A stretch of DNA of 50,708 nt from positions 1 to 50,708 of the forward strand of contig CAJWQD010000013.1 in NCBI GenBank assembly GCA_913045135.1. The letters are read 5' to 3'. A model generated the notes under the pieces. The model was not told where the DNA came from and did not search any database. It saw only the letters and a program-made list of their open reading frames with translations. Source of the DNA: an uncultured Flammeovirgaceae bacterium. Lineage in GTDB: Bacteria > Bacteroidota > Bacteroidia > Cytophagales > Cyclobacteriaceae. Below, piece after piece: positions 1 to 50,708 of the stretch. Position 1 is the stretch's first letter. Each line of letters starts with the position of its first letter. The position numbers were made by a program, and so were the translations under genes.

Positions 1-133
1 CATACGTACTTAATTCGGCTAGAACTCCGTTTAAGGTATCATTTTTTAAATCCTCGGTATTGCATCCACCCATTAAAAGAAAAAAAAAGGGAATTAAACC
101 AAATATTGTTTTGATTATGTTGATTGTGTTCAT
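1..133 (-). CDS. Lipoprotein, N-terminal part only (cut by window edge)
   Basis: The reverse strand reads an ATG at 133 followed by 44 open codons to the window edge. The peptide has a short N-terminus, a hydrophobic stretch (about residues 6-21) and a lipobox-like LMGGC with the cysteine at residue 24, followed by polar, acidic residues (NTEDLKND). This is what a Bacteroidota lipoprotein signal looks like. The rest lies outside the window, so no family can be named. It is divergent from the next gene. Confidence 0.6.
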   Translation of the reverse strand, partial: MNTINIIKTIFGLIPFFFLLMGGCNTEDLKNDTLNGVLAELSTY

Positions 134-340
134 TTTATAAAAAATGGTCTTTAGAGGTTAGTCTTCCTTGCAAATATCTGACTGTTGTTAGAGACTCGTA
201 TATAATAATGCATTTACAATTTACTTAATAAATAATGGCATCTATTAATTTTTAAGCGAAAATAACAAAGAATATTTTAATCAACATAGCACTAAATGAG
301 TGGAAATTAAATATATTGTTATTACTTAATCAAGTCTATT

Positions 341-1468
341 TTGAAAGTTAGAAAAATCTGGCCCGTAATAAAGTGGGTTTTATTCCTCCCTATTATGTTT
401 GTCTTTTACGTGGTGGTGAATCTTTTTCATGCTACCTTAACCGACTTTGAACCTCCTGAAAAAACAATTTTAGATATTAAAAAAAATGGTAGAAATGAAC
501 TTATCACTTCACCCACACTTAGTTTTTTAAATTGGAATATAGGCTTTGCCGGGATGGGCGAAAAATCGAATTTCTTTTATGATAGTAACCAAAGCTTTTT
601 CTTTTCTAATGGGAAAATGGTTCGATCTCCAAAAGCTTTCGTAGATGAAAACTTAGAGGGTATCATTGACTTTATTCAGTCGAATCCAACGGATTTTGTT
701 TTGCTACAAGAGGTAGATCGATCTTCCAAGCGAAGCTATTATCAAAATCAACATGATTTGATATCAGCCCGTCTAAATGGGTACTCACAACATTTTGCAT
801 TCAACTACCAAGTAGCTCGGGTAATTATACCGTTATTTAATCCATGGAATGTATTAGGTAAGGTAGCCAGTGGATTGAGTAGTTACTCCACCTTCAATCC
901 CATCAGCAGTGATCGTTATCAATATCCAGGAAAATACAATTGGCCAGATTATCTTTTTCATCTTGATCGTTGTATGTCCGTTCAACGATACCCTACATCG
1001 CAGATTTCAGGCAAAGAACTGGTGGTTATTAACACTCATAATTCGGCATATGACAAAGGGTATCTAAAGCCTAAAGAAATGGCTTATTTGAAAACATTTT
1101 TGTTAGCAGAATATGAAAAAGGAAATTACGTAGTGGTCGGAGGTGATTGGAACCAAAATCCACCCGGAGTTAGTAATGATCAGGTAAGTATTGCTGCGAG
1201 CGTATTACCTAATATCCCTTATCAATCCTCCCAAATTGACGACAATTTTATGCCAAAGAATTGGAAATGGGTTTTTGATCCTCTGGTTCCCACGAGCCGA
1301 AGTCTGGTGGATGTACTGGATTATGGCAAGACACCAGTTGCTTTAATTGACTATTACTTGATATCTCCAAATATTGAGATCATAGAAGTAAAGGGTTTCA
1401 ACCTAAAATTTCAGCACTCAGATCACAACCCTGTGATGATGAGGGTACGATTAAAAGAACTACAGTAA
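341..1468 (+). CDS. Membrane-anchored endonuclease/exonuclease/phosphatase family protein
   Basis: The 375-residue product has the motif series of the EEP (DNase I/exonuclease III/sphingomyelinase-like) fold: LNWNIG near residue 63, LLQEVD with the metal-binding Glu124, THNS near 232, GDWN with Asp269/Asn271, IDYYLIS near 336, and the terminal SDHNP with Asp361/His362. These form the metal-dependent phosphodiester active site of the family. Residues 7-29 are a hydrophobic anchor, so the catalytic domain probably lies outside the cytoplasm. The start is taken as TTG at 341: it keeps the whole anchor, there is an in-frame stop at 308, and the first ATG (395) would cut the anchor. Substrate (nucleic acid, phospholipid or sugar phosphate) cannot be told. 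Confidence 0.85.
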   Translation: MKVRKIWPVIKWVLFLPIMFVFYVVVNLFHATLTDFEPPEKTILDIKKNGRNELITSPTLSFLNWNIGFAGMGEKSNFFYDSNQSFFFSNGKMVRSPKAFVDENLEGIIDFIQSNPTDFVLLQEVDRSSKRSYYQNQHDLISARLNGYSQHFAFNYQVARVIIPLFNPWNVLGKVASGLSSYSTFNPISSDRYQYPGKYNWPDYLFHLDRCMSVQRYPTSQISGKELVVINTHNSAYDKGYLKPKEMAYLKTFLLAEYEKGNYVVVGGDWNQNPPGVSNDQVSIAASVLPNIPYQSSQIDDNFMPKNWKWVFDPLVPTSRSLVDVLDYGKTPVALIDYYLISPNIEIIEVKGFNLKFQHSDHNPVMMRVRLKELQ

Positions 1469-1484
1469 GTTTAAGTCAAAATCA

Positions 1485-1522
1485 AAATAAAAGAACCTAG
1501 CAATGCATAAGTTCTTTTATTT
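1485..1522. terminator. Bidirectional hairpin terminator
   Basis: A near-perfect inverted repeat, AAATAAAAGAAC (1485-1496) and GTTCTTTTATTT (1511-1522), with a 14-base loop lies between the convergent ends of the EEP gene and sodA. The A-rich 5' arm and T-rich 3' arm make it work as an intrinsic terminator in both directions. Confidence 0.75.
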
Positions 1523-1530
1523 CCGATGAA

Positions 1531-2136
1531 TTATTTGGACTTACTAAATCGGCGGCTAACTTCTTCCCAATTGATTACATCAAAAAAAGCGTTGATGTAA
1601 TCTGGCCTTCTGTTTTGGTAATTAAGATAGTAAGCATGCTCCCAGACATCTAGACCTAAAATAGGTAGTCCCTCACATCCCAGACCTGGCATCAATGGAT
1701 TGTCCTGATTGGCCGTTGAGCAAACTTCTAACTTGCCTCCGTTTCCGACACAAAGCCATGCCCACCCTGAACCGAATTGAGTTGCTCCAGCGTTGCTGAA
1801 ATCTTCTTTAAATTTCTCAAATGAGCCAAAAGCGTCATCAATGGCTGCCGCGAGGACCCCCTTAGGTGCCCCCCCGCCGGTTGGGCTCATAACCGACCAA
1901 AATAAAGAATGATTCCAGTGTCCTCCTCCATTATTGCGAACAGCTGGGACGTCGGTGTACCCTTTAATCAATTCTTCAAGAGATTTTCCTTCCATATCAC
2001 TGCCGCTAACCGCTGCATTTAGCTTAGCTATGTATGCGGCATGGTGTTTACCATGATGAATTTCCATAGTGGCCGTATCAATGTATGGATTTAATGCGTC
2101 TTTTGCGTAGGGTAAATTTGGTAGTTCAAATGCCAT
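1531..2136 (-). CDS. sodA: Superoxide dismutase, Mn-type
   Basis: Converts superoxide to oxygen and hydrogen peroxide in the cytoplasm. The 201 residues cover the full Fe/Mn-SOD family. Metal ligands are visible: His27 (MEIHHGKHH), His76 (NHSLFW), Asp163 and His167 (LDVWEHAYY). The STANQD motif near residue 140 places a glutamine from the C-terminal domain next to the metal, as in Mn enzymes, so Mn is more likely than Fe; cambialistic use is possible. There is no signal peptide. It follows tadA by 73 bases, with its own candidate promoter in the gap. Confidence 0.95.
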
Positions 2137-2173
2137 AGTTATAATTATTTAATAAAAGAATAGAAAAGATAAA

Positions 2174-2207
2174 CAAATTTAACAAAATATAAGATGCTAA
2201 GGTTCAA
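2174..2207 (-). promoter_or_regulatory. Candidate Bacteroidota-type promoter for sodA
   Basis: On the reverse strand a TAAATTTG (2174-2181, matching TAnnTTTG) lies about 37 bases before the sodA start, with a TTG (2205-2207) 23 bases upstream as a possible -33 element. This is a sequence match only. Confidence 0.4.
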
Positions 2208-2209
2208 TA

Positions 2210-2671
2210 TTATCTTTCTTTATTTTTATCCCGTATTTTTTTAAAAAAGTCTTTGATCTTAGCTTCACAATCGGCCTCTAGCATTCCGAAACTTACGTTT
2301 GTTTTGGGGTGAAGTGGAATAGGTTTCAGTAGGCTAAACCCACGTTTCGAATCTCGAGCTCCTATCACAAGGGATCCCATTTGACTCCAAAAAAGAGCCC
2401 CTGCACACATAGCGCACGGTTCCAACGTTAAGTACATAGTACATTGATGAAGATATTTCGAGCTCAAATAGTTTTGGGCTGCCGTAATGGCTAACATCTC
2501 AGCATGCGCGGTCACGTCTTGCAGCTGTTCAACTTGATTATGTGCCCGTGCAATAATTTTATCCTCACAGACGATGACTGCCCCTACAGGTATTTCTAGC
2601 TGCTGATTTGCTATATCAGCTTGAAGCAAAGCCTGCTGCATAAAATGGGCATCACTGTTTACAGTCAACAT
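2210..2671 (-). CDS. tadA: tRNA adenosine(34) deaminase
   Basis: Deaminates the wobble adenosine of tRNA-Arg(ACG) to inosine. The 153-residue cytidine-deaminase fold shows the zinc and catalytic motifs HAE (His56, Glu58) and PCAMC (Cys86, Cys89), followed by GALFWSQ and the GARDSKRG segment typical of TadA rather than of cytosine or guanine deaminases. The start codon shares its A with the stop of the upstream gene (TAATG), so translation of the two is probably coupled. Confidence 0.9.
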   Translation of the reverse strand: MLTVNSDAHFMQQALLQADIANQQLEIPVGAVIVCEDKIIARAHNQVEQLQDVTAHAEMLAITAAQNYLSSKYLHQCTMYLTLEPCAMCAGALFWSQMGSLVIGARDSKRGFSLLKPIPLHPKTNVSFGMLEADCEAKIKDFFKKIRDKNKER

Positions 2672-3231
2672 TATTTTAATCTGATGCTTGACATCATTTC
2701 ACTGGCAACTGACTGCCATTTTTGCTGATCGTTAGCTGAACAATTGAAATTAAATAACAAGACTTTACTCTTGTAAAGAGCATATTGAATGTAATTATAT
2801 TTCTTTATTGAACTGACTCGACCCAATAAACTTTCTTCAGTTATCTCTCCCAAAAACTCGAAAACAATAAATTGGCGATCATTCACTTTGATGATTTTAC
2901 TTTGAATAAAATCAGTATGGGAATAAAGATTGGCAATAGACGCTTTATAAAAATCCAATAATATATCAATATCGTTGGAACCCCATTGGGTGGCGGTTTG
3001 GTTGATCCCTAGGTCAGCACTCCCGTCAAGAGTCGTAAACATAGCTATCGGAATTCTTGAAGAAGCATAACGATCAAGTAATTGTTGGGGAGGCATAATT
3101 TGAAAGTAATCAGATATTTTCATCGATATGTTAGGAGTGATTTTTTGCCTAGTGTAAGATTCTTGTGCCCACACAGTCGCGTTTAGGCTACAAAAAATGA
3201 AAATATTAAGCGCAACTCTCATGAATTCCAT
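2671..3231 (-). CDS. Secreted protein of unknown function, coupled to tadA
   Basis: A 186-residue protein with a cleavable signal peptide (hydrophobic segment about residues 6-19, likely cut after VWAQ). The rest is soluble, with a PsbP/DUF1795-like flavour: a KISDYFQIMPP opening, a central IVFEFLGEI strand and a C-terminal WQSVASEMMSSIRLK helix. No family was recognised with confidence. A start at Met4 is equally good. Stop and tadA start overlap by one base. Probably periplasmic. Confidence 0.7.
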   Translation of the reverse strand: MEFMRVALNIFIFCSLNATVWAQESYTRQKITPNISMKISDYFQIMPPQQLLDRYASSRIPIAMFTTLDGSADLGINQTATQWGSNDIDILLDFYKASIANLYSHTDFIQSKIIKVNDRQFIVFEFLGEITEESLLGRVSSIKKYNYIQYALYKSKVLLFNFNCSANDQQKWQSVASEMMSSIRLK

Positions 3232-3375
3232 CCGTTATTTAGCTGCAAAAGTAAAAATTCTAATCTTAGAAAAGGTATTAAAAAGAATAAGTACACAAAA
3301 TAATCTCATTTTTTCTACAGAGGCATGGCACTAATTCGGTTTGAACCTTGTTATTGTAGTTATAATGATAAAAGC

Positions 3376-4074
3376 ATGAAAAATATTCTTGTTATTGGAG
3401 GATCTTCGGGCATTGGAGCTTCTTTAATCGAAAAACTTACGAATGACTCAAATTATCAAATCACAGCATCCTTTAATAAAGGAAATATCCCTACCGCTGA
3501 TAATATCAAACCCTTCAAATTTGATGTTTTGTCTGATACTTTGGATCTCTCAATACTTCCTGAGGCCATCGATGGTGTAGTTTATTGCCCTGGAAGTATC
3601 AATTTATTGCCTTTCCATAGAATCAAACCTGATGCTTTTCGAGCTGATTTTGAACTTCAAGTGATGGGTGCCATCAAGATTATTCAGACGATCCTACCCC
3701 ATCTTAAAAAATCATTAAGCGCTTCCATTGTATTTTTCTCAACTGTCGCCGTTCAGTCAGGTTTTAATTTTCATTCACAAGTAGCGGCCTCAAAGGGGGC
3801 TATTGAAGGTCTCACTCGATCTTTAGCAGCTGAATTGGCCCCTAAAATTCGGGTCAACGCTATCGCACCTTCGCTCACTAATACACCATTGGCCTCAAAA
3901 TTATTGGGTACCGATGAGAAAAAACAAGCCAATGCAGAAAGACATCCCTTGAAAAAAATTGGAACCAGTGAAAACATGGCTGACGTCCTTGAGTTTTTGC
4001 TATCTGAGAAATCACAGTGGATGTCAGGCCAAATAATGGCGATTGATGGAGGTATTTCGACGCTTCGCGTTTGA
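3376..4074 (+). CDS. SDR-family protein lacking the catalytic tyrosine
   Basis: A 232-residue short-chain dehydrogenase/reductase fold. The nucleotide-binding GGSSGIG is at residues 8-14, and the C-terminal IDGG is present. The start is placed at 3376 because the first beta strand begins there (MKNILVIGG); the 17 codons before it have no SDR counterpart. The active site is altered. Aligned with FabG, the catalytic Ser is Thr123, the catalytic Tyr is Val136 (VAASK instead of YAASK), Lys140 is kept, and the NAG motif reads CPG. Normal hydride-transfer catalysis is therefore doubtful; a diverged subfamily with another role is possible. It is convergent with tyrA. Confidence 0.85.
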   Translation: MKNILVIGGSSGIGASLIEKLTNDSNYQITASFNKGNIPTADNIKPFKFDVLSDTLDLSILPEAIDGVVYCPGSINLLPFHRIKPDAFRADFELQVMGAIKIIQTILPHLKKSLSASIVFFSTVAVQSGFNFHSQVAASKGAIEGLTRSLAAELAPKIRVNAIAPSLTNTPLASKLLGTDEKKQANAERHPLKKIGTSENMADVLEFLLSEKSQWMSGQIMAIDGGISTLRV

Positions 4075-4109
4075 TTAATTAGCATTTTTTAACCGCCTGG
4101 GAATAATCC

Positions 4110-4955
4110 TCATTTAAGAATTTTTTTAATCTCTCGGCCTTTCTCTAGATATGCTTTAATCCCTGTAGCATCTGATGCTGTGAGTAGAGCTTTAAAACTA
4201 TTTATTTTCTCGAGGAATACATCTAAACTCTCTAAAATAGCAGTTCGATTATTAATAAAAATGGGAGTCCACATTTCTGGAGAGCTTTTGGCTAATCTTA
4301 CCATTGATGCTAGGCCGGAACCAGCCAAATCCAAAATTTTCATTGCGGACTCTTCTTTTTGTTGGACCGTGTGGGATAGCCCGAAAGCAATAATATGACT
4401 CAAATGAGAAACATAGGCTACGTGAACATCATGTTCGGCAGCACCTAAATAAATGGTTTCCATACCCAGTACGCTACATTGGTCATTAAAAGCACTTAGA
4501 AAATCTGGCTTTGTTTTTTCAGGTTCACATACAATCATGACTTTGTCTTGAAAGAGAGTTGAGAAGGCCGCACTAATTCCACTGTATTCAGTACCTGCAA
4601 TCGGGTGTGCCGCAATAAATTGATCTCGTTTTTTATGCCCAGAGACCCCTTTACAGATTTGTTCCTTGGTAGATCCAAAATCAATAATTAATTGATAAGG
4701 TGCTAGCATATCTAACATGCCTGAAAGTGAAGATGCAATGCTATTTACAGGAATGGCCAATAAAATCCAATCACCAACTTCAAGAGCCTCTTCCAATGTA
4801 CTACAACTTACGTCAATAATATTGCGTTTTTTGGCCTCTAAATTATGTGCTTCATTCTGATCCCAACCATACAAGGTCAAGTTTTTGAATCGTTGCTTCA
4901 ACGATAAAGCATAAGAGCCCCCTATTAATCCTAAACCAATGATACAAATCTTCAT
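4110..4955 (-). CDS. tyrA: Prephenate dehydrogenase
   Basis: Oxidative decarboxylation of prephenate to 4-hydroxyphenylpyruvate for tyrosine synthesis. The 281 residues start with a Rossmann GLGLIGGS motif and carry the family's catalytic-histidine segment AAHPIAGTEYSG, then the helical dimerisation domain with HLSHIIAFGL. No ACT or chorismate mutase domain is present. It overlaps the upstream aminotransferase by four bases (ATGA type), so the two are co-translated. Confidence 0.9.
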   Translation of the reverse strand: MKICIIGLGLIGGSYALSLKQRFKNLTLYGWDQNEAHNLEAKKRNIIDVSCSTLEEALEVGDWILLAIPVNSIASSLSGMLDMLAPYQLIIDFGSTKEQICKGVSGHKKRDQFIAAHPIAGTEYSGISAAFSTLFQDKVMIVCEPEKTKPDFLSAFNDQCSVLGMETIYLGAAEHDVHVAYVSHLSHIIAFGLSHTVQQKEESAMKILDLAGSGLASMVRLAKSSPEMWTPIFINNRTAILESLDVFLEKINSFKALLTASDATGIKAYLEKGREIKKILK

Positions 4956-6088
4956 AATCTCAAAATAGCTTGCTCAAAAATTTCAGCGGGAGCACACAAA
5001 GATACCCTCAAATAACGTCTCCCCTTAGCTCCAAAAATATGGCCTGGAGTAATGAAAATGTGTTTATTGAAAAGCAAGTCATCAATAAGAACATCGACAT
5101 CCACCATGGGTGCTTGCGCCCATACAAAAAGACCACTTTGTCTTTTTTGGTAAGTGCAATTAAGTTTATCTAAAAGACGAAAAACGCTGTTTCTACGGAT
5201 CTTATAGGTATGATTTAATTGCTCAAACCATCTCTCATCCTGCTGCAGAGCGATGGTTGCTGCTAGCTGAATGGGTTGATACATACCAGAATCGAGATTG
5301 CTTTTGATCTTTAGTATATTCTTAATATTTTGCACCGCTCCTGACAACCAGCCTACACGCCATCCAGACATATTGAAGGATTTAGACAAAGAATTCAATT
5401 CCAAAGCACAATTTCTGGATCCCTCCACTGAAAAAATACTCCGAGGTTGATCATTCAAAATGAAACTGTAGGGATTGTCATGAATCAATAATAAATCGTG
5501 CTCCTTTGCAATTTTCACAAATTTTTCTAAAATTTTTTTAGACCCCCTAGCCCCTGTTGGCATATGTGGATAATTCAGATAAAGTAATTTTATTTTACTA
5601 TAATCTAGATTATCGAAGAATTTCCAATTAGGACACCAATCATCCGATTCGATCAAAGGATAGTAAATCGGCTCTGCTTCTACCATTTTGGTAACTGAGG
5701 TATACGTAGGATAACCCAACTCAGGAATTAAAACTTGATCTCCTTTATTGAGATAAGCTAATGATATATGAGCAATTCCTTCTTTTGAACCCATTAGAGG
5801 TAAAATTTCGTCCTCAGGATTCAAGGTGATGTTAAACTGACTTTTTGAAAATTCGGCAATCGCTTCACGAAAGATCAAAAGACCTTGATAGGGCTGATAT
5901 TGATTGGCCATCGGATGGCCAGAGCCTTTTTTTAATTGCTCGATCACTTGATCGGGAGGTAACAAATCAGGACTCCCAATACCAAGATTAAGAACCTTTT
6001 TCCCTTTTTTTTCTAAGGCACTTATCTCTCTGCGTTTTGCAGAAAAATAATATTCTTGAACCTCATTAAGTCTGTTGGCTGTTTTCAT
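4952..6088 (-). CDS. PLP-dependent aminotransferase, class I/II (probably aromatic or prephenate)
   Basis: The 378 residues form a fold-type I aminotransferase. The Schiff-base lysine is Lys236 in LNSLSKSFNMSGWRVGW, with the phosphate-cup arginine following; NYPHMPTG near residue 172 holds the substrate/PLP asparagine region, and DNPY (near 204) the PLP-binding Asp/Tyr. The four-base overlap with tyrA argues for a job in the terminal tyrosine/phenylalanine steps (4-hydroxyphenylpyruvate or prephenate as acceptor), as in Bacteroidota aromatic operons. The exact substrate is inferred. Confidence 0.85.
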   Translation of the reverse strand: MKTANRLNEVQEYYFSAKRREISALEKKGKKVLNLGIGSPDLLPPDQVIEQLKKGSGHPMANQYQPYQGLLIFREAIAEFSKSQFNITLNPEDEILPLMGSKEGIAHISLAYLNKGDQVLIPELGYPTYTSVTKMVEAEPIYYPLIESDDWCPNWKFFDNLDYSKIKLLYLNYPHMPTGARGSKKILEKFVKIAKEHDLLLIHDNPYSFILNDQPRSIFSVEGSRNCALELNSLSKSFNMSGWRVGWLSGAVQNIKNILKIKSNLDSGMYQPIQLAATIALQQDERWFEQLNHTYKIRRNSVFRLLDKLNCTYQKRQSGLFVWAQAPMVDVDVLIDDLLFNKHIFITPGHIFGAKGRRYLRVSLCAPAEIFEQAILRL

Positions 6089-6322
6089 CTTTAAACTACA
6101 AACTAAAATAGAAAGCCATTAATTCCATACTTCTTCGAAAACAATAATACGTTATCGAGCAAATATATTGATTCATCTGAATACTCGAATACTCATTTGA
6201 CCGGAATAAATTTAAAGGCAATCATCAAAAAATAATTTAAATGGTATGCGGCTGCAGAACATAGGATCATTTAAAGTCCCAAAAACAAATAATAAAAATT
6301 TATTTCAATTGTTTTGTAAAAT

Positions 6323-6330
6323 TAAATTTG
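6323..6330 (+). promoter_or_regulatory. Candidate -7 box for the methionine leader
   Basis: TAAATTTG matches the Bacteroidota -7 consensus TAnnTTTG. It lies about 40 bases before the riboswitch, so a transcript starting near 6337 would contain the whole aptamer. No convincing -33 TTTG is found at the usual distance. Confidence 0.4.
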
Positions 6331-6365
6331 GTGCTTAAGTTTGTTTTTGAATCGAACGTGAGCTC

Positions 6366-6453
6366 GATTTATTAAGAAGTGTTAAGAGACAGGCTCGTTG
6401 ACGCGCTAGCAACCCCCCTGCTTAGAGGAAGGTGCTAATTCCTGACAAATAAA
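6366..6453 (+). promoter_or_regulatory. SAM riboswitch, S-box (SAM-I) type, short variant
   Basis: The conserved S-box core is visible in order: AAGAG (6389 region), GTTGA, GCAACC (6408 region), then a GGAA-GGTGCTAA-TTCC hairpin (6428-6442). TTTATT (6367-6372) can pair with AATAAA (6448-6453) to close P1. The element lies upstream of metY-metX, the expected target of SAM feedback. The P2 region is shorter than in Firmicutes S-boxes. No strong intrinsic terminator follows, so control could act on translation or on a later attenuator. Confidence 0.85.
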
Positions 6454-6462
6454 TGGATGATT

Positions 6463-6603
6463 ATGACAAAAATTCAAAAATTAAAATTCCAATTATCTCT
6501 GATATTGATGGATACAAAATTGTATCTCTCATTAATTACAGACTATTTCAGTTGCTGCTTTTCGTGTCATGATTGTACACGTTTCGCACGAACCCAACCA
6601 TAA
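6463..6603 (+). CDS. Putative cysteine-rich leader peptide (46 aa)
   Basis: Between the riboswitch and metY an ATG at 6463 opens a 46-codon frame ending in TAA at 6601-6603. The N-terminal half is Lys/Leu-rich (MTKIQKLKFQLSL). The C-terminal part reads YFSCCFSCHDCTRFARTQP, with four cysteines in eight codons. Such a cysteine cluster before sulfur amino acid genes suggests a leader peptide whose translation senses cysteinyl-tRNA or stalls the ribosome. A small hairpin (CGTGT 6563-6567 with ACACG 6577-6581) overlaps the cysteine codons. The ORF is short and overlaps another 39-codon frame (6453-6572), so coding is inferred, not proven. Confidence 0.5.
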   Translation: MTKIQKLKFQLSLILMDTKLYLSLITDYFSCCFSCHDCTRFARTQP

Positions 6604-6612
6604 TTCTATTGA

Positions 6613-8972
<2,360 letters not shown>

Positions 8973-8980
<8 letters not shown>

Positions 8981-9915
8981 GAAGATGGATTGCTCTAAGT
9001 TTTTTGAAAATTTAAATCAAAATCCATAAATGCGCTAAAATAAAAACCAGTATAACTAAGGATATCGATAAAAAAACCGATGATTTGGAATTATTTACTT
9101 CAAATTCAAATGCGCTACTTTAGGATAACAAAACTGAGATCCGCGTTGAGCTCATTCATAATGTCGATATCTACTTAAAGTTGCCCACCATACTTTAAAA
9201 AGTCAACCCCCTAAATTCAGCAAATAAAAAAATGATTAATGAAAATTTAGTTGAATTGGTGACATTACAGCTAAATTATGAAATCAATATCTTGTATGAG
9301 AGAGCTGTGAAGGTTCTTTTCACATGCTTCAATATTTAAAACTTTTTTTAAGTATCAAAAAATTAGTTTGGTAAGGAGTATCCTAAATGGCTCCAACAAT
9401 TATATACTTACCAAAATGAAAATCAATATATCTCCCTTGAGGAAGTGCTAAAGCAAGTACAGACTTTAAGTTATTTTGAAATGAATCCTTCACTAGATAT
9501 GAAAAGATTGGACGCTATCTATAAATCCAAAATACTGCATCTATAAATTCATAATAATAACTTTTAATGCTCTCGGTAAAATTTTTAAAATCAAAATATA
9601 AAAACTAAAGGCATTGATAAGATGACCATCACTATAGTGTTGTAAGGAAGACGCATGGAAAAATCAAACTGATGTCGGAATTACAAGATCACTGGGTGAG
9701 CTCAAAGTATCAGTCAAAAATAAATTGATTGAGCAAAATAATCCCTTGATACAATAGATTATGAGTTTAACACTACAGAAATTTTAGGTAACTTATCTGA
9801 TATTAACACCTACATAGAAGAAGGAGCAGGGAGCCAACCTACTGGAGAAGCAGTTCATAATGATCTTTTTTTAGCTTTGAATCAATTAAAATACAACCAT
9901 ATAAGAGTGTCTTAA
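8973..9915 (+). pseudogene. hom: Decayed homoserine dehydrogenase gene
   Basis: No long frame survives here, but pieces of homoserine dehydrogenase appear in order and in more than one frame. MTKKM starts at 8973, overlapping the metX stop. SANKKMINENLVELVTLQ starts at 9217 (family form: SANKKM..ENL.EL..LQ). NGSNNYILTKM is at 9386-9418, the conserved NGT.NYIL signature. ISLEEVLKQVQTL and FEMNPSLDMKRLDAIYKSKI run to a stop at 9546. IEEGAGSQPTGEAVHNDLFLAL ends at TAA 9913 (family: GAG..PT..AV..D). Several stops and at least two frame changes separate them. The metY-metX-hom order is known in Bacteroidota. The cell must get this step from another gene, for example a bifunctional aspartokinase/homoserine dehydrogenase. 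Confidence 0.85.
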
Positions 9916-10033
9916 TTGGCCTGAAATTTGCTAAACACCCCAAAAAATTATTGTATTTACATTATTTAAGATTAATCTGATTATAAACTAAAATAATTTA
10001 ATACTGCTCTCCAATGATCCCTGTAAAAAGTCA

Positions 10034-11428
10034 TCACATATGAATTACCTCACCATAAGCATCAGCCGCTGCTTCCATGATAGCTTCTGACATCGTCGGA
10101 TGAGGATGTACGGATTTGATAATTTCATGACCAGTGGTTTCCAACTTTCTGGCCACTACCGCTTCACCAATCATCTCGGTGACATTCGCACCGATCATGT
10201 GCGCTCCAAGCCATTCCCCATATTTTGCATCAAATATAACTTTAACAAACCCCTCTGTAGCACCTGAGGCTTTTGCTTTCCCTGATGCAGAAAATGGAAA
10301 CTTACCTACTTTAATTTCATATCCCTTGGCAAGGGCTTCTTTTTCAGTCATTCCCACAGAAGAAATTTCAGGATAGCAATAAGTGCATCCAGGAATATTT
10401 CCATAATCTAGGGGCTGGGGGGATTGTCCTGCCATTTTTTCCACACAAATAATTCCTTCTGCCGATGCTACATGTGCCAAGGTTTGCCCCTGAACAATAT
10501 CGCCAATAGCATAAATTCCTGAAATGTTAGTAGAATAATATTCATCTACAACAACTTTCTCTTTTTCGGTCACGATCCCTTGGTTTTCGATCCCTAAATC
10601 TTCCAAGTTAGTAGCTAAGCCTACTGCTGATAATACTATGTCACATTCCAAAATCTCTTCCCCCTTTTTGGTACTGACACTAACCTTACATCCCTTTCCT
10701 TTTTTATCTACTTTGGTAACCTCCGCCTGTGTCATGATTTTAATACCCTTCTTTTTAAAGCTACGAGCCAATGTTGCGGAAATATCTTCATCCTCTACTG
10801 GTAAAATATTTTGTAAATATTCTACTATGGTAACTTCTGTACCTATGGAATTATAGAAATAGGCAAATTCAACACCAATGGCACCTGAACCTACAATTAC
10901 CATTTTTTTAGGTTGTACAGACAGCGTCATGGCTTCTCTGTAACCAATCACTTTATTTCCATCCATTGATAGATTAGGTAGTTCTCTTGCTCGCCCTCCA
11001 GTAGCCAGAATTATATTTTTAGCCTCATAACTGACTTTATTTCCATCGGCATCTATCACTTTTACCTGCTTGCCTCGAGAAAGTGTTCCATGTCCTTTTA
11101 TGACATCGATTTTATTTTTCTTGAAAAGAAAATCAATCCCTTTACTATTGGAATTTGCCACCTCACGACTTCTATTGACCATGCCCTTAAAATCCACAGT
11201 TGATTCTTTAACCGATATACCAAAATCAGCTGCATGATTGATATATTCGAAAACTTGAGCACTTTTCAACAGTGCTTTGGTAGGAATGCATCCCCAGTTA
11301 AGGCAAACACCCCCTAATTCTGCCTTTTCTACTATAGCAACTGTCATACCAAGCTGAGCTGCTCTGATTGCCGCTACGTAACCTCCCGGACCACTTCCGA
11401 TTACTATTAGATCATATTTTGAAGACAT
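10034..11428 (-). CDS. lpdA: Dihydrolipoyl dehydrogenase (E3)
   Basis: The FAD-dependent E3 subunit of 2-oxoacid dehydrogenase complexes, reoxidising lipoamide with NAD+. The 464 residues show the FAD motif GSGPGGYVAA (residues 11-20), the redox disulfide GGVCLNWGCIPTK (Cys42, Cys47), the NAD motif GSGAIGVEFA, the second FAD segment YAIGDIVQG and the C-terminal HPHPTMSE with the catalytic His/Glu of the partner subunit. Full length, cytoplasmic. It is divergent from fabG; no E1/E2 genes are nearby. Confidence 0.95.
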   Translation of the reverse strand: MSSKYDLIVIGSGPGGYVAAIRAAQLGMTVAIVEKAELGGVCLNWGCIPTKALLKSAQVFEYINHAADFGISVKESTVDFKGMVNRSREVANSNSKGIDFLFKKNKIDVIKGHGTLSRGKQVKVIDADGNKVSYEAKNIILATGGRARELPNLSMDGNKVIGYREAMTLSVQPKKMVIVGSGAIGVEFAYFYNSIGTEVTIVEYLQNILPVEDEDISATLARSFKKKGIKIMTQAEVTKVDKKGKGCKVSVSTKKGEEILECDIVLSAVGLATNLEDLGIENQGIVTEKEKVVVDEYYSTNISGIYAIGDIVQGQTLAHVASAEGIICVEKMAGQSPQPLDYGNIPGCTYCYPEISSVGMTEKEALAKGYEIKVGKFPFSASGKAKASGATEGFVKVIFDAKYGEWLGAHMIGANVTEMIGEAVVARKLETTGHEIIKSVHPHPTMSEAIMEAAADAYGEVIHM

Positions 11429-11472
11429 ATAATTTTTTTAAATATTAATAAATGCTTTAATTCTTTCGTTTG

Positions 11473-11480
11473 CAAATCTA
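11473..11480 (-). promoter_or_regulatory. Candidate -7 box for lpdA
   Basis: The reverse strand reads TAGATTTG here, a full TAnnTTTG match about 45 bases before the lpdA start in the lpdA-fabG divergent gap. No good -33 element is seen at normal spacing. Confidence 0.35.
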
Positions 11481-11567
11481 AGGGTTAACAATTAAAATGA
11501 CTAAGATGAGCGATTATAGTAGTATATTAATTCAGTTATTTATTTTAGCATAAATTATAAATTTCAC

Positions 11568-12314
11568 ATGAAAACATTAGAAGGAAAAATAGCATTGATT
11601 ACCGGTGCATCAAAAGGAATAGGAAGGGCGATAGCTCATACATTTGCTCAACATGGAGCCCATATAGCTTTTACCTACCTATCAAGCGTGGGACATGGGG
11701 AAAGCTTAGTTGAACAATTAAAGGCAAAAGGTATAGATGCTAAAGGCTACAGATCAGATGCCTCCAATCATGATGCTGCCCAGAAATTAATTACAGATGT
11801 CATACAAGATTTTGGAAAGTTGGATATATTAATCAATAATGCAGGAATCACGCGAGATAATCTGTTAATGAGGATGTCTGAATCAGAGTGGGATAAAATT
11901 ATGGAAATTAATTTAAAATCTTGTTTTAATACCGTAAAAGCGGCTTTTAGGCCTCTTATGAAACAAAGAAGTGGCTCAATTATCAATATGTCTTCAGTCG
12001 TCGGTATCAAAGGAAATTTGGGTCAGGCAAATTATGCTGCTTCAAAGGCAGGTATTATCGGTTTTTCGAAATCTGTGGCACTTGAGTTGGGTTCTCGAGG
12101 CATTCGCTGTAATGTTGTTGCTCCGGGATTTATTGAGACAGAAATGACTGCAGGATTAGATGAAAAAGTGGTACAGACTTGGAGGGATGCCATCCCCTTA
12201 AAACGTGGAGGAAGTCCAGAGGATGTCGCGAATGCCTGTGTCTTTCTGGCATCGGACTCTTCAAATTATATCACAGGACAAGTATTGCAGGTAAATGGAG
12301 GATTACTTACCTAA
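11568..12314 (+). CDS. fabG: 3-oxoacyl-[acyl-carrier-protein] reductase
   Basis: NADPH-dependent reduction of 3-oxoacyl-ACP in fatty acid elongation. This classical SDR of 248 residues has TGASKGIGR (12-20), NNAG (90-93), Asn115, and the catalytic Ser143, Tyr156 and Lys160 (ANYAASK). The C-terminal NGGLLT and the PGFIETEMT loop are typical of FabG. The complete tetrad contrasts with the defective SDR at 3376. Other SDR substrates cannot be excluded, since no fatty acid genes flank it. Confidence 0.9.
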   Translation: MKTLEGKIALITGASKGIGRAIAHTFAQHGAHIAFTYLSSVGHGESLVEQLKAKGIDAKGYRSDASNHDAAQKLITDVIQDFGKLDILINNAGITRDNLLMRMSESEWDKIMEINLKSCFNTVKAAFRPLMKQRSGSIINMSSVVGIKGNLGQANYAASKAGIIGFSKSVALELGSRGIRCNVVAPGFIETEMTAGLDEKVVQTWRDAIPLKRGGSPEDVANACVFLASDSSNYITGQVLQVNGGLLT

Positions 12315-12367
12315 TAAATATCCTTTAATTATCTAAACCTTTTTCCTATTGGGGTAGTTTTAAGTTT

Positions 12368-14404
12368 ATGAGAGATTCCTCTATGTTTTTAATCAATGAA
12401 TGGTGGCTCTTGCCCGCAGTAATGCTTATTTCGGGCGTTACTTATTTAATGTACACGAAGGAAAATCCATGGGCAACATATGTATCCCGGATACTTGGGA
12501 TGGTTCGGATTATTGCAACAATCACAGTTTTTTTAATATTATTAAATCCTTTGATCAACCATCTGACACAAGTAATCGAAAAACCTATCATCGCCGTAGT
12601 TTTTGATAATTCATTATCGATGATCCAGCATGAAGACTCCATAAATATGAATCGAATGCTTTTGGAAATAGATAAAAAAATCAAATCCATGGACTTTGAT
12701 CCATGGATTTTTAATTTGAAAACGCGTACCGAAATGCCCATTCGGTTTGATGCCCCTTTTACTAATTTGAACGAAGCCCTTAATATAGTTTTTAAAAACT
12801 CAGAAACACGAAATCTCGCAGCTGTCCTATTGATTTCAGATGGTTTATATAATCTAGGACTCTCTCCTTCTTACAGATCCTCTTTGATTCCCATTCATAG
12901 TCTAGGACTAGGAGATACTGCAATTAGAAAAGATATATCAATCAAAGAGATTCGCAGTAATCAAATCGTTTATCAAGGTAATCGATTCCCCATTGAGATA
13001 TACATCAATGCCACTAGTTACTTTGGTAAGAAAAAGACCCTCATTTTGTCTGATGAAGATGGAGTTATCAGTAAACAAAATTTGACATTATCCCCGCAAA
13101 TGAGAATTCTATTTGAAGTGGATGCCGATAAATTTGGGCCTCAACACTTACGTTTAAGGATACCTCCAGAAGCCGATGAAATTAATACGGTAAATAATGA
13201 AAAAGATCTTTTTATTGAAATAATCGAAGGAAAAGAAAAAATACTATTAGTAGCACCTGCTCCCCATCCAGATATCAGAGCTATTCGATCGGCTCTAGCT
13301 CAAAGTGAAAACTACCAGACTCAAATATATATTCCCGGATTAATGAAAACCTCTCCACGAGATACCTTCGATCTCATCATTCATCATCAAGCCTTCTCTA
13401 ATAATTTCCCTCTTTTAGATTATTTGGGTAATCCAAGCTTTCTATATATTCTTAGTAATAACTCTAACCTTAATTGGCTCTTCTCCAAAACCAATATTGC
13501 TATCGAACAACAAGGAACTGAACAAGATATTATTAAACCCGCTTATAATACTAACTTTACAAAATTTGAAATCAATCGATCCTATCTGGATAAGTTGAAT
13601 GACTATCCAACTCTAAATGTACCCTATGGATCTTATGAATTAGGTTCTCATGAAATTTTACTTCAACAAAAGGTAGGAAATCTTACCATAGCCAAGCCTG
13701 TATTATCTTTTTTTGACAATGGTATCTCAAAATATGGCGTCTTGTATGGTACAGGGATTTGGAATTGGCGATTACAAGAACTCGCCATATCAAATAATTC
13801 TTTACTTTTTGATCAAATTATCATTAAATCCATTCAATACCTTAGTGTGCAATCAAATAAATATAAATTCATATTTAAACCTGTAGTGCCGTTTTTTCAA
13901 GTTAATGATATTATTAAATTTACCTCGGAGTCTTATAATGACATTTATGAACCCATAGCTGGCAACAGAATTACGCTGAGGGTGTATTCGAAAAAGAATG
14001 GATCGGAAAATATTTATAATTTTACAGGTAGCGATGTTAATAAAACCTTTGATATCGGTACACTTGACAAAGGAATCTACAATTATGAAGCTATCACCGA
14101 TTTTAACGGTGAACATTTCTCCTCAAACGGGCAATTCATTATAGAAAATGCCCAATTGGAACATACTACATTCACTGCCAATCATAACCTACTCAAAGAT
14201 CTGTCTGATCGCACTGGAGGACAGTTCTATAAAAAAAATGAGATAGATATTTTGATCAATGATCTAAGAAATTCACAAGCAAAAAGCGTAATCCATAGCC
14301 TTCAAGACTTTACAAAGCTGATTAATCTTAAATGGCTTTTGATCATCATAATAACTTTCTTCAGCCTTGAGTGGTTTTTTAGAAAATATCTAGGCAGCTA
14401 TTGA
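12368..14404 (+). CDS. Membrane protein with a VWA-like domain, function unknown
   Basis: A 678-residue protein with two N-terminal membrane spans (about residues 13-28 and 43-64), a large extracytoplasmic part and a last span near 652-668. Right after the second span the sequence IIAVVFDNSLSM (Asp80, Ser82, Ser84) gives a MIDAS-like DxSxS metal site, then a Rossmann-like VWA fold (LAAVLLISDGLYNLG, IPIHSLGLGD). Residues about 250-650 resemble the class I glutamine-amidotransferase-like/BatA-like membrane proteins of Bacteroidota. Met6 is an alternative start. It lies 53 bases after fabG on the same strand. The partner is unknown. Confidence 0.75.
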   Translation: MRDSSMFLINEWWLLPAVMLISGVTYLMYTKENPWATYVSRILGMVRIIATITVFLILLNPLINHLTQVIEKPIIAVVFDNSLSMIQHEDSINMNRMLLEIDKKIKSMDFDPWIFNLKTRTEMPIRFDAPFTNLNEALNIVFKNSETRNLAAVLLISDGLYNLGLSPSYRSSLIPIHSLGLGDTAIRKDISIKEIRSNQIVYQGNRFPIEIYINATSYFGKKKTLILSDEDGVISKQNLTLSPQMRILFEVDADKFGPQHLRLRIPPEADEINTVNNEKDLFIEIIEGKEKILLVAPAPHPDIRAIRSALAQSENYQTQIYIPGLMKTSPRDTFDLIIHHQAFSNNFPLLDYLGNPSFLYILSNNSNLNWLFSKTNIAIEQQGTEQDIIKPAYNTNFTKFEINRSYLDKLNDYPTLNVPYGSYELGSHEILLQQKVGNLTIAKPVLSFFDNGISKYGVLYGTGIWNWRLQELAISNNSLLFDQIIIKSIQYLSVQSNKYKFIFKPVVPFFQVNDIIKFTSESYNDIYEPIAGNRITLRVYSKKNGSENIYNFTGSDVNKTFDIGTLDKGIYNYEAITDFNGEHFSSNGQFIIENAQLEHTTFTANHNLLKDLSDRTGGQFYKKNEIDILINDLRNSQAKSVIHSLQDFTKLINLKWLLIIIITFFSLEWFFRKYLGSY

Positions 14405-14427
14405 ACTCTTTGACATTCTCAACTATG

Positions 14428-16974
14428 CTATTGTTCTTTATTTTCCTTGGCTTTCTTTTTCTTTAGTTTAAAAGAAAGTTCCTCAGATTTTTTATCCCAA
14501 CTAGCATGGATAATATCCCCTTCACTTATTTCGCCTTTTAAGATCTCCTCAGCAACCGGATCCTCAAGATATTTTTGAATCGCTCTATTTAGGGGTCGAG
14601 CACCAAATTGAGGATCATAACCTTTATCTGACAAGAAATCCTTAGCACTATCCGTTAAAGTTACTTGATAACCCAAGTCACCTACCCTTTTGAACAACTT
14701 AACCAAAGAAATTTCAATTATTTTGTGAATATGCTCCTTTTCAAGTGAGTTAAAAATAATAACATCATCCAACCTGTTTAAAAATTCGGGACTGAATGTT
14801 TTTTTCAGAGCGTTTTGTATAGTAGACTTGACTAATTCTGCTTTATTATCTTTTCTAGATTGCGTTGCGAAACCTATCCCTGCACCGAAATCTTTAAGGT
14901 CTCTTACTCCAATATTGGAGGTCATAATTAAAATTGTATTACGAAAATCTACTTTTCTCCCTAGACCATCTGTAAGAACGCCATCATCTAATACCTGCAA
15001 AAGAATGTTGAAAACATCAGGATGTGCTTTTTCTATTTCATCCAGAAGAACAACTGAATACGGTTTTCTTCTTACTTTTTCAGTCAATTGTCCACCTTCT
15101 TCGTACCCAACATAGCCCGGAGGCGCACCAACTAGCCTGCTCACAGAAAATTTCTCCATGTACTCACTCATGTCAATCCGAACCAATGAATCTTCCTTTT
15201 CGAACAGATACTTAGAAAGTACTTTAGCCATTTCAGTCTTTCCTACACCTGTAGGTCCAAGAAAGACAAAAGAACCGATTGGTTTTTTTGGATCTTTAAG
15301 GCCCACCCGAGTTCTTTGAATAGCTTTTGTCAGTTTAGTAACTGCTTCGTCTTGACCAATCACGTTTTGGCCAAGGTTTTCATTCATATTTCGAAGCTTT
15401 TCTCCTTCTTTTTGGGCTACTCTACTCGTAGGAATTCCTGTCATCATACCAATGACTTCGGCTACATTTTCTTCGTTGACTTGGTAACGTTTACTTTTCG
15501 AGTCTTTTTCCCATTGATCTTTTTCAATCATGAGCTCAGCTATTAACTTTTTCTCTTTATCCCTGAGCTGAGCAGCTTCTTCGTATTTTTGGCTTTTAAC
15601 GACATTATTTTTGTCTTCTTTAACCGCTTCTATTTGTGTCTCTAAAGCAACGATTTTTTCGGGTACATTTATGTTGTTGATGTGTACTCGAGCACCAGTT
15701 TCATCAAGTACGTCAATCGCTTTATCAGGCAAAAAGCGATCACTTATATATCGATCTGACAGAGCCACGCAAGCTTTAATTGCGTCTTTACTGTAGGTCA
15801 CATTGTGGTGTTCTTCATATTTACCTTTGATATTTTCCAATATTTGGGTAGTTTCGTCAGGTGTAGTCGCATCCACCATTACCATCTGGAATCTTCTCGC
15901 TAAAGCTCCATCTTTCTCAATATACTGACGGTATTCATCTAAAGTGGTTGCTCCTACACATTGAATTTCCCCACGTGCTAGAGCTGGTTTGAACATATTG
16001 GAGGCATCCAATGAACCTGAAGCACCTCCTGCCCCTACAATTGTATGTAACTCATCAATAAATATAATAACGTTTGGCGACTTTTCGATTTCAGTCATTA
16101 CGGCTTTCATTCTTTCCTCAAACTGTCCTCGGTATTTTGTTCCCGCCACCAATGAGGCAAGATCTAAAGTAACTACTCGCTTGCCAAATAGTACTCGAGA
16201 TACTTTTTTTTGAACAATTCTCAAGGCTAAGCCCTCGGCTATTGCGGTTTTACCAACACCCGGCTCTCCTATTAGGATTGGATTATTTTTTTTCCTCCGA
16301 CTCAAAATTTGTGCTACACGTTCGATCTCCTCTTCCCGACCTACTATAGGATCCATTTTGTCTTCTTCAGCCAATTTTGTTAAGTCTCTTCCGAAATTAT
16401 CTAGCACCGGAGTCTTAGTTTTTTCACCCCCTTTGACTGAAGACTCTCCTCTCGCGCTTCCTGGATTAGTACCTGCCCCAAACATTTTCCCCCCATCATC
16501 ATCTGGATCATCAGTGTCCGATTCAGCCATAGGATTCTCAGTTTGATATTCTAACATCTCTTTTACTACATCGTATCCCACATCAAACTTATCCAAAATC
16601 TGCGTGGCTAAATTATCATCATCTCGTAGAATTGACAGCAATAAATGCTCTGTTCCAATCAAATGACTCTTAAAAATTTTAGCCTCTAAATAAGTAATTT
16701 TTAAAACTTTTTCTGATTGACGTGTCAGTGGAATATTTGCTAAATTTTGTACGTTACTTGTTGTAGTTCCCTTGGTCGCTTGCTCAACTGAATTCCTTAG
16801 CTCATCTAAAGAAACACCTAATTTCTTGAGCAAACCAATAGCGACTCCTTCACCCTCGCGAATCATACCGAGCAAGAGGTGCTCGGTTCCAATATAATCA
16901 TGACCCAACCTAAGGGCCTCTTCTCTACTCAATGATATTACTTCTTTTACTCTATTTGAAAACTTAGCTTCCAT
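14428..16974 (-). CDS. clpC: ATP-dependent Clp protease ATP-binding subunit ClpC
   Basis: A class I Hsp100 unfoldase that feeds ClpP or acts as a disaggregase. Domain order in 848 residues: two Clp-N repeats ([34 protein letters not shown] and [13 protein letters not shown]), an acidic linker with [15 protein letters not shown]1 with Walker [10 protein letters not shown] and Walker [10 protein letters not shown], a UVR-type coiled segment ([19 protein letters not shown]), AAA2 with Walker [13 protein letters not shown] and [13 protein letters not shown] pore loop, and the C-terminal D2-small domain ([17 protein letters not shown]). The UVR segment and the short middle domain mark ClpC, not ClpB. 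No McsA/McsB or CtsR genes are adjacent. Confidence 0.95.
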
Positions 16975-17081
16975 AATCAGCTTTTTTGCGAACTTCTATA
17001 AACGTAAAAATAAACTCAAATTTGCTTTAAACCGAGAGTATTCTATTTTTAAACAAATTTTTGACAATATAATTCCAACTT

Positions 17082-17714
17082 TTAGTCATTTGTAGACTGT
17101 TTCAAAATATTTAGAGCGTTCGGCCCTTCACAAATTAACAAATCTAATATGGACAAGTTACTTACAAAATTGCTGCCAAAATTTTGATAATATGAAATCG
17201 GGCGGTAAAAGCTCCTTAATTCTGAAGGTTTTTTGGCCAAAATTATATTCCTAAGGTCCAGTACGTCTTTTTGAACCTCCTGCTTATAAATAGAGGTGAA
17301 GTTAAATGACATGTCAATTTGTAAGATTTTAAGACAAACTGTCATCATTGACATTGATAAGTCTAAAAGATAAGTTGGCTTTGAGACCCAAACTTGATCA
17401 AATAGATCATAGAAATAATCATAAAAAGGAGCCTTTCCATAGGCAGCCTGAACAGCTTTTCTGTGATTTTTTATCCAATTTTGATGATAATCAATTGTTA
17501 CATCACGAAAAATTGTTTTTTTTTGATAGTGAACGGGAATCGTCAACATTTGAATCCGGTTAGGTCCTAAAACATAACAACGATTGCGATAGGTCTGCTT
17601 CAAGAAATAGTCACTGACTTCTAATATAATCTTTTTTGAATTGATCAGTCTTGTGAAAAATTCTAAGCTTCCTAAATAATGAAGCTCAATACATATGTCT
17701 GATTTGATCATCAT
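17082..17714 (-). CDS. WbqC family protein
   Basis: A 210-residue protein with the pattern of the WbqC-like family: an opening ELHYLGSLEFFTRLI, then FLKQTYRNRCYVLGPN.IQMLTIPV, and IDYHQNWIKNHRKAVQAAYGKAPFY. The biochemical role of the family is not settled; it often sits near polysaccharide or signal-peptidase genes. It starts inside the stop of the decayed yciO-like gene (four-base overlap), so it was probably co-translated with that gene and may now be expressed poorly. Met2 is an equal start. Confidence 0.85.
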   Translation of the reverse strand: MMIKSDICIELHYLGSLEFFTRLINSKKIILEVSDYFLKQTYRNRCYVLGPNRIQMLTIPVHYQKKTIFRDVTIDYHQNWIKNHRKAVQAAYGKAPFYDYFYDLFDQVWVSKPTYLLDLSMSMMTVCLKILQIDMSFNFTSIYKQEVQKDVLDLRNIILAKKPSELRSFYRPISYYQNFGSNFVSNLSILDLLICEGPNALNILKQSTND

Positions 17715-18310
17715 GGGGAAAAAAAATTATTGATTTCACCCTTCAACTGCCTTTTTATTTCGAATTCATATTCTAAATTATCTAAGATTTTACTGGATTG
17801 ATTATCACCATGGCCACCATCAACAAAAAGTTTTACCCAATTTTTATATTGATGATAAATCAATTCAGGATCTTCAGCATATTCAATTATTTTAAAGTCA
17901 TTTTTTAATATATTTATGACAATGGAATTGCCTAATTTTTTAACTGCTCCACTAGAGATTCGATTGTTGATAATTCTAATCCCAACTTTTCTCTTTCTTA
18001 CCTTCAGGATTTCAGATACTTTAATTGATGCATTTAAAACAAAGGTGTTTGGACTGGTAGTAATTCTTTCATCTATATAATCACAGGGGTAAAACAATTT
18101 TCTGCGTAAGAAGGAAAAATAACTTGAGTCGTCACAATAAAAAGCTAAATTCATCTTTTTATCATTTTAGTTTTTGTTTTTTCTTAACTATCAACTATTT
18201 AAAAAACATATCACATATAGTCTATATAGTATTCAATGGATATCCATGATTAGCTCCTACGCCACAAAACGCATTTATATCTGATTAAACTTACGAGGAT
18301 CATTGTTTTC
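17711..18310 (-). pseudogene. Decayed YciO/Sua5 (YrdC-domain) family gene
   Basis: A 147-codon frame (17711-18154) survives, and its sequence follows the Bacteroidota YciO pattern: SPNTFVLNA (family PGPFTFILNA), RKRKVGIRIINN (K.VGIRIPDN), KKLGNSIV (LGNPIL), IIEYAEDPELIY (IIEYTTDPELIY), FVDGGHGDN (VIDGGYGGN) and EIKRQLKGEI (EIIRQGKGEL). The conserved N-terminal third is missing from the frame. Upstream, at about 18205-18258 in broken frame, a GYPLNTI-stop-TICDM reading matches YPTDTVYGLGCDI, and N-D-K-K precedes the frame's Met as in ..KMNLSFIC. So a full-length gene has decayed by stops and indels. The family binds ATP/threonine or RNA; YciO is not identical to essential TsaC. The upstream end is approximate. 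Confidence 0.8.
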
Positions 18311-18410
18311 TTAACAAAAAAAGAATGCTAGTACTAAATTTAGATGTAATTATAATCGTTTCAGTTTAAAAAATTAGTAATAATATTTTCTATCACTATT
18401 TTTGTCAAAT

Positions 18411-19445
18411 ATGAAAAATAAAAATTCCCTGGCCGTTGGATTGATTATTGGAAGTATGCTTGTTTCTTCCTTTAGTTTTTATTTTTGGCAAATCGTATAC
18501 ACGCCGAATATTCTGGTAGACAAGGAGGAGGTTATCTTCAATATTCCCACCGGGGCTGACTTTAAATTTGTCCAAAACTCATTGTATGATCTCGGTATTG
18601 TTAATGACATAATATCTTTTAGTTTTTTGTCAAAATTGAAGCGCTACGATGAATCAATAAAATCTGGATCGTATCTACTTACAGCAGATATGTCTAACAA
18701 TGATGCGATAAATATGTTTCGATCTGGGGATCAAATCCCAATCAAATTAACCTATTCGCACGCTCGAAGTCTTCAGGATCTCGCAGGAAAAGTATCATCT
18801 TATTTAGAATTTGATTCGGCAAAAATGATGTCAATTCTGTCAAATGGCGACATAGCATCATCCTATGGGTTTACCAAAGAAACTTTTATGTGCATGTTTT
18901 TGCCTAATACGTATGAAGTATACATTACTGACAAACCAACAGCTGTCCTGAATAGAATTTACTCAGCTTATAAAACATTTTGGAATGCAGAGCGCACGGC
19001 TATGGCCGAGGTACTTAATCTAAGTCCAGAACAAGTAATTATTTTAGCTTCAATTGTTGATGCAGAAACTAATCAAATGGATGAAGCTCCCACAATAGCG
19101 GGTGTCTATATCAATAGGCTCAACAAAAATATTAAATTGCAGGCAGACCCAACCTTAGTTTTTGCCTTGGGCGATTTCAATATAAAGCGTGTTCTTAAGA
19201 AACACATGCAAATAAATTCTCCCTACAATACCTACAAATATCAGGGATTACCTCCTGGACCCATAAACCTTCCTTCTATTGCTGCTATTGAAGCCGTGCT
19301 TAATTATGAAAAGAGTGACTATCTATATTTTTGTGCAAATCCAGACTTTTCCGGCAAGCATGTATTCGCTAGAACTCTATCTGAACACAATAAAAATGCC
19401 CGGTTGCTTCATCTAGCCTTGAATAAGAAAAAAATCTACAAATAA
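18411..19445 (+). CDS. mltG: Endolytic transglycosylase MltG
   Basis: A membrane-anchored lytic transglycosylase that cuts nascent peptidoglycan and ends glycan strands. The product has an N-terminal anchor (about residues 9-25), a LysM-like region, and the YceG/MltG catalytic domain: ILASIVDAETNQ with the conserved Glu, IAGVYINRLNKNIKLQADPTLVFALG, NSPYNTYKYQGLPPGPI, and YFCANPDFSGKHVFARTLSEHN. The start is ATG 18411 (344 residues); TTG 18402 is three codons longer. The stop shares its last base with the next start (TAATG). Confidence 0.9.
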   Translation: MKNKNSLAVGLIIGSMLVSSFSFYFWQIVYTPNILVDKEEVIFNIPTGADFKFVQNSLYDLGIVNDIISFSFLSKLKRYDESIKSGSYLLTADMSNNDAINMFRSGDQIPIKLTYSHARSLQDLAGKVSSYLEFDSAKMMSILSNGDIASSYGFTKETFMCMFLPNTYEVYITDKPTAVLNRIYSAYKTFWNAERTAMAEVLNLSPEQVIILASIVDAETNQMDEAPTIAGVYINRLNKNIKLQADPTLVFALGDFNIKRVLKKHMQINSPYNTYKYQGLPPGPINLPSIAAIEAVLNYEKSDYLYFCANPDFSGKHVFARTLSEHNKNARLLHLALNKKKIYK

Positions 19446-19855
19446 TGTTTAAAAACGAAGTAAAGCTCAGAGTAAGATATGCCGATACGGATAAAATGGG
19501 TTTTGTATATTATGGGAATTATGCTGCTTTCTACGAAGTTGCACGAGCAGAGTCTTTCAGAAACTTAGGTTATTCTTACAAAAATCTAGAGAGTAGTGGT
19601 ATTGGGATGCCAGTCCTAAAGATGCAATCCTTATATCATGCACCCGCCAAATATGACGATTTATTGAAAATTATCATTAAAATTCCCGAAATGCCCCGAG
19701 CGCGCATTCGCTATGAATATGAAATTTACAATGAGGAAGCACAACTACTTAATACTGGTGAAACTACATTGGCTTTTATTAACATGGCCAATGGAAGACC
19801 CATGAAAATGCCTGAAGATCTCAAGGCATTGATTAGCACTTACTTCAAAAGCTGA
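19445..19855 (+). CDS. YbgC/FadM-type acyl-CoA thioesterase (hotdog fold)
   Basis: A 136-residue single hotdog domain with the 4-hydroxybenzoyl-CoA thioesterase motif near the start: RYADTDKMGFVYYGNYAAFYEVAR, where the DTD/MG segment carries the catalytic aspartate. A central YHAPAKYDDLLKI strand and MANGRPMKMP loop follow. It cleaves short or medium acyl-CoA (inferred). It is translationally coupled to mltG by a one-base overlap. Its TGA (19853-19855) abuts the uvrB stop with no gap. Confidence 0.85.
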   Translation: MFKNEVKLRVRYADTDKMGFVYYGNYAAFYEVARAESFRNLGYSYKNLESSGIGMPVLKMQSLYHAPAKYDDLLKIIIKIPEMPRARIRYEYEIYNEEAQLLNTGETTLAFINMANGRPMKMPEDLKALISTYFKS

Positions 19856-21880
19856 TCATACTATTTCTCTTTTAACCATCTGCTCAATCTCAAGCATTTC
19901 ATCTCTCAACCTGGCTGCTTCCACAAAATCTAAATCCTGTGCAGCTTTTTCCATTTTCTTACGGGTCTCAAGGCCAAACTTCTTGAGCTGATTCAAGTCC
20001 ATATATGCCACCACAGGATCTGCTGCAATAGAGGGACTAGTACTGCTTTGATAATTTTTAGAGTCTTTTTTACTATCTGCTGCCGAAGTCTGGATCATGA
20101 TGGCATCTCGATCTTTTAATATGGTTTGAGGTATAATATTGTGCTTATCATTAAATATTTTTTGAATTACCCTTCGTCTTGAAGTTTCATCTATTGCTCG
20201 TTGCATAGATCCGGTCATTTTATCTCCATACATAATGACCAATCCATGGTCATTTCTTGCTGCACGACCAATTGTTTGAATCAAGGACCTTTCATTTCTT
20301 AAAAACCCTTCCTTATCAGCATCCATAATGGCTACTAAAGAAACTTCTGGAATATCCAATCCTTCTCTGAGTAAATTAACGCCGACTAAAACATCAAAGA
20401 CTCCCAATCGTAATTCTCTTAATATTTCAACACGATCCAAAGTGGCCACCTCACTGTGCATATATTTTGTCTTTATTCCCATTTGAGATAAGTACTTGCA
20501 AAGTTCCTCGGCCATACGCTTAGTTATAGTAGTTACTAAAATACGATCTCCTATTTGTATTCTCTTTGAAATTTCTTCCATCAAATCGTCGACTTGATTT
20601 TGGGTAGGTCTTACCTCAATCACCGGATCTAATAATCCGGTAGGTCTGATTAATTGCTCAACTACAACCCCATCGGAGGCGCGTAGCTCGTAATCAGCGG
20701 GTGTGGCACTAACATAAATGGTCTGACCTATTAAGTCTTCAAATTCGGTAAAAGTCAACGGTCGATTATCGAGTGCTGAAGGTAGCCTAAATCCATATTC
20801 GACTAAATTGACTTTTCGACTGCGATCTCCACCCCACATGGCACGCACTTGGGGGATGGATACATGACTCTCATCAATGAACATTAAAAAATCATCGGGA
20901 AAATAATCAATTAGACAAAAAGGCCTTGATCCTGGATTTCTTTTGTCAAAATATCTCGAATAATTTTCTACCCCAGAGCAGTATCCAATCTCTCTAATCA
21001 TCTCGAGATCAAATTCTGTTCGCTCCTTAATTCTTTTAGCTTCTAAAAAACGTCTATCTTCTTCAAAAAACTGTACCTGCTTAACCAAGTCCTCTTGTAT
21101 CTCTCGAATGACACTTTTAAGATGATCCTTTCCTGTTACAAAAAGATTTGCAGGAAATATAGTAATTAATTTCTCATCTGAAATTTTAATCCCTGAAAAG
21201 GGATCAATTCTTTGAATCGATTCCAACTCGTCCCCCCAAAAAATGAAGCGATAAGCAAAATCAGCATAGGCTACAAACACGTCTATGGTATCCCCTTTCA
21301 CCCTGAAAGTCCCTCGCCTAAATTCAGTTTCTGTTCTGTTATAAAGAATGTCGACCAACTTTAATAAAAATATATTACGCGGTATTTGATCTCCTTGCTC
21401 GATGTGTATAACATGTTTACCAAATTCCTCTGGATTGCCAATTCCATATATACAGGAAACAGAAGCAATGACAATGATATCCCGCCTTCCGGATAGTAAG
21501 GCTGAAGAGGCACTCAACCGTAATTTTTCTATCTCATCATTGATAGATAAATCTTTTTCTATATAGATATTGGTTGTGGGTATGTAAGCCTCTGGCTGAT
21601 AATAATCGTAGTAAGATATAAAATACTCGACTGCATTTTCAGGAAAAAAACTCTTAAACTCACCATATAATTGAGCGGCTAAAGTTTTATTGTGGCAGAG
21701 AATTAAACTAGGTCGTCCTGATTGTGCAATGACGTTGGCCATCGTAAAGGTTTTACCTGAACCCGTTACCCCCAAAAGGGTTTGATTTGATTCCTGAGAT
21801 TCAATTCCTTGAACAAGTTTTTTTATCGCGACAGGTTGGTCTCCTGTGGGTTGAAAATCGGAGATTAGCTTGAACTTCAT
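19856..21880 (-). CDS. uvrB: Excinuclease ABC subunit UvrB
   Basis: Damage verification subunit of nucleotide excision repair. In 674 residues: FQPTGDQPVAI, Walker A GVTGSGKTFTMANV, the beta-hairpin segment YYDYYQPEAYIP, the DEAH-like box FIDESHVSIPQ, helicase motifs YVSATPADYE and LLREGLDIPEVSLV, QTIGRAARN, and the C-terminal UVR motif (LRKKMEKAAQDLDFVEAARLRDEM region) that binds UvrC. Complete, cytoplasmic. It starts two bases after the aroE stop, the last gene of a five-gene run. Confidence 0.97.
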   Translation of the reverse strand: MKFKLISDFQPTGDQPVAIKKLVQGIESQESNQTLLGVTGSGKTFTMANVIAQSGRPSLILCHNKTLAAQLYGEFKSFFPENAVEYFISYYDYYQPEAYIPTTNIYIEKDLSINDEIEKLRLSASSALLSGRRDIIVIASVSCIYGIGNPEEFGKHVIHIEQGDQIPRNIFLLKLVDILYNRTETEFRRGTFRVKGDTIDVFVAYADFAYRFIFWGDELESIQRIDPFSGIKISDEKLITIFPANLFVTGKDHLKSVIREIQEDLVKQVQFFEEDRRFLEAKRIKERTEFDLEMIREIGYCSGVENYSRYFDKRNPGSRPFCLIDYFPDDFLMFIDESHVSIPQVRAMWGGDRSRKVNLVEYGFRLPSALDNRPLTFTEFEDLIGQTIYVSATPADYELRASDGVVVEQLIRPTGLLDPVIEVRPTQNQVDDLMEEISKRIQIGDRILVTTITKRMAEELCKYLSQMGIKTKYMHSEVATLDRVEILRELRLGVFDVLVGVNLLREGLDIPEVSLVAIMDADKEGFLRNERSLIQTIGRAARNDHGLVIMYGDKMTGSMQRAIDETSRRRVIQKIFNDKHNIIPQTILKDRDAIMIQTSAADSKKDSKNYQSSTSPSIAADPVVAYMDLNQLKKFGLETRKKMEKAAQDLDFVEAARLRDEMLEIEQMVKREIV

Positions 21881-21882
21881 TC

Positions 21883-22623
21883 TTATTTATTCCAAATTTC
21901 CCATGACTTTTCGGCTTGTAAAATTAACATTTCTAGACCATTTTTAGTTCGTGCATTATGTAGCCTTCCTTGTCTAATAAAAAAAGTATTCTCAGGATTA
22001 TAAATCAAATCAAAACAGTAGTGATTATGGCCAATGCTCTCGTAAGAAATCGGGGGACCATCCTCAATATTGGGAGACATCCCTATTGGCGTAGTATTGA
22101 TGAGCAAATGATACCGATTGATAATCGATGGATCTTGACTTAATTGCGAATAAGTAAAATCTCCTCTTGTTATTTCACGGGAAACAATTTTAAAAGGAAT
22201 ATTGAGGGCCCTTAAACCTGCCTGAACTGCTAAACTCGAGCCGCCCGATCCGAAAATCAAAGCCTCTAATTCAACTCCCATCAACCAAGTCTTCAAAGAT
22301 TCTTTGAAACCAAAAACATCCGAATTAAATCCTATGAGTTTATTCCCTTTTCTTTTGACCACATTGACTGCTTTGACACTTGCTGCTGAAACATCTATTT
22401 TGTCTAAAAATGACATTACCTCTATTTTATAAGGAATAGTGACATTGACCCCTTCCAAATCTGGATAACGATCCCAAATTTGGGTAAATCCACTTAGGCT
22501 TTCTATTTCAAAAACGTCATATCTATGAGAGTGGGAAATATTAAGCTCTTCAAACTTTTTTGAAAAATACTTCTGCGAAAAAGAATGTCCTAAAGGATAA
22601 CCAACAAGTCCGTAACGCTTCAT
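21883..22623 (-). CDS. aroE: Shikimate dehydrogenase
   Basis: NADPH-dependent reduction of 3-dehydroshikimate in the chorismate pathway. The 246-residue protein shows the substrate loop GYPLGHSFSQ, the catalytic lysine motif GVNVTIPYKIEV, AVNVV, GFNSDVFGF, and the shortened Rossmann glycine motif FGSGGSSLAV, then NTTPIGMSP and FDLIYNPENTFFIRQG. It lies 67 bases after the DUF368 gene and two before uvrB, and supplies the same pathway as the tyrA unit at 4110. Confidence 0.93.
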   Translation of the reverse strand: MKRYGLVGYPLGHSFSQKYFSKKFEELNISHSHRYDVFEIESLSGFTQIWDRYPDLEGVNVTIPYKIEVMSFLDKIDVSAASVKAVNVVKRKGNKLIGFNSDVFGFKESLKTWLMGVELEALIFGSGGSSLAVQAGLRALNIPFKIVSREITRGDFTYSQLSQDPSIINRYHLLINTTPIGMSPNIEDGPPISYESIGHNHYCFDLIYNPENTFFIRQGRLHNARTKNGLEMLILQAEKSWEIWNK

Positions 22624-22690
22624 GTAAAATGATTTAAAGTATGTTACAAAGATAATATCTATAACTTATGATAATGTTGTATACTTGTTA

Positions 22691-23581
22691 TTAGCCCTTT
22701 GTTCCCAGGCGTTCTATTCCAGAAACCACAATAAACCCTAACAGTATAAGCCCTACTCCAATGATCATCTCGTAATCAAAACTTGGAAAGTACCAATCAT
22801 AACCTACCGCTTTTTCCCGTGTTTCGATTTTTATGTAGTGGGTCGTTTTCCAAGGCCAAATTATCAAAAGTGACCCCACTACAAAGCCAGTCAATAAGCT
22901 AATAGTAGCATCTTGGAAATGATCAAAAAAATAATTTAATAACCTTGAAAAAATAATTAAACCCAATAAACATCCTAGAACAAAAGGAATCAAAAATTTA
23001 AAATTGAGGTGACTGATAGACTGAAGCATTAAAGCGTAATTACCCATTAGTAAAAGTACATATGAGCCTGATAGTCCTGGCAGAATCATGCTAGAAACGG
23101 CTACTATACCACATAACACAACATAAGCCCAATGATCATTGGCTTCCATAGGCGTAAGAAGCGCTACAGAGACGGCAAACGAGCATCCAATGAAAAAAGT
23201 AATTAGAACACTCAAGGAAAATTTACTTATTTGTCTTCCTACCCCTAAACTAGATGCAACAACCAGTCCAAAGAAAAAAGCCAGAGTAAATGTTTCATAA
23301 TACTTTATTATGTATTCTAATATGTGAGCCAAACTAAAAATACTCAAGGCAATACCTGAGAAAAGTATGGACAAAAACTTCAAGTCTGTTTTTCCTACAA
23401 TCTCCCGAAAATGACCCTGTCTAAATAATTTCAAAATGGAAAGATCAAATGATTTTAAAGCTTTTATTAACCTCTCATATATGCCAGAAATAAAAGCTAT
23501 TGTCCCACCAGAAACGCCTGGAATTACATTTGCAGCACCCATAGCAAATCCTTTAAGAAAAAGCCCCGCTTCTTTTTTCAC
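22691..23581 (-). CDS. DUF368 membrane protein (PopT-type undecaprenyl-phosphate translocase)
   Basis: A polytopic protein of 296 residues with about eight membrane spans. The DUF368 signature is at the start: LKGFAMGAANVIPGVSGGTIAFISGIYERLI; a second repeat GIVAVSSMILPGLSGSYVLLLMGNYALML occurs near residues 150-180, giving an inverted-repeat design. Some DUF368 proteins recycle undecaprenyl phosphate across the inner membrane for cell-wall and glycan synthesis; that role is inferred here from family. It starts four bases after the ComA-like stop. Confidence 0.85.
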   Translation of the reverse strand: MKKEAGLFLKGFAMGAANVIPGVSGGTIAFISGIYERLIKALKSFDLSILKLFRQGHFREIVGKTDLKFLSILFSGIALSIFSLAHILEYIIKYYETFTLAFFFGLVVASSLGVGRQISKFSLSVLITFFIGCSFAVSVALLTPMEANDHWAYVVLCGIVAVSSMILPGLSGSYVLLLMGNYALMLQSISHLNFKFLIPFVLGCLLGLIIFSRLLNYFFDHFQDATISLLTGFVVGSLLIIWPWKTTHYIKIETREKAVGYDWYFPSFDYEMIIGVGLILLGFIVVSGIERLGTKG

Positions 23582-23585
23582 TAAA

Positions 23586-24347
23586 CTAGATAGTTAAATG
23601 ATCGTGAAACGTATCTCCTCGTAGACCGAGTCTTATGGTTTCTAGTGGGATCACCTCATTGGTGGCAATGTTACCGAGGTTGACATTGGTTCCACATAAT
23701 TTAATAAACCAAACTTGCTGAGATTTTTGAGGTGCTTCCCATAGAATTTTATCCTTAGGTATTTGAGTTAAAATTTCTTCAACTAATCCCTGCCTTACCT
23801 CACCAGAATTTCTAAAAAGTCCCACATTACCACTTTCTCTTGCTTCCCCGATGACTTTCCATGCGCCAGCATCTAGTTCAGTATGCATCTGATCAATCCA
23901 CTTATATGGAGGAATAATTTTCGCTGCATCCTTAGAACCCACTTCGCTAAGTACCGTATAATTTTTTGATATCCTCTGAATAAAATCACATTTTTCGTCA
24001 TGATTCATGGTGATCGACCCATCACTAACTTCTACATGCTCTAAATTATATTTATCCACTAACCTCATGAAATCATCAAATTGATCCCTGATCACAAAAG
24101 CTTCAAAAAGAGTTCCTCCAAAATAACAAGGTATACCAGTATTTTGATATAACTTGATTTTTTTATCAAGTTGAGAAGTGACATAAGAAGTTGCCCAGCC
24201 TAGCTTCACAATATCAATAAATTCTCCCGAGGATTCAATCATGTCTTCTGCTTCACGAATCGAAAGTCCCTTATCCATTACCATAGTATATCCTGACTCA
24301 CGGGGTTTTTGAGTTCGTTCAGGGATATTCTTTAAAAAGTAGTTCAT
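23586..24347 (-). CDS. Phosphosulfolactate synthase (ComA-like)
   Basis: A TIM-barrel protein of 253 residues with the ComA pattern: an N-terminal KPRESGYTMVMDKGL, FIDIVKLGWATSYV, IPCYFGGTLFEAFV, VEVSDGSITM, VLSEVGSKDA, the GEARESG.VGLF segment and C-terminal ETIRLGLRGDTF. In methanogens the enzyme adds sulfite to phosphoenolpyruvate, giving phosphosulfolactate for coenzyme M. In Bacteroidota it more likely feeds sulfolactate or sulfonate metabolism, possibly sulfonolipid-related (inference). It is sandwiched between a TPR protein and DUF368 with spacings of 52 and 4 bases. Confidence 0.8.
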   Translation of the reverse strand: MNYFLKNIPERTQKPRESGYTMVMDKGLSIREAEDMIESSGEFIDIVKLGWATSYVTSQLDKKIKLYQNTGIPCYFGGTLFEAFVIRDQFDDFMRLVDKYNLEHVEVSDGSITMNHDEKCDFIQRISKNYTVLSEVGSKDAAKIIPPYKWIDQMHTELDAGAWKVIGEARESGNVGLFRNSGEVRQGLVEEILTQIPKDKILWEAPQKSQQVWFIKLCGTNVNLGNIATNEVIPLETIRLGLRGDTFHDHLTI

Positions 24348-24399
24348 TTTTGAAAGTAAAATTAAGTGCGAAATTACGTTATTTTAAGATCCAATACAC

Positions 24400-25803
24400 T
24401 CATTGACCGTCTTTTCTATACTTGTCTATAATTTTGAAAAGTGCTTTTTGTATTGTTAAGTCCTCGAAAAAATTATAAACTTGCGCATGCCCCTCATAAT
24501 TTAAGATAAGTGCTTGTTCCAAAATGACCATGGCTTCTTTATATTTTCCATAAGCCAATAAATAAACGGCCTTTCGATATAAATATTCAGATCCGTCAGG
24601 GGTATCCGATAATGCCATCTCTATGATATTCAATGCTTTTTTATAATCTCCTTGATCGTAATAAATACAAGACCAATCCAACCAAACAGCAGAAGTAACA
24701 GGTTCTAATTGACTTAGTTGCTCATAGATTTCTATCGATGAAACACTGTTCCCTAAACTGTATTCTGATTCTGCCAATGACTTAAGATATGATGTATTGA
24801 GTGGATCAATTTTTATAGCTTTTTTAAAAAAATGCGTGGCTTCTAACCAGTTCTCTTTGAACGCAAAACAAGTCCCTACTCCAAACGATGCCTGATGATA
24901 TAAAGGATCAATTTTAGAGGCTTTAGTGTAATAACGAATACTTATTTCATACTGACCCATTTTTTCATAAGAGGCTCCTATGTGACAATAAAGTTCAGGG
25001 CTAGGCCCTTCATATTCCAAGGTTAATAAATAGGAAGCTATGGCTTTATCGTATTTTTCGAGGTTCAAATACGTATTACCCATATTGAAATGTGCGCTGC
25101 TGAAAGTTTCATCAATAGCAATGGAAAACTCATATGCATCTATGGCTTTGTTAAATTTCTTAAGCTTGTTATACACAATTCCCATGTTGTACCAGGCGTA
25201 TTCGGAATACGGATCTGCATCTATAAACCTTTTATAATAAGGAATACTTTTTTCTAAAGTACCCATGATTTCTAAACAATAAGTTAATTCATAAAGTACA
25301 CTCTCATTATTTAAATTAAATTGAATAGCCTCTTTATAGGTCTCAATTGCTTTTTCAAAATCCTCTAATCCCTGATAAGCCATACCTATTTGATAGAGAA
25401 TTTCATCCCGATCTTCTGACATGGGAAGTATTTTTTTAAAACAGGCTACGGAAGACAAATATTCTCCTGAAATGGTGTGCAATGAACCTTTTTGCATCAA
25501 TAGATCTACATCACTAGGTGCATAGATTAAGGCTGCGTCTATGCAAGATATAGCTTCCGAGAGTCTACCTGTCCTGGTTAAAATTTCAGCTTTATCTGCG
25601 ATAAGATCAGTAGAATATTCGTATTGCTTCAATCCTAAATCACAAGCCTTCAGTGCCCACTTCATTTTATCTGATTCTAGATAAAAATTGATTATAGTCA
25701 AAAAATCGTCCTCATCAAAATATTGATTATCGCCCATCTTTAAATGTATTTCAAATCTTTTGATTAACTCTTTTTCTTCTTTTTTTCTATAATGTTCCAT
25801 CAT
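24400..25803 (-). CDS. TPR-repeat protein
   Basis: A 467-residue protein built almost entirely of tetratricopeptide repeats (about twelve 34-residue helical hairpins, with A/G-Y-xx-P-like signatures such as AWYNMGIVYNKLKKFNKAIDAY). There is no signal peptide or membrane span, so it is probably a cytoplasmic scaffold. The head is a charged helix (EHYRKKEEKELIKRFEIH). The start may be Met1 or Met2. It is the first gene of the TPR-comA-DUF368-aroE-uvrB run and diverges from hflX across about 350 bases. The binding partner is unknown. Confidence 0.85.
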   Translation of the reverse strand: MMEHYRKKEEKELIKRFEIHLKMGDNQYFDEDDFLTIINFYLESDKMKWALKACDLGLKQYEYSTDLIADKAEILTRTGRLSEAISCIDAALIYAPSDVDLLMQKGSLHTISGEYLSSVACFKKILPMSEDRDEILYQIGMAYQGLEDFEKAIETYKEAIQFNLNNESVLYELTYCLEIMGTLEKSIPYYKRFIDADPYSEYAWYNMGIVYNKLKKFNKAIDAYEFSIAIDETFSSAHFNMGNTYLNLEKYDKAIASYLLTLEYEGPSPELYCHIGASYEKMGQYEISIRYYTKASKIDPLYHQASFGVGTCFAFKENWLEATHFFKKAIKIDPLNTSYLKSLAESEYSLGNSVSSIEIYEQLSQLEPVTSAVWLDWSCIYYDQGDYKKALNIIEMALSDTPDGSEYLYRKAVYLLAYGKYKEAMVILEQALILNYEGHAQVYNFFEDLTIQKALFKIIDKYRKDGQ

Positions 25804-26155
25804 GCTTATTTAAGAATTAATGAATATTCAAATTAAATCATTTTAAAACACTACTAAAATGATAGCAATAAAAGTTATCCACTAATTAGGCGGTAAAAAA
25901 TTTAATTTACTAACATTTAGCCCGTTCCTACGCTATATTAATACCATAATGGGTTCTTTTAGACTAGACAGCTGTATTTAAACTAATATTTAGTGCTATT
26001 GGGAAAGAATTTATCAAGTGGTTGTTCACGTCCTTAATAATAAGAGGTCAAAATACAAAATTCTAGGAAATTTGAAGATAATTGTTTTAGAAAAATTTGA
26101 CTCAACTCTACAGTATTAAAATATAATTTAAGAATTTCGTGTTTTCAAAGAGAAT
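25804..26155. other. Divergent intergenic region, TPR gene / hflX
   Basis: A 352-base AT-rich spacer between two divergent genes. It must hold both promoters, but no full TAnnTTTG match with a spaced TTTG was found. No ORF, RNA or repeat was seen. Confidence 0.5.
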
Positions 26156-27298
26156 ATGAGTAAGTACTACCAAACTAACAAAAAGACGGAGCTAGGTGTA
26201 TTGATTGCGGTAGTTGAAAAACAAGCTACGGACAAACTAGTCAAAGAGCATTTGGATGAGTTGGCTTTTCTCGCTCAAACCCTAAATATTAAAGTGTGCC
26301 AAACATTTGTTCAAAAAATTGAACGGCCTGACAAAAGAACGTATGTAAGAAGTGGTAAACTGGCAGAAATACAGTCTATTATTAAAATGGAAAATATTAA
26401 TATAATTATTTTTGATGATGAGCTATCTCCGTCTCAGCTCAGAAATATTGAGAATGAAATAAAAATAAAAGTTTATGATCGCAGCTTATTGATTCTAGAT
26501 ATTTTTCTTCGAAGGGCGCAAACTGCTCAGGCGAAAATCCAGGTACAATTGGCTCGATTCCAATATTTGTTGCCGAGGTTGACCAGAATGTGGACACATT
26601 TGGAAAGACAAAGAGGAGGGAGAGGAACTAGAGGAGGAGCTGGAGAAAAGGAAATTGAAACAGATAAAAGGATGGTACGCGATCGCATTACCCTTTTGAA
26701 AAAACAGTTAAACAAAGTAGAACTTCAAGCAAGTACACGACGAAAATCCCGAAACGGCATTGTCCGAATTGCTTTGGTTGGATATACCAATGCTGGTAAA
26801 TCTTCATTAATGAATTTACTTGGAAAAGAATGTTTATATACCAAGGATGAACTGTTTGCCACTGTTGATTCTACCGTAAGAAAAGTTGTTATTAATAACC
26901 TACCTTTTTTACTTTCTGACACCGTAGGTTTTATCCGAAAACTCCCTTATGATCTAATTGCCTCATTTAAATCAACCCTAGCCGAGGTTAGGGAAGCAGA
27001 CTTATTATTACACATTATAGATATTTCTAGCCCCGCATATGAAGATCACATTAAGGTGGTAGAACAAACGCTTGTGGAGCTCGGTGGAAATCAGATAAAG
27101 AGAATCAATATTTACAACAAAATTGATCAATTGTCTGAAGAAACGCCTCATCTTGAAAATGGTACTAAACAAAAATCTATCATGATCTCTGCCAAAACTC
27201 GGCAAAACTTACCCGCTTTGAAAAATCTGATTTTTGAAGAGGCCTTTAAAGAGCATATTAAAATGTATCCCAACTATATACAACCACAATCCTTTTAG
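26156..27298 (+). CDS. hflX: Ribosome-associated GTPase HflX
   Basis: A GTPase that splits stalled or hibernating 70S ribosomes. The 380 residues hold the N-terminal HflX domain (RTYVRSGKLAEIQ, IIFDDELSPSQLRNIE, IQVQLARFQYLLPRL, and the glycine-rich ERQRGGRGTRGGAGEKE), a helical linker, and a G domain with G1 GYTNAGKSSLMN, G3 DTVGFIRKLP, and G4 NKID. Full length for the family. Confidence 0.95.
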   Translation: MSKYYQTNKKTELGVLIAVVEKQATDKLVKEHLDELAFLAQTLNIKVCQTFVQKIERPDKRTYVRSGKLAEIQSIIKMENINIIIFDDELSPSQLRNIENEIKIKVYDRSLLILDIFLRRAQTAQAKIQVQLARFQYLLPRLTRMWTHLERQRGGRGTRGGAGEKEIETDKRMVRDRITLLKKQLNKVELQASTRRKSRNGIVRIALVGYTNAGKSSLMNLLGKECLYTKDELFATVDSTVRKVVINNLPFLLSDTVGFIRKLPYDLIASFKSTLAEVREADLLLHIIDISSPAYEDHIKVVEQTLVELGGNQIKRINIYNKIDQLSEETPHLENGTKQKSIMISAKTRQNLPALKNLIFEEAFKEHIKMYPNYIQPQSF

Positions 27299-27339
27299 AT
27301 TACCCAAAGATGTCTATTTTTACGAAAATAATATGATTT

Positions 27340-27411
27340 GGTCCCGTAGTTCAACGGATAGAATAGGAGTTTCCTAAACTCTAGATGCAAGTTCGATTCT
27401 TGCCGGGATCA
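27340..27411 (+). tRNA. tRNA-Arg (anticodon CCT)
   Basis: A complete 72-base cloverleaf without encoded CCA. The acceptor stem is GGTCCCG paired with CGGGATC (one G-U), then discriminator A at 27411. The anticodon stem GGAGT/ACTCT closes the loop TTCCTAA, giving anticodon CCT, which reads AGG. The T arm is GCAAG-TTCGATT-CTTGC. It lies 41 bases after hflX. Confidence 0.93.
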
Positions 27412-28085
27412 CTTTTAAATCATAAGACCATCGGTACACCTCCTGCCACTCTTATTAAGCGTTTGTGAAAACTTTGATTACTAATTTATGCCTCTCATTT
27501 ATGAGTTGCCAATCCAACTTTGATGAAAATCCGAAATTGCTTACGGAAGTGATTTATTTAGAATCACGGTGACATGAAACTCTCAAAAAATAATTATTTT
27601 TAAGCTAGAAATTTCAGTTTATTCCTGAACCAGGAAAAAATACCTTTACTTTTTATTTCTCTATTTTAGGCGTAACAAATGATTTTAATTAAATTTTTAA
27701 ATATCAGAAAAATATTTTAAAATCTATTTTTATTGAAATTTAATTTATAATCAAAACATCTGAGACTAGTCCAGACTAACATTGGTGCTAATTAATTTGA
27801 TTTTACCAATTTTTAATTGCAAATTCCAGCAATTTATTTTGACAAGACCTCTTTTTATCTCACTAATCAACCAATGTAAATTGATCTACGTTTTAAAAAA
27901 AATAGATGTAGAGGAATTATACTTTATGTAATGATATACACCCTTTTGTTTGAAGTTGGTATCTTTAATTATGATCAATGAATTTGCATTTACTATTAAC
28001 TAAATTGGTTTTAATATCTTATTTGAAAATAGTAGGGGAAAAAACGAGAAAACAAAAAAACAAAATTAAACATTCAATCTAGCAT
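27412..28085. other. AT-rich gap after tRNA-Arg
   Basis: About 670 bases without a convincing gene. A GTG-initiated 35-codon frame (27465-27572) reads like the front of a lipoprotein (lipobox region LSFMSC, then QSNFDENPKLLTEVIYLESR), and may be the stump of a lost gene. The remainder is very AT-rich, with no RNA gene or repeat seen. The 3' end must hold the promoter of the ABC operon. Confidence 0.5.
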
Positions 28086-28970
28086 ATGCATAAATTAATT
28101 ATCAAAGACCTTTCAAAAACTTATGCCAATGGAGTCAAAGCCCTCGATAAAATATCTATTGAAATAGAAAATGGCTTATTTGGTTTGTTAGGACCAAATG
28201 GAGCTGGGAAATCTTCTCTTATGCGTACTCTCGCAACACTTCAAGAAGCAGACAGCGGCTCAGCGAAAATCAATGAAATTGATATTTTTCAGCAACCTCA
28301 TGAACTACGACAAGTATTAGGATACCTGCCCCAAGAGTTTGGTGTCTATCCCCGAATCAGTGCGGAACAGTTACTGGACCATTTGGCAATCCTCAAAGGT
28401 ATTATCAATTCCTCAGAACGAAAAGGAGTGGTGAAATACTTGTTAAATAAAGTCAACTTATATGACCAAAGAAAAAAAAGTGTGAAAGGATTTTCGGGAG
28501 GTATGAAGCAAAGGATAGGAATTGCCCAAACTTTATTGGGTAATCCCAAACTAATTATAGTTGATGAACCTACTGCAGGTTTAGATCCTGGAGAAAGAAA
28601 TCGATTTTATAATTTATTAGCAGATGTTGGTAAGGAAGTCATCGTAATTCTTTCAACCCATATTGTGGATGATGTCCGCGAGCTTTGTACAAAAATGGCC
28701 ATAATGAACGGGGGACGTATTGTCTATCATGGTACCCCTGATGAGGCAATGAATACTTTACAAGGGAAAGTATACCAAAAAATAGTAAGCAGAGAGACCT
28801 TAGATGCTTATGCCGAAAAATATCAAATTATATCCAATAAAATGGTAGGTGGAAAGCCGCTTATTCATATCTATAGTGATACCGATCCGAAAAATAATTT
28901 TGAGGAAGTCAAACCCAATCTTGAAGATGTTTTCTTTTCGAAAATCAATACATCTCATCAACTTGTCTAA
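28086..28970 (+). CDS. ABC transporter ATP-binding protein
   Basis: The nucleotide-binding subunit of 294 residues: Walker A GPNGAGKSS (36-44), Q-loop LPQEFG, signature FSGGMKQRIGIAQ, Walker B LIIVDEPTAGLDP and the switch STHIVDD. The C-terminal extension (from about residue 220) is typical of ATPases that pair with large ABC-2 permeases. The next gene, 18 bases on, encodes the matching permease fused to an M1 peptidase, so the two form one complex at the inner membrane. The substrate is unknown. Confidence 0.92.
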   Translation: MHKLIIKDLSKTYANGVKALDKISIEIENGLFGLLGPNGAGKSSLMRTLATLQEADSGSAKINEIDIFQQPHELRQVLGYLPQEFGVYPRISAEQLLDHLAILKGIINSSERKGVVKYLLNKVNLYDQRKKSVKGFSGGMKQRIGIAQTLLGNPKLIIVDEPTAGLDPGERNRFYNLLADVGKEVIVILSTHIVDDVRELCTKMAIMNGGRIVYHGTPDEAMNTLQGKVYQKIVSRETLDAYAEKYQIISNKMVGGKPLIHIYSDTDPKNNFEEVKPNLEDVFFSKINTSHQLV

Positions 28971-28988
28971 GCATTAAACTTAGCTTTT

Positions 28989-31900
28989 ATGTTTAAACAT
29001 TTCTTTTTTTTTGAGATAAAAAATGCAATAAAGCAGCCGATGATCTATATTTTTCTCGGTCTGTTGGCACTCCTGGTCTTTGGAGCTACAGCAAGTGATA
29101 ATATACAGATTGGTGGTTCCGTGGGAAATGTCCTCCGAAATGCACCCCATGTGATTACAGTATATACTACCGTAATGACTATTTTTGGATTATTGATGGC
29201 TGCTGCATTTTACAATAATGCGGCCTTACGAGATTTTAGCAATGAATTTAACGAAATTTTATTCAGCACTCCACTTAACAAATCAAGTTATTTCTTTGGA
29301 AAATTTTGTGGTGCCCTTCTACTTTCTACAGTTCCTCTAATTGGTGTTTTTCTTGGTTCGGTAATGGGAACCGTTTCAGGACCATTATTTGGGTGGATTG
29401 ATGCTGATCGTTTTGGTAGCTTTTATCTGGAAACCTTCATCAATAACTATTTTCTTTTTATACTGCCTAATATGTTTATCGCCGGATCAATCATATTTGC
29501 ACTGGCTAATATATGGAAAAGTACTGTAATTTCTTTTGTTGGTGCTTTGGTCATCATCATCGCCTATATTATCTCGGGTAATTTAATTTCTGATATTGAC
29601 AATGAAACACTAGGTGCCCTTTCAGACACTTTCGGGATTCGGGCCTATTCCATTTATTCAAAATATTACACACCTATTGAAAAAAATAGCTTGAGCCCTA
29701 GTTTTGAAGGCCTCCTTTTATGGAATCGTTTGATCTGGATATCAGTGGGATGTATTGTATTATTTGCCTCTTATCTGAATTTCTCTTTTCAAGAAAAAAG
29801 TAAGAGGATCAAAAAACAGGAAAAATCAATAAAAAAATCTACTGAGAAATTTATTCCCCCATCCATACAAATTAGCTTTGGACGATCTAGAGATTGGTTA
29901 CAGTTCAAGAGTTTTTTTCTGATTAACTACTTAAGTATTGTTAAAAATGTCACCTTCAAGATTCTTTTCCTTTTCAGCGCCATACTTCTTATTACCGGTC
30001 TTATTGGAGGTTTTGAGTATTACGGCCTTCAATCCTATCCCTTAACCTACAAATTAATTGATGATATTGATGGTAATGCTAGTCTATTTGTCGTCATCAT
30101 CTTGGTCTTCTTTAGTGGTGAACTTATTTGGCGAGACCGAAACAATAAAATTAATGAAGTCATTGATTCGACTCCTCATATCTCTTTAATCAGTCTTTCA
30201 GCCAAAACTTTATCTTTAATAAGCCTTACCGTCCTATTACAATTATTTTTCATTTTTTGTGGAATTATATATCAATTAGTCAATGGCTATTTTAGAATCG
30301 AGCTAGAAGTCTATTTCCTCGATTTTTTTTATGCCAACTTCTTGACTTATGTGATTTGGAGTGGGGTCATGATCACTATTCAAGTATTTGTCAATAATAA
30401 ATATGTAGGCTATTTTATTTCTATTGCGGTGATCTTCGTTTGGAGCATTGTGTTGGAGATCTTTGATGTATCTAGTTTTATGCTTACGATAGCAGCAGGA
30501 CCTTCCACCTTATACTCTGACATGAATGCCTTTGGACCTGGCCTTTATGGCGCTATGATGTTTAATTTATACTGGATCTTATTTTCAATTTTGTGCTTAT
30601 TGATTGCAGGAGCCTTGTGGAACAGAGGACTACATAGTTCCTTAAAAGACCGAATAAGTATTGCAAGAAAACAAGTTCCTCGGAATTATAGACCTGTCAT
30701 TTTTGGAACTGGAGTTGTCTGGATTTTGGTCTCCAGCTTTGTCTTTTATAACACGCAAATATTAAACCCTTACAAAACCAGTGATGAGTATGAGCAGATG
30801 GCTGCTGATTATGAAAAGCAATATAAAAAATATCAAAATGTCCCACTTCCAAAAATTGTTGATGCCAAATATAATATCGACCTATTCCCTTGCAAACGGA
30901 ATGTAGATATAAAGGCCATGTTTAAAATTGTCAACGAAACCCAAGTGAAAATAGATTCTGTTCACTTCAATATTGAAAAGGACTGGTCTCCTATCTTTGA
31001 CCTGCCAGATGCAAAAGTAATATTTGAAGATAAGGAAATGGGCTATCTAATCTTAGGCTTTGATAAACCGATGCTTCCTGGAGATACGATTGAAATGACC
31101 ATAACTAGTCAATATATTACTAAAGGTTTTAAAAATGGCAGAGGTAGTACTGGTATAATAAATAATGGTACCTTTTTAAATAATTTTGAAATGCTTCCTT
31201 CATTGGGTTATGATGAAGGACAGGAACTTTCAGAAAGAAATACACGAAAAAAATATAACTTAAAACCTAAAATTAGAATGCCTAAACTGGAATCTAATTG
31301 TGGCCCCAATTGCATGCGCAACTATATATCTCGAGGCACATCGGATTATATCAATTTTGAAACCACAATATCTACAGTAGGTGATCAGATTGCAATTGCT
31401 CCCGGATCGCTGACCAAATACTGGGAAGAAAAAGGTCGTAATTATTACAAATACAAATTGGACCATCCTTCTCAACATTTTATGTCATTCATATCGGCAA
31501 AATATAAAGTGGCAAAAAGAGAGTGGCAAGGTATAGACATTGAAATTTATTATGACGCAAAACATCATGTGAATGTTGAAATGATGTTAGATGCGGTACA
31601 AAGGTCTTTGAATTACTATACTGATAATTTTGGCCCTTATATGCATAAACAATGTCGCATCATAGAATTTCCAAGATATGCTACTTTTGCGCAAGCCTTT
31701 CCTGGAACCATGCCTTATTCTGAGTCTTTTGGTTTTGTTGTAAACCTCGAGGACGAAAAAGAAAATAATGTTATAGATGCTGTGATTGCTCATGAAATGG
31801 CGCACCAATGGTGGGCACATCAAATCGTAGGTGCAAACATGCAAGGAGCAACGATGTTGAGTGAAAGTTTTGCTGAATATTCAGCATTGATGACTATGAA

Positions 31901-32573
31901 AAGTATTTCCAAAACACCTATGAAAATGCGAGAATTCTTAAAATATGATCATAACAGATATTTAAGAGGTAGAGGTACCGAAATTGAAGCCGAACAACCA
32001 TTATATAAGGTAGAAAATCAAAGCTACATCCATTACGGAAAGGGCGCAGTTATATTGTATGCCTTACAAGACTACATCGGTGAGGAAAAAGTCAATCGGG
32101 CGATGCAAGGATTTTTGGAGGAGTACAAATACCAACCTCCACCATACCCAAACTCGTTAGACTTCATGAAGTATTTGGAGAAAGAAGTTCCTGATTCTTT
32201 ACAATATCTAATAACTGATTGGATTAAAGAAATCACATTATATGATAATCGAGTGAAATCGGCAGCTTATACTCCCTTAGAAAATGGAAAGTTTGAGATT
32301 ATTTTAGAAATCGAGTCTCATAAAATTCGTGCCGATAGTCTCGGTAATGAAACTGAAATAGCCATACATGATTGGATAGATATTGGAGTGTTTACTGATG
32401 AAGATGAGGAACAGTTACTTTATCAAAAAAGAGTGCTGATTGACCAAGAACAAATGAGTTTCACCTTCGAAGTAGATTCATTGCCCATGAGAGCGGCAAT
32501 TGATCCCAGGATGCTGCTTATCGATCGAATTTATAATGATAATATTAAAGATGTCAAAATGAGTGAATTGTAA
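28989..32573 (+). CDS. ABC-2 permease fused to an M1-family aminopeptidase domain
   Basis: A 1194-residue fusion. The N-terminal ~600 residues hold two blocks of about six membrane spans (about 15-260 and 315-590), each like half of an ABC-2 permease. After residue 620 comes a soluble part with an M1 metallopeptidase domain: the zinc motif HEMAH (His935, Glu936, His939) and the third ligand Glu959 in SESFAEYSA. The spacing is 19 residues, where classic M1 enzymes have 18. The peptidase faces the periplasm (inferred). This architecture recurs in Bacteroidota. The zinc site looks complete, so peptidase activity is likely. Confidence 0.9.
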   Translation: MFKHFFFFEIKNAIKQPMIYIFLGLLALLVFGATASDNIQIGGSVGNVLRNAPHVITVYTTVMTIFGLLMAAAFYNNAALRDFSNEFNEILFSTPLNKSSYFFGKFCGALLLSTVPLIGVFLGSVMGTVSGPLFGWIDADRFGSFYLETFINNYFLFILPNMFIAGSIIFALANIWKSTVISFVGALVIIIAYIISGNLISDIDNETLGALSDTFGIRAYSIYSKYYTPIEKNSLSPSFEGLLLWNRLIWISVGCIVLFASYLNFSFQEKSKRIKKQEKSIKKSTEKFIPPSIQISFGRSRDWLQFKSFFLINYLSIVKNVTFKILFLFSAILLITGLIGGFEYYGLQSYPLTYKLIDDIDGNASLFVVIILVFFSGELIWRDRNNKINEVIDSTPHISLISLSAKTLSLISLTVLLQLFFIFCGIIYQLVNGYFRIELEVYFLDFFYANFLTYVIWSGVMITIQVFVNNKYVGYFISIAVIFVWSIVLEIFDVSSFMLTIAAGPSTLYSDMNAFGPGLYGAMMFNLYWILFSILCLLIAGALWNRGLHSSLKDRISIARKQVPRNYRPVIFGTGVVWILVSSFVFYNTQILNPYKTSDEYEQMAADYEKQYKKYQNVPLPKIVDAKYNIDLFPCKRNVDIKAMFKIVNETQVKIDSVHFNIEKDWSPIFDLPDAKVIFEDKEMGYLILGFDKPMLPGDTIEMTITSQYITKGFKNGRGSTGIINNGTFLNNFEMLPSLGYDEGQELSERNTRKKYNLKPKIRMPKLESNCGPNCMRNYISRGTSDYINFETTISTVGDQIAIAPGSLTKYWEEKGRNYYKYKLDHPSQHFMSFISAKYKVAKREWQGIDIEIYYDAKHHVNVEMMLDAVQRSLNYYTDNFGPYMHKQCRIIEFPRYATFAQAFPGTMPYSESFGFVVNLEDEKENNVIDAVIAHEMAHQWWAHQIVGANMQGATMLSESFAEYSALMTMKSISKTPMKMREFLKYDHNRYLRGRGTEIEAEQPLYKVENQSYIHYGKGAVILYALQDYIGEEKVNRAMQGFLEEYKYQPPPYPNSLDFMKYLEKEVPDSLQYLITDWIKEITLYDNRVKSAAYTPLENGKFEIILEIESHKIRADSLGNETEIAIHDWIDIGVFTDEDEEQLLYQKRVLIDQEQMSFTFEVDSLPMRAAIDPRMLLIDRIYNDNIKDVKMSEL

Positions 32574-32812
32574 ACCTTCTTTATTAAAAATTTTGATTTT
32601 AATATGAGATATATTTTGTGGTCAATTTAGCTGTTTAACCATCATTTAACCTTCCCGAAACGGAAGAAATTTATTAACGAAAATAGTTAACAAATCGAAA
32701 CAAGATTAATTTAAAAAAATAGACCTTTTCTAATTTACTTTCTCTTCTTTTTGAATAATAAAGTAGTTATTGCCCTTTTTAATAAAAGTTATTTTAAAAT
32801 TATTGAATAAAT

Positions 32813-33784
32813 TTGATCTTCAAAATTAATAAAAAACATAGTCCTATCATAGTATTACTTGCGCTCCTAATCGCTTGCACTACGCATAATACTAACCAAT
32901 ACGAGTATCTTGAAAAGGATGCCAGTTTTAGATCTGAAATATTGAAAAGAGAAGGGGGTCATTTTATAAAACTGAGTGATGGATTTACCTATTACAAAGA
33001 AGAAAATACAAATTCTGAAAAAGACGTCATCATACTCATACATGGTTTTTCTGTTCCCTCTTACATCTGGAATCCAACTTATCAAAAACTAAAAAATAAA
33101 GGATTCCGCGTCATCGCCCTAGATCTATATGGAAGAGGTTTTTCGGATAATCTAGATACCGATTATACTGATCGCTTAATGGCCAATCAAGTTTTAGAAC
33201 TCCTCAATCATTTAAACATTAATCAAGTACATTTAGTTGGTTTATCTAATGGCGGCCGGATCATTTCCCAAGCTGCAGTTCTTCAACCTCAGCTTATTCA
33301 ATCATTAATCTACGTTTCTTCCAATAGCTTTGAAGATATTGAATTAACCAAAGATATTTCGGTTTCAGCTGATGAAATAAATGAATTCATTTCTCACTAT
33401 CCTGAAATTGCCTCAGGACAGTTAGATGACTTCTTTGACCCTACCAAATTCCCAAATTGGTCTGAAAAATATTCCACTTTACAGCAATTTAAAGGATTTG
33501 CGCAAGCTTTGATTTCTACTCGAAAAAATCACAAAACTATGGACGCAATTCATCAAAAAATTAATGATCTCAATCTTCCGGTCTATACTATATGGGGTAT
33601 TGCCGATCAAGTGGTAGTCTATGCTAATTTCAAAGATAAACTTCAAAAATTACTCCCAAACAGAAAAGAGTTTTTTATTGAGAAATCAGCCCATTTACCA
33701 CAAATGGAAAATAAAACCGCTTTTGAAAATCTTCTCATTGATGGCATCTTAATACAGGATTCGATCAAGGATAATACGAAATAA
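32813..33784 (+). CDS. Alpha/beta-hydrolase lipoprotein
   Basis: A 323-residue hydrolase with a lipoprotein signal (IVLLALLIAC, Cys22). The start is TTG at 32813, since no ATG exists before the signal sequence. Fold motifs: ILIHGFSVPSYIW (oxyanion region), LDLYGRGFSDN, nucleophile elbow GLSNGG, acid WGIADQVVV, and His in SAHLPQME. It is an esterase/epoxide-hydrolase-like enzyme acting outside the cytoplasm; the substrate is unknown. It precedes another lipoprotein hydrolase on the same strand. Confidence 0.85.
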   Translation: MIFKINKKHSPIIVLLALLIACTTHNTNQYEYLEKDASFRSEILKREGGHFIKLSDGFTYYKEENTNSEKDVIILIHGFSVPSYIWNPTYQKLKNKGFRVIALDLYGRGFSDNLDTDYTDRLMANQVLELLNHLNINQVHLVGLSNGGRIISQAAVLQPQLIQSLIYVSSNSFEDIELTKDISVSADEINEFISHYPEIASGQLDDFFDPTKFPNWSEKYSTLQQFKGFAQALISTRKNHKTMDAIHQKINDLNLPVYTIWGIADQVVVYANFKDKLQKLLPNRKEFFIEKSAHLPQMENKTAFENLLIDGILIQDSIKDNTK

Positions 33785-33893
33785 TGGCCTCTTAATCTTA
33801 CCGAAATTTCCCATTAGTATCCTATGACCCATTCTATGTTGTTTAAGTAACCCAGCTTCAGTAAATTATCAGATTAAATTATCTTTAGACGAT

Positions 33894-36302
33894 ATGAAAA
33901 CATTATATCCCTATTTTTTACTAATTTTTGGCTGCTTATTACTGTCCTGCACAGCTGTTTATAAAAAAAAAGAAAAAATAAAAATTATTGGACTTAAGGC
34001 CCCCGTTGAAATCCTACGAGACCAATGGGGGATTAATCATATATATGCGGAAAATCAAGAAGACTTATTTTTTGCACAAGGCTATGCCGCTGCTAAAGAC
34101 CGACTATTTCAGTTCGAGATTTGGAGAAGACAAGCTACTGGTACCGTAGCTGAGATACTTGGATCAAGAGAAGTAAAGAGAGACATTGGAGCGCGTTTGT
34201 TTAAATATAGAGGTGATATGCATGAGGAGATGAATTATTATCATGAAGATGGGGTAGCGATCATCCAAGCTTATACGCTTGGCGTAAATGCTTACATAAA
34301 TGAAATTTTAAAACAGCCTGAAGAACTACCAATAGAATTTAAATTACTGGGTCTAGTCCCCAAAAAATGGACTCCTGAGGTAGTTATATCTCGACATCAA
34401 GGTTTGCTGGGAAATATAAATCAAGAATTAAATATAGGTCGCGCCGTTGCTAAAATAGGACCCAAAGCGGTTAAAAAACTCATGTGGTTTCATCCTAGAA
34501 AACCCAATATTGACCTAGATACTAGTATTACTAACGAGGTACTAGCCTTAGATATTTTGGAACTCTATGATGCTTTTCGAAAAGAAATTGAATTTAAGGC
34601 AGAGGATTTACTTCCAGAATACGCAAGCAAAGTAAGTTTATTGGAAGCTCCAAAAACCGAAATTATTCCCAATGATTCACATGCCATTGGCAGTAATAAC
34701 TGGGTAATCAGTGGATGTAAAACGAAAGATGGGAATACATATATGGCCAACGATCCTCACAGAAAAATTTCAGTCCCCTCTCTACGATATATGGTCCACT
34801 TAAGTGCTCCAGGCTGGGAAGTAATAGGAGGTGGAGAACCTGAAATACCTGGTATTTCTATTGGCCACAATACTTTTGGGACTTGGGGATTAACCGTATA
34901 CAGCACTGATGGTGAAGATTTGTACATCTATGACATTAATCCGGAAAATTATCAACAATACCTCTATAATAATGAATGGATTGATATGCATTCAATTACT
35001 GAAACTATCAAAGTAAAAAATCAAGCTGATGTAGAAGTTCAGCTAAATTATAGCCTCCATGGGCCAATAACCTTAATCGATACCATGAATTTAAAAGCTT
35101 ACGCCGTCAAATGTGCTTGGTTAGAACCCGGAGGAGCTCCTTATTTAGCCAGTTTAAGAATGGATCAAGCCCAAAGTTGGGAAGAATTTAGAGAAGCATG
35201 TAATTACAGTCATATCCCAGGGGAAAATATGATTTGGGCTGACAAAGAGGGAAATATTGGATGGCAAGCAGTAGGTATTGCACCTATCAGGAATAATTTC
35301 AGTGGATTGGTACCCGTACCTGGAAATGGAACCTATGAATGGGAGGGTTATTTACCCATCATCGAAAAGCCCAATACCCTTAACCCTAAAAAAGGGTTTA
35401 TTGCTACCGCCAATCAAAATGTAACGCCAGAAAGTTATACTCACTGGAATGCTATTGGATATACCTGGTCAGACCCTTTTCGAGGTAATCGTATCAATGA
35501 AATTCTTTCTCCTAATGATTCATTGACTCTCGAGGATCTCAAAGCCATTCAGGTTGATTATCTGTCCCTTCCTGCTAGAGCCCTAACTCCCATGCTATTA
35601 AAAATTGCCATGCAGGACCGCAATGATGAAGCAAAATCTACACTAGAAAATTGGGATTATCAACTGGATTCCAACTCTACAGCGGCAGCAATTTACGCAG
35701 CGTTTGAAAGGGCACTTGAGGAACTCGCACATGAAAAATTAGTCCCTAAAGAAGTACAGCCTTTTATTCAAAGAATCAATTTAATCAAAATTATTGATTG
35801 GCTCAACGATCCAAACTCGGAGACCTTTGGCTCTGATCCCGAAACAGCCCGTACAACATTACTTACTCAAGCATTCCAGCAAGGGGTTAACAGTCTTGCT
35901 CAACAATTGGGTCCAGACATGACTCGGTGGCAATATGGTCAGGCCAAATTAAAACATACATTCCTTGAGCATTCCTTGAGTAAATTGGTAGATAAGAAAA
36001 CTCAGAAACTGCTTAATTTAGGTCCGCTCCCAAGGGGCGGAAATGCCTATACACCTGGCTCCACAGGCTCAGATTATCGACAAAGAAGTGGTGCCTCATT
36101 TAGGATGATTGTAAATACAGGAGATTGGGATGCAACTATCGCCACAAACGCCCCAGGACAATCTGGAGATCCCGCAAGTCCCTTCTATAAAAATCTTTTT
36201 GAACCTTGGGCCAATGATCATTATTTTCCAGTTTATTTTAGCAGATCAAAAATAGAAAATGTGACCGTTCTCACTAACTTACTATTACCTGACACAAAAT
36301 AA
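33894..36302 (+). CDS. Penicillin-acylase family (Ntn-hydrolase) lipoprotein
   Basis: An 802-residue protein with lipobox LLLSC (Cys19). The family pattern is clear: VEILRDQWGINHIYAENQEDLFFAQGY, LFQFEIWRRQATGTVAEILG, and then the spacer and autocatalytic Ser267 in AIGSNNWVISG, which becomes the N-terminal nucleophile of the beta chain after self-cleavage. NATG-like features of the C-terminal half include GGNAYTPGSTGSDYRQRSGASFRMI. Members hydrolyse amides such as acyl-homoserine lactones or beta-lactams; the real substrate is open. Confidence 0.9.
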   Translation: MKTLYPYFLLIFGCLLLSCTAVYKKKEKIKIIGLKAPVEILRDQWGINHIYAENQEDLFFAQGYAAAKDRLFQFEIWRRQATGTVAEILGSREVKRDIGARLFKYRGDMHEEMNYYHEDGVAIIQAYTLGVNAYINEILKQPEELPIEFKLLGLVPKKWTPEVVISRHQGLLGNINQELNIGRAVAKIGPKAVKKLMWFHPRKPNIDLDTSITNEVLALDILELYDAFRKEIEFKAEDLLPEYASKVSLLEAPKTEIIPNDSHAIGSNNWVISGCKTKDGNTYMANDPHRKISVPSLRYMVHLSAPGWEVIGGGEPEIPGISIGHNTFGTWGLTVYSTDGEDLYIYDINPENYQQYLYNNEWIDMHSITETIKVKNQADVEVQLNYSLHGPITLIDTMNLKAYAVKCAWLEPGGAPYLASLRMDQAQSWEEFREACNYSHIPGENMIWADKEGNIGWQAVGIAPIRNNFSGLVPVPGNGTYEWEGYLPIIEKPNTLNPKKGFIATANQNVTPESYTHWNAIGYTWSDPFRGNRINEILSPNDSLTLEDLKAIQVDYLSLPARALTPMLLKIAMQDRNDEAKSTLENWDYQLDSNSTAAAIYAAFERALEELAHEKLVPKEVQPFIQRINLIKIIDWLNDPNSETFGSDPETARTTLLTQAFQQGVNSLAQQLGPDMTRWQYGQAKLKHTFLEHSLSKLVDKKTQKLLNLGPLPRGGNAYTPGSTGSDYRQRSGASFRMIVNTGDWDATIATNAPGQSGDPASPFYKNLFEPWANDHYFPVYFSRSKIENVTVLTNLLLPDTK

Positions 36303-36322
36303 CACTTTAAAGTTCCAGTGTT
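36301..36322 (-). terminator. Hairpin between convergent genes
   Basis: AACACT (36301-36306) and AGTGTT (36317-36322) form a six-pair stem with a 10-base loop between the ends of the penicillin acylase gene and the Rieske gene. Read on the reverse strand it is followed by ATTTTG. The T-run is short, so efficiency is uncertain. Confidence 0.4.
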
Positions 36323-36761
36323 AAGAAAAAATACGAAGCCTATTCCCTGATAAGGAGGTCTTATAAACCATAATTCCTTTGGATCCATTGCTGTTCAATC
36401 CATTCCCCTCTAAATCAAAAATAGCCCCATGCTTGGTACAATAAAAATCACTATTCATTGATCTAAAAGTGACATTTTCTGCTCCTTGGTGACTACAAAT
36501 TTGGGTAACGGCCACAAAATTCCTTTCTGAAACAAGAGCAATGACTACCTTATTACTACTTACATAACCCCCTACTGTATTCAGAGCGTCATTCGACGAT
36601 TCGTCCAAATTCAAAATAAAATCTACCTCTCCAACTTTATAATCACTACCCTCATCGCAGCTTGTAAGGCTTCCTAAACAGTAAGTAGCCATAATCGCTC
36701 CAGTACCTAAACCTAATTTAGTTAAAAACTGCTTCCTATTGATAATCTCTCGTTTAATCAT
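36321..36761 (-). CDS. Rieske [2Fe-2S] protein, exported
   Basis: A 146-residue protein with one Rieske domain: cluster ligands Cys89 and His91 (ICSHQGA) and Cys108 and His111 (YCTKHGAIF). The N-terminus (NRKQFLTKLGLGTGAIMATYCLG) resembles a Tat signal with RK instead of RR and also shows a lipobox-like LTSC at residue 35, so it may be a lipid-anchored periplasmic redox protein. The genes upstream on the same strand (YceI, DUF5777) suggest a shared electron-transfer or oxidative role (inference). Confidence 0.85.
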   Translation of the reverse strand: MIKREIINRKQFLTKLGLGTGAIMATYCLGSLTSCDEGSDYKVGEVDFILNLDESSNDALNTVGGYVSSNKVVIALVSERNFVAVTQICSHQGAENVTFRSMNSDFYCTKHGAIFDLEGNGLNSNGSKGIMVYKTSLSGNRLRIFS

Positions 36762-36784
36762 AATAGCAACCTAATGATGATTAA

Positions 36785-37342
36785 TCAAAGTTTAAGTTCG
36801 GCTAGGTGGATTTCAATATCTACAGCTATAATTTCAGCAATCTTTTGAAATAATAAGGAAGGAATTTTAATATCATGATCCTCCAAAGCCACATTAAATT
36901 TACCATGCACCTTAATCCCTTTTTTCTCATCTGATATATCCACCACAATGGTTCGCTCTTGTGCAATGCCATGAATTATCAGTTCGCCCTGTGCCTCAAA
37001 GGTTGTATTTGCTATATTTCCCATTTCAAATGTGCGATTTAATTTCCCTTTAAACGTTGCTGTTGGGAATTTATCCGATTCTAAATAATTTTCATTGAAA
37101 TGCTCTTGCATCAATTGATTAGGAAATTCGAAAGAGGTAATGGGTATTCTTAGCACAAAAGCTCCATCTATCAAATTTAAAATAGCCTGACTAGCTGTAT
37201 TCACTGCTGTAATATCTTCTAGCAATCCATCAGAAAAAAAACTAATATTAGAAGTTTTGATACTCATTTTCTGCGCTTCAAGGCTAAAATTAAAAAGTGT
37301 AAAAATCATTATCAGCAAAAGGGAGTTGACAACTTTATTCAT
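36785..37342 (-). CDS. YceI-family periplasmic protein
   Basis: A 185-residue protein with a signal peptide (to about residue 23, SLEAQ). The YceI lipocalin-like pattern is visible: ISFFSDGLLEDITAVN, GAFVLRIPITSFEFP, LMQEHFNENYLESDKFPTATFKG, and GELIIHGIAQERTIVV. Family members bind isoprenoid ligands and are linked to quinone or redox stress. It is one gene before the Rieske gene (23-base gap) and seven bases after the DUF5777 gene. Confidence 0.85.
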   Translation of the reverse strand: MNKVVNSLLLIMIFTLFNFSLEAQKMSIKTSNISFFSDGLLEDITAVNTASQAILNLIDGAFVLRIPITSFEFPNQLMQEHFNENYLESDKFPTATFKGKLNRTFEMGNIANTTFEAQGELIIHGIAQERTIVVDISDEKKGIKVHGKFNVALEDHDIKIPSLLFQKIAEIIAVDIEIHLAELKL

Positions 37343-37349
37343 ATTTAGT

Positions 37350-38246
37350 TTAGTTTTTTAATACAAATTCCCGAGTAATATTAAATCCAAAATGAATGCC
37401 CCCTTCTGACCACCGATCATTGGTTTGAGTTAAAAATCCCATTTCAACCATTGGTAACGAATTGGTAAATTGCAGCTGAAAAACATGGCCTCCGGTCTCA
37501 ATATCAATTCCTACTGAAAGACTATTATAATAATCATTTAAATTAGCTGCATCATCATTTAACTGGAATCGATAACCATACTCAGCATTTATTGATACTC
37601 TTTTCGAGACTTTCAGCCTACCACCTGCTGCTAAAATCGGAATATCTGACTGATCAGAGGGTGAACTTACCAGGTTGTAGTGAACCCAACTTGGCACTAC
37701 CTCCAGAGATAAACTACGAGTAAATTTTCTCGCCAATACAATCTGATGAACATAATTAAGTCTTGACCGAAAGAAATTATCTCTGTTTGGATCAACGAAA
37801 CGAGAAGAATTTACTGCAATGGAACTAATACCAACAATGCTGATTGGAAAACTCTCTTTTTTTTGCCGGACAATTGAGTATTTAACAAATCCATCATATA
37901 TTTTCTTGTAAGAATTCCTACCAACACCGACAGCTATTTTGTCACTTAATCCATAGTCCAATCCTATCCTTATGGTGCTTTCATCCAATCCCCAGAGCTC
38001 ATATGCACCTCCATCTAAACGTCCAAATCTATGTGAAATTCGAAGTTCGAGATTACCTGCTGCCACATACTCATTAGTATGCAGATTGATAATTTTCCCA
38101 GACTTGAATGTAGCAATTACTGCTTGCGGAGTAAGTGGAGCTAACTCATCCAATAACGCATCCAAATCTTCCTGAGACCATCCTAGATTGAATGACACAC
38201 ACCCTAGAAAAAAAACAAATGTTCTAAGCATTGTTCTACACATCAT
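37350..38246 (-). CDS. DUF5777 beta-barrel outer-membrane protein
   Basis: A 298-residue protein with a signal peptide ending near SFNLGWSQ and alternating hydrophobic strands. Family-type segments: VIATFKSGKIINLHTNEYVAAGNLELRISHRFG, GGAYELWGLDESTIRIGLDYG, VGVGRNSYKKIYDGFVKY, and the C-terminal GGIHFGFNITREFVL. It is predicted to be a small outer-membrane barrel. The role is unknown; adjacency to YceI and Rieske genes recurs in Bacteroidota (from memory, not searched). Confidence 0.85.
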   Translation of the reverse strand: MMCRTMLRTFVFFLGCVSFNLGWSQEDLDALLDELAPLTPQAVIATFKSGKIINLHTNEYVAAGNLELRISHRFGRLDGGAYELWGLDESTIRIGLDYGLSDKIAVGVGRNSYKKIYDGFVKYSIVRQKKESFPISIVGISSIAVNSSRFVDPNRDNFFRSRLNYVHQIVLARKFTRSLSLEVVPSWVHYNLVSSPSDQSDIPILAAGGRLKVSKRVSINAEYGYRFQLNDDAANLNDYYNSLSVGIDIETGGHVFQLQFTNSLPMVEMGFLTQTNDRWSEGGIHFGFNITREFVLKN

Positions 38247-38297
38247 TTTCTATCAAAATTAAATAGTTGCCATATAGTACATCTCTATTATTGTAAC

Positions 38298-38795
38298 CTA
38301 TGATGGTGAAGTTCTTTGGTAACTGAAGCCGCCCAATTTATTGTTAGACCATGATATTATTTTAACTGATAAATAAATATTATCGGCAATCAGGTGAACA
38401 ACGAAAGTTTTTCCTACTGCATTCTTCGGTTTCACGGTTGCTTCACGAAACGTTGTATACTTTAAAGAAGCATAATCATTTATAACTCCTTCGGCCCACT
38501 CCGTACCGAGTGGGCTAGTATCTTTGTCAGGATTACTCTCCACAACAGCATTATAAATTTGACCTCCTGATAGGTTACGGGTTATCCATACATTGTCCGT
38601 GATCCTATCTTGATACTCTACTAAAGACTCATCTGTATCATCTATTTTCGTAAAGGTGATTAAATTACCAGTCCAAACTTGTTCTTCTAATTTTCCATAT
38701 AAATCTTCTTCATTTTCATAATAACATGATGATACCAAAAGAAACATTAAGGGTAAGTAAATGTGATTTAAGATAGAATTAATGTTAGCAATCAT
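38298..38795 (-). CDS. Conserved lipoprotein, function unknown
   Basis: A 165-residue protein with a lipoprotein signal and lipobox FLLVSSC (Cys24). The mature part carries a recognisable Bacteroidota domain without a set function: TDNVWITRNLSGGQIYNAV, SPLGTEWAEG, PKNAVGKTFVVHL, and the end SWSNNKLGGFSYQRTS. It is upstream of DUF5777 with a 51-base gap, so it is probably the first gene of that group. Confidence 0.7.
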   Translation of the reverse strand: MIANINSILNHIYLPLMFLLVSSCYYENEEDLYGKLEEQVWTGNLITFTKIDDTDESLVEYQDRITDNVWITRNLSGGQIYNAVVESNPDKDTSPLGTEWAEGVINDYASLKYTTFREATVKPKNAVGKTFVVHLIADNIYLSVKIISWSNNKLGGFSYQRTSPS

Positions 38796-39152
38796 ATATG
38801 TAAGCTAAATATTTGTGTTATGAAACTTATTAGGTTACACATTCCATAACAGTTTCCTAATCAAAAAAAGTTCTACCTCCTCTAAATTATTTAATCGTGA
38901 ATATAGACTTTTTATGAGATCCCCTCCAAAGTTTTCAGATATTTTGAAAAGGTATCGTTACCCAATCCACAAATACGTAAGCTTTGATTTTTTTATTTAA
39001 AATTATAATTTCTTCAATTCTTGTTCAATTAATGTAAGGATATATAATAAGGCTCATAGGTTACTGAATAAACAATATTTTAATGAATTTAGCCACATTA
39101 AGAATATGATTTATGAAATACTGGATATTAATTTATTTAGAAATTTCTGTCT
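38796..39152. other. Intergenic region with no gene recognised
   Basis: 357 AT-rich bases between the lipoprotein gene and the DUF3089 gene. Only a 28-codon ATG frame (from 38914) was seen, with no known similarity. No promoter of full consensus was found. Confidence 0.4.
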
Positions 39153-40124
39153 TTATTTATTTTTTTGAAAATAATTTATCGTTCTAAGCCGTGCATTTTC
39201 CCTGATATTTCCCCAAAAAAGATTAACATCACCACTGTGATAATTCAGCATTTTTCTACCTAAAAACCCCAATGGAAATTTTATCCGATCTATATAGATT
39301 GCTCCATCTATCAAATGGGTTTCAAAGACCTTTTTATAAAGTTTATTATTAGTAAATAAAAAGCCTTTATGTGCTGATTTTGGTGCATAAGAGGAGAGAT
39401 CCCAGGTAATGGGATTGACAACTGCCTTACTCCTATACCATTTTTCGTATCGATCAGTTTGAAATTCTTTTTTAAGGGTATTCCAGGTTAAAAAGCCCCC
39501 CGTGGCATTTGGCTCAATCATCAAATGAATAGTTTTAAATAAGTCCTTATCGATACCAATCCCTGGGAGGTATGCCGCGATCAGCTTTTCTTGCAAGGGT
39601 TGCCCATCAAAAAAATCCTTAAGGAGCATTTTCAAATGAAATGATCCTTGACTGTGGCCTGCTAACATAATGGCATTACCTTTGTTGTAATATCTTAAAT
39701 AAAACTGAAAAGAGGCCTTAACATCTTCATACGCCATTCTTAAAGCCGCCTTTCCTCCTACCTCCAGGTTAAAAAAGGATCTAAAATGAGCCTGCCGATA
39801 AAATGGCACATATACTCTGCCTAAATCAGCCCATGCCGAAGCTTGATATTTAACCAAATAATTAACGACGCCTTCTTTGTGATTTGGATCTTGAATATCA
39901 TAATTCCATCGAAAATCATTTGAATCGATTAATAATGTAGGATAGACATAAAAAACATCTACATTCTTGAAGGGTGTTGATTTAACAAAAGGTGACCAAG
40001 GCTTTATGGTATCACTGGGTAAAACTGCCCAATTTACTTCATCTTGATAATCCACCTTACTATTTAGCTGTGCAAAAGCACATTCAAAAAAAATAGTAAC
40101 AATCCAAACTAAAATTAATCTCAT
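39153..40124 (-). CDS. DUF3089 secreted alpha/beta hydrolase
   Basis: A 323-residue protein with a signal peptide (cleavage near FAQ, residue 19). The DUF3089 pattern is present: DVFYVYPTLLID, ADLGRVYVPFYRQAHFR, MLAGHSQGSFHLKMLL with the nucleophile Ser in GHSQG, LPGIGI and GGFLTWNTLKKE, and C-terminal YHSGDVNLFWGNIRENA. Probably a periplasmic or outer-membrane-side esterase. A decayed oxidoreductase gene lies upstream. Confidence 0.85.
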   Translation of the reverse strand: MRLILVWIVTIFFECAFAQLNSKVDYQDEVNWAVLPSDTIKPWSPFVKSTPFKNVDVFYVYPTLLIDSNDFRWNYDIQDPNHKEGVVNYLVKYQASAWADLGRVYVPFYRQAHFRSFFNLEVGGKAALRMAYEDVKASFQFYLRYYNKGNAIMLAGHSQGSFHLKMLLKDFFDGQPLQEKLIAAYLPGIGIDKDLFKTIHLMIEPNATGGFLTWNTLKKEFQTDRYEKWYRSKAVVNPITWDLSSYAPKSAHKGFLFTNNKLYKKVFETHLIDGAIYIDRIKFPLGFLGRKMLNYHSGDVNLFWGNIRENARLRTINYFQKNK

Positions 40125-40285
40125 CGCCTATTATCTTTGAATTTTTTAAAAATGATTTTTTTGAAAAGAAATAAGTGAATCTCGTTATTAGAGAAAGAAA
40201 ATGAGGAAATATTTATTTACAAAAACAAAGTAAAGATATTTCAATATAATGATTAAAAAAAGGCCTCTGCACTTGTCATCATTCT

Positions 40286-41197
40286 CTAAAATTTCATGCT
40301 CTTTTCAAGGTATGAAATAACTAACTCATTTCTTACCATGAGCAAATCGTCAATCATGGTGTATGTCTCATAAGCATTATTAAAAGAATCCCAATATCCT
40401 GCATAATAATCAATTAAATGCTCTCCTTACTTTAAAAAATACTCGGAAGCTCTCCAAAAATTTGATATGAAACATAACCTTTTTCACCAATGATAAAAGC
40501 CCAATTATTCAATTTAGCCCTAAATGGAGTACCCCAACATACGAGGGAATAATAACTATACTCAAAGAATATGGTACCTCTTAATGGACTACCGTTTAAG
40601 GTTTTATTATATGGCCGTAACTTCTTCAATTAAGACATCAACATCCATCCCGTAAATGTAAAAATATAAATTCCAATATTTAGCAAAACTCCTCATGCAA
40701 TATGAACATCATAAATGTAGCTCATCGGATCTCATTGAGTAGGATATCCAAAATCAGCAATTACTTGTAAAACTTTCCTATTCTTCCCAATTTCATACAT
40801 TCTTGGCTTCTTAATAATTATTGGAAGTAAATAAGTCCACATAGCCTATGTTAAATAGCCAAACTCATTTTGATTATTTCAATGAATTCAATCAGCTCAC
40901 AAGGATTGATGACTAACGGCTCTTCACATTACTGCTTTTTCCACTTTTATTGCCATATTTTCAAAATGAAAATTAGGAGTTGACGCTATGAAAACGGCAT
41001 CGATATCCTAGCCATCAAATAACTCTAATAGCCTTTATTAGCTTGACAATTCCGTGGGTGTACGCAAAGCCTTTGGACCTCTTTTATCTCATAAAGCTAC
41101 TGCTGTTAATTGCCCATTATCGCCCTACAAAAATCATTCAGAAATTGATACGCAATGATTACGTAAACTACAATACCCCATTTTATTTTCTTGTTTA
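40286..41197 (-). pseudogene. Decayed Gfo/Idh/MocA-family oxidoreductase gene
   Basis: On the reverse strand the whole family outline is readable across several frames with many stops. KKIKWGIV.YVIIAYQF begins near 41193. DNGQLTAVAL.DKR follows, then ELFDG.DIDAVFIASTPNFHFEN (family: DVDAVYIATPN..H). VLQVIADFGYPTQ and GVLLNIGIYIFTFTG match RQV.ADFGFPT and GGALLDIGIYP. A 65-codon piece (40432-40629) and a final stretch DYYAGYWDSFNNAYET with a stop at 40286 complete the outline. The closest family branch looks like dihydrodiol-dehydrogenase-type members. Ends are approximate. Confidence 0.8.
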
Positions 41198-41343
41198 TAA
41201 TCTCTTTAGAAAATAACAGATAATTTACTCAAATTACATTAAATTAGAAATTATATATTGAATGTTGAGTAATATGGTGATAAATTCATTAAAACAGTGC
41301 TGCATCCAATTGCCTTTTGGTTTGTCACCCTAGAAAAAAGATT

Positions 41344-44300
41344 ATGAAATTTTTTAACTCCGTTATATTTTCATTCTTAATTGCAACACAAATATTTTCT
41401 CAAGCACTTGATCCCAAAATATTTGAATCGATTCATTTTCGGTTCATTGGTCCAGAGGGAAATAGAGCCATTGCAATAGCCGGAGAACCAGGTAATCCCA
41501 TGATTTCCTATATTGGGGCTGCCTCTGGCGGGTTATGGAAAACGATTGATGGTGGGCTCAGATGGACTCCAATGACTGATTCACTCAACGTTTCCTCAAT
41601 AGGGTCCATAGCGATTGCTCATTCTGATCCAAATCAGATCTGGATAGGTACTGGTGAAACCTTTTTGATCCGACCTGCACATGCCATGGGAGATGGTCTT
41701 TACCATTCGGTTGATGCAGGTAAAAATTGGCAAAACATGGGTCTTGAAAAAACAGGAAGAATTGGTAGAGTAATCGTACATCCAGATCATCCAGAAATTA
41801 TATATGCTGCAGCACTCGGTCACGTCTATGGCCCGCAAAAAGATCGTGGCGTCTTTAGATCGAAAAATGGTGGTAAAAATTGGGAACACATTCTCTTTGT
41901 CGACCAAGGCACTGGTGCTGCTGACCTAGCTATAGATCCTGAAAACCCAAACATTCTTTATGCTGCCATGTGGTCGGTGAATATAAATACTTGGGGTCTC
42001 AACAGTGGGGGTGTGGGTGGAGGGATTTACAAAAGTATTGATGGAGGAGATTCTTGGATTGCCTTATCTACTCAAGGATTGCCGGGAGGTAAAAATCGTC
42101 CAGTAGGAAAAACAGCTATAGCAGTGTCCCAAAGCAACCCTAATACCATTTATGCCCTTTTTGAGATAGACAGTCCAGAGCTCTGGCGCTCTGACAACAA
42201 AGGCATGACCTGGCGGCTAATGAATCAAGATCATACGATGAATGAACGTGCTCCTTATTATACAAGAATAGTGGTAGCACCTGATAATCCGGAGGAAATT
42301 TATTTTTTAAGTGTCCGCTTTAGTAAATCTGAAGATGGAGGTAAAACATTAATGAAAAATCCCCCTCGCGGTGGTGGTGATAACCATGACATGTGGATTG
42401 ATCCTTTACTCCCCGAGAGGATGATGGTGGCCCATGACGGTTGTGCTAGTATCAGTCTCAATAGAGGAGCCTCTTTCCAACGCGTCGTTTTACCCATAGC
42501 TCAAATGTATCATGTCTCAACGGATGATCAAATACCTTATTATGTCTATGGAAATAGACAAGATGGTTGGTCATATCGTGGACCAAGCAATAGTCAACAA
42601 GGCTATATTCCCGTGGGATTATGGCGTGGAGTTGGTGGTTGCGAGAGTGGATTTGCAAAACCAGACCCATTTAATAACAATATAATTTGGTCGGGCTGTT
42701 ATGACGGCGGTTTGGAGCGTTATGATCTCACGACAGGATATGCTCGAGAAGTCAGGGTTTGGCCTGAGGCAGGTTATGGGTGGGCACCAGCTGATCTAAA
42801 GTACCGATGGCATTGGAATTTTCCTCTCAATTTTTCACCGCACGTCAAACAAAGGGTTTATGTAGGTAGCCAATTTGTACATAAAACCGATGATGGTGGT
42901 CAAAGTTGGCAAGTCATCAGTCCTGATTTGACCTTAAACCTAAAGGATCATCAGCAAAACTCCGGCGGGATTGCCGTCGATAATCTTATGACTTTTGACG
43001 GTGCAACCCTATTTGCCATAGAAGAGTCTCCCCTTGAAGCTGGCCTGATTTGGACAGGAAGTAATGATGGACAAATTCAGCTTAGTCGCAATGGAGGAAA
43101 AACCTGGCAAAATATGACTCAAAATATTCCAGACTTACCTCCATGGGGGACAGTAAGTAGTATTCATCCCTCAAAATATAAAAAAGGGACTGCCTACATC
43201 GCTATTGATTTACATCAAATGGGCGACTTCGGCACCTATCTTTATAAAACCTCTGATTATGGTATGCATTGGAAATCAATTGTTGGAGATATCCGTCAAT
43301 CCGTACACAGCTTTGCACATGTATTGAAAGAAGATCCAAAAAAAGAGGGGATGCTCTATTTAGGAATAGACAATGGGCTCCTGATAAGTATTGATGACGG
43401 TAAGCATTGGATGCAACTAAAAAATAATCTGCCCCCTGCCCCCATTTATTGGCTTGAAATTCAAGAAAATTATGACGACTTAATCGTTAGTACCTATGGC
43501 CGAGGATATTATATCTTAGATGATCTCTCTGCACTAAGACAATTTAACCCCAATTTAAAGGAATGGCCACAAGTATTTGACCCCCGCACGAGTTACCGAC
43601 TAAATAATAAAGAAAGTATTAAAACCGATGGTTATAGTTTTAACTCTGGAAGGAACCCTGCTTATGGAACACCCATCAATTATTATCTTCCAGATAACCT
43701 CACCGAAAAGGTTTCAATTGAGATCCGAGATAGAAAAAATGAAATCATTCGAACATTAAAAGGATCAAATAAATCTGGAGTAAATCGGATCACATGGGAT
43801 TTAAGATATGAGCCAACCTATAAACCTCAACTGCGTACCCACCCTCCCGGAAGACCTTGGGTACAGCTAAATGGTGAAGGTTGGAGACCCCTAGTTACGT
43901 GGGATTTAGACTTGTTAAGTGGCCAATATGGTCCGAGAGTAGCCCCAGGAAAGTATAAAGCATTAATTTCCATTGATAAGGCCTCCTTTGAAAAAGATTT
44001 AGTAGTATTGAAAGACCCTCTGGCAAAGGGTTCCTTAGCAGATGTTGAAGAGCAAGTACAATTTTCATTGGCTTTGCGAGAAGCGATGAATACCGCTGTT
44101 ACCATGATTAATAAAATTGAATACATCAGGAGTGAGCTATTACTTCTTAAAACTTCGATTAAAAGGATTTCTGAACTCAAACAAATAGATCGATTAATGG
44201 GCATTGCAAGTCAAATTGCAGGTTCACTTTACGACATACAACTCACAGGTGCACGAGAAGATGCTTTTCGGTCTCCTATGAAATTGTATGGCCGTCTAAG

Positions 44301-44511
44301 TGCCCTTGCCAGTGAAATTAACTCCAGTGGAATTGATTTTAAACCCACTGATCAACAAGGAGCTGTTTATGAAATTTTAAACCAAAGGCTTCAAAAGGCC
44401 AAAGGAGCGTTTAACGAACTTACCATTAATGAAATTAGAGCATTCAATAAAAAACTTAATGATTTGGATATGCAAATCAATATCGAGAAAAAAATGGAAA
44501 AAAGCGATTAA
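41344..44511 (+). CDS. Secreted sortilin-like/BNR-repeat (beta-propeller) protein
   Basis: 1055 residues from ATG 41344, where the signal peptide begins (MKFFNSVIFSFLIATQIFSQ); the longer TTG start at 41317 only adds a nine-residue prefix. The body is a large beta-propeller of WD40/YVTN/BNR-type repeats with Asp-box motifs, such as GGLWKTIDGGLRW, GLYHSVDAGKNWQ, GVFRSKNGGKNWE, GIYKSIDGGDSWIAL. The region after about residue 740 is a non-repeat C-terminal domain with a helical end (coiled, charged). Such VPS10/sortilin-like proteins are common in Bacteroidota; the function is unset (glycosidase-like or binding). Confidence 0.85.
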   Translation: MKFFNSVIFSFLIATQIFSQALDPKIFESIHFRFIGPEGNRAIAIAGEPGNPMISYIGAASGGLWKTIDGGLRWTPMTDSLNVSSIGSIAIAHSDPNQIWIGTGETFLIRPAHAMGDGLYHSVDAGKNWQNMGLEKTGRIGRVIVHPDHPEIIYAAALGHVYGPQKDRGVFRSKNGGKNWEHILFVDQGTGAADLAIDPENPNILYAAMWSVNINTWGLNSGGVGGGIYKSIDGGDSWIALSTQGLPGGKNRPVGKTAIAVSQSNPNTIYALFEIDSPELWRSDNKGMTWRLMNQDHTMNERAPYYTRIVVAPDNPEEIYFLSVRFSKSEDGGKTLMKNPPRGGGDNHDMWIDPLLPERMMVAHDGCASISLNRGASFQRVVLPIAQMYHVSTDDQIPYYVYGNRQDGWSYRGPSNSQQGYIPVGLWRGVGGCESGFAKPDPFNNNIIWSGCYDGGLERYDLTTGYAREVRVWPEAGYGWAPADLKYRWHWNFPLNFSPHVKQRVYVGSQFVHKTDDGGQSWQVISPDLTLNLKDHQQNSGGIAVDNLMTFDGATLFAIEESPLEAGLIWTGSNDGQIQLSRNGGKTWQNMTQNIPDLPPWGTVSSIHPSKYKKGTAYIAIDLHQMGDFGTYLYKTSDYGMHWKSIVGDIRQSVHSFAHVLKEDPKKEGMLYLGIDNGLLISIDDGKHWMQLKNNLPPAPIYWLEIQENYDDLIVSTYGRGYYILDDLSALRQFNPNLKEWPQVFDPRTSYRLNNKESIKTDGYSFNSGRNPAYGTPINYYLPDNLTEKVSIEIRDRKNEIIRTLKGSNKSGVNRITWDLRYEPTYKPQLRTHPPGRPWVQLNGEGWRPLVTWDLDLLSGQYGPRVAPGKYKALISIDKASFEKDLVVLKDPLAKGSLADVEEQVQFSLALREAMNTAVTMINKIEYIRSELLLLKTSIKRISELKQIDRLMGIASQIAGSLYDIQLTGAREDAFRSPMKLYGRLSALASEINSSGIDFKPTDQQGAVYEILNQRLQKAKGAFNELTINEIRAFNKKLNDLDMQINIEKKMEKSD

Positions 44512-44559
44512 TCTTGGACACTAAAATTATTTTACATATCATGGGATCAATTTTATTAC

Positions 44560-44756
44560 ATGAACCAACTTAAAATTTATACGCTATCAAAAAAAAAGAA
44601 AAAAAAAAGAATTTAACATCGGTTAAGATTACCAATTCAGACTTTGATAATATCAAATCAGCCCAAGATCTTGAAATTTTTTTAAACGCCAAAGGCACTC
44701 ATTTTAAGATCTCGAATCTGGAGAAGGATTATGACAACGAATTAAAAACCCTCCAA
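44560..44756 (+). other. Upstream part of the first PPK2 gene, with slippery A-run
   Basis: The PPK2 frame stays open back to 44574 but has no ATG, GTG or TTG before 44757, although residues encoded from about 44660 (AQDLEIFLNAKGTHF) match the second PPK2's N-terminus (KKALKIMLKSGDKF). An ATG at 44560 opens another frame that ends at 44616. It passes A9-G-A10 (44589-44608), which contains A-AAA-AAG (44592-44598) in the right phase for a -1 shift into the PPK2 frame. Real frameshifting, transcript slippage, an indel mutation or an assembly error would all explain it. Confidence 0.55.
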
Positions 44757-45467
44757 GTGGAATTAGTGAAATTACAGAGTTGGGTAATCAAAAATCAAAA
44801 ACGGGTCATTGTGATTTTTGAAGGTAGGGATGCCTCAGGCAAGGGTGGTGCAATCAAGCGATTCACAGAACATTTAAATCCAAGAGCCATGCGAGTCATC
44901 GCCATGCCCAAACCAACAGAGCTGGAGAAAAAACAATGGTATTTTCAAAAATACACTCAAGAATTACCAGAAGCAGGTGAAATTGTTTTTTTTGACCGTA
45001 GCTGGTATAATAGAGCCGTGGTGGAACCTGTCATGAAATTTTGCTCTACCTTGGAATATGATCGCTTTATGCGTCAAGTTTCAGAATTTGAACATATGCT
45101 TTTTGAAGATGGTATTTCATTAATTAAATTTTGGTATTCAATAACAAAAGAAGAACAACTTAAAAGATTTTCCAAAAGAAAAGACAATCCCTTAAAAAGA
45201 TGGAAATTCAGCCCCGTAGATGAAATGGGTCAGCAATTATGGGATAAATACACTTATTACAAAGAACAAATGTTTAGCAAAACACATACCTCCTTTAGTC
45301 CTTGGATCATAGTAAAAACCAATAATAAAAAAATTGCCCGCCTTGAAAGTATCAGATACCTATTATCCTCGTTTAAATATTATGATAAATTAGAAGCTTC
45401 AATAAGAGTATTGCCTGACCCCAACGTCATCATGAGATTTCACCAATCATTCCAGCACATTGACTAG
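44757..45467 (+). CDS. Polyphosphate kinase 2 family protein, copy 1
   Basis: A P-loop kinase that moves phosphate between polyphosphate and nucleotides. The 236 residues from GTG 44757 include Walker A FEGRDASGKGG, Walker B VFFDRSWYNRAVVEPV, the lid region (LKRFSKRKDNPLKRWKFSPVD) and the C-terminal SPWIIVKTNNKKIARLE. The GTG start drops about 50 residues that align with copy 2, so the true product is probably longer and read through the A-run described at 44560. Copy 2 starts two bases after its stop. Confidence 0.85.
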   Translation: MELVKLQSWVIKNQKRVIVIFEGRDASGKGGAIKRFTEHLNPRAMRVIAMPKPTELEKKQWYFQKYTQELPEAGEIVFFDRSWYNRAVVEPVMKFCSTLEYDRFMRQVSEFEHMLFEDGISLIKFWYSITKEEQLKRFSKRKDNPLKRWKFSPVDEMGQQLWDKYTYYKEQMFSKTHTSFSPWIIVKTNNKKIARLESIRYLLSSFKYYDKLEASIRVLPDPNVIMRFHQSFQHID

Positions 45468-45469
45468 AT

Positions 45470-46252
45470 ATGACAAAAACAAATTTCAGTAATGAAGAGT
45501 TAAAAGTACTCAACACTAAAAAAGCATTAAAAATAATGCTCAAATCGGGCGATAAGTTCTCACCTGAAAAAACTTTAAAAATACTTAAGTATGAAAAGGA
45601 ACTTGAAAGCCTACAAAACCATCTCATTGAATTACAAAATTGGATTATCACAAAAAAGCAAAGAGTTTGCGTACTGTTCGAAGGCCGAGACGCCGCAGGT
45701 AAAGGTGGTGCAATTAGACGCATCACAAATAATTTAAATCCTCGCTTTTATAGGGTAAACGCCCTTCCCAAACCGAGTAAAAAAGAGATGGGACAATGGT
45801 ATTTTCAACGTTATATTAGTAAACTTCCCAATCCTTCTGAGATTGTTTTTTTTGATCGAAGTTGGTATAATAGAGCCGTAGTTGAACCCGTCAATGGATT
45901 TTGTACAATGCAAGAATATGAACGCTTCTTAAATGAAGTAAATAGTTTTGAAGAAATGCTCATTAATGATGGAATCATTTTAATCAAATTATACATATCT
46001 ATTAGTAAAGAAGAACAACAATTGAGGTTCAGTGAGATGCAAAATAACCCTTTAAAACGTTGGAAAATAACCCCTGTCGATTTAGAAGCCCAAAATCTTT
46101 GGGATCAATACACCGATTATAAAGAACGTATGTTCGAAAAAACGGATACGAAAAAAAATCCCTGGATTATCATCGAAGCCAATAGAAAAGCTATGGCACG
46201 GACTCAAATAATCAAAACAATATTGAGTAAAATACCTTATCAAGCCCAATGA
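45470..46252 (+). CDS. Polyphosphate kinase 2 family protein, copy 2
   Basis: A 260-residue PPK2 paralogue of copy 1 with Walker A FEGRDAAGKGG, Walker B VFFDRSWYNRAVVEPV, the lid FSEMQNNPLKRWKITPVD and end NPWIIIEANRKAMAR. A full ATG-started N-terminus is present (helical KALKIMLKSGDKFSP). Whether either copy prefers ADP, GDP or AMP cannot be read from sequence alone. The tandem, tight spacing indicates co-expression. Confidence 0.9.
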   Translation: MTKTNFSNEELKVLNTKKALKIMLKSGDKFSPEKTLKILKYEKELESLQNHLIELQNWIITKKQRVCVLFEGRDAAGKGGAIRRITNNLNPRFYRVNALPKPSKKEMGQWYFQRYISKLPNPSEIVFFDRSWYNRAVVEPVNGFCTMQEYERFLNEVNSFEEMLINDGIILIKLYISISKEEQQLRFSEMQNNPLKRWKITPVDLEAQNLWDQYTDYKERMFEKTDTKKNPWIIIEANRKAMARTQIIKTILSKIPYQAQ

Positions 46253-46274
46253 GGTTAACAAACATTTTAGAGTG

Positions 46275-46589
46275 ATGCTTGGAAGACTATTATATCCCAA
46301 ATCGGCTCGTAGCATCAAATACGTTGTATCCTTAGAACAAACTATAAAGAATATATCAGATGTTGAGATGATTTATAAAGACATCGGAAGAGAAACTTTG
46401 ATAAGTCTATTAACACATTTTTGTCAAGGCCAAGTTGTCAACAAACCTTTGGAAGATACGAAAAAACTAAAACAATTAGGATTTGAATTTAATTCTTATC
46501 TTAAACTACTGCCGAAACTTAAGCATTACATACCAGATCAATCACAAATCCTTCGTCAAAAATGGTTAAACTTAAAGTTTTCAAAATGA
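46275..46589 (+). CDS. Small protein of unknown function
   Basis: A 104-codon frame starting at ATG 46275 (GTG 46272 is just before), 22 bases after the second PPK2 and overlapping the DinB start by four bases. The product is basic and helical (LKLLPKLKHYIP, QSQILRQKWLNLKF), with no signal peptide or known motif. Position and overlap support coding; no family was recognised. Confidence 0.45.
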   Translation: MLGRLLYPKSARSIKYVVSLEQTIKNISDVEMIYKDIGRETLISLLTHFCQGQVVNKPLEDTKKLKQLGFEFNSYLKLLPKLKHYIPDQSQILRQKWLNLKFSK

Positions 46590-47058
46590 ACCCATTTGCA
46601 CTGGAACTGATAAAAACGTCCTGTTATTATTTCAAAGAAAATAATCTGAAAGTGGTTAAATGCTTGGATAATTTAAATGAATCTGATGTGTGGCATCGTC
46701 CCAATGAAGCCTCAAATGCCATTGGAAATCAAGCGTTACACCTCTGTGGCAATATCCATCAATATGTCATTTCCTCATTGGGAAATCAAAAAGAAATGGG
46801 TATTCTAAAAAAGAATTAATCACTTTAATCAATCAAAAGATAAATGACGCGGTGAAAGTCATTACCGAACTTGATGAAAAGGACCTACTCAAGATTTATT
46901 TAGTACAAACATATTCATTTAGTGGGATTCAGATATTAATCCATGCTACCGAACATTTTTCTTACCATACTGGTCAAATTGTCTTTTGGATAAAATATCT
47001 TATAAACAAAGATTTAGGATTTTATGCAAACCAGCATCTAAATGGAAAAGCTAGTTGA
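46586..47058 (+). pseudogene. Split DinB-like (DUF1572-type) gene
   Basis: Two frames together form one DinB/YfiT-like four-helix protein. Part 1 (46586-46819) reads MNPFALELIKTSCYYFKEN, NEASNAIGNQALHLCGNIHQYVISSLGNQ and stops. Part 2, in another frame, runs from about 46802 (YSKKELITLINQKIN) to 47058, with LIHATEHFSYHTGQIVFWIKYL carrying the metal-type His motif. A deletion plus frameshift has removed about ten residues of the usual loop after GNQ. Total length (~157 codons) fits the family. A sequencing error is possible but would not restore the missing loop. Confidence 0.75.
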
Positions 47059-47262
47059 AATTTATAAAAATCAATGTCTTGCGGAATGGGTCAACTACTA
47101 ATAACCTTCAAAGAGGAATGAAAACCCCTTCATTTATAAACAGACAAATTCAATGAGGAGATCTTAAAAACTTTGTTTACTCAATTTTTTAAGAAAATGT
47201 TTTTTCTCACCCCGATGCGCTTTAAATTAGAAATCTATTGATTCTATTATTTTAATAAGACT

Positions 47263-47709
47263 ATGATTACCTGGAACAACATTATAAAATTTACTACAGA
47301 AGGAAATCCTGAGCCGAAACGAAGAGTAGAAAAATCTGATCGTGAATGGCAAGATTTGTTAACGACTGAACAATATAAAATAACCCGACTTAAAGGTACG
47401 GAACCTGCGGGCACTGGTGCCCTATGTTATGCCCATGAAGCAGGCATATATAGTTGCTTATGCTGTGGTAATGAATTGTTCAACTCCACCATAAAATTTG
47501 AATCAGGATCGGGATGGCCCAGCTTTACCCAACCTATTCATCTTGCTTCCGTGAAATATTTAAAAGATAACTCTTTTGGCATGATTCGTGTAGAAGTTAT
47601 ATGTAATGTTTGTGATAGCCACTTAGGTCATGTTTTCCCTGATGGACCTAGGCCAAGTGGCTTACGGTATTGTATTAATTCTGAGTCGATAAGGTTAAAT
47701 AAAAATTGA
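47263..47709 (+). CDS. msrB: Peptide-methionine (R)-S-oxide reductase
   Basis: Reduces R-methionine sulfoxide in proteins. The 148-residue protein has both zinc CxxC pairs (Cys65/Cys68 and Cys114/Cys117), GSGWPSFTQP, DSHLGHVFPDGP, and the catalytic Cys137 in LRYCINSESI. No signal peptide, so cytoplasmic. It lies one base before msrA and two genes before a TonB-dependent receptor. Confidence 0.95.
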   Translation: MITWNNIIKFTTEGNPEPKRRVEKSDREWQDLLTTEQYKITRLKGTEPAGTGALCYAHEAGIYSCLCCGNELFNSTIKFESGSGWPSFTQPIHLASVKYLKDNSFGMIRVEVICNVCDSHLGHVFPDGPRPSGLRYCINSESIRLNKN

Positions 47710-47710
47710 T

Positions 47711-48244
47711 ATGAGTGTGGAGATAATAACTATTGGTGGAGGCTGCTTTTGGTGTATTGAGGCGGTAATGCAGCGTGTCAAAGGTGTTACCAAGGTTGAA
47801 TCTGGATACAGCGGAGGATCGGTCCCAGGTCACCCCACCTATAGAGAAGTGTGTTCTGGGCTTACAGGACATGCAGAGGTTGTAAGAGTCACCTTCGAAA
47901 ATGAAAAAATCTCATTACACGATCTACTAACCATATTTATGACCTTACATGACCCTACCCAATTAAATGGACAAGGAGCTGACTTAGGCACACAGTATAG
48001 ATCGGTGATCTATTATCAATCTGATGCACAACGCGATACCACTAGAGACCTCTTTTTTGAATTAAAGGATTATTTCGATGCACCCATCGTTACAGAACTA
48101 TCCCCTGTTGCTTCCTTCTATTTGGCCGAATCAGAACACCATAACTACTACAATCAAAATAGCCAAGCGGGTTATTGCAGATCCGTCATTCAACCTAAGT
48201 TAACTAAACTCCGTAGTAAGTATGTTGATAAGTTCGTGGAATGA
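47711..48244 (+). CDS. msrA: Peptide-methionine (S)-S-oxide reductase
   Basis: Reduces the S-epimer of methionine sulfoxide. The 177-residue enzyme has GGGCFWCIEAV with the catalytic Cys12, SGYSGG, YREVCSGLTGHAEVV, the DPTQLNGQGADLGTQYRSVIYY core and C-terminal SEHHNYYNQ..QAGYC. Full length and cytoplasmic. Its stop overlaps the receptor start by four bases (ATGA), so the two are co-translated. Confidence 0.95.
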   Translation: MSVEIITIGGGCFWCIEAVMQRVKGVTKVESGYSGGSVPGHPTYREVCSGLTGHAEVVRVTFENEKISLHDLLTIFMTLHDPTQLNGQGADLGTQYRSVIYYQSDAQRDTTRDLFFELKDYFDAPIVTELSPVASFYLAESEHHNYYNQNSQAGYCRSVIQPKLTKLRSKYVDKFVE

Positions 48245-50688
48245 ATAAAGTTGTTATTTTAATCACTTTGGGTATTCTAATTTCCAGATCCCTTGAGGCC
48301 CAGATAATAACGGTTAAAGACATAGCTAATAACTTTCCAATTACTAATGTATCTATTGAGAGTGCAATTTCATTAGCCATAAAAACGGACACTGCCGGAA
48401 AAGCCAACATAAGTGCATTTAAACAAGAGGATGAAATTTGGTTCATTCATCCCAATTTTATGGTTCGCCGATTTAGTTATGCAGAATTGGTAAAGATGAA
48501 CTTTGTTGTAACCCTTGCTGAAAATTCTTATTCGCTCAATGAAATTGTCGTTTCAGCTAATAAGTTCAATGAAAAGCTGAGTGAGGTCGGACAATCCATA
48601 CGAGTAATAAATGCAAAAGAAATTTCTTTTTTGAACCAACAAACAACACCAGATCTATTACAAAGCTCAGGAAATATATTTGTACAAAAAAGTCAAATGG
48701 GTGGTGGCAGTCCTGTCATCAGAGGGTTTGAAACTAATAAAGTTTTAATGGTAGTAGATGGAGTACGAATGAACAATGCAATCTACAGAGGGGGGCACCT
48801 GCAAAATTCATTGACCATAGACAATAATACCCTCAAAAGGCTAGAAATTATTTTGGGGCCCGGGTCAGTAATCTACGGAAGTGATGCATTGGGTGGAGTT
48901 ATGCACTTTTACAGCAAAAATCCCAAGTTATCGGATAACAAAACTTTAGAGACCCTAACTAATGTCCTTACCCGATATTCAAGTACTAATAATGAAAAAA
49001 CTGTTCATTTAGATTTCAACTTTGGAATGAATAAATTTGCTGGACTCAGCAGTATTTCTTTCTCCGATTTTGGCGATTTAAGACAAGGGTCACGTCGAAA
49101 TCCACTATACCCTGATTTCGGGAAAAGATTCTTTTACGTAGAGAGAATAAACGACATAGATGTCCGGTTACAAAACTCAAATCCAAATATTCAAAGACAA
49201 TCAGGCTACATACAATATGATTTCTTACAAAAATTTCTGTACCAACAAAATAATGTAGTCAATCATATCCTGAACTTTCAGTATTCTACCTCTTCAGATA
49301 TTCCAAGATATGACCGGTTGACACAAACTATAGATGATACACCACAATATGCCGAATGGTTTTACGGCCCACAAGAAAGATTCTTCAGCTCCTACCAATT
49401 AGACCTCACCCAAAATCGAAAATGGTTTGATAAATCTAAAATTATCTTAGGATATCAGTTTATCAAAGAAAGTCGACACACCCGGACGTTCAATGAACCT
49501 TTTTTAAAAAATAGAAATGAACAACTTAATATTTATACTCTCAACGCTGACTTCGAAAAAAAGAAATTGAAAAATACATTTAGATATGGATTTGACTTTT
49601 GGTATAACAAAGTACGTTCTACCGCCAATAGAAAAAATATTTTCAGCCTTGACAAGACAGCTTTAGACACTCGCTATCCAGATGGAGGTTCAACAATGAA
49701 GAGCTACGCTTTTTATTTTACCCACTCCTACAAATTAAATGATCAATGGATCTTGAATGAGGGATTACGTATAAACTACATTGGACTAGAAGCTAATTTC
49801 GATGATAAAACTTTTTTTCCTTTTGACTATGATCAAGTAAGGCAAGCTAATACTGCCCTTAACGGAAGTTTAAACTTAATATATAATTCAAAAAATAATT
49901 GGCGGGTCTTGATTGCTGGCTCTTCTGGTTTTAGGGCCCCTAATATTGATGATCTAAGTAAAGTATTTGATTCTTCTCCAGGTAACGTCGTGGTTCCCAA
50001 TCCTGACTTGTCCCCAGAATACACCTATAATATAGAGATAGGAATTTCGAAAAAATGGTTTAACAAAATCCATTTGGGCTTAAATACGTATTACACCTGG
50101 TATAAAGATGCCATTACCCTACAAAAAGTGACTACTGAAGACGATATGAATAGTGTTACCCTTGCCGAGTCAAGCGAATCTCTAGTCCTTTATGATGAGA
50201 CCCTGAGTGAGGCATATCATAATGCCAATGTCAAAAAAGCCTTTATTTATGGATTTAGTGGATTGTTAAATATTGACCTTTCCCATCAATTGAAATTTAG
50301 TAATTCCATGACCTATACATATGGTCAGATAGTCAATGATACAGGACAATCTCCTTTGGATCATGTCTCACCCCTATTCGGACGATTCAGTATTGATTTA
50401 AAAATCAAAAAGTTCAAAAGCTCCTTTTTTATAGTCTTTAATGGTGATAAAAAATCTAAAGATTATAACCTTTCGGGTGAGGATAATGAGTTATTTTCAG
50501 TAGATCCAATCAATGGATTTATGCCTAATTGGATGACTTTGAATTTAAATACTTCCTATACATTAGATAAGAAAATACAAATTCAGTTGAGCTTTAACAA
50601 TATCCTCGATAAAAATTACCGCCAATTTGCTTCCAACATCAGTGCAGGAGGCCGGAATATTTCTTTAACTCTTCGAGGTTCCTTTTGA
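48241..50688 (+). CDS. TonB-dependent outer-membrane receptor
   Basis: An 815-residue receptor. The signal peptide ends near residue 20 (SLEAQ), then a short CarboxypepD-reg-like domain (to about residue 90), a plug (residues ~95-225) with IVVSANKFNEKLSEVGQSI, GSPVIRGFETNKVLMVVDGVRMN, GPGSVIYGSDALGGVMHFYSK, and a 22-strand-type barrel ending in the terminal Phe of SLTLRGSF. The plug wording resembles heme/hemoglobin-type receptors, but the substrate is not proven. It is complete within the window. Confidence 0.9.
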   Translation: MNKVVILITLGILISRSLEAQIITVKDIANNFPITNVSIESAISLAIKTDTAGKANISAFKQEDEIWFIHPNFMVRRFSYAELVKMNFVVTLAENSYSLNEIVVSANKFNEKLSEVGQSIRVINAKEISFLNQQTTPDLLQSSGNIFVQKSQMGGGSPVIRGFETNKVLMVVDGVRMNNAIYRGGHLQNSLTIDNNTLKRLEIILGPGSVIYGSDALGGVMHFYSKNPKLSDNKTLETLTNVLTRYSSTNNEKTVHLDFNFGMNKFAGLSSISFSDFGDLRQGSRRNPLYPDFGKRFFYVERINDIDVRLQNSNPNIQRQSGYIQYDFLQKFLYQQNNVVNHILNFQYSTSSDIPRYDRLTQTIDDTPQYAEWFYGPQERFFSSYQLDLTQNRKWFDKSKIILGYQFIKESRHTRTFNEPFLKNRNEQLNIYTLNADFEKKKLKNTFRYGFDFWYNKVRSTANRKNIFSLDKTALDTRYPDGGSTMKSYAFYFTHSYKLNDQWILNEGLRINYIGLEANFDDKTFFPFDYDQVRQANTALNGSLNLIYNSKNNWRVLIAGSSGFRAPNIDDLSKVFDSSPGNVVVPNPDLSPEYTYNIEIGISKKWFNKIHLGLNTYYTWYKDAITLQKVTTEDDMNSVTLAESSESLVLYDETLSEAYHNANVKKAFIYGFSGLLNIDLSHQLKFSNSMTYTYGQIVNDTGQSPLDHVSPLFGRFSIDLKIKKFKSSFFIVFNGDKKSKDYNLSGEDNELFSVDPINGFMPNWMTLNLNTSYTLDKKIQIQLSFNNILDKNYRQFASNISAGGRNISLTLRGSF

Positions 50689-50708
50689 ATCATAAAAAAA
50701 GGTATTTT

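Follow-up and report, generated by a model that had tools for sequence, protein, structure and literature searches.

The locus analysed here raises the question of what a SAM-I (S-box) riboswitch acts on when a short open reading frame follows it closely. In the window, that is, the whole stretch of 50,708 nt under study, the aptamer adjoins the start of a leader ORF with clustered cysteine codons, unlike the usual SAM-I arrangement, and not a clear terminator or the start of metY. The initial annotation had proposed that SAM and cysteine are both sensed by this leader, and such a dual input appears to be the best reading of the sequences, since the frame is kept throughout the genus and Cys-rich ORFs stand at the same place in other genera. 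We estimate at roughly three in four the probability that a two-input leader controls metY-metX, with the genes on only under low SAM combined with low cysteine; as the pairing of aptamer and Cys ORF recurs in many relatives, metY is probably shut off by either of the two. One same-genus leader, that of assembly G001, speaks against this reading, keeping the ORF with only 2 Cys. Other observations against it, given below, are the metY leaders with few Cys or a different spacing, the scarcity of terminator-like signals, the weak 1:2 and modest 2:3 pairing in the window, an ORF pN/pS only slightly under that of the other frames, the two unremarkable covariation counts, the weakness of any general pairing of the Cys run and the restriction of the anti-P1 hairpin to the genus.

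The metY leader in the window and in its genus

The S-box-like aptamer noticed at first sight proved to be a whole SAM-I aptamer by covariance model, scoring above the curated threshold of the family (64.2 bits, with a gathering score of 44.4 bits for RF00162), and it is the single match to this model in the source assembly (2.1 Mb, 82% complete). Like other members of the family, it lies before methionine biosynthesis genes (Table 1). The 46-codon frame described behind it is also present, running from ATG 6463 to the stop codon at 6601-6603; its four Cys codons (first positions 6553, 6556, 6565 and 6574) fall within eight codons and form no unbroken run, and the encoded peptide ends in FSCCFSCHDCTRFARTQP. 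Initiation at ATG 6457 would give 48 codons, and ATG 6463 is the likelier start, since it is kept in all eight same-genus leaders and the G006 leader has no first ATG. No clear terminator was found 3' of the window leader ORF, in agreement with the earlier remark that none follows the aptamer. The metX-like gene overlaps metY by 29 nt, and its product (326 aa) scores under the MetX cut-offs.

Table 1. Features of the metY-metX leader region and genes, in window coordinates
Feature	Position	Strand	Details
SAM-I (S-box) riboswitch aptamer	6366..6455	+	RF00162, 64.2 bits, E 1e-12, model 1-108
Aptamer P1 strands	6366-6373 (5') and 6448-6455 (3')	+	
Anti-P1 hairpin (6349-6355 with 6364-6370), reaching into the aptamer	6349..6370	+	Predicted fold
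Cysteine leader ORF, 46 codons	6463..6603	+	ATG 6463, 7 nt 3' of P1
Mid-ORF hairpin, GATACA with TGTATC	6511..6526	+	Window fold
Cys codons 33, 34, 37, 40 (from ATG 6457)	6553..6576	+	Proposed stalling site, region 1
Region 2	6606..6613	+	Two nt after the stop codon; pairs with region 3
Region 3	6630..6642	+	Predicted pairing with region 2 or region 4
Region 4	6653..6665	+	Predicted 3:4 hairpin
metY, O-acetylhomoserine/O-acetylserine sulfhydrylase family	6700..8028	+	TIGR01326, 651.5 bits, cut-off 495.1
metX-like homoserine acyltransferase	8000..8980	+	Best model TIGR01392, 285.6 bits, under the cut-off of 500

The same-genus set comprised ten assemblies, the window's own included, and eight of them hold a metY leader. 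The best metY match in G003 is only 38% identical, so this assembly seems to have no metY ortholog, and the contig of G009 starts within metY, with the leader region outside it. Absence of the frame from relatives had been named as what would refute the initial annotation, and aptamer and leader ORF are in fact kept as a pair in 8/8 testable assemblies, the window's included, with 2 (G001) to 6 (G006) Cys per leader. A search with the 48-residue peptide at E < 0.01 recovered six same-genus assemblies (G001, G002, G004, G005, G007 and G008), each frame lying directly behind an aptamer and before metY. Further matches at this threshold were a second one in G005, with internal stop codons, and one in G023, inside a 491-codon open frame, and similarity of peptide sequence is confined to close kin. 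G006, which is not among these matches, has at the same place, before a metY of 84% identity, a frame of 42 codons that includes five consecutive Cys. The search for the leader peptide on plasmids gave one match, at E 10 and under a transposase, and the search of viral contigs with metY gave no relative.

Retention of the frame within the genus might also mean that the ORF encodes a working Cys-rich microprotein that binds metal, thiol or sulfide, and two features of the peptide agree with this: codons 1-13 have a pN/pS of 0.28, and a C-terminal sequence of the type CCC[RH]H..MRLARI recurs in 5/8 same-genus leaders. The low value near the start could, however, reflect the initiation region, and codons 14-31, which overlap an RNA hairpin, reach 1.07 (codons 32-48, 0.81). 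Over the whole ORF, pN/pS is 0.76, only slightly under the 0.89 and 0.85 of the other frames, so strong protein-level selection was rejected, and there is probably little selection of this kind. Besides, the peptide (P0001) matches no NCBIfam model, and outside the genus it is chiefly Cys content and position that recur. We thus consider a microprotein unlikely and retain the two-input leader, in which the codons themselves would matter.

Cysteine codons and ORF position behind metY aptamers

Two wider samples were drawn without regard to Cys codons, one from the best-scoring S-box matches listed among 146 relatives (30 loci and 80 more) and one from named metY loci (the best 80 of 591 matches). 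An S-box core was recognized by pattern in 149 of 197 loci, same-genus loci included, and the next gene was metY in 85 (assigned at a minimum of 55% identity), metH in 40, another PLP enzyme in 12 and some other gene in 12. After removal of 3 redundant metY leaders, 146 loci were left, 82 of them metY. An ORF of 15-90 codons stands in the expected place in 75 of these 82, against 31.8 expected from dinucleotide shuffles, and 54 of the 82 non-redundant SAM-metY leaders have a Cys-rich ORF (3 or more Cys in 12 codons), against an expectation of 1.38. In the metH control, 11/40 leaders have an ORF in the expected place (9.7 expected), and no Cys-rich ORF was found in the SAM-metH leaders (0/40; 0.06 expected); the other PLP loci and the other genes gave 2/12 and 3/12. 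The remaining 28/82 metY leaders stay below this Cys threshold, L044, for instance, having none.

The Cys triplets also keep to the reading frame: runs of (TGY)3 in the metY leaders number 101 in the ORF frame, 0 out of frame inside the ORF and 5 outside these ORFs, as counts of overlapping starts that are not independent. Examples of leader endings are MCCCCCCC (L209), ACCCPCCC (L058) and CICMCCCCC (L088, Mucilaginibacter). Pedobacter, Hymenobacter and Pontibacter are, with Mucilaginibacter, among the genera in which such a leader occurs. The expectation of a conserved Cys-rich ORF in other genera is thus borne out in place, behind metY SAM aptamers, with different sequence. A chance ORF was ruled out by the shuffles and the metH control, that is, by comparative counts across loci and not by the window alone. 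With codon attenuators the metY leaders share a small ORF in which the regulatory codon is repeated and which relatives conserve.

The initial annotation had left open whether such a leader is a codon attenuator or an arrest peptide, and of the two, codon-run attenuation fits better, since across genera the Cys codons recur and the peptide sequence does not. An arrest sequence in the nascent peptide, stalling the ribosome in place of codon starvation, would agree with the tail before the stop (for example, RLARIHT or RFARTQP), which the genus keeps in part. In other genera, however, many leaders stop at the Cys run or within a few codons of it and have no such tail. In Sphingobacterium sp. GVS05A (L098), an ORF 10 nt after P1 ends in IAMSMRMRMHMHLPTC, where Met codons form the run otherwise made of Cys codons, as though Met had replaced Cys as the amino acid sensed. 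Arrest by the peptide is, for these reasons, quite improbable, and stalling through Cys-codon starvation is preferred.

Cys-codon ORFs were also sought by other routes. Among the 30 loci listed for a pattern of four Cys codons and a stop in 146 genomes, 5 have an ORF that begins with ATG and is in frame with the Cys codons; one of these 5 is accompanied by an S-box. Allowing ATG, GTG or TTG starts, 7 of 40 metY loci without an S-box core within 1000 nt have an upstream Cys-rich ORF (9 ORFs in total). The most leader-like ORFs before metY with no recognized S-box (L105, L119, L132 and L136) have runs of Cys or of Met mixed with Cys, such as MAMYMCCMC in L119.

The position of the ORF relative to the aptamer was compared in loci with known Rfam P1 ends, 39 of the 82 metY loci and 39 metH loci (L059 left out). 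In 39/39 metY loci, the distance from P1 to the ORF start is 6-15 nt, being 8 or 9 nt in 28 of them, and 28/39 have at least 3 Cys. Unlike these, the metH aptamers have no ORF at 6-15 nt (0/39), and only 3/39 have one within 60 nt (at 1, 29 and 39 nt). An ORF was found at 4/11 other PLP loci: two that are Cys-rich, at 8 and 9 nt, and two more at 0 and 40 nt. In the named set of 39, which includes two repeats (L062 of G007 and L093 of L047), 31 loci have an ORF; its start falls in the 5-15 nt range in 28, and 21 of the 39 loci reach 3 Cys or more. Nine S-box loci outside the pattern set were examined separately, one incomplete locus being left out: a metY locus (L219) has an ORF at 9 nt ending CCCCC, a ferredoxin locus one at 9 nt with CCCCCC and a metZ-like locus one at 7 nt with one Cys; one of three metH loci has an ORF (at 30 nt), and two others have none.

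The 5-15 nt spacing is absent from 11/39 named loci. Seven (L082, L086, L096, L101, L133, L134 and L139) have a P1 of GATAA or GATGA type and no ORF at 5-15 nt, which looks like a second architecture before metY; L096 shows by eye a hairpin with a T-run, and L101 has a Cys-run ORF farther off, at +336 from the core. The second ATG of L062 lies at 7 nt, the P1 end given by Rfam seems misplaced in L067, and L075 has a 9-codon ORF only. L076 has no leader ORF, and metY itself begins 34 nt after an A/U-type P1, so that direct SAM control of metY translation is possible there.

In most other named loci, the 3' strand of P1 is AUAUAAAUU or close to it, so P1 closure would bury the region just 5' of the leader ATG. 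The tight spacing points to the start of the leader ORF, and not metY itself, as the direct target of the aptamer; with 7 nt between P1 and ATG 6463 in the window, the aptamer would be able to occlude this start, as in riboswitch-controlled uORFs. A plain SAM riboswitch controlling metY, with the ORF incidental, would be an ordinary case of SAM-I control of methionine genes, and S-box metY loci such as L096 and L076, which have no adjacent leader ORF, are in line with it. Such a reading is nevertheless very improbable in view of the Cys-rich ORFs of metY leaders and their absence from metH leaders, the in-frame Cys triplets and the narrow range of distances at which the ORF starts, all of which agree with a two-input leader.

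RNA structure and the output of the leader

In classical trp/his-type attenuators, a codon run is followed by a stop codon just before region 2, and a 2:3 hairpin competes with a 3:4 hairpin. The leader resembles these in its codon run and in the stop just before region 2, and competing 2:3 and 3:4 hairpins may form in it. It differs from them in that no U-run terminator was found in the window's genus and in the metabolite aptamer beside the leader start, and, as the U-run is missing, we do not file it as a classical transcription attenuator.

Pairings were compared in alignment A2 of seven same-genus leaders, with G006 left out. The 2:3 pairing is predicted in 7/7, with 8/8 pairs in five leaders and 7/8 in the window and G008; it is modest in the window (-5.1 kcal/mol) and shows double changes at 2/14 pairs. 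The 3:4 hairpin is likewise predicted in 7/7 leaders, at -5.5 to -7.6 kcal/mol, with a different outer stem or register in G008; the 7 pairs of the outer stem are complete in 5/7 leaders, 6/7 form in G008, and the stem is misaligned in the window. Pairing between the region around the Cys codons and region 2 (1:2) ranges from -12.4 to -2.7 kcal/mol and is weak in the window (-3.2) and in G001. The hairpin that the initial annotation had placed over the Cys codons exists in a weak form (alignment columns 220-223 with 228-231), and 3/4 of its pairs form in the window.

Two further helices lie 5' of the Cys codons. The mid-ORF hairpin carries compensatory changes, with both sides changed at 4/8 aligned pairs; 6/8 pairs form in the window, where the best hairpin is shifted, and 6/8 in G001, and it is perhaps an RNA polymerase pause. 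The anti-P1 hairpin would compete for the 5' strand of P1, and its pairs form (7/7) in all seven aligned leaders; 6/7 are invariant and 1 varies on one side, with no covariation (the alignment has no window row there). Outside the genus, no complement of at least 6 to the P1 5' strand was found in 26/29 metY loci, and a general anti-P1 hairpin was rejected as confined to the genus.

Across the anti-P1, mid-ORF and 2:3 helices, 95.4% of cells are paired, against at most 41.3% in slid controls, and 13 double-change cells were counted, against 4.7 in shuffles (0/500 as high) and no more than 4 in slid controls. Neither the number of pairs with a double change (6, of which 4 are in the mid-ORF hairpin and 2 in 2:3; 33/500 shuffles as high) nor that of further pair types (14; 51/500 as high) is striking.

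Structure statistics for the wider set cover 57 of 58 Cys leaders (54 metY and 3 others; L184, with no gap before the gene, is out), six of which are same-genus leaders and not independent. The 75 nt after the stop codon are more structured than shuffles (mean z -1.49; 16/57 below -2), and the first 75 nt of the ORF have no excess structure (mean z -0.09); outside the genus, this post-stop excess is the only structural feature shown. Pairing between the Cys run and the sequence 3' of it was dropped as a general feature, being weak (mean z -0.65; 12/57 below -1.5). An intrinsic terminator as general output was dropped as well, a crude scan having found a terminator-like signal in only 4/57 leaders (0/6 same-genus leaders included).

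We infer SAM binding, start occlusion, stalling and output, the output being the weakest step. At high SAM, P1 would close and ribosomes could not start the leader ORF, as the position of the A/U-rich P1 3' strand 7 nt before the leader ATG suggests. With charged Cys-tRNA in short supply, a ribosome would stall on the Cys codons, a step to which the codon runs point. In the same-genus leaders, the stalled ribosome would then free region 2, so that 2:3 could form and metY be expressed. Region 2 would be covered by a ribosome at the stop codon and could be held by region 1 where the leader is untranslated; 3:4 would form in both cases and metY would be off. Weak or Rho-dependent termination and a translation block are candidate ways in which 3:4 may act.

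The same two inputs might have another output, namely Rho-dependent termination or mRNA decay after leader translation, and not a 2:3/3:4 switch. This is a version of the preferred explanation, so the probabilities of the two overlap, and we hold it possible, if clearly short of even odds. The scarcity of terminator-like signals is consistent with it, and, in the accessible parts of the sources, the mycobacterial Mbox is described as controlling a uORF in concert with Rho-dependent termination (PMC12810186) and Rho is suggested for actinobacterial Cys leaders (PMC1262725). The conserved hairpin immediately 3' of the stop codon, which shows double changes within the genus, and the excess post-stop structure in the wider set argue instead for the 2:3/3:4 switch.

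Related systems and other targets

Each half of the leader has known counterparts. Actinobacterial poly-Cys leader ORFs, as far as described in the available text of PMC1262725, are short, have Cys-codon runs near the stop, precede sulfur genes and are missing conserved terminator hairpins, all of which the metY leaders resemble; they differ in that no riboswitch is described with them there and in belonging to another phylum. The actinobacterial Cys ORFs of Canestrari 2020 are leaderless by the title of that work, as cited in the available text of PMC9094748, unlike the window ORF, which is preceded by a 90-nt aptamer, if both are on one transcript. In Rhodobacterales, uORFC-8-2 before cysS has tandem Cys codons in a structured leader; it differs in having two Cys codons and a U-run terminator, with no aptamer mentioned in the part of the source available (PMC8632094). 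In Mycobacterium tuberculosis, B12 (PMC11260477) and Mbox (PMC12810186) riboswitches govern the translation of a small upstream ORF, as is proposed here; the aptamers are different ones, and the accessible parts of these papers do not describe the ORFs as amino-acid codon-run sensors. No report of a SAM-I aptamer paired with a Cys ORF was found in the open-access literature searched, absence there not being absence in print, nor is the pairing shown in the available portions of PMC12452182, PMC2258182, PMC3766115, PMC2965389 and PMC7366714. As far as open-access searches reach, the separate kinds are known and the coupling of a SAM-I aptamer with a Cys leader is new.

An S-box with a Cys-run ORF was also found in L143 and L218, where a ferredoxin gene and then a metZ-like gene come next; in L194 (by eye), before a ferredoxin-like gene; in L159, before a metZ-like gene; in L245 (S-box recognized by pattern alone), before a sulfite/nitrite-reductase-like gene; in L213, before osmC and then metY; and in L164, before an NhaC-like gene, several of these gene assignments being matches under curated cut-offs. 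Most of these targets are sulfur genes, which fits a sensing of sulfur status. In L245, two successive Cys-run ORFs (1268-1593, minus strand), one ending CCCCCCC and one containing CCCCCC, sit between the S-box core and the reductase-like gene. In L223, a Cys-run ORF ending CCCCCC (1501-1602, minus strand) has no S-box core in the 150 nt preceding it, and a SusC/RagA-like receptor gene follows 190 nt later.

We lean slightly towards the view that a single composite device governs a Bacteroidia sulfur regulon comprising metY-metX, ferredoxin with the metZ-like gene, sulfite reductase, osmC-metY and the NhaC-like transporter. In this device, the start of a Cys-codon leader ORF would be the sole expression platform of the SAM-I aptamer. 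The device would form a SAM/cysteine logic gate with an exchangeable sensed amino acid, as the Met run of one Sphingobacterium suggests. Two known sensors would thus be joined in series into one gate that recurs in many genera. Shine-Dalgarno use is weak in Bacteroidota. Considering this, and that the leaders are mostly devoid of terminator signals, action through a leader ORF would, if true, explain how SAM-I riboswitches can work in this phylum. The unannotated short ORFs beside Bacteroidota riboswitches would then deserve annotation as sensors.
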